Shown: one piece after another, positions 1 through 23,246 of the stretch | Layout: every line of letters begins with the position of its first letter | Numbering within the stretch: the first letter of the stretch is position 1 | Virus record (IMG/VR): IMGVR_UViG_3300008266_002194 | Coordinates: 1-23,246 of that record | Reading direction: 5' to 3' (one strand) | Length of the DNA: 23,246 nucleotides | From: a virus | Notes under the pieces: model-generated | Databases searched by the model: none | Told to the model about the DNA's origin: nothing | Seen by the model: only the letters and a program-made list of their open reading frames with translations | Made by a program: the position numbers and the translations under genes

Positions 1-2
1 GC

Positions 3-74
3 ATGTTCGAAGCCATCGTCCTTACCTTCTGCGTTGTCCTGATCGGCATCGCATGCATCGGATTCTTTGACTAG
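3..74 (+). CDS. Tiny membrane peptide, or tail of an upstream gene
   Basis: A 23-codon reading frame starts with ATG two bases from the left edge and ends at TAG. The peptide is almost entirely hydrophobic (MFEAIVLTFCVVLIGIACIG, then FFD), so it would form one membrane-spanning helix. The edge hides any ribosome binding site, so this could equally be the C-terminal end of a longer gene. The next gene begins nine bases downstream, which fits a row of small membrane-protein genes. No function can be assigned. Confidence 0.35.
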   Translation: MFEAIVLTFCVVLIGIACIGFFD

Positions 75-83
75 GAGATCACC

Positions 84-281
84 ATGAACCGTATCGAATC
101 TATCGCAATGCTCGCTATGTCAGTCCTCATTTACGTTCTTGCCATCCAATGCGGCATGAACAATCTCATCTCAGCGTGGACGATGTTCGCTGCTGCAATG
201 TTCGGAGTCTTCTGTGGCGTATACGCAGGCTTTCGCATCATCAAGCCGTTTGATATTGACTCGGAATATCAGTCTCGCTGA
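84..281 (+). CDS. Small two-helix membrane protein, unknown function
   Basis: This encodes 65 residues from ATG, with AGGAG (74-78) as ribosome binding site. Residues about 5-23 and 31-52 are hydrophobic and should form two transmembrane helices. A short charged tail (DIDSEYQSR) follows. I do not recognise the family. It is followed by a strong terminator-like hairpin at 301-328, so it probably ends a transcription unit that enters from the left of the window. A membrane role such as superinfection exclusion or lysis timing is possible but is only inference from size and topology. Confidence 0.6.
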   Translation: MNRIESIAMLAMSVLIYVLAIQCGMNNLISAWTMFAAAMFGVFCGVYAGFRIIKPFDIDSEYQSR

Positions 282-300
282 TACTTCATTAGTTAAACGG

Positions 301-328
301 AGCCGGGGTTCTTCGGAGCCTCGGCTTT
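301..328 (+). terminator. Intrinsic terminator-like hairpin with UUCG tetraloop
   Basis: Bases 301-311 pair with 316-326 to give an 11-bp stem that includes two G-U pairs. It is closed by the loop UUCG (312-315) between C and G, the unusually stable C(UUCG)G tetraloop. Only TTTA follows, so the U tract is short and termination may be partial. It lies between the genes at 84-281 and 404-610. The rest of 282-403 shows no gene. Confidence 0.7.
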
Positions 329-403
329 ACAAAAACTTCGGAGCGGCAGGACAGCCAGCTTCCGATATTCCCGTGCAACCAATCCAGATTTCCCGGAGGT
401 CAA

Positions 404-610
404 GTGAACAACCTGTTTGCTTTGTTGATAACTACCCTTTCTCTGGCCATCAGCCTAGTCACATTCGCTGTGGTCTTCCTACTGTGCGGCGCTCTAAGAA
501 TCACTGAGCCGTATGCATTTATCGCTGCAATGTTCTGGTCGTTGGCGCCATTGGTTGTCGGCGTTTGGGACGGCAGTATGTTCAAACCACTTACCAAGGA
601 GGCAACATGA
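404..610 (+). CDS. Small membrane protein with two predicted helices
   Basis: This encodes 68 residues from a GTG start preceded by CGGAGG at 395-400. Residues about 3-29 form a long hydrophobic helix (LFALLITTLSLAISLVTFAV) and 36-55 a second one. The C terminus is short and polar. The stop overlaps the ATG of the phosphatase-like gene by four bases (ATGA at 607-610), so the two are probably translationally coupled. Family unknown. Confidence 0.6.
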   Translation: MNNLFALLITTLSLAISLVTFAVVFLLCGALRITEPYAFIAAMFWSLAPLVVGVWDGSMFKPLTKEAT

Positions 611-969
611 GCTACGGCATCTTCTCCAACGATTATCAAGGTGACTACAAGCGTGTGCTCACCGTGTGCTCGGCCAACATGCTGCGGTCTCCGACGATCG
701 CTCATGTGTTGAGCGCGGATCCGTACAACTTCAACACCCGAAGCGCAGGCACAGCTGGGTTTACCTTGATTCCAGTGACTGAGGATCTCCTGCTTTGGGC
801 TGACGAGATCGTCTGCGCTGATACAGAACACGCCATCTCTGTCAGAAACAAGCTCATGGATCTGACATTGGATAAGCCAATCATCAACCTGAAGATCCCC
901 GACAACTACCCATACCGTGACCCTGAACTGATCCAACTGATCCACGAACGATACAAGGAGGCAACATGA
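607..969 (+). CDS. Low-molecular-weight protein tyrosine phosphatase-like protein
   Basis: This encodes 120 residues from ATG 607, with AAGGAGG at 596-602. An earlier in-frame start at 565 lies inside the upstream gene and has no such site. The segment VLTVCSANMLRSPTIAHVL (about 17-35) carries the LMW-PTP/arsenate-reductase P-loop C-x5-R-S, with nucleophile Cys21, Arg27 and Ser28. RSAGTAG (45-51) matches the conserved strand after the loop, and IPDNYPYRDPEL (98-109) supplies a plausible general-acid Asp99. At 120 residues it is shorter than the usual 140-160. It would act in the cytoplasm on phosphotyrosine or a related phospho-substrate. In a phage the target would be a host protein, but this is inference. 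Confidence 0.7.
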   Translation: MSYGIFSNDYQGDYKRVLTVCSANMLRSPTIAHVLSADPYNFNTRSAGTAGFTLIPVTEDLLLWADEIVCADTEHAISVRNKLMDLTLDKPIINLKIPDNYPYRDPELIQLIHERYKEAT

Positions 970-1142
970 ACGAGAACGATCGACTGGTATTAGAAAGTCG
1001 CATCCGGATTAAAGACTGGGTGATTGAGCAGCACAAGATAGCACTGCATCGTATTGGCGATGCAATCGCAACAGGAGATCCAGAAGTTATTTACGACCAA
1101 TGGATGAAGCTACGTCCACTGGCTGATCGTCAGGAGGATTGA
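966..1142 (+). CDS. Small hypothetical protein, 58 residues
   Basis: ATG at 966 overlaps the stop of the phosphatase-like gene by four bases, and AAGGAGG lies eight bases upstream. The product is charged and predicted helical (MNENDRLVLESRIRIKDW at the N terminus, LADRQED at the C terminus), with no membrane segment and no Cys pair. I do not recognise the family. It ends at TGA 1140-1142. Confidence 0.6.
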   Translation: MNENDRLVLESRIRIKDWVIEQHKIALHRIGDAIATGDPEVIYDQWMKLRPLADRQED

Positions 1143-1240
1143 TGCTTTCTCTCCAAGACACCACCGACTCTTGCCCAGCAGATAGTCAGTCGTCTAATCG
1201 TTCCGTGCTGTGGCGCAAGCGACAACTGAAAGGAAATTTT

Positions 1241-1492
1241 ATGAGTAAGGACTATGACTTCAGCAATACCTTCAACTCAGGGAAGTACGAGATAGGAGTG
1301 GATGATCAAGCTCTGTATGGATACTTCGAACACGAAGACTACGGAGATAACAGCGGCGGCGGACTCTGGTTTGAACGCACCGAAGACGGTCGCATCCAGC
1401 TTACCGACTACGACGGCACCTTTGCCCTGCCAAAAGATGTGTGTGATGGACTGCGACTGAACTCCTATGTTGTGAGCAAAGACTTTGAATAA
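1241..1492 (+). CDS. Small acidic protein, unknown function
   Basis: This encodes 83 residues from ATG 1241, preceded by AAAGGAAA. It is acidic and rich in Asp, Gly and Tyr. The GGGLWFE and IQLTDYDGTFALP segments suggest a small beta-rich fold. An alternative in-frame ATG at 1142 has GGAGG five bases upstream and would add 33 residues. I prefer 1241 because the extension (DTTDSCPADSQSSNR) is low-complexity and unlike the remainder. No function can be proposed. Confidence 0.55.
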   Translation: MSKDYDFSNTFNSGKYEIGVDDQALYGYFEHEDYGDNSGGGLWFERTEDGRIQLTDYDGTFALPKDVCDGLRLNSYVVSKDFE

Positions 1493-1525
1493 CCCTCTGA
1501 TAAACGACAACTCAAGGAGAAACCT

Positions 1526-1915
1526 ATGAACGACTATGAAGTAATAGAGCTAGCCTTTGACATGCTTGCGGACTCTGAGGTGATGGAAGAGTTCGAAGAC
1601 TCCATCTGGCTGAAGGTCGATCGAGAGATGTATGAGCAGTTCCAAACCGCGCAACGCCCCAGCTCCACCCCTCATCAACCACCAGAGTCCCACCCCTCAC
1701 CTGTCGGTGAAGGGGATGGTCCTCTTCTCAATTCTGCACAGGAGATTGAAATGAAACATGTCTGGTTACTTTGGTGTAGCGACACCGAAAAACCGTGGAT
1801 CGAAAACATATTCATCGACAAAGTACTAGCTGAGTCTGCACTGCGCCGCTTGAAAGATACAGATGACGGGCGTGGGTACATTTATTGGATTCAAGAAAAG
1901 GACATAACAACATGA
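1526..1915 (+). CDS. Hypothetical protein, possibly two genes fused
   Basis: An open frame of 129 residues runs from ATG 1526 with AAGGAG upstream. The N-terminal 42 residues are acidic and helical. Residues about 43-75 are a Pro/Ser-rich low-complexity stretch, encoded where the DNA forms a strong hairpin (1690-1719). From ATG 1751, itself preceded by AGGAG at 1740-1744, the sequence MKHVWLLWCSDTEKPWIENI looks like the start of a separate compact 54-residue protein. The simplest reading is an upstream gene whose stop was lost so that it reads through an intercistronic hairpin, or a downstream gene translated from its own start. The end overlaps the next ATG (ATGA). Confidence 0.5.
   Translation: MNDYEVIELAFDMLADSEVMEEFEDSIWLKVDREMYEQFQTAQRPSSTPHQPPESHPSPVGEGDGPLLNSAQEIEMKHVWLLWCSDTEKPWIENIFIDKVLAESALRRLKDTDDGRGYIYWIQEKDITT
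1690..1719 (+). promoter_or_regulatory. Strong hairpin before an internal ribosome binding site
   Basis: CCA-CCCCT-CACC at 1690-1701 pairs with GGTG-AGGGG-TGG at 1706-1719, giving 12 bp with two single-A bulges and a TGTC loop. A pyrimidine-rich stretch follows, then AGGAG and ATG 1751. The same order of hairpin, pyrimidine tract, ribosome binding site and start recurs before the amidoligase-like gene at 3437-3507. This suggests intercistronic attenuation or RNA-processing elements. Confidence 0.5.
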
Positions 1916-2262
1916 TTGATACCTCTCACTTCACAGGCACCGATGCATACCACCGGTTCGGCCTGTTCCCCGATGTCGCAACCGATGGCGCTATCCACGT
2001 GGCTAAAAAAGCCGGTGCGTTCTGGTTGCTTGACGCGATTGCCGCTCAATTGCGACACAAATCGCGACATAAAGAAGACTACTTCGCAGTAGCCAAGCTC
2101 ACTGTGAATGACAGCAAGGGCGTGCTAACGCTGGACGACGGCAACGGCAACGTCTTCGCTACCGAGAAAGTCCAGTACACCGACTACCCCGATCCCGAGG
2201 TCACCTTCTTTGCACGGTGGGATGGCAACCGCTGGGTGCTTATGGTTCCCTCTGAATATTAG
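1912..2262 (+). CDS. DUF6876-like phage protein
   Basis: This encodes 116 residues from ATG 1912, overlapping the upstream stop by four bases. The series HFTGTDAYHRFG near the N terminus, DGAIHVAKKAGAFWLLDAIA in the middle, then LTLDDGNGNV, YTDYPDPE and the ending LMVPSEY match what I remember of the DUF6876 family, found in phages and mobile elements. Family length is about right. Its function is not established. It is soluble, with no signal peptide or membrane helix. Confidence 0.65.
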   Translation: MIDTSHFTGTDAYHRFGLFPDVATDGAIHVAKKAGAFWLLDAIAAQLRHKSRHKEDYFAVAKLTVNDSKGVLTLDDGNGNVFATEKVQYTDYPDPEVTFFARWDGNRWVLMVPSEY

Positions 2263-2272
2263 GAGATTGATA

Positions 2273-2461
2273 ATGAATCAGCACCGCTTCTGCGCTACCT
2301 GTTACAGCCACCGAAAATCGGAGGGCGGCAGCATCAAGCAAGGCCGGGTTCCCCGATGGGTGTGTGAAGAGTGCACCAATAAAGCAGCAGCTCGTTGGTC
2401 AGGACGCATCGCCGAGTTCGCACCAAAGGAAATCAAGAAAGAAGAATGGAGGTACCGATGA
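2273..2461 (+). CDS. Small zinc-ribbon protein
   Basis: This encodes 62 residues from ATG 2273, with AGGAG at 2261-2265. Two Cys pairs (CATC near the N terminus and CEEC about 25 residues later) make a single zinc ribbon, followed by a basic tail (EIKKEEWRYR). The pattern RFCATCYSHRKSEGG...RWVCEEC resembles the protein at 7243-7434 on the other strand (RYCTTCQSTKPEEGG...GWTCKSC). The two look like diverged paralogues. Nucleic-acid or protein binding is likely, but no partner is evident. The stop overlaps the next start (ATGA). Confidence 0.6.
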   Translation: MNQHRFCATCYSHRKSEGGSIKQGRVPRWVCEECTNKAAARWSGRIAEFAPKEIKKEEWRYR

Positions 2462-2628
2462 TCAACCGCACACCAATCCCCTGTGTTTGGAACGCTGAGT
2501 GGAAGTACACCAGCTCCAAAGATACAGACATCCGCAAGACCTTTGCCAAGCATGGGTTCAAACCAATCAAGAAAGGAAGACGTAATGCAAGAGATCTGGA
2601 CAACGGAAGAGCTAGCCGACAGCCGTGA
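2458..2628 (+). CDS. Small basic hypothetical protein
   Basis: This encodes 56 residues from ATG 2458, four bases inside the end of the zinc-ribbon gene and preceded by GGAGG at 2449-2453. It is basic at the C terminus (KKGRRNARDLDNGRASRQP). It overlaps the next gene (start 2585) by 44 bases in a different frame, which is long for this phage. The last 15 residues may therefore be constrained by the overlapping gene. No family recognised. Confidence 0.5.
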   Translation: MINRTPIPCVWNAEWKYTSSKDTDIRKTFAKHGFKPIKKGRRNARDLDNGRASRQP

Positions 2629-2764
2629 GTGTTTGGCGCCAAGGGTTCCCGCCGGTTGGCAATCCACCGAGCTAAGCGACGAGGAGCTACACGAATGCTA
2701 TCGCCTCATGCATCAGGACTACGAGGAGATAGGAGATCCATACGACCCGAGGATTTTCAAATGA
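2585..2764 (+). CDS. Small acidic hypothetical protein
   Basis: This encodes 59 residues from ATG 2585, with AAAGGAAG upstream. The sequence is acidic (TEELADSRECLAPRVPAGWQ, then ELSDEELHECYRLMHQDYEE) and likely helical. A longer in-frame extension to 2483 is rejected because it runs antiphase through the preceding gene and has no ribosome binding site. The stop overlaps the next ATG. Family unknown. Confidence 0.55.
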   Translation: MQEIWTTEELADSRECLAPRVPAGWQSTELSDEELHECYRLMHQDYEEIGDPYDPRIFK

Positions 2765-3117
2765 GAATGAACCATCCAAACGCACACCCCAAGATCAAGG
2801 AAGCCAAAGCCAAGATCGACGAGAGCGTCGAGTCAATCAGAGCTATACACGGCGAAACCTACGCAGACATCGTGCTCTGCTACGTAATGAGCATGCACCT
2901 GACAAGAATGATTGCGGTGCTAGCAAGAAAAGCCTCAACAGATGAAGCCAATGCTATCTGCGAACAGCTGACGGGAACGCTGAGCGGCATGATGGACTTG
3001 ATCGTGGACGGCCACAACATCTCGGACAACACGATTGACGAGATCCAGAACTGGGCAGTCAGGCTGACCGGCCACATCGATCACGGCATTGCCCAAGCAG
3101 CAAGGGGGGCAAGATGA
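2761..3117 (+). CDS. Helical hypothetical phage protein
   Basis: This encodes 118 residues from ATG 2761, coupled by ATGA overlaps to both neighbours. It is predicted mostly alpha-helical with amphipathic repeats (KIKEAKAKIDESVESIRAIH, then LCYVMSMHLTRMIAVLA). It has no clear membrane helix and no catalytic motif. Its place in a string of small accessory genes suggests an early host-interaction function, but nothing specific can be said. Confidence 0.6.
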   Translation: MRMNHPNAHPKIKEAKAKIDESVESIRAIHGETYADIVLCYVMSMHLTRMIAVLARKASTDEANAICEQLTGTLSGMMDLIVDGHNISDNTIDEIQNWAVRLTGHIDHGIAQAARGAR

Positions 3118-3461
3118 GTTGGACAGATGCACTCCGACCTTGGCACGGATCCACTGCCAAGAAGATCGCAATGTACATGCAATCTGAATGGGGCTGGGAT
3201 GTAACCATTATTCAAGGGCGCTTGGACAGTATCGACGCAAGTCTTAGATATGGCAAACGATGGCGGTACTCCCAAGCACTAAAGGATGACCTTGATGAGC
3301 AAGTCCAACATCTTATCGATGCGCTAGATATGTCCATAAGTATGTTTGACGATCTCGATCGCGCAGCAAAAGAGGATGGCGCAGTAGGCAAGTACACCAT
3401 CCTCCCCTTTCCCAAAGACATCATTCCTCAACGAGCGGCACCCGCCTCTCACTTTCAGTGA
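3114..3461 (+). CDS. Hypothetical protein ending within a hairpin
   Basis: This encodes 115 residues from ATG 3114 (ATGA overlap upstream). It contains a Trp-rich N terminus (SWTDALRPWHG, SEWGWDV) and a helical middle (LDEQVQHLIDALDMSISMFD). The last codons and stop lie inside the terminator-like hairpin at 3437-3475, so the gene closes this string of overlapping small genes. Family not recognised. Confidence 0.55.
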   Translation: MSWTDALRPWHGSTAKKIAMYMQSEWGWDVTIIQGRLDSIDASLRYGKRWRYSQALKDDLDEQVQHLIDALDMSISMFDDLDRAAKEDGAVGKYTILPFPKDIIPQRAAPASHFQ

Positions 3462-3480
3462 AGAGGGCGGTTGCCTTCTT
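3437..3480 (+). terminator. Intercistronic hairpin with pyrimidine tail
   Basis: GGCA at 3437-3440, CCGCC, TCT and CACT up to 3453 pair with AGTG (3457-3460), AGA, GGCGG and TGCC up to 3475. This gives about 16 bp with one mismatch, two single bulges and a TTC loop. TTCTTCTTCTTC follows, which is pyrimidine-rich but not a pure U run. It lies just upstream of the amidoligase-like gene and may reduce or time its expression. Confidence 0.6.
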
Positions 3481-3506
3481 CTTCTTCAAACAACAAGGAG
3501 ATTTTT

Positions 3507-4937
3507 ATGACGAGCATGTATAGCTACGCTCGCCAGAAGCTTAATGCTAATGGTTTCGGGCGTGATGTATTCCTCGATCTGCTTCTCAAGCGAACGATCA
3601 AGTCAGTGTCAATGACCGGTGGCAGGAACATCGGCAAGAACAAGTGGCTTGGTTTGATCGACGCTCTGGTTGCAACAGATCCAGAGAAGTACGGTGGAGT
3701 CCTATCCGATCTGGACAGCAGGCTGCATAAGTACGAGCGCACCCATAAGCGGGGCTGCTTGCGTATGTATTTCTTAATAGATTACATCAGACGCGACCGA
3801 ACAGGAGAAGATCGTCTCAACGCTAGGCAGCTGATCGAAGACTGGTTCCCCAAGTTCGACGCGCAAGAACAATCCGATTGGATCATGTCCGTTGCAAGGA
3901 ATCACAGCGTGTACAAAGCAGACTGCGGTCACTTCACTACCGTTACCAACACTCTTAGGGGTACTGACGAAGATGTCTACGCTCACAGCACGGTGTGCCA
4001 CGCCTGCTCTCAGGATCTAGTCAACAACGGCGTCAGAACCTTCGATAACAACGGCGAGCTAATCCTGTCTCGCCACGCAGTGTCAGCATTCGCGCATGGA
4101 CAAACTACCCGCACGTATGACCGTCGCAACCACAGCATTTTGTACGACGAGCGGCGCCAGATCTACTACGTTGAAGGCTGGTCTCCGTATCAAGGACTGA
4201 TCGATAGCTACCACAGCTCCAAGAACAAGGGATTCAATGTCATTGACTCTCAGTGGTTGCGTTCCAATCGTCGTGCGTTCGGCTGCGAACTCGAGGTCGA
4301 GGTGGTATCCGGCGAAGCATACGTTGCAGCTGGCCGAGTCCACGATCTGCTCAATCTCGGCACTGGCTTCGAGCTGATCACCCAACCTGCTGGCCTCGAC
4401 GTACATCGAGAGAAGCTTGCCTTGTTCTTGAATGAAAACAACGTCAAGCGAGGCATGCGCTCACACGAGGGTGGCCGCTGCGGCTTCCATGTCCACGTGG
4501 GTAGGGAGTACGTCACCCAGTCCCAGATCTACCGGGTTCAGTCGTTCCTAAATGACGTCCGCAACGAGGCGTTGATCAGGTCGATCGCTCGCCGGTACAG
4601 CGGCGGTTACTGCCGGATCAAGCATGAGATGGCTAAGTTCTCACCGCACAACAAGAACACGGGCGAGCGGTACGAAGCACTCAATGTTCAGAATGCCAAG
4701 ACCATTGAGTTCCGTATCTTCCGTGGGTCCCTGCGATACGAGTCAATCATGGCAGCACTTGAGTTCTGCAATGCCGTGCTCGCCTTCTGCACTCCGGGCG
4801 TGACTGCCATTCAAGACTTCACATCGATTGGGTTTAAGAAGTTTGTCCTGCTGCGTGAGAACAGAGAAGACACAAAGTTCTTGCGAAGCTATCTCGCACT
4901 GGACGCCAATCATGACAACGAACGCCAAGCAGCATAA
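3507..4937 (+). CDS. Amidoligase-like enzyme with N-terminal zinc cluster
   Basis: This encodes 476 residues from ATG 3507, with AAGGAG six bases upstream. An in-frame extension to 3471 would cover the hairpin tail. Residues about 140-167 hold a C-x-H...C-x-x-C set (Cys140, His142, Cys164, Cys167), probably a structural zinc site. From about residue 257 the protein carries signatures of the amidoligase (COOH-NH2 ligase, glutamine-synthetase-like fold) family: FGCELEVEV (258-266), FELITQP (288-294), GFHVHVG (326-332) and TIEFRIFRGSL (399-409). These acidic and His residues would bind metal and ATP. The family is predicted to form amide bonds on small molecules or peptides. The next gene is a class II glutamine amidotransferase, the pairing expected if ammonia is supplied from glutamine. 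Substrate unknown. Confidence 0.75.
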   Translation: MTSMYSYARQKLNANGFGRDVFLDLLLKRTIKSVSMTGGRNIGKNKWLGLIDALVATDPEKYGGVLSDLDSRLHKYERTHKRGCLRMYFLIDYIRRDRTGEDRLNARQLIEDWFPKFDAQEQSDWIMSVARNHSVYKADCGHFTTVTNTLRGTDEDVYAHSTVCHACSQDLVNNGVRTFDNNGELILSRHAVSAFAHGQTTRTYDRRNHSILYDERRQIYYVEGWSPYQGLIDSYHSSKNKGFNVIDSQWLRSNRRAFGCELEVEVVSGEAYVAAGRVHDLLNLGTGFELITQPAGLDVHREKLALFLNENNVKRGMRSHEGGRCGFHVHVGREYVTQSQIYRVQSFLNDVRNEALIRSIARRYSGGYCRIKHEMAKFSPHNKNTGERYEALNVQNAKTIEFRIFRGSLRYESIMAALEFCNAVLAFCTPGVTAIQDFTSIGFKKFVLLRENREDTKFLRSYLALDANHDNERQAA

Positions 4938-4972
4938 CCAATATCAATCAACCAAAGAAAGGAAATCTAACC

Positions 4973-6022
4973 ATGTGTATTCTCATTCATCAACCAAAAG
5001 ACGGATGCTTCGAGTCGGCTCAACTGCAAGACTTCTACAACAAGAACTCCGACGGTTTCGGCGCAATCGTGAATCTTGGTAGCGAGGTGATCGTTGTCAA
5101 GATGGTCGGCTCATTCAGCGAGATCGAAGATCTGTACTACAACAAGGTCGCATGCCACGAGGCAGTCATTCACTTCCGCATGAAGACGCACGGCGACATC
5201 GACATGGAGAACTGCCACCCATACGAGGTGACACCGGGTCTGTGGATGGCGCACAACGGCATCTTGGCCACAGGCAATCATGCCAACCCCAAGATGTCCG
5301 ACACTTGGCATTACATCAACGACTACCTGAAGCCTTTGCTTGCTCTTAACCCAGATCTAATCAAGCAGGAAGCTTTCCTAAAGATGGTCGGCGGTCACAT
5401 CGGCGGCAACAATAAGTTTGCGTTCATGAATCAGCAGGGCGAATGCTTTATCGTGAATCGCAATAGTGGTATTGATCACAACGGCATGTGGTACTCCAAC
5501 ACCTACGCTTGGACACCTTGGAAGTTTGGTTATGGCACTCCACCTGCGCCTGTGTCCTACCCAAAGTACGACCACAGCAAGTACGCAATGAGCCCTACGT
5601 GGCGTGAGTGGGATGCTATCGATCGCCGTGAGCAGCTGGCGTTGGACTACACCAAGGCGAAAGCTAAGGCAAAGCCCAAGGCAAAGCTGCGCAAGAAGTC
5701 CCCAGTAGCACCAGCACTAGGCACGTTGACCACTTCGCAGATGCGCCGCTTAGTTCGCTCAAGCTACAACAGCCTGATGCTAGAAGACTACGACGGTGTG
5801 CTGCGCTGGGCAGTTGATCACCCAATGAAAGCATCTCACTTTATCTATGAGCTGCTGGGCAACGAGCGCGACAAGCACTACTCATCGGAAGCAATCTGCG
5901 ACAAGGTTGCCAACGATCCAGACTGGGCCGCAGAAACCATCATCGATCTATGGGTAGACATGGAAGATGTGCTGCTGGACTTAGGCGGTATTGAACAACC
6001 AAAAGAAGGAGCACGAGCATGA
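4973..6022 (+). CDS. Class II glutamine amidotransferase (Ntn) domain protein
   Basis: This encodes 349 residues from ATG 4973, with AAAGGAAA upstream. The chain begins Met-Cys, so Cys2 becomes the N-terminal nucleophile after Met removal. NSDGFG (25-30), HFRMKTHG (67-74), CHPY (81-84) and AHNG (93-96) are the glutamine-binding motifs of class II amidotransferases, the GlnHydrolase/GATase_4 type. The domain ends near residue 180. A Lys/Ala linker (about 228-243) leads to a helical C-terminal region of about 100 residues that I do not recognise. It would hydrolyse glutamine to release ammonia, most likely for the amidoligase-like protein encoded just upstream. The stop overlaps the next start by four bases. 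Confidence 0.8.
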   Translation: MCILIHQPKDGCFESAQLQDFYNKNSDGFGAIVNLGSEVIVVKMVGSFSEIEDLYYNKVACHEAVIHFRMKTHGDIDMENCHPYEVTPGLWMAHNGILATGNHANPKMSDTWHYINDYLKPLLALNPDLIKQEAFLKMVGGHIGGNNKFAFMNQQGECFIVNRNSGIDHNGMWYSNTYAWTPWKFGYGTPPAPVSYPKYDHSKYAMSPTWREWDAIDRREQLALDYTKAKAKAKPKAKLRKKSPVAPALGTLTTSQMRRLVRSSYNSLMLEDYDGVLRWAVDHPMKASHFIYELLGNERDKHYSSEAICDKVANDPDWAAETIIDLWVDMEDVLLDLGGIEQPKEGARA

Positions 6023-6348
6023 TGTTCAACTACACAACACAGAATATTATGGAAGAAGACATGCGGAAAGACGCGGCATTCAACTTCTTCCGCAGGAATG
6101 TCGCCATTGGCCTTACTCATAGCGGCAACGAGCTGATGATTCGCACCGCCATCACAGGTCAGTACCACGACGCACTATCGATCCCAGTTGATGAGTGGCA
6201 CAAAATCACGAATGCAATGGCGCGAACAAACGATGGCACATCCTTTCGATCGTTCTTTATTTATCACCACCTCAAGGACAACGGACTACTTAAGGTTTGG
6301 TTTGACAAAGTCCGCTCACTTGGTAGTTCAACGCGTTTCTACGCATAA
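6019..6348 (+). CDS. Hypothetical protein downstream of amidotransferase
   Basis: This encodes 109 residues from ATG 6019, with GAAGGAG at 6004-6010. Later in-frame ATGs at 6022 and 6049 are possible starts. The protein is soluble, with aromatic and basic residues (FNFFRRNVAIGLTHSGNELM, SFRSFFIYHHLKDNGLLKVW). Tight coupling to the amidotransferase suggests it may belong to the same pathway, for example as substrate or accessory protein. This is inference from position only. Confidence 0.55.
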   Translation: MMFNYTTQNIMEEDMRKDAAFNFFRRNVAIGLTHSGNELMIRTAITGQYHDALSIPVDEWHKITNAMARTNDGTSFRSFFIYHHLKDNGLLKVWFDKVRSLGSSTRFYA

Positions 6349-6360
6349 GGAGATCAAGCA

Positions 6361-6657
6361 GTGAACAACATAGACAAACCAATCCTTCGTCGCATTGCGC
6401 GTCTAGCAGAGAAAGAGTACAGAACATTCGGTCATCAGCTGCTAGCAATGACGGAGCTGTACGAAAGAACCTTCGGCGTCTCGGGTAAGGTTAATCGCAA
6501 ACGCCGCAAGGTTAAGGCGAAGCCTGCGACCCAGCACGAACAGCCTCAGCGCAAGCGACATGGGAACTTTGGCAGAGCAATGTCGGAAGAGACTCGCAAG
6601 AAGATGAGCGAGTCAGCGATACGTCGCTGGGCTGAGATCCGTAATCAGCAAGGATAA
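6361..6657 (+). CDS. Basic protein with NUMOD3-like DNA-binding motif
   Basis: This encodes 98 residues from a GTG start with AAGGAG at 6348-6353. The N-terminal 40 residues are helical. A very basic linker follows (VNRKRRKVKAKPA), and then MSEETRKKMSESAIRRWAE, which resembles the NUMOD3 repeat (consensus-like SEETRKKMSEA) of homing endonucleases. No GIY-YIG or HNH nuclease domain is present in this frame or nearby. It may be a free-standing DNA-binding module or a remnant of a homing endonuclease. It is the last gene of the left rightward operon, ending just before the convergent hairpins. Confidence 0.55.
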   Translation: MNNIDKPILRRIARLAEKEYRTFGHQLLAMTELYERTFGVSGKVNRKRRKVKAKPATQHEQPQRKRHGNFGRAMSEETRKKMSESAIRRWAEIRNQQG

Positions 6658-6662
6658 AAAAA

Positions 6663-6687
6663 TCCCCGGGTGATTTAAGCCCGGGGA
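6663..6687 (-). terminator. Intrinsic terminator of the leftward operon
   Basis: TCCCCGGG at 6663-6670 pairs with CCCGGGGA at 6680-6687, a perfect 8-bp GC-rich stem with a 9-nt loop. Read leftward, the stem is followed directly by seven T residues, a textbook rho-independent terminator for the genes at 11258-6750. Rightward it lacks a U tract, so it would at most pause transcripts from the left arm. Confidence 0.8.
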
Positions 6688-6704
6688 AAGTCCTTGTGAA
6701 AGGA

Positions 6705-6735
6705 GAAGGGTAGTCGGTGATTGACCGACCCCTTC
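6705..6735. terminator. Second hairpin between convergent operons
   Basis: GAAGGG (6705-6710) and GTCGGT (6713-6718) pair with ACCGAC (6724-6729) and CCCTTC (6730-6735). This is 12 bp with a two-base bulge and a 5-base loop. It sits between the last leftward stop (6750) and the terminator at 6663-6687. It may protect RNA 3' ends or back up termination. It lacks a U tract in either direction. Confidence 0.5.
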
Positions 6736-6749
6736 ATCCTACCTAAATT

Positions 6750-7241
6750 CTACTGTTGCATTAGCGTAGTGTTTGATGCATCTAGCCACTCCCATAGACC
6801 GTCCATGAGTCTATCCTGTATCGGTGCCAAGACTTCAGCTAGTTCTCTCCTGAACTTCCATGCCTTATGCTGAGTCATTCCCGTCAGCTCACTGACATCG
6901 CGCACCGACTTCCCTAATAACGCATCGCGTAACTGTTTTCTTGACAACCCATATTTACCCAGCCTGTCGGCATTCTTTCTAATCAATAGCGCGGCAGCGA
7001 GGCGACGTTCCTTGATCGTTCCGTGCAAGTAAAAGGCGTACAGCTGTTCATCTTCTGGCCTCCTACTTAGGAAGTTAAAGATCATCCCCACCTGTGCATG
7101 CAAGTCGTACTGCGTCAGCCGATCACTGGTGCTCTCGTTGTCGGTCTTGTTGGCTATGTATGTAGCTGATGGGATACTGATGACCGCACTTGACCTCATA
7201 CGGAAAGCAAAGGCGAGTGCCTGATCAGGTGAGCGGAACAT
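6750..7241 (-). CDS. HTH protein, candidate late-gene regulator
   Basis: This encodes 163 residues from ATG 7241 (minus strand), with AGGAGG seven bases upstream. An in-frame upstream ATG at 7259 would leave this site inside the gene. The C-terminal half contains SVRDVSELTGMTQHKAWKFR (about 115-134), which reads as a helix-turn-helix similar to sigma region 4 or an antiterminator-type DNA-binding segment. The middle is helical and charged. As the last gene of the early replication operon it sits where lambda-like phages keep their late regulator, but homology to Q is not visible. The regulator role is inference. Confidence 0.5.
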   Translation of the reverse strand: MFRSPDQALAFAFRMRSSAVISIPSATYIANKTDNESTSDRLTQYDLHAQVGMIFNFLSRRPEDEQLYAFYLHGTIKERRLAAALLIRKNADRLGKYGLSRKQLRDALLGKSVRDVSELTGMTQHKAWKFRRELAEVLAPIQDRLMDGLWEWLDASNTTLMQQ

Positions 7242-7242
7242 G

Positions 7243-7434
7243 TCAGATCCTCCTTGCAAGAATTGCAGTCATCAGGCGCTCGATGTCTTTGGCTGTGGCC
7301 TTGCGCTTGGACTTGTAGATACTGGGGGTCTTCCGCTCTAGGCAGCTCTTGCACGTCCATCCCCTCATGCTGTTGGGCTTCTTGTACCCACCCTCTTCCG
7401 GCTTGGTTGATTGGCACGTGGTGCAGTACCTCAT
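7243..7434 (-). CDS. Small zinc-ribbon protein, paralogue of 2273-2461
   Basis: This encodes 63 residues from ATG 7434. CTTC and CKSC pairs about 22 residues apart form a zinc ribbon, with a basic C-terminal half (SIYKSKRKATAKDIERL). It shares the spacing and the EGG...W-x-C pattern with the protein at 2273-2461. The start overlaps the stop of the PD-(D/E)XK nuclease gene (TCA/CAT at 7431-7434), so the two are coupled. A nucleic-acid-binding accessory role for the nuclease is plausible but unproven. Confidence 0.6.
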   Translation of the reverse strand: MRYCTTCQSTKPEEGGYKKPNSMRGWTCKSCLERKTPSIYKSKRKATAKDIERLMTAILARRI

Positions 7435-7838
7435 GTGGCCCTCCTGTAAATCCAAGCGAACGCATCGATCGACACCTCCGCCGTCCAGATCAGACCATCC
7501 TCGCCAGCCCATCTATCCTGCACATCATTCAGCCTGACCCTAGCTCTCCACTCTCTCCGGTCTTCCCGCATGAAGAGGACCGGGCGGCGCTGATCGTTCC
7601 GTGCTTGAACGACTGCCTGTGCCCAGAAGGATTCGATGTCAGCCGGTAGGATCTTTGCGTAGCGCTTAACCTCTGGTGCCCATCCATCGAGACCTGAGAT
7701 GTCGTACCCACCGTCTCGTGTCTGTTCAAGGTTCCGCTCAAGTTGATCGGTCAGCTCAGGCAACACCCTCTTGAGTTCACCGATCAGCTCGCGCTCTCCT
7801 GCCTTGCCCTTTGTTCTACTGTTAATCTTCTTCTTCAC
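7431..7838 (-). CDS. PD-(D/E)XK family endonuclease
   Basis: This encodes 135 residues from a GTG at 7838. The N terminus NSRTKGKAGERELIGELK contains the helix with Glu15 typical of Holliday-junction-resolvase-like and VRR-NUC-type nucleases. DGGYDISGLDGWAPEVKRY (42-60) gives the metal-binding core: Asp46, Glu56 and Lys58 in D-x9-E-V-K. The length fits a minimal single-domain nuclease. It probably cleaves branched or damaged replication intermediates in the phage replication module. The 5' end overlaps the upstream gene by 17 bases. Confidence 0.65.
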   Translation of the reverse strand: MKKKINSRTKGKAGERELIGELKRVLPELTDQLERNLEQTRDGGYDISGLDGWAPEVKRYAKILPADIESFWAQAVVQARNDQRRPVLFMREDRREWRARVRLNDVQDRWAGEDGLIWTAEVSIDAFAWIYRRAT

Positions 7839-8106
7839 TGTCGCCCCAATTAAGAATAGATTCTCCTCGCTGTACGCGCTTCCAAAACCTGCTTTGATTC
7901 GACACCCCGACTACCTCGACCTCGTTCTCGAAGCCGTTCTTCCACAGAACAAACCTAGTCTCAGGGTGATCGCATAACCCCTCCTCCAGCATCTGCGTCT
8001 TGAACTCCGGTGTGCAGTCAAGGCATACGCCCGTGTCCTCAGGCTGGATGACTTGCCGACCTCGAGCCCAGCAGTACCTTGCGTGGATCTCTTGACCTCC
8101 GAGCAT
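7822..8106 (-). CDS. Hypothetical Cys-containing protein
   Basis: This encodes 94 residues from ATG 8106; its ribosome binding site is weak. Cysteines occur in RYCWARGR, TGVCLDCTPEF and GLCDHPETRFVLW. CLDC plus CDH could bind zinc. The C terminus is acidic (GDSEEED). The family is not recognised. Eleven bases separate it from the upstream gene, and it overlaps the nuclease gene by 17 bases, so it is co-translated with the replication module. Confidence 0.5.
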   Translation of the reverse strand: MLGGQEIHARYCWARGRQVIQPEDTGVCLDCTPEFKTQMLEEGLCDHPETRFVLWKNGFENEVEVVGVSNQSRFWKRVQRGESILNWGDSEEED

Positions 8107-8117
8107 TCGGAAGACCC

Positions 8118-8453
8118 TTACGCCCCATAGGATTTCTTCTCAAATCTTTCGTCAGCTCGCAACGTGCGCCACACTTCTGCCTGCATCTCGATTGACTTCA
8201 TGTCGTACCGCAATCGCTCTTCCGCTTCGACCGCCGCCTGCAATCCATCGAGCAGTGCTAGGTATTCTTCCGAGGCTAATGCTTCCCTATCCTGCGCTGC
8301 CACCGTTTTGAATCCATCTCGATCAGCTTGTCGCATCAGAATCGCATGCTTAGATTTCTTGAACTCTTCGATGTAAGTGCGCTTTGCTCTAGCCTTGGCG
8401 TACTCGGCCACCTTCTCTCGGTACTCCTGCATTAACCGCTCGATCTCATTCAT
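8118..8453 (-). CDS. Coiled-coil hypothetical protein
   Basis: This encodes 111 residues from ATG 8453. The sequence is charged and heptad-like almost throughout (NEIERLMQEYREKVAEYAKA and LDGLQAAVEAEERLRYDMKS), predicting a long antiparallel coiled coil. It overlaps the upstream gene by eight bases. No enzyme motif is present. Possible roles include a scaffold or inhibitor in the replication operon; none can be supported. Confidence 0.55.
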   Translation of the reverse strand: MNEIERLMQEYREKVAEYAKARAKRTYIEEFKKSKHAILMRQADRDGFKTVAAQDREALASEEYLALLDGLQAAVEAEERLRYDMKSIEMQAEVWRTLRADERFEKKSYGA

Positions 8454-8637
8454 CTTCGTCCTCCGCTCCGATCACGTTCAACGCAATAACCAATAGCCTT
8501 GCGTCGCTGGTCTTTTGGTATGCGCGGATCAATGCCTCTACCTCGTCGAGCATCTCTGCCATCTCTTCACAGTGGGAAAGAAGCAACTCAGGGTTGAGCG
8601 CCTCCTCTTGCTGATCAGTCCAAACCTCTGCGCTCAT
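8446..8637 (-). CDS. Small acidic helical protein
   Basis: This encodes 63 residues from ATG 8637, overlapping the stop of the HslV-like gene by three bases. It is strongly acidic (EEMAEMLDEVEALIRAYQK in the middle, EDEDE at the end). It has no recognised domain. Small acidic phage proteins sometimes mimic DNA or inhibit host enzymes, but nothing here proves that. Confidence 0.5.
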   Translation of the reverse strand: MSAEVWTDQQEEALNPELLLSHCEEMAEMLDEVEALIRAYQKTSDARLLVIALNVIGAEDEDE

Positions 8638-9104
8638 TTCTTCCTCGCCTTCTTCTCATGTAGACGAATGGCATCTACGCCCATCCCGCAGTCAGACATG
8701 AACTCGCTCACGACCTGCACCGCTTCGACGGCATTGGCCCCCATGTGCAACGCGCCGTATGCGATGTCTCTGCCAGAGCCGGTGCAGTACTGCGCGTCCT
8801 CAAACACGATCGGAACCGGGGTGTACTCGTATCGAAGTATCAATCCCTCGGTCGTTACTACAGTTAGCACTGCTGATAAATTGTTGTCGTCCTGATACCT
8901 CGGGAAATGATCAGGCACGGCACCGGCTGCGTACCAATCCATCATTACGTTGGCCTGAGTCGCCGCACCGGAGCCGCCCATCAAGTGCCCCTTGTTCTTT
9001 CCCTTTGCCACTCGCCTGATCTTAGTGATGGTTCGTCTGATCCCATCATCGGTTGCTTGCTTGTCAGCTGCGAGGGTCTCCCCATCCCACACGATTACTG
9101 TCAT
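8634..9104 (-). CDS. HslV/proteasome-beta-like Ntn peptidase
   Basis: This encodes 156 residues from ATG 9104. An in-frame extension to 9140 overlaps the upstream gene and is rejected. After Met removal Thr2 would be the N-terminal nucleophile, as in HslV. MTVIVWDGETLAADKQAT matches the first strands of the proteasome-beta fold, with an Asp in the AADKQ segment and a Lys in ITKIRR (about residue 28) where the catalytic Lys is expected. GGSG (43-46) and CTGSGRDIAYGALHMGA further on also fit. No HslU-like ATPase is encoded in the window, so it would need the host ATPase or act alone. Phage copies of this family are known; their substrates are not. Confidence 0.75.
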   Translation of the reverse strand: MTVIVWDGETLAADKQATDDGIRRTITKIRRVAKGKNKGHLMGGSGAATQANVMMDWYAAGAVPDHFPRYQDDNNLSAVLTVVTTEGLILRYEYTPVPIVFEDAQYCTGSGRDIAYGALHMGANAVEAVQVVSEFMSDCGMGVDAIRLHEKKARKK

Positions 9105-9106
9105 CC

Positions 9107-9400
9107 TTAACCTTTCACTTTGATCAGCTCCTGCTCCCACATCCTCTGGTATGTCTTGCAGATTGCAGCAAGGATGAAGTCCCGCTTCTCTTCCCTGTTC
9201 ATCTTGGCGCCTTGGTCATACTCGGTGTGACACCGGTAGCACAGCCAAGCATGCATCGAATCGTGCGCCTTCAAGCCCTTGCCCTTCCCGTGCTCCAAGA
9301 GATTGGAGTGCGCGGCCACGATCGTTCCGTCCTCGCATCCACACCATACACACGCCTGACCTCTGGCCAGATCGAGCAGCTTGCGATTGCGGTAGGTCAA
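9107..9400 (-). CDS. YbcO/DUF1364-like HNH-type nuclease
   Basis: This encodes 97 residues. The start is a TTG at 9400 that overlaps the preceding stop (TTGA). No in-frame ATG precedes the conserved region. CVWCGC (17-22), AAHSNLLEHGKGKGLKAHD (29-47) and CYRCHTEYD (54-62) match the DUF1364/YbcO family of small phage zinc nucleases with a His-Cys metal site. Family length is about 95-100, so it is complete. It probably processes recombination or replication intermediates, in keeping with the neighbouring primase-helicase. Confidence 0.75.
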   Translation of the reverse strand: MTYRNRKLLDLARGQACVWCGCEDGTIVAAHSNLLEHGKGKGLKAHDSMHAWLCYRCHTEYDQGAKMNREEKRDFILAAICKTYQRMWEQELIKVKG

Positions 9401-9564
9401 TCATCCACCGGATATGTATGACCAGAAGCGATCAGGATATTGGCAAGCATTTGAAGCGCTTCTTCAATCTCATCTTTGTCCATGTAGTTTGAGAATCGAA
9501 CTTCTTCCGCTTGATTTTCCCAAAGCTTTACTGAAGCGTAGATAACTAGCTGCTGCAAATTCAT
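9397..9564 (-). CDS. Small acidic protein after primase-helicase
   Basis: This encodes 55 residues from ATG 9564, which overlaps the primase-helicase stop by four bases (ATGA on the minus strand). A longer frame to 9657 lies inside the primase gene and is rejected. MNLQQLVIYASVKLWENQAE and DEIEEALQMLANILI are amphipathic helices. The protein has no recognised domain. Coupling suggests it is made in step with the primase-helicase. Confidence 0.55.
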   Translation of the reverse strand: MNLQQLVIYASVKLWENQAEEVRFSNYMDKDEIEEALQMLANILIASGHTYPVDD

Positions 9565-11258
9565 CTCAGGAATCCTGACCCCTGCCCAGCAGGAATGGCG
9601 AACCGACCCGACGACTTGTCCCACTCGAGGAAGGTGTGACCCAGCTGACCTAACCACCTCGAGCGAATCTTCTGCACGTGCACTTCTGAGTACGCCATTG
9701 GATCGCCCTTGTCTCGGTGGATCGCAATGATGTTGTCTGCCTTGTTGAAGAAGTGCGCCGAGCCAGCTACGTCATAGCCAGTGGGTACTGGGTACTTCCC
9801 ATCCATCCCCTTCTGCAACTTGGTAGGGTGCGCCACCAGCCAGATATGAATACCCATCATTCGAGCGAAGCCGCGCAGCTGCGCCAAGAAGTCAGAGATG
9901 TACTCCGTCTCGGAGATGCCATCCTTCCTGTGCGTGTGGGTGATCTCGTTGTAGGGATCGATGATCAGACCCTTCATCCCGTAGCGCTTGACCATCAGCT
10001 TTGCTTTAGCCAGCAGGGAATCCAGCGTCCGATCCTCAGGCATGACGAACTTGAAGAAGACGCCAACCCATTCCTTGGCCTCCTCGTACTCCTCCTTCGT
10101 CATCTTGTGCAACCGCTTGCCAGCGTACTTCTCCATCAGCTTGGCAGCGTGGTAGGTGATAGGTTGATTCTCGGGGGAGCACACGCCGATGACCCAGTGG
10201 TGCATGCGAGTCATGTTCATTGCCAGCGCGTCGAGCCACTCGGACTTGCCCATGCCGGGGACACCGGTCACTAGAGTCCACTGCCCTTCCATCGGACGAT
10301 AGAAGTCATCGACGTTCGCCCAGCCGGTAGTCAAGCCCGGAGGTAAACCCTCGGTGTAGATCTGATCAAGGTCATTGCCGAAAGCATCCAGCTCGAAGAT
10401 GCCATCTACAGGAAAAGGTATAGCGTTTCTGATGCAGTCGGAGAGAACCTCCTTGCCAAGCTTGACGAGGACATCGTTGGCGTCCTTGCAATCCTCCGGC
10501 CACTGAACCCGGTAGCACCGTTCTTTACCAAGGCGACGCGCAAGTTCCTCTTCCAGCTTCCGCCCCGGTACATCGTTGTCAACAGCGAGGATAAATTTCT
10601 CGACCGACTCGATACTCGGATCTTCGACATCGAGGTACGAGAACTTCTTCTCAAAGTTCGTTGCATTGCCAGTCGGTGCGCCGTCGGGTACAGAGATTGA
10701 ATGGCGGAAGCCAGCAACTTCCAATGCCAAAGCATCAAACTCTCCCTCTGTAATGATCGTGCACTTCGGATCGATGTCGTCATACTTGTACCATGTCTTC
10801 TCTGCGCCACCCTCTTGGGTGAAGTACTTGTTCTTGTCTCGGTATTTCACGTTGACGATCTCTCCGTGCTTGATGAACGGAAAGGCGATGCACATAACCT
10901 CCTCTTCACGCTGAGGCATGTACTTCTTCATCATCGAGATCTGATTGCGAGCGGCTACCTCAGGCGTGATGCCTCGCTCCGCCAAGTAGTTCATGCCACT
11001 CTCCGTGAGGAGCTGCGCCTTGAACTCTGGCTTACGGTAGTTCTTCGTGCCCGAAGCGTAGGGCTTCATGTAGTTCCCTTTCCCTATTGATCCTGACCAG
11101 CCACAGTGCCAGCAGTTGTACATACCCTTGTCGATGTTGACATTCAGACACGGGTACGATCGCTTCTTTCTTGTGTGGGAACACTGCGGACAAACGGTCT
11201 TGATCTCGCCGGAGGACTTGCCCCTGACATCAATACCTAGATCACTCCACGACTTCAT
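9561..11258 (-). CDS. Primase-helicase, T7 gp4/Twinkle type
   Basis: This encodes 565 residues from ATG 11258, with AAGGGTGAG upstream. An N-terminal zinc ribbon (Cys23, Cys26, Cys49, Cys52) is followed by a TOPRIM primase core with EGEFDAL (171-177) and DND (227-229). A DnaB/RecA-like helicase domain comes next, with Walker A GVPGMGKSE (332-340), Walker B LIIDPYN (431-437), WLVAHPTK (473-480), and KIRSRWLGQLG (530-540) carrying an Arg-finger-type segment. Domain order and length match bifunctional T7 gp4-like enzymes, which unwind DNA and make primers at the fork. It is the first full-length gene of the leftward operon. No DNA polymerase gene lies in the window. Confidence 0.9.
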   Translation of the reverse strand: MKSWSDLGIDVRGKSSGEIKTVCPQCSHTRKKRSYPCLNVNIDKGMYNCWHCGWSGSIGKGNYMKPYASGTKNYRKPEFKAQLLTESGMNYLAERGITPEVAARNQISMMKKYMPQREEEVMCIAFPFIKHGEIVNVKYRDKNKYFTQEGGAEKTWYKYDDIDPKCTIITEGEFDALALEVAGFRHSISVPDGAPTGNATNFEKKFSYLDVEDPSIESVEKFILAVDNDVPGRKLEEELARRLGKERCYRVQWPEDCKDANDVLVKLGKEVLSDCIRNAIPFPVDGIFELDAFGNDLDQIYTEGLPPGLTTGWANVDDFYRPMEGQWTLVTGVPGMGKSEWLDALAMNMTRMHHWVIGVCSPENQPITYHAAKLMEKYAGKRLHKMTKEEYEEAKEWVGVFFKFVMPEDRTLDSLLAKAKLMVKRYGMKGLIIDPYNEITHTHRKDGISETEYISDFLAQLRGFARMMGIHIWLVAHPTKLQKGMDGKYPVPTGYDVAGSAHFFNKADNIIAIHRDKGDPMAYSEVHVQKIRSRWLGQLGHTFLEWDKSSGRFAIPAGQGSGFLR

Positions 11259-11327
11259 AACTCACCCTTCTTTTTATTCTTCAACCGGTTTGTTTTTTTC
11301 TTCCGGTATCACTCTATGTAACTATGC

Positions 11328-11390
11328 TTAAGTAACCCTTCCTCTATGGTGAAGACGTACCAAGCCCATCCTTAGGTACGCCTTCAACAT
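11328..11390 (-). CDS. Possible 20-residue leader peptide
   Basis: On the minus strand ATG at 11390 follows GGAGG by four bases, one of the best ribosome binding sites in the window. The frame encodes 20 residues, MLKAYLRMGLVRLHHRGRVT, and ends at TAA. The start codon and GGAGG can both be drawn into a weak CATGT/ACATG hairpin. The peptide is basic and unlike any protein I know. Its position in a structured leader suggests a regulatory upstream ORF. Confidence 0.4.
   Translation of the reverse strand: MLKAYLRMGLVRLHHRGRVT
11350..11386 (-). promoter_or_regulatory. Leader hairpin, perfect only in minus-strand RNA
   Basis: Bases 11350-11361 and 11375-11386 are complementary over 12 positions, with a single A-C opposition in plus-strand RNA. 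In minus-strand RNA that position becomes a G-U pair, so the 12-bp stem is unbroken only in the leftward transcript. The loop is 13 nt. It lies within the small leader ORF, so ribosomes translating the ORF would melt it, as in attenuators. Confidence 0.5.
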
Positions 11391-11558
11391 GTTTCCTCCA
11401 CGGAGCCAGACATGCACCCGACAGACTTTCGTGCAAGGGGTTCTATCTTCGCCGCCCCTGTTCCTCTTCCCGCACTTCCCCACAGTAGGAACTCTTGATG
11501 GTTACGCTGCCGTTGGTTTACCCCGACCATAACCACGCAATCATTGCTGATGTGATGG

Positions 11559-11588
11559 AGTATAAGCGGGGCTGATATTAGATGTCAA
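11559..11588 (-). promoter_or_regulatory. Near-consensus sigma-70 promoter for leftward operon
   Basis: On the minus strand TTGACA (11588-11583) and TATACT (11564-11559) are separated by 18 bases. The -35 box is perfect and the -10 is one base from consensus. It points at the primase-helicase operon. Its -35 end lies seven bases from the inverted repeat at 11595-11607, so repressor bound there could block it. This is the likely early lytic promoter. Confidence 0.75.
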
Positions 11589-11594
11589 TAGCAA

Positions 11595-11607
11595 TACTAT
11601 GGTAGTA
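11595..11607. promoter_or_regulatory. Candidate repressor operator between divergent promoters
   Basis: TACTA and TAGTA form a perfect inverted repeat around TGG. It lies between the two divergent -35 boxes (11583-11588 and 11616-11621), the usual place for a phage operator. A second imperfect dyad, GACAG (11618-11622) with CTGTC (11634-11638), overlaps the repressor promoter and could give autoregulation. Binding by the repressor at 11674-12339 is inferred. Confidence 0.5.
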
Positions 11608-11615
11608 ACGATACC

Positions 11616-11644
11616 TTGACAGCAGGGGTGATACTGTCGATACT
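11616..11644 (+). promoter_or_regulatory. Sigma-70 promoter of the repressor gene
   Basis: TTGACA at 11616-11621 and GATACT at 11639-11644 are separated by 17 bases. The -35 is consensus and the -10 is two bases off. Transcription would start near 11651, about 23 bases before the repressor ATG, giving a short leader. It is back to back with the leftward promoter. Confidence 0.7.
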
Positions 11645-11673
11645 GAAATCAGAGGCAATTCTTAGGGGGTGGT

Positions 11674-12339
11674 ATGCCAAACCGAAGCTTGAGCACGGAA
11701 GAGAACGAGGACGCGCAGCGGCTGAGGCAGCTTTGGAAAGACAAGAAGGACGAGCTGCACCTATCCCAAGTGAAGGCTGCAAAGGAGCTTGGCTACAACA
11801 GTCAAGGCGCGGTGTCACAATTTCTAAATGGGAAAGTCGGGCTTAACTTTCAGGCAGTTGCTAAGTTTGCAAAGCTCCTGAGGGTTACCGTTGGCGACAT
11901 CTCCCCAAGGTTCGCGCATCTTGTGGAAAAGCCCATAGCCCCGGCTCTGGATCGTTATGTCGCTCCCAAGACCGGCTCTTTGGGCGGGGTGAGTACAGAC
12001 CTTACAGTTGACTGGTTCGCCTTCTCCAAGGACTTCTGCGCCAGCCTAGGGGTACAACCAGAGAACTTAAAGACCGTGCGCCTAACAGACGACAGCTTTA
12101 AGGAGTTCCCTATTGGAACCGTGTTTTTGGTAGACGACAGCTCTCAACGAAAGCCGGAAGCTGGGGTGTACCTATTCCAACAAGACGACTCCATAGTCGC
12201 TAGGCGCGTGACAGTTGACAACAAGATAACCATCAGCTCTGGGCGCGGGAAGAATCAAGAGATTGACTTAGATGCATTTCGACTACTGCGTATTATTGGT
12301 AGGGTAGTAAGTGCCTTCTCTACAACTGCGAAAGGTTGA
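11674..12339 (+). CDS. CI/LexA-type phage repressor
   Basis: This encodes 221 residues from ATG 11674, with GGGGGTGG upstream. An HTH of the XRE type spans about 17-72 (LSQVKAAKELGYNSQGAVSQ as the helix-turn-helix, then FLNGKVGLNF). The C-terminal half (about 130-215) has the S24/LexA-like fold: LTDDSFKEFPIGTVFLVD places Ser141 where the catalytic Ser lies. VYLFQQDDSIVARRV corresponds to the strand that normally carries the catalytic Lys, but only Ala-Arg-Arg is seen. If this alignment is right, RecA-stimulated self-cleavage may be lost. The protein should maintain lysogeny by binding the operators at 11595-11640. Confidence 0.8.
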   Translation: MPNRSLSTEENEDAQRLRQLWKDKKDELHLSQVKAAKELGYNSQGAVSQFLNGKVGLNFQAVAKFAKLLRVTVGDISPRFAHLVEKPIAPALDRYVAPKTGSLGGVSTDLTVDWFAFSKDFCASLGVQPENLKTVRLTDDSFKEFPIGTVFLVDDSSQRKPEAGVYLFQQDDSIVARRVTVDNKITISSGRGKNQEIDLDAFRLLRIIGRVVSAFSTTAKG

Positions 12340-12362
12340 TATATTTTTTTGTTGATAGGGTA

Positions 12363-12390
12363 TTGACCTGGCTTATATTTGCTCTATACT
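12363..12390 (+). promoter_or_regulatory. Sigma-70 promoter of the ERF operon
   Basis: TTGACC (12363-12368) and TATACT (12385-12390) are 16 bases apart. Transcription would begin near 12397, about 25 bases before the ERF start. The preceding 12340-12362 is T-rich and may also terminate the repressor transcript. No clear copy of the TACTA/TAGTA operator is seen here, so control may differ from the leftward promoter. Confidence 0.65.
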
Positions 12391-12421
12391 TGCACCCACA
12401 AACAACAATGATGGAGGGTGT

Positions 12422-13054
12422 ATGGATGGGCAAAAGAGTCCCCATGTCCTAGTAGGCATCAAGCAAGTGATGCAGGCGTTTGCTGATAAGGGCATCGCCA
12501 AGTCCCACAAGAACGAATCCCAAGGCTTTAAGTTCCGTGGCATCGACGATGTGATGAACCGCATGGCTCAGCATCTCGTCGAGGCCGGTCTTGTCATTGT
12601 CCCGAATATCAGGAGTCGTGAAGTTTATGAGCGTGTTAATAGTCGAGGCAATCCCCTCTTCTATGTGACCGTTCAAGTGGACTTCACCGTGTGGTCTGCC
12701 GTCGATGGCAGCAGCGTCGTGTGCTCAGTGCCGGGCGAAGCGATGGACTCCGGCGACAAGGCAACCAACAAAGCGCTGTCGATCTCCTACAAGTACATGG
12801 CGTTCCAGCTCTTCGCCATCCCGATTGATGAGGATCCTGACCGCCACACCCATGAGGTCGGCAAGTCACCCGGCAAGACGCTGGCTCCTAGCGACATCGA
12901 CATCATTCGCAAGCTGCTGGTTGAGACTGACGTGACTGAGGAGAAGCTGCACGAGATCTACAAGGTGACCGGCCTTGAGCAGATCCCGATGAGCAAGATG
13001 GCTGAGATCACTTCCAACCTGCAAAAGCGCATCAAGCAGAAGGAGGAGGCGTGA
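12422..13054 (+). CDS. ERF-family single-strand annealing protein
   Basis: This encodes 210 residues from ATG 12422, with GGAGGG upstream. FKFRGIDDVMNRM (36-48) and GEAMDSGDKATNKALSIS (105-122) followed by YKYMAFQLFAIP (123-134) are the signatures of the ERF family (P22 Erf). The C-terminal 60 residues are a separate helical segment ending in a Lys/Glu-rich tail. ERF proteins anneal complementary single strands for recombination and genome circularisation. It usually works with an exonuclease; the partner gene here (14423-15188) appears broken. The stop overlaps the next GTG start. Confidence 0.85.
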   Translation: MDGQKSPHVLVGIKQVMQAFADKGIAKSHKNESQGFKFRGIDDVMNRMAQHLVEAGLVIVPNIRSREVYERVNSRGNPLFYVTVQVDFTVWSAVDGSSVVCSVPGEAMDSGDKATNKALSISYKYMAFQLFAIPIDEDPDRHTHEVGKSPGKTLAPSDIDIIRKLLVETDVTEEKLHEIYKVTGLEQIPMSKMAEITSNLQKRIKQKEEA

Positions 13055-13278
13055 TCCCGGAATCGCTCTTAGATGCACCGATCCATATCGGGGATGAGTT
13101 GACGGAAGCCGAGGTGTTCGTGCTCGATGCTTTTGACTCGCTGATTGAAGAGATGAAGGAAGCTCGCAAGAACGCCCTCGAATACAACGGCGAGGAGTTC
13201 GCAAGGATGTTCGCAGTAGCAATCACCAATTTACAAACCGCAAAGATGTGGGCGCGTGAAGCCTACGAAACCATGTGA
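13051..13278 (+). CDS. Small helical protein, possible Acb2-like anti-CBASS
   Basis: This encodes 75 residues from a GTG overlapping the ERF stop by four bases (GTGA). It is predicted to be two long helices. The C terminus AITNLQTAKMWAREAYETM resembles the ending of phage Acb2/Tad1-type hairpin proteins, where a segment like LEEAxMWANAAIAR follows an acidic helix. Acb2 proteins bind cyclic oligonucleotides and block CBASS immunity. The match is by pattern memory only, and the N-terminal part is not obviously conserved. The alternative is a generic small helical phage protein. Confidence 0.45.
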   Translation: MIPESLLDAPIHIGDELTEAEVFVLDAFDSLIEEMKEARKNALEYNGEEFARMFAVAITNLQTAKMWAREAYETM

Positions 13279-13287
13279 GGAGAAGGA

Positions 13288-13548
13288 ATGAAGCAATACA
13301 ACAACATCTCAGTATTCAAAGCAAAGCCAAGCCAGAACGCGAAGGCTCCGCAGTTCAACGTCGTCATAGAGATGGCGGACGGAACCAAGTGGCGCGGCGG
13401 TCTGTGGGAAGCAACATCCAAGGCTGGCACGAAGTACCTGCGCGGCTCACTCGATGAGGACACCGGCAACGGTGATCAGCCACGCACATCAAAGCGCAAC
13501 GACGACCCACCCTTTGAGCCAAGCAATAACAGTTTGGTTGACTGGTGA
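13288..13548 (+). CDS. DUF736-like small protein
   Basis: This encodes 86 residues from ATG 13288, with AGGAGAAGG upstream. NISVFKAKPSQNAKAPQF, then GTKWRGGLWEATSKAGTKYL and RGSLD, resembles the DUF736 group: a beta-rich domain of 50-60 residues with a W/G...TSKxGxxYLxxxLD core. An acidic/polar tail (ending NNSLVDW) follows, reminiscent of single-strand-binding protein tails. It sits between ERF and the large RNA block. A DNA-binding role in recombination is plausible. It is complete, so the RNA block does not interrupt it. Confidence 0.55.
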   Translation: MKQYNNISVFKAKPSQNAKAPQFNVVIEMADGTKWRGGLWEATSKAGTKYLRGSLDEDTGNGDQPRTSKRNDDPPFEPSNNSLVDW

Positions 13549-13556
13549 GATCGCTG

Positions 13557-13679
13557 GCCTCGGGGGTCATAGGTATTGCAGATGCTCCCGCCGACCCGAG
13601 GCGTATTACAGAGGCGGGGAAAGACTCCTTTCCCTCGGGCAACCGGGGTTTTGAACCCATAACGTCAGGGCAATCTGCA
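13557..13679 (+). ncRNA. 5' domain of the large RNA, long-range pseudoknot
   Basis: GCCTCGGG (13557-13564) pairs perfectly with CCCGAGGC (13595-13602). Within its 30-nt loop, TGCAGAT (13577-13583) is complementary to ATCTGCA (13673-13679), and CCCGCC (13587-13592) to GGCGGG (13613-13618). Both would be pseudoknots with the first helix. The second competes with the 7-bp hairpin 13617-13623/13628-13634. GGGTT/AACCC (13646-13650/13654-13658) adds a further, competing hairpin. Confidence 0.5.
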
Positions 13680-13701
13680 TCGGCGTGACAGCTGGAGAGA
13701 C

Positions 13702-13791
13702 AGCATCAACACGCATGAGGATTGGTTACAAGCGAAGATAAAGATCGGTTCGCTGGTTGATGCTTTGCGCCAGTCCTCAGTCGTGTTGGTG
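13702..13791 (+). repeat. RNA domain copy 1 (short insert)
   Basis: The 5' end (13707-13723, CAACACGCATGAGGATT) and 3' end (13772-13791) are identical to those of copy 2 and pair with each other. CATCAACACG pairs with CGTGTTGGTG (one U-G), then a CA/GT internal loop, then a 10-bp helix TGAGGATTGG/CCAGTCCTCA. The 48-nt insert forms AGCGAA/TTCGCT (13731-13736/13749-13754). The 5' strand has a rival partner: AGCATCAAC (13702-13710) is perfectly complementary to GTTGATGCT (13756-13764), so two folds exclude each other. Confidence 0.75.
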
Positions 13792-13834
13792 ACGACCATC
13801 ATACCGGGCCGTGTGGGAAAACGGGGCATCACCA

Positions 13835-13868
13835 GATCTCAACTTGGGAGATCGGCGGCGAAACCAAG
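13835..13868 (+). ncRNA. H-type pseudoknot between the two domain copies
   Basis: GATCTC (13835-13840) pairs with GAGATC (13848-13853). Its loop bases CTTGG (13843-13847) are complementary to CCAAG (13864-13868) ten bases downstream. This is classic H-type geometry: stem 1 of 6 bp, loop 1 of 2 nt, stem 2 of 5 bp stacked directly on stem 1, and a 10-nt A/G-rich loop 3. Confidence 0.6.
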
Positions 13869-13913
13869 AGGCAGCGCGGAAAGACGCGCCGTGTTCCTGA
13901 CTGATCATCAGGG

Positions 13914-14056
13914 CCAACACGCATGAGGATTTGGGCAGGATGAGGTCGGTCAGTGGAAAGCTCTAACGTCACTTGCTGCAGCAACACGTTATCTGTCCTT
14001 CATCCCGGCGCTCTGTACGGATCGCAACCGTAACTAAGTCCTCAGTCGTGTTGGTG
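13914..14056 (+). repeat. RNA domain copy 2 (long insert)
   Basis: The 17-nt 5' end (13915-13931) and 20-nt 3' end (14037-14056) are identical to copy 1. CCAACACG pairs with CGTGTTGG, the same CA/GT internal loop follows, then an 11-bp helix TGAGGATTTGG/CTAAGTCCTCA. Relative to copy 1, a G-C pair has become U-A (13932/14036) and a U-G pair has become C-G (13914/14054), which are compensatory changes. The 105-nt insert holds 13938-13945/13998-14005, the nested TAACGT/ACGTTA and TTGC/GCAA hairpin (13964-13991), and TACGG/CCGTA with a 7-nt loop (14016-14032). Confidence 0.75.
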
Positions 14057-14141
14057 GTGAGCGCAGCACCTTGGGCCGTAATGGGCCGAGCCAACCCGCA
14101 GCGGGGGCGGACTGCGTACCTGTACCTATCTAGGAGATTGT

Positions 14142-14426
14142 GTGGACAAACAAGAAGAGAAGATGCCCAGCAAGGTGTACATGAGCGACATGCTGGCGCG
14201 AGTGAAGAAGGCCACGTACACCCTTATGCCGGGCACCACCACTACCTTCTGCCAGCTGGAGATGGTCAACGGCTACACCGTGTGGGGCAAGAGCGCATGC
14301 GTTGATCCCAATAAATACAGCCACGCCATCGGTGAGAAGTATGCCTTCGAAGATGCGGTCAATCAGCTGTGGCCGCTGGAGGGATACCTCTTGGCAGAGC
14401 GTCGTCATCAAGCAGGACTGGTATGA
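14142..14426 (+). CDS. N4 gp49/Sf6 gp66-like phage protein
   Basis: This encodes 94 residues from a GTG at 14142 with TAGGAG upstream; ATG 14163 is an alternative start. SKVYMSDMLARVKKATYTL, then TFCQLEMVNGYTVWGKSACV and YSHAIGEKYAFEDAVNQLWP with LEGYLL near the end match the Phage_gp49_66 family, whose members are about 90-100 residues. Function is not established; the genes sit in early or recombination regions of many tailed phages. The stop overlaps the next start (ATGA). Confidence 0.8.
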   Translation: MDKQEEKMPSKVYMSDMLARVKKATYTLMPGTTTTFCQLEMVNGYTVWGKSACVDPNKYSHAIGEKYAFEDAVNQLWPLEGYLLAERRHQAGLV

Positions 14427-15188
14427 ATCTCACCAACATCCACGATCTACCTCAGGCGCTGGTCGATGCGGTAAGGAATGATCCTTACACGGGCGGCGGC
14501 GACATCTCCGTCACCAAGCTGATTGACTCGGCGCACCGTCGCGTCCTGCTCAAGAGAGCGTCTGTACTCTGACGTAGAGGGTTGGTCTTTGTCCGGTCAG
14601 TTCGATCGCATGGATTTGCGTAACGAGACATTAGACGACTACAAGTGCACGAGTGTGTACAAGGTGATGATGTCTGACATGAAGGAGTGGGAGCGCCAAC
14701 TCAATGTGCTGCGTTGGTTGGCAATCCAGAACGGTTACAAGGTGGAGCGCCTTAGGATCATTGCAATCCTTAGGGATTGGCGCAAGTCTGATGCAAAGCG
14801 TAAGCAAGACTATCCACAAAAACCGGTAGCCACCATTGATATTCCGGTGTGGCCGCTTGACGAGACATATCAGTACATTAGAGATCGTATTAGCTTACAT
14901 CAGGAAGCAGAAGCAGGTGGCACACATATTGTCTGTACTGATGAGGAGCGGTGGTATGCGGGTACCACTTACGCACTGATGAAGCCGGGAGGCAAGCGAG
15001 CAATCAAGATATTCGAAAGGAAGGAAGATGCTGAATCCGCACTCACTGACAGCACAGTTATTGAAGAGAGACGCGGAGGCTACAGACGATGCGAAGAGTA
15101 CTGCGAGGTATCCGAGTTCTGCGAACAGTACCAGTCTAGCAGGGAAATCTCTGCTCCTACCCTCTGGGAAAGTTGTGAGGGTAGTTGA
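14423..15188 (+). pseudogene. Broken RecB/Cas4-like PD-(D/E)XK exonuclease
   Basis: The N-terminal part (14423-14572) reads MNLTNIHDLPQALVDAVRND, then ISVTKLIDSAHRRVLLKR and a stop: the usual opening of phage RecB-like nucleases. The remainder resumes in another frame from about 14550: RERLYSDVEGWSLSGQFDRM, then DDYKCTSVYKVM (core GxFDR...DYK), IAILRDWRKSDAKRK, CTDEERWYAG, and the Cys-rich end CEEYCEVSEFC. Family members have roughly 35-50 residues between these parts, including a G-x-x-V/A-H-x-x-L-E motif. That segment is absent, so an out-of-frame internal deletion is inferred. The gene is the expected partner of ERF. A truncated product from 14523 would keep the D/DYK motifs but lack the His motif. 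Confidence 0.7.
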
Positions 15189-15351
15189 AGAAACGGGGCG
15201 GGGGTCCTACAGATGTATGTATGACTTGCCTGCAGTTGAGTCATATGTAGGGATGACGAAAGAGCAGCTGCACGAAGCTCGCAAGGTGGAGTTCAGCAAT
15301 AAGTTTCTAATTAAGTTTGGCGAGGAGGTTGAGTGGAATTTCAAAAACTAA
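15028..15351 (+). CDS. Hypothetical protein overlapping the nuclease remnant
   Basis: An open frame of 107 residues runs from ATG 15028, preceded by AAGGAAGGA. The first 53 residues overlap the end of the nuclease remnant and look like frame-shifted sequence (DAEATDDAKSTARYPSS). The convincing part starts near LAGKSLLLPSGKVVRVVEE, followed by GRGSYRCMYDL and KVEFSNKFLIKFGEEVEWN. The original start may therefore have been lost or may be a non-canonical codon near 15130. Family unknown. Confidence 0.45.
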   Translation: MLNPHSLTAQLLKRDAEATDDAKSTARYPSSANSTSLAGKSLLLPSGKVVRVVEETGRGSYRCMYDLPAVESYVGMTKEQLHEARKVEFSNKFLIKFGEEVEWNFKN

Positions 15352-15530
15352 TGGATGTTGAAGAAGCCGCTGACTATGTCGGCCTCTCCACGTTTACCGT
15401 GCGTAGATTGGCAAAAAACGGGGCACTCCCAGCTGCAAAAATCGGGAGAGCATATCGTTTCAAAAAAGAGGACATCGACACCTATTTAAGAACTCAATAC
15501 AAGGGGGAGCTGCATGGGTCAACGGCTTGA
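15333..15530 (+). CDS. Excisionase-like MerR/HTH_17 DNA-binding protein
   Basis: This encodes 65 residues from a GTG at 15333 with AGGAGG four bases before it. ATG 15351 would lack a site but keep the domain. MDVEEAADYVGLSTFTVRRL (7-26), then GALPAAKIGRAYRFKKEDID (30-49) is a winged HTH of the excisionase/HTH_17 type: a recognition helix, a wing with GRAYRF, and a terminal helix. Such proteins bind and bend DNA. With the integrase 1.4 kb downstream, a role as recombination directionality factor at the att region is a reasonable inference. Plain transcriptional regulation is the alternative. Confidence 0.7.
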   Translation: MEFQKLMDVEEAADYVGLSTFTVRRLAKNGALPAAKIGRAYRFKKEDIDTYLRTQYKGELHGSTA

Positions 15531-15765
15531 GAATCAACATCTGGTTGAGGGAATCATCAGCGAGTGGATAGCGATGAGCGTGGCAAAACCAGAGATCACT
15601 AGTGATGTTTGGTTGAGGGCAATTGGATTGATGGGTGGGTTGACACTACATCTATCCGGCGTCTCTGAAGATCAAGCTGAGGGCGCAATGCTGATTGTCT
15701 CTCAGATGGCAATGGAAGCCTACCGAAAAGCGCCCGAAGCAGAGCTAAGGGCAACTGTTCAGTGA
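15514..15765 (+). CDS. Small helical hypothetical protein
   Basis: This encodes 83 residues from ATG 15514, with GGGGGAG upstream, overlapping the HTH gene by 17 bases. It contains a helical hydrophobic stretch (WLRAIGLMGGLTLHLSGV) that is too polar overall for a clear membrane helix, and an acidic helix (EDQAEGAMLIVSQMAMEAYR). No family recognised. Confidence 0.55.
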   Translation: MGQRLENQHLVEGIISEWIAMSVAKPEITSDVWLRAIGLMGGLTLHLSGVSEDQAEGAMLIVSQMAMEAYRKAPEAELRATVQ

Positions 15766-15766
15766 G

Positions 15767-16105
15767 ATGCAGAACTGTCCAAAGTGTGAGGCCAAGACCG
15801 ACGTTTATGACTCTCGTTTATCCATTGAGGGGGAGTTTCGTCGCAAGCGCAAGTGCCGGGGTTGCGGCTACCGATACGCAACCATTGAGGTGCTAGACAC
15901 TGCTCGTCCACTAGATGAGAGACAGCCCAAACCTAAGGCGCCACCAAAACCGAAGAAGGTTGCGGCCCCCAAGCAGGTGAAGCCAGCGAAGGTTGTCAAG
16001 GAGAAACGAGTCAGGCGACTGGATGACGATGACTACGAAGTCGGGTCAGTCGAGTACGAGATTCAGGACATAGCAAGAGAGCTGGGGATTGGAGACTTCA
16101 CATGA
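15767..16105 (+). CDS. NrdR-type zinc-ribbon protein with basic linker
   Basis: This encodes 112 residues from ATG 15767. NCPKCEAKTDVYDSRLSIEG and FRRKRKCRGCGYRYATIEVL (3-22 and 24-43) are strikingly like the N-terminal zinc ribbon of NrdR, the repressor of ribonucleotide reductase genes (Cys4, Cys7, Cys30, Cys33). The ATP-cone domain that follows in NrdR is missing. Instead there is a Pro/Lys/Val linker (about 53-85) and an acidic helical C terminus (DDDDYEVG). It may bind NrdR boxes or DNA in general. Replacement of the nucleotide-sensing domain is the odd feature. Confidence 0.7.
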   Translation: MQNCPKCEAKTDVYDSRLSIEGEFRRKRKCRGCGYRYATIEVLDTARPLDERQPKPKAPPKPKKVAAPKQVKPAKVVKEKRVRRLDDDDYEVGSVEYEIQDIARELGIGDFT

Positions 16106-16395
16106 GCGAGGAATGGACTGCCGACGATACGGCATACAGGCCGGGAGGGTTGTCGCAGCCAGAGCAGGAGCCGGTGGCGTGGATGCACCCAACAAGCCGT
16201 GACTGCGTATCCACTCAGTCTTACTCATACAAAGATGCAATTCCGCTTTACACCGCCCCACCACAGCGCGAATGGCAAGGGCTGACGACTGCTGAACGCA
16301 AGGCGTTATGGAACGTAACCAAAAAGCCCAGCGAGTTTGCGGAAATGGTTGAGGCCAAGCTGAAGGAGAAGAACGAATGGACATGCAAGAACTAG
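16102..16395 (+). CDS. Hypothetical phage protein with PVAWMH/PLYTAPP motifs
   Basis: This encodes 97 residues from ATG 16102 (ATGA overlap upstream). EPVAWMHPTSRDCVSTQS, then AIPLYTAPPQREWQGLTTAE is a segment found in many small proteins of enterobacterial and pseudomonad phages, whose function is unknown. The C terminus is helical and charged. It is complete and co-directional with neighbours. Confidence 0.6.
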   Translation: MSEEWTADDTAYRPGGLSQPEQEPVAWMHPTSRDCVSTQSYSYKDAIPLYTAPPQREWQGLTTAERKALWNVTKKPSEFAEMVEAKLKEKNEWTCKN

Positions 16396-16601
16396 CAAAC
16401 CGGATGGACGCTACCGTGCAAGCAATGCTTGATGCGCAGAGCCGTGACATCACCGAGGCCACCCTGATCCGCACCGCCGCCAGCTTGCTCGACAAGCTCA
16501 ACGATCGGGATCTGCAGATCAAGGTACTTCGCTCTCAGATCGAAGAGTTGAGCAACGATCTGATGCAACTCAAACAACGCCTCTCCGACGATGGCAAGTG
16601 A
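16377..16601 (+). CDS. Coiled-coil hypothetical protein
   Basis: This encodes 74 residues from ATG 16377, with AAGGAG at 16363-16368, overlapping the previous gene by 19 bases. LLDKLNDRDLQIKVLRSQIE and LSNDLMQLKQRLSDD have clear heptad spacing of Leu/Ile, so a dimeric coiled coil is likely. No catalytic residues; function unknown. Confidence 0.55.
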   Translation: MDMQELANRMDATVQAMLDAQSRDITEATLIRTAASLLDKLNDRDLQIKVLRSQIEELSNDLMQLKQRLSDDGK

Positions 16602-16851
16602 CTTATTCGAAGAATTCGAAGACCCTCAGGAGATCTTGTGGGCGCAGCAACTAGCCGAATGCCAGCAACGCTTCATCGCCCGCATCGAGGAGGCATCGAA
16701 GCTACGCACCAACAAGAAGGCTAGGAAAGAGCTGTATCAGAAATGGAGAAAGGAATTGGGAGACGACACTGCGCGTGAGTCGGCCAACTACGTTGAAGCC
16801 CTGCTGATGGGTAAGGTGGGCTGGCCTAAGTTCCATAAGCAAGCAAAGTGA
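16591..16851 (+). CDS. Hypothetical protein before integrase
   Basis: This encodes 86 residues from ATG 16591, overlapping the coiled-coil gene by 11 bases. It is charged and helical (LFEEFEDPQEILWAQQLAEC, then RTNKKARKELYQKWRKELG). It is the last gene of the central rightward operon; nine bases later the integrase promoter begins. Family not recognised. Confidence 0.55.
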   Translation: MASDLFEEFEDPQEILWAQQLAECQQRFIARIEEASKLRTNKKARKELYQKWRKELGDDTARESANYVEALLMGKVGWPKFHKQAK

Positions 16852-16860
16852 TATTAGTAC

Positions 16861-16888
16861 TTGTCAAGTATATCTCTGTGCTTATACA
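16861..16888 (+). promoter_or_regulatory. Integrase promoter
   Basis: TTGTCA (16861-16866) and TATACA (16883-16888) are 16 bases apart. Transcription would start near 16895. This excludes ATG 16889 as a main start and favours ATG 16922 for integrase. It lets integrase be expressed separately from the recombination operon. Confidence 0.6.
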
Positions 16889-16921
16889 ATGTGCAGGCGT
16901 GTCCCCGGCTTGGAGGCGGTT

Positions 16922-17974
16922 ATGAAGTACTTCCAGCGTGGGAGCATTTGGTGGGGTCGGTGGAGCGTTGATGGTAAGCAGGTAAGAGTTTCTTCCCGCA
17001 CTAGCAACGAGAAGCTAGCCAAAATTTACTTGGCTGATGAGTATGCCAAGTCGTTCAAGCAAGAACGATTGAACGAGAAACCTCGCAGGACTTGGAAAGA
17101 AGCGGTAGGGCGGTACCTCGAAGATCGCCAGCACCTTAGAAGTATTGGATCCTACGAGGATCACAAGGTCTGGTGGGATGGTGAGTTTGCTAAGCGGAAT
17201 GTCGTGTACATCGATCAGATCACACCTGATGTTGTGCGCGAGATCCGTACCGCAGAGTTCAGCAGACCAAAACTTCGAGGTGGTGGTAAGCGTAGCGCAG
17301 CAGATGTCAATCGCAAGATTGCTTTACTGCGGGCCGTTATACGTGCGGCGTACAAGGAGTACCGTTGGATCGATGGTGAAGCACCGATGTTCCGCTTCAT
17401 CCCCGGTCAAACCGAACGGATGCGTCGGCTCCAACCTGAGGAAGTAGTCAGGCTGGCGAAGTCGCTACCTGAGGGGTACGCCGATCTGCTGTACATGGCA
17501 GTTGCTACAGGTCTTCGGCGCAGGAATGTGCTGAGGATGCGTTGGGATCAGATCGACTTCGGTCACCGCTTGTTGCGGGTGGACGGAGTGCAGATGAAGA
17601 ACGGTGAGACGCTTGTAATTCCGTTGAACCAGATGGCGGTGGACATCATCCTGAGCCACAAGGACAACGGATCCGAGTGGGTGTTTCCCCTGAACGGCGG
17701 GAAGCCTCTCAACGAGATCTCATCGAAGGTCTGGGGGCAAGCGCTTCAAAAGGCTGGCTTGGAAAATTTACGCTGGCACGACATGCGTCACACGTGGGCG
17801 TCTCTGTTGCGCGAGAGTGGTGTTCCGATGGCCGACCTGAAAGAGTTGGGTGGGTGGAAAGATGCTCGTATGGTGGAGCGGTATGCTCACCTGAGTGTTG
17901 ATCACTTGTCGAAACACGCCGTCGCAATTGACAGTGTGTTCGCGGTTGACAAGCGCCTAAAAGCGGTTGGTTGA
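16922..17974 (+). CDS. int: Tyrosine-type phage integrase
   Basis: This encodes 350 residues from ATG 16922, with GGAGG at 16912-16916. The in-frame ATG 16889 lies at the promoter -10. A short N-terminal beta domain (FQRGSIWWGRWSVDGKQV, about 4-21) resembles arm-binding domains. The core-binding domain follows (about 57-150), then the catalytic domain: ATGLRRRN with Arg199, HDMRHTW with His286 and Arg289, GGWKD with Trp312, and the nucleophile Tyr321 in VERYAHLS. All catalytic residues are present. It should recombine attP with a host attB and needs a directionality factor for excision (candidate at 15333-15530). Its stop abuts the CCA end of the opposite-strand tRNA. Confidence 0.92.
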   Translation: MKYFQRGSIWWGRWSVDGKQVRVSSRTSNEKLAKIYLADEYAKSFKQERLNEKPRRTWKEAVGRYLEDRQHLRSIGSYEDHKVWWDGEFAKRNVVYIDQITPDVVREIRTAEFSRPKLRGGGKRSAADVNRKIALLRAVIRAAYKEYRWIDGEAPMFRFIPGQTERMRRLQPEEVVRLAKSLPEGYADLLYMAVATGLRRRNVLRMRWDQIDFGHRLLRVDGVQMKNGETLVIPLNQMAVDIILSHKDNGSEWVFPLNGGKPLNEISSKVWGQALQKAGLENLRWHDMRHTWASLLRESGVPMADLKELGGWKDARMVERYAHLSVDHLSKHAVAIDSVFAVDKRLKAVG

Positions 17975-18050
17975 TGGTGCCGCTGGTCCGACTCGAACGG
18001 ACGACCTGACGCTTACGAAGCGCCTGCTCTACCAGCTGAGCTACAGCGGC
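17975..18050 (-). tRNA. tRNA-Thr(CGU) with encoded CCA
   Basis: On the minus strand the sequence folds into a full cloverleaf. The acceptor is GCCGCTG/CAGCGGC (7 bp), with a D arm GCTC/GAGC. The anticodon arm is GGCGC-TTCGTAA-GCGTC with anticodon CGU for Thr ACG codons. The variable loop is 5 nt and the T arm is GTCCG-TTCGAGT-CGGAC. The discriminator A and CCA are encoded (17978-17975). It begins exactly after the integrase stop. tRNA-Thr(CGU) genes are classic integration targets (P22 uses thrW), but here phage-type genes lie on both sides. It may be a phage-borne tRNA or an att copy spanning the whole gene. Confidence 0.93.
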
Positions 18051-18057
18051 GGCACGA

Positions 18058-18251
18058 TTAGCACAGTTTTAGCACAGCAGCTTGTAAGTCTTTGATTCGT
18101 AAAGGTGGTCTACTAATTACGAATCGAACGTAATGGTAGTTAGTGCTACACAAAAGTCGTTATCTTTCAACATGTTACGCTGGGGACACGCAACTTAGCG
18201 AGCAGTAGAAAGCATGCGAATAGCACAGTAAACAGCACAGATTTAGCACAG
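18058..18251 (+). repeat. Five AGCACAG repeats, candidate integrase arm sites
   Basis: AGCACAG occurs at 18060, 18071, 18222, 18234 and 18245, mostly as TTAGCACAG. The first pair is 11 bp apart and the last three 12 and 11 bp apart, so each cluster lies on one face of the helix. The clusters flank a dyad-rich 140-bp stretch beside integrase. This is the architecture of attP arm-type sites. It also contains GATTCGTAA/TTACGAATC (18094-18102/18117-18125). The whole 18051-18264 gap has no gene. Confidence 0.65.
18106..18133 (-). other. tRNA 3'-end-like sequence, possible attP core
   Basis: On the minus strand TTACG-TTCGATT-CGTAA (18133-18117) has the form of a tRNA T arm with a canonical 7-nt T loop. 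Seven bases that could be an acceptor 3' strand (TTAGTAG) follow, then A and CCA (18106-18108). No matching 5' half of a tRNA lies upstream. attP cores often carry just the 3' end of the target tRNA. This element lies midway between the AGCACAG clusters, with ATTACG/CGTAAT arms spaced by 7 bp as in integrase core sites. Confidence 0.4.
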
Positions 18252-18264
18252 CGGAGGTCTACAC

Positions 18265-18624
18265 ATGGCACGTGAGTACGACGAGGTGAATCGCCCGGCA
18301 CACTACGCCTCGGGCAGGATTGAATGCATCGAGGCGATCGAAGCAGCCTTGACGCCGGAAGAGCTGAAGGGGTTCTTGAAGGGCAACATAATCAAGTACA
18401 CATGGCGAGAGCGGCACAAGGGTGGGGTGCAATCACTGGCAAAAGCGCAGTGGTATCTGAACCGCCTACTGGGTACCGACTTGGCGCCGCCTGTAACGGA
18501 CAAGCCATTACCACAGATCCAAGACCTCCCGAAAACTTTAGGTGCAGCTTTGGGGCTCAAGGATGATCTGGATGCATACGATAAAGTGGAAGCGTACTAC
18601 TCGAAGAGGGGGTTTGAACAATGA
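18265..18624 (+). CDS. DUF3310 phage protein
   Basis: This encodes 119 residues from ATG 18265, with GGAGG at 18253-18257. VNRPAHYASGRIECIEAIEA (8-27), then FLKGNIIKYTWRERHKGGVQ (37-56) and AKAQWYLNRLL are typical of DUF3310, sometimes labelled nucleotide kinase-like, which is common in tailed phages. Biochemical activity is not established. It is coupled (ATGA) to a MazG-like gene, in keeping with nucleotide metabolism. Confidence 0.85.
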   Translation: MAREYDEVNRPAHYASGRIECIEAIEAALTPEELKGFLKGNIIKYTWRERHKGGVQSLAKAQWYLNRLLGTDLAPPVTDKPLPQIQDLPKTLGAALGLKDDLDAYDKVEAYYSKRGFEQ

Positions 18625-18929
18625 GCTACAACGAACTCGAACTGAGCGTCGTCCGCTGGTCTGAGGATCGGGGCATCATCCAGAACAGCGATGCTAAGAC
18701 GCAGCTGCTGAAAGCCTTCGAAGAGATGGGTGAGCTGGCGTCCGGAATCAACAAGAAGGACATGGCGCTCATCAAGGATGGCGTGGGGGATGTTGTGGTC
18801 TGCCTCATCAACGTCTGTGCGATTTTAGATATTAGCATTACTGAATGTCTTCAGCTTGCTTATGATGAAATCAAGGATCGCAAAGGTTATCTAACCAAAG
18901 ATGGAGTGTTCATCAAGGAGGCGGCATGA
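18621..18929 (+). CDS. MazG-like nucleotide pyrophosphohydrolase
   Basis: This encodes 102 residues from ATG 18621. LLKAFEEMGELASGI (29-43) and IKDGVGDVVVCLINVC (51-66) give the MazG metal-binding set: Glu34, Glu35, Glu38, Asp53 and Asp57 in an E-E-x-x-E...D-x-x-x-D arrangement. The end DRKGYLTKDGVFIKE is typical of the phage subfamily. It would hydrolyse NTPs, dNTPs or alarmones to monophosphates in the cytoplasm. It is coupled to DUF3310 upstream and a membrane protein downstream. Confidence 0.85.
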   Translation: MSYNELELSVVRWSEDRGIIQNSDAKTQLLKAFEEMGELASGINKKDMALIKDGVGDVVVCLINVCAILDISITECLQLAYDEIKDRKGYLTKDGVFIKEAA

Positions 18930-19102
18930 TTGCAGCCGGAATAGTTTTGTTCTTCCTTGGTGTTCTAGCCGCTAACCTACTGGGTGATCCTAGACCGCTC
19001 AGGCACAACAAGTGGGACTACTTCGCTGGGGCTGTGATCTTGTGCGGGGTAGCTTCGGCTGCAGCTGGCTTGACCGTTTTGGCGTGGAGGTACTTGCCGT
19101 GA
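18926..19102 (+). CDS. Small two-helix membrane protein
   Basis: This encodes 58 residues from ATG 18926, overlapping the MazG stop by four bases, with AAGGAGG upstream. GIVLFFLGVLAANLLG (5-20) and FAGAVILCGVASAAAGLTVL (about 33-52) are hydrophobic helices separated by a short basic loop. Size and topology would suit a holin-like or other membrane accessory protein, but no lysis genes are next to it in the window. Confidence 0.6.
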   Translation: MIAAGIVLFFLGVLAANLLGDPRPLRHNKWDYFAGAVILCGVASAAAGLTVLAWRYLP

Positions 19103-19185
19103 TTATCGGCTTTATCTTCGGCTTTACGATGGGAGTTGCAGTGTGTTGCGTCGTGGCGTGGCGCTGGATGTCAGAGGATCCCTAA
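19099..19185 (+). CDS. Very small single-helix membrane protein
   Basis: A GTG at 19099 overlaps the previous stop (GTGA) and opens a 28-residue frame, MIIGFIFGFTMGVAVCCVVA followed by WRWMSEDP. It is one hydrophobic helix with an aromatic-acidic tail. It ends at TAA whose last A is the first base of the next ATG (TAATG), so translation is probably coupled on both sides. Confidence 0.5.
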   Translation: MIIGFIFGFTMGVAVCCVVAWRWMSEDP

Positions 19186-19655
19186 TGAACATTCACAGCT
19201 GTAGCTACTACTGCGACAAGCCTGCCTGCATCAAGCGGCAAAGGGACGAGCTGAGGGATAAACTGTTTGAAGAGTACGAGAGAAAGGAAAGGGTAGAGAT
19301 GGGAGCGTTAGATAAGATCTACGCAGAAGCTAGGGAGTATGCGGAGGGTGAGCGCAGAGTAGCTCAAGAGGGCGTCATGCAGTTGGATATTCAAGCTCTT
19401 CGCAGGGAGTACATCGATCTGATGGCGATGGTGGCTTACTACACCCGTATCGAACAGGCGATGTCGGCCACTCCGCGCCTACACTTCGACGCTTTGAAGA
19501 AGGCAATGAAGGACATCAAAGCCGATGAGATGCTGAATCAGGCAGATGTCGCGGCTGAAGATGGGATGCCGATTGCAGGGACCGCCCGTGTTCCGGCTAA
19601 GCCCCTGCTCGAGATCCTCTCACGACTGAAGGCAATGCTTAGCGATCGTCAATGA
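19185..19655 (+). CDS. Helical protein with N-terminal Cys motif
   Basis: This encodes 156 residues from ATG 19185. An in-frame frame to 19143 overlaps the small membrane gene. HSCSYYCDKPACIKRQRDEL (4-23) contains three Cys plus His that could bind zinc. The rest is a long charged helical region (EYERKERVEMGALDKIYAEA and more) and a C-terminal segment ending LSRLKAMLSDRQ. Function unknown. Its 3' end overlaps the convergent giant gene by 17 bases, so the two transcripts are antisense at their ends. Confidence 0.6.
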   Translation: MNIHSCSYYCDKPACIKRQRDELRDKLFEEYERKERVEMGALDKIYAEAREYAEGERRVAQEGVMQLDIQALRREYIDLMAMVAYYTRIEQAMSATPRLHFDALKKAMKDIKADEMLNQADVAAEDGMPIAGTARVPAKPLLEILSRLKAMLSDRQ

Positions 19656-22600
19656 CCGCATCTCGGAAACCGCGACGCAGGGCTTGAGTCACAGCCCGGT
19701 TGCGGTACTCCTCCTTCATCTTGTCGTACTTGTTGCGCATCTCGATGATCTCTTCTTCGGAGTAGCGCGGATTGTCGGAGTTGGCCTCGATGATCCGGCT
19801 CATCCCCTTCATCTGCTGCTCCATCCCATCGAACATAGCCTTCAGACCACCAAGACCCGGGTGATCTTTGAGGATCTCCTGCTTGCGCTCCGTGCTGGTT
19901 CGGCCTGACATGTACTCCTTGTACAGCGTATCAACATCTTCCTTCACGCGACGGTAAGCACCGCTGTCAAAGGTGGCGTCATCCACCTTAGCCTTGAACC
20001 TGCCCAGCACAGGGAGGTCTTGATCCTTAGTGTCTCGGCCAGCTGCAGCGTTTAGAGCCTTACCCGTTCCCTGATACATGGAAGAGATCAGACCCGGCAG
20101 GTAGCTGTTGATCAGGTAATCCACGGTTGCGGGATTGACATCGATCAACGACTCGTTGTACCTCGGATTCTTCCCGCCAGAGGTAGCCTCAGCCAAGAAG
20201 TGCATCAGGCTCTTCGAGATCGGGTTCACACTATCGAAGTGCTTGTAGGCGTCCGACTCCTCGATGGCTGAGAAGTTGCTATCACCCTTGGCAATCGGAG
20301 CGCCAAAGCGGTTCTCGTTCAGGCCCAGCTCGAGCAACGGAACCAGAGGGCTAGGCAGCAGGGTCTTACCAGCTTGACCCAAGAAGGTCTTCGATTCCAC
20401 ACCGGAACCAATCGGCGCAAACGAATCGAATGCAGCCTTGACAACCTTGCCAGCTGAACTCTCTGCGCTGCGGTATCCCATAGCCGTGTCGTAGGCGTAT
20501 TGCCCCAATGTGGAGAACACGTTCCAGCCATAGGCCACAGGGATAGAACCGAAGTAGGTGTCAGGCAGGAAAGTGACCGAGGTTGCTCGCTTGTAGTCAG
20601 GCACCTTGTCGATGGCGCGTAGACCGTCCTTGCGTTCTTCCTCGTCGTCATCTCCGAAGGCGTCGGCAATCATGCTGCTGATCATCCCCATCGTGATCCA
20701 GCCAGCAGACACGGCGGCGAAGCGCTTGTAGTTGCCTTCCTTGGCATCCTTGAACATACGCATCGTGCCTTGAATTGCCGGGTTGGCAAACACATACAGG
20801 GCTCGCAGCGGCTTGTAGGCGCCCTTCATGTTGAAGTTGACCGTCAGCTCCTTGGCGTAGCGAGCAGCCTCTTCCCTCGAGCGGCCAGCTTCACGCAGCA
20901 CCTTGTATGCAGCTAGACGCGGGGCGATTTCAGCCGGTGTGCCAAGTAGATCCATGAGGTCAGCAATCGCCTCGAACTTGCCTGTCGTCCAGACACCCGC
21001 ATCCTTGACGCCTCGGATCTTGCCGATCGTCATCGGGTTCAGGTGACGGTTCAGCTTGTCGATCGTCTGCTCCAGACCGTTCCTATCAATGAAGTAGGTG
21101 GCAGCACCGTCCTCGAAGAACTCGTTGATCCACTTCTTCTCTGCATCCGACAGCGGGTTCTTCTGAGCAGCGGCTTTCATGCGGTTGCCCCACCATCCCT
21201 GCTTCGCGTCAGCTTGCTCCGCCACTAGATGACGGAAGGCAATACGGTGGGTACGCTTCCACTCCATGAACATCTTGCCAGCCAGCTCAGCACCAACATC
21301 AGGGTCAGCCGCAGCGTTGGCGAAGGCAGTCTGAATGTCTCGGATCATGTTGACCGGTACCCAAGCCGGGTTCATCGTCGTGACCATCTGGCTGAACAGT
21401 CGGTTCCAGACAGCCACCGCTTCGATGAACGGACCGTTCTGAGTGACATTCATGCCAGTGATGGCATCGAAGAAGTCCATAGATTTTCCATTGAACTCCA
21501 TCGTGATCGGCTTGCCGTTGACCTTGACCACCACCTGACGATCCTTGTCGCCCGGGGCTTCCACAGTCGTGACGTACCCATCAGGGCTGAGTCTTGCCGA
21601 CATCACAACCTGCTCGTTGACGTTGCGAACTGCACGAGCTGCTTCGTCAGGAGAGATGTCGCGGCGAGCTTCAGCTTCGTTGATACGACGAACCAGATCA
21701 GCCATAGCTTCATCGCTGTCCAGTGTGCCGTCTTTCATCTGACGCTGGAGACCAACAAGGTATTCGCGGCCCGAGTCATTGGTCGGAGCATCGCCAATCG
21801 CAGACAGGACTTTCTTGTCGAAGCTCAGGCGATCGATGTTGATCTGCTTGCGACGATTGACGTTCTCAACCTTGACGTAGCTCTGGTCGGGGTTCTGTTC
21901 GAACATCTGGAGAATCGCCTGCAGCGGACGGTTCTTCTGACCACGGATGATCGTAGACAGGTACGAGTTCATCGTGTTCTGCAGTACGTCCACGGCGACC
22001 GTGCCACGACCAGTAGCACGAATGATGTCGGAGCCACGCACATTGAAAGAGCGTCCACCCAACTGGCTCATGTCGTACTTGTCGAGATCCAACTCCTGAT
22101 TGCCGGAGAGGTTCACGTAGTGCTTGTAGCGGGAGAGGGACTCGTACTGGTACTTGTTGATCAGGCCGGTGTCGAGCATGTAGTTAAGCTTTGCTTTACT
22201 CATCTCATCCATCAACTTGCCGATCTCATCCAGCTCGGAGCGGAAGTCTGCCCACTTGCCGTCGTTGTCACCGCTCAGGATCTTCTGTGCTTCTTTGGTA
22301 TCCAGACCGGAGCCACGCGAGTTCTTCGGATTGATCGCCTTGATGACACGGTTACGCTCCTCGGCGTGACGCGCCATCAGGTACAGGTCGATGTCTTCCA
22401 GCGTTGCGCCCTTCTTGCCAGCCGCTTCCATCAAGCGGGTGATCGGTCTGGCATAGGCTTTCTCGTAGTTGTCGATGAACCACTTGGTGCGGGACTCGTA
22501 CTTGATCAGGTCGTCAATGACAGAATTCTTGATGCCCTTGCCCTCGAGGAACTTTGCCACCTCGAAGATCGGCAGGAACATGTTCTGACCTTGGATCAGC

Positions 22601-23246
22601 ATGTTGCGCTTGAAGCGAGCCCACCCACTAACGTCGTTGAAGTTCGGGATCTCCGCCACGTTCTTCGGATCAACCTCTTGGCGCGTCGAACGATCACGAG
22701 CCATCGTCACCTGACCTACCTTCTTCAGCAGATCGTGTGCGTCCACCAGCTCTTCAACGGTGTGAACCGTGTAGTCGCCTGAGGCTAGAGATTCAGCGCC
22801 CTTGTTCAGGGTGAAGACGGTCCAGTATCCATTGACAGGGTTGATGCGGGTGTAGCCGGTGACTTTACCGTCACGAATAGCGTAGCCCTCAACAGGCATC
22901 TTCTTCGAGCGGTTGTACATCACATCGGAAGGGGCGCCATCGAGCGGGGAGATGCCCTGCTTGGACATTGCCACCTTGCGAGCTTGCGACAGAACGAATG
23001 CCAGCTCGGAGGATCCAGTCGAATCCAGCCAGCTTGCCACGTTGTTCATGCCGTGCTTCTTCAGCCACCGCACCAGACGGCCCATCAACTCACGGAATGC
23101 ACTTGCATTACCTTCGGTTGCCTGATCAGCAATGGCTTCCTCGATGGACTCGAGCTTGCTCATCGGCATGCCGTTCTCTTTAGCTTCTGCGGCCAGACGA
23201 TCAGCAGCCTCACGAACCTTCTGGTTGAGCTTGTACTGGTTGTTCA
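19639..23246 (-). CDS. Giant LPD38-type phage protein (partial, C-terminal part)
   Basis: The frame is open from the right edge (no stop in the 25 codons before the first ATG at 23169), so at least 1201 residues belong to a longer protein. It is leftward and ends at TAA 19639-19641. The region encoding FNMKGAYKPLRALYVFANPA, then GTMRMFKDAKEG, AVSAGWITMGMISSMIADAF and the acidic run GDDDEEER resembles the LPD38 domain of large polyvalent phage proteins, which are thought to be packaged and injected with DNA. The C-terminal 120 residues are charged helices. There is no signal peptide. The N-terminal domains, which define any enzymatic activity, lie outside the window. Confidence 0.75.
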   Translation of the reverse strand, partial: NNQYKLNQKVREAADRLAAEAKENGMPMSKLESIEEAIADQATEGNASAFRELMGRLVRWLKKHGMNNVASWLDSTGSSELAFVLSQARKVAMSKQGISPLDGAPSDVMYNRSKKMPVEGYAIRDGKVTGYTRINPVNGYWTVFTLNKGAESLASGDYTVHTVEELVDAHDLLKKVGQVTMARDRSTRQEVDPKNVAEIPNFNDVSGWARFKRNMLIQGQNMFLPIFEVAKFLEGKGIKNSVIDDLIKYESRTKWFIDNYEKAYARPITRLMEAAGKKGATLEDIDLYLMARHAEERNRVIKAINPKNSRGSGLDTKEAQKILSGDNDGKWADFRSELDEIGKLMDEMSKAKLNYMLDTGLINKYQYESLSRYKHYVNLSGNQELDLDKYDMSQLGGRSFNVRGSDIIRATGRGTVAVDVLQNTMNSYLSTIIRGQKNRPLQAILQMFEQNPDQSYVKVENVNRRKQINIDRLSFDKKVLSAIGDAPTNDSGREYLVGLQRQMKDGTLDSDEAMADLVRRINEAEARRDISPDEAARAVRNVNEQVVMSARLSPDGYVTTVEAPGDKDRQVVVKVNGKPITMEFNGKSMDFFDAITGMNVTQNGPFIEAVAVWNRLFSQMVTTMNPAWVPVNMIRDIQTAFANAAADPDVGAELAGKMFMEWKRTHRIAFRHLVAEQADAKQGWWGNRMKAAAQKNPLSDAEKKWINEFFEDGAATYFIDRNGLEQTIDKLNRHLNPMTIGKIRGVKDAGVWTTGKFEAIADLMDLLGTPAEIAPRLAAYKVLREAGRSREEAARYAKELTVNFNMKGAYKPLRALYVFANPAIQGTMRMFKDAKEGNYKRFAAVSAGWITMGMISSMIADAFGDDDEEERKDGLRAIDKVPDYKRATSVTFLPDTYFGSIPVAYGWNVFSTLGQYAYDTAMGYRSAESSAGKVVKAAFDSFAPIGSGVESKTFLGQAGKTLLPSPLVPLLELGLNENRFGAPIAKGDSNFSAIEESDAYKHFDSVNPISKSLMHFLAEATSGGKNPRYNESLIDVNPATVDYLINSYLPGLISSMYQGTGKALNAAAGRDTKDQDLPVLGRFKAKVDDATFDSGAYRRVKEDVDTLYKEYMSGRTSTERKQEILKDHPGLGGLKAMFDGMEQQMKGMSRIIEANSDNPRYSEEEIIEMRNKYDKMKEEYRNRAVTQALRRGFRDAVIDDR

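Follow-up and report, generated by a model that had tools for sequence, protein, structure and literature searches.

The window, meaning the whole stretch of DNA analysed here, comes from IMG/VR, where it forms a virus record 23,246 bases long. At 13549-14141 it holds a non-coding stretch that fills the slot between a gene for an 86-aa DUF736-like protein (13288..13548, +; Pfam PF05284, E 6.8e-5) and a gene for a Phage_gp49_66 family protein (14142..14426, +; Pfam PF13876, E 1.6e-21). The genes near this stretch encode a CI-like repressor, an ERF ssDNA-annealing protein (12422-13054), a 75-aa protein and the DUF736-like protein, followed on the far side by the Phage_gp49_66 protein and an exonuclease.

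Several neighbours have features of their own. The 75-aa protein (13051-13278), encoded upstream of the RNA, shows a weak likeness to the Acb2/Tad1 hairpin (Pfam E 8.7e-4, below cut-off) and also matches a chain named Vs.4 (E 0.34); it is a possible nucleotide-sponge anti-defence protein. Nine window proteins were compared with defence-system models, with no match. The exonuclease gene (phrog_2139, window 14427-15188) seems to be disrupted or truncated: the frame at 14523-15188 matches, over its residues 12-172, residues 101-266 of the protein in locus L155, and the apparent N-terminal part sits in another frame. Between divergent repressor and DnaB-like helicase genes, Rfam places a Betaproteobacteria-1 RNA (11416-11537, -; 88.5 bits against a gathering score of 49.4), which hints at a betaproteobacterial host.

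The first-pass annotation had read 13549-14141 as a large structured RNA with no credible ORF, and both statements are borne out. Frames lying fully inside the stretch reach 52-55 aa at most, and the longer ones (66 aa on the plus strand, 98 aa on the minus, 110 aa on the plus and 93 aa on the minus) enter from the neighbours, the 110-aa plus frame being out of phase with the next gene. The RNA is predicted to fold better than 100 of 100 dinucleotide shuffles (z -3.61). Its MFE structure includes a long-range helix, ATAGGTA/TACCTAT (13569-13575/14123-14129), which is altered in the related locus L109 and whose 3' partner is absent from most relatives examined. At the DNA level, the region as a whole gives only matches of 32-34 bases (E 0.7) in seven phage records, and none in plasmid records.

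With E values up to 5, Rfam gives seven matches in the whole window, none of them inside 13549-14141. Neither the ROOL nor the GOLLD model is among the seven, and GOLLD is also unlisted in later Rfam scans of relatives. We find no match to the abiF RNA model (RF03085) in the window, no match to the tRNA model in 13549-14141 (the window's sole tRNA match is at 17978-18050), and no tmRNA by ARAGORN -m in the window or in any locus scanned. ROOL, GOLLD and every other Rfam family were rejected for this stretch for want of a match, and the suggested kinship to ROOL/GOLLD is not supported. The further suggestion of a new class gains from the search, the stretch being Rfam-negative at E 5 and its homologues strongly covarying, as judged by the counts of pairs changed on both sides given below.

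The stretch begins with a 5' domain, S5 (13549..13704, +), which was aligned in the window and eight relatives at the same gene slot. S5 is conserved among these relatives, and its central helix, GCAGAU/AUCUGC (13578-13583 with 13673-13678), is nearly invariant. It also contains a CCC/GGG hairpin (13656-13658/13668-13670) and, at its 3' end, the GUGACAGCUGGAGAGACAGC element (13685-13704); the UGACA..GGARAGAC element is found at 35 distinct places in the loci examined. Of two pseudoknots originally proposed, one remains as a candidate in this domain, where its pairs change, and the second was not confirmed. The candidate, ACGUC/GGCGU (13662-13666/13682-13686), has some support from its putative pairing: three pairing combinations occur in six of the seven distinct sequences matched by pattern, and in the seventh (L117) two of three pairs form in the frame tested. 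A competing nested helix is possible (13566-13570 with 13685-13689). The reported GCAA tetraloop hairpin (CGGGCAACCGG, 13636-13646) exists, but it is kept in only three of the nine aligned sequences.

Cassettes on a conserved closing helix

Downstream of S5 lie two cassettes, A1 (13705..13790, +; insert 13724-13771 within a helix of 13705-13723 and 13772-13790 that has a CA/GU internal loop) and A2 (13913..14055, +; helix 13913-13931 with 14037-14055, insert 13932-14036). Both are closed by one and the same helix, CCAACACGCAUGnnnAUU...AGUnnnCAGYCGUGUUGG, which includes a 2x2 internal loop; the window's two copies are exact from CAACACG to GUGUUGG, with TC replacing CC before the first. The duplicated domain seen earlier is real, in that the perfect repeats CAACACGCATGAGGATT (13707 and 13915) and AGTCCTCAGTCGTGTTGGTG (13772 and 14037) each occur twice. 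However, these two repeat pairs are the two strands of the helix that closes the two tandem domains, so that the closing helix alone is repeated and the inserts are unrelated, much as the original description of tandem variable-insert domains implied.

The same helix came up in many contigs when IMG/VR was searched with the 15-mer CAACACGCATGAGGA and the ERF protein. Matches to the 15-mer are partly chance, and both helix strands were present in 141 of the 220 loci at that stage. Two-sided patterns, some fixing AGG/CCT and two leaving nnn free on both strands, gave at least 120 matches per scan, and counts for the family are samples. The module finder returned 438 modules, some loci being included twice, against 0 on the reversed sequence; the totals of 327, 379 and 339 used below refer to distinct sequences.

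Covariation in homologues was counted at nnn. Among the matches listed in a census of 416 loci, there are 327 distinct copies, 114 of them AGG/CCT. Where nnn differs from AGG/CCT on both sides, 187 of 192 copies still pair; where it differs on one side, 18 of 21 pair as G-U, and mismatches are found in 8 of the 327. When the 5' strand is anything other than AGG, 196 of 203 copies are paired, compared to a mean of 80.5 and a maximum of 92 for shuffled partners. The helix positions outside the pattern behave unevenly: at positions 2-5, both-side changes retain pairing in 25/25, 28/32, 20/22 and 26/28 cases; 98 of 339 copies have mismatched G-G at position 1, and pairing at positions 6-8 barely exceeds that of shuffles, if at all.

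The kinds of pairs indicate which molecule is under selection. The 1017 nnn cells of 339 copies, a count that omits L417-L434, include 51 G-U, 7 A-C and 3 other mismatches, and this large excess of G-U over A-C indicates that the selected molecule is the RNA of this strand. The same excess bears on a DNA-level reading, in which the cassettes would resemble integron attC sites, folded single-stranded DNA would be the recombination site and no RNA function would be needed. Swapped units flanked by repeated joints would suit that reading, but the G-U excess points to selection on one-strand RNA and the inserts covary on their own; we regard it as highly improbable.

The inserts are mostly 34 to about 110 bases long, with most below 140, are wholly different between copies yet recurrent, and show no genes. 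Among the matches listed, 379 distinct modules form 211 insert clusters (143 single, 68 with at least two members), numbers that vary with the clustering threshold. Exchange of whole inserts is visible in the flanks: among same-insert pairs with flanks of at least 100 nt, 333 of 428 have no similarity in either flank, and such a pair occurs in 56 of the 68 clusters. Structure was assessed in 19 clusters (the 21 with at least four members, minus two having fewer than three distinct sequences), where both partners have changed with pairing preserved at 69 of 294 predicted pairs, and z-scores range from -9.2 to -0.2 with a median of -2.1. The A1 insert falls into cluster 15 and recurs in L046, L052 and L169. 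That of A2 falls into cluster 5, which has seven distinct sequences and a z of -3.7, with both-side changes at 11 of its 27 predicted pairs. Hairpins resembling a tRNA T-arm are present in 5 of the 211 insert clusters (shuffle mean 0.02).

We also compared the slot itself, the site after the DUF736-like gene, in contigs carrying relatives of the window's ERF protein. L110 has S5 and the second cassette; relative to the window, it is missing a single 208-nt repeat unit as well as the 3' linker. L109 retains S5 and the 3' linker with another cassette between them, and L111 has another first cassette plus a tRNA-Tyr, sharing the linker and second cassette with the window. In L114-L116 the order is S5, tRNA-Tyr, cassette, tRNA (by eye in L114 and L115); ARAGORN identifies tRNA-Tyr and tRNA-Gly in L116. 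L117 and L121 have other sets of blocks, and L118 and L120 have a short gap at the slot with the RNA absent. Aligned in this way, the slots show gain, loss and replacement of units, with the repeated closing helices as the points of exchange.

Across the family, cassette number and inserts vary between phages, and the non-coding stretch around the cassettes measures between a few hundred and some 2000 bases. -10-like hexamers occur just upstream of the first cassette in 51 of 308 cases, at 60 nt upstream in 48 of 301 and at 400 nt upstream in 26 of 271; being nearly as frequent at 60 nt, they argue only weakly for an own promoter. Terminator-like sites are found within 150 nt after the last cassette in 31 of 311 cases, within 150 nt before the first in 22 of 294, and further out in 5 of 289 and 2 of 257.

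Taken together, these comparisons, made at the level of sequence, show a closing helix, strand-specific selection on RNA, structured exchangeable inserts and, as described below, swappable linkers. By the same comparisons, 13549-14141 is one large predicted ncRNA and a two-cassette member of a widespread modular phage RNA family. Missing from the first-pass annotation were the exchangeable cassettes, the tRNA or tRNA-like linkers, and the antitoxin RNA motif that follows some arrays.

Linkers, tRNAs and genomic setting

Linker 1 (13788..13912, +) joins the two cassettes and comprises a GGUGA...UCACC domain (13788-13833), a hairpin at 13835-13853 and a GCGC-GGAAAGAC-GCGC hairpin (13874-13889, +). 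It is also found in L111, with the same second cassette and a different first one. The 3' linker L3 (14053..14134, +) has the hairpins GGUG-AGCGCAG-CACC (14056-14070) and GGCC/GGCC (14074-14077/14084-14087, +); in L109 it follows a different cassette, and a variant with a GAUG/CAUC stem occurs in L197 and L204. More generally, the chain mostly goes on with GG after each cassette. Linkers between two cassettes (n=65) start with GGTG in 46 cases and have CACCAAC within their last 20 bases in 26. A total of 378 linker stretches, 313 of which are merely the 110 nt following a last cassette, form 196 clusters, 142 of them single and the largest, B1, with 51 members.

The B1 linker consists of a pair of hairpins, with GNCUGA and ANAUCAGNN as the loops in the search pattern, and their loop-loop contact resembles the contact between the D and T loops of tRNA. 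All 43 distinct copies are complementary at the variable position of this contact (28 G-C, 8 A-T, 5 G-T, 2 C-G); the remaining contact bases are set by the search pattern.

Such contacts, together with the size, phage origin and tRNA neighbourhood shared with ROOL and GOLLD as described in PMC12286853, would fit an RNA scaffold or cage in which the common joints form multimers and the inserts serve as cargo or surface loops. However, Rfam matches neither ROOL nor GOLLD, and cassette number, inserts and length are all variable. We consider a scaffold or cage improbable.

tRNAs recur around and within the arrays. T-arm-like hairpins are present in 20 of the 378 linkers, some of which are perhaps real tRNAs, and real tRNAs can replace a linker: in 10 cases, a cassette begins with an A that is also the terminal A of the tRNA's CCA. 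A same-strand tRNA lies within 1 kb of the array at 39 of 320 loci, and tRNA density is 0.093 per kb near arrays versus 0.026 over all these loci.

Related blocks are found in the isolated phages CASP1, ST4, HK620, Bas80 and phiEt88, where neighbouring tRNAs are the sole RNA annotation. The blocks adjoin tRNA genes, except in HK620, whose block lies between Q and the lysis genes; those of Bas80 lie under hypothetical proteins on the opposite strand. Since the isolates have other closing helices, we treat them as relatives of the architecture, not as proven members with the exact cassette. Of 5,426 E. coli genomes, 153 have a match to the HK620 stretch, 9 of these over at least 80% of the query. 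With an E of 0.1, B1-like DNA occurs in 163 of 50,697 phage records, 25 of which cover more than 80% of the query. One insert, common to L109 and L282, stands alone between tRNA genes in the T4-like Aeromonas phage avDM14-QBC; it also lies between tRNA genes of Salmonella phage S5 (Schitoviridae), follows tRNA-Asn in Pseudomonas phage Astolliot and is found in 48 phage records in total. In cellular genome contigs the exact pattern is rare, with one real match in a Burkholderiales MAG (L123), among whose relatives it occurs in 2 of 299 genomes, the MAG itself counted. A Streptomyces match (L122) was taken as chance.

Other possible RNAs were also noted. The Aeromonas phage avDM14-QBC has more unannotated and seemingly tRNA-like or structured gaps between its tRNA genes (L425:1325-1615, 1778-2016). 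HK620 (L428:1733-1826), Bas80 (L429:1745-1840) and E. coli prophages (L431-L433) contain a tmRNA-like piece, which consists of a pseudoknot-like stretch (by eye) and then a short frame, ANEEMYLAVA, ANDDVVLMAA or ANDDLMLMAA, with a stop. The piece is upstream of B1 in L428, L429 and L433, and L431 and L432 have no exact B1 match. Rfam gives weak matches to permuted and beta tmRNA in L429, below gathering, and ARAGORN calls no tmRNA in L428-L430; the piece is possibly a phage trans-translation RNA. In L269, where a phage tRNA cluster also contains a cassette and tRNA-like pieces that repeat, there are two matches to YrlA (Y RNA-like) RNA at 341-461 and 1185-1288 (E 8e-4 and 1e-5, below gathering).

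A translation-support RNA has to be weighed here, with tRNA- and tmRNA-like blocks acting in translation or ribosome rescue and inserts that tune or protect them. Real tRNAs as blocks, the tRNA-like B1 linkers, the tmRNA-like stretch and its tag-like frame in HK620, Bas80 and the prophages, and the sub-gathering YrlA-like matches in L269 all favour it. We nevertheless think it unlikely, given that ARAGORN finds no tmRNA in the loci scanned, that same-strand tRNAs lie nearby at so small a share of the loci, and that more than 200 insert clusters go far beyond the variety a translation RNA should need.

The protein-coding surroundings vary as well. The first-pass annotation had assigned the RNA to a phage recombination operon, which holds for the window but not as a rule: with gene clusters each named from one representative, a terL or terS cluster gene lies within three genes at 121 of 320 loci, and SSB, HNH, PD-(D/E)XK or one ERF cluster is nearby at 51 of 320. 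The frequent terminase neighbours would agree with a cis-acting element for DNA packaging or late gene control. However, the window and its relatives sit in a recombination operon, the related HK620 stretch lies elsewhere, between Q and lysis genes, and insert diversity is unexpected for a packaging signal. We judge this reading to be quite improbable.

The abiF motif and a possible antitoxin or decoy role

In L138 and L033, an abiF RNA (Rfam, 55.2 and 54.1 bits; gathering 37) comes directly after the array. It follows the array and is not inside a cassette stem. CCAAC followed by the abiF motif within 16 bases is found in five contigs (L033, L138, L435, L436 and L437), of which four were scanned: L033, L138 and L437 meet the gathering score, and L436, with the array-end motif only, is below it. 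The array of L435 is a variant. All but one of the five records are only fragments, 4-6 kb in length.

No Abi_2 protein was found in these five records or, more broadly, in any of 93 viral records with an abiF motif (the 5, plus 0 of 40 and 0 of 48), many of which are fragments; applied to 101 bacterial genomes, this search detects Abi_2 in 3. Two bacterial loci encoding Abi_2 were scanned and yielded no abiF RNA, so Abi_2 proteins are not always accompanied by one. Orphan abiF motifs occur at 113 or more distinct viral places, 48 of them with a tRNA within 1 kb, and the three tRNA-rich loci scanned (L441, L454 and L490) reach the gathering score. Among the matches listed, 6 of 113 places have an array motif within 500 nt, namely L033, L138, L436, L437 and two others that have a single downstream motif, maybe by chance; the variant array of L435 is uncounted. 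The abiF motif and the arrays are thus mostly apart. No other antitoxin family came out of Rfam scans covering 79 loci, of which 59 were run at the gathering score only. Among the blocks, abiF is alone in having a known partner.

In C. difficile, an RNA of the abiF type acts in trans and binds its toxin directly to neutralise it, as reported in PMC12373285. By analogy with what is described there, the orphan copies in phages are plausible anti-AbiF agents.

We infer an antitoxin or decoy function for the arrays because the abiF motif follows some of them without an abiF gene and the C. difficile relative acts in trans (PMC12373285), and also because tRNA-like blocks would suit decoys of tRNA-cutting nucleases. 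Cassettes alternate with swappable linkers, some of them tRNAs or tRNA-like, and an insert is replaced as a whole between phages. In this model, recombination between the repeated closing helices would shuffle the units, and the array would be transcribed together with its operon, no own promoter having been found in the window. Each insert would bind a specific host factor, and the array would thereby block RNA-binding defence proteins as a set of RNA antitoxins or decoys. We put the chances at about even that the stretch is a recombinationally shuffled cassette RNA of this kind, probably a multi-target antitoxin or decoy array. More tentatively, and on balance with some reserve, we propose that phages have a general plug-in RNA platform, in which hundreds of recombined inserts would provide custom antitoxins or decoys against RNA-dependent host defences; with similar reserve, such a platform might be the RNA counterpart of anti-defence gene islands.

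If the antitoxin or decoy model is right, there is a large phage RNA family with block relatives in model coliphages such as HK620, and the unexplained stable RNAs of phage tRNA clusters become a testable question. The family would offer a collection of structured inserts from nature, about 200 kinds in all, which may target host proteins, and phages would trade RNA-based counter-defences as they trade genes.

Comparison with known systems

In the titles and abstract openings of the open-licence PMC literature, with preprints outside this set, we found no description of such an RNA, and we know of no RNA family that places whole exchangeable inserts on one conserved joint. There are partial parallels. 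Phage tRNA clusters have interspersed small RNAs, such as RNAs C and D of T4, and the insert shared by L282 and L109 likewise stands alone among phage tRNA genes; the tRNA-cluster element has its own stem, whereas here it is plugged into the common closing helix. Integron cassette arrays consist of swappable units joined by folded repeats (attC). Here, in contrast, selection is on RNA pairing of one strand and no genes were seen in the inserts, the core sites having been compared by eye. RNA anti-CRISPRs (Racr) are phage RNAs that mimic a defence RNA; the idea of a phage RNA as a mimic is common to both, but our arrays have many unrelated inserts.

The AbiF toxin-antitoxin system, which is type III-like, is similar in that its abiF motif follows five of the arrays and in that a small structured RNA acts on a protein (PMC12373285). 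It differs in that no Abi_2 gene was found in those five records, and the window is abiF-negative. GOLLD and ROOL are, like the RNA described here, large and highly structured RNAs of phages and prophages that often lie by tRNA islands, as described in PMC12286853. Unlike them, the present RNA strings together short cassettes, all built on one conserved closing helix, and its inserts are exchanged whole.
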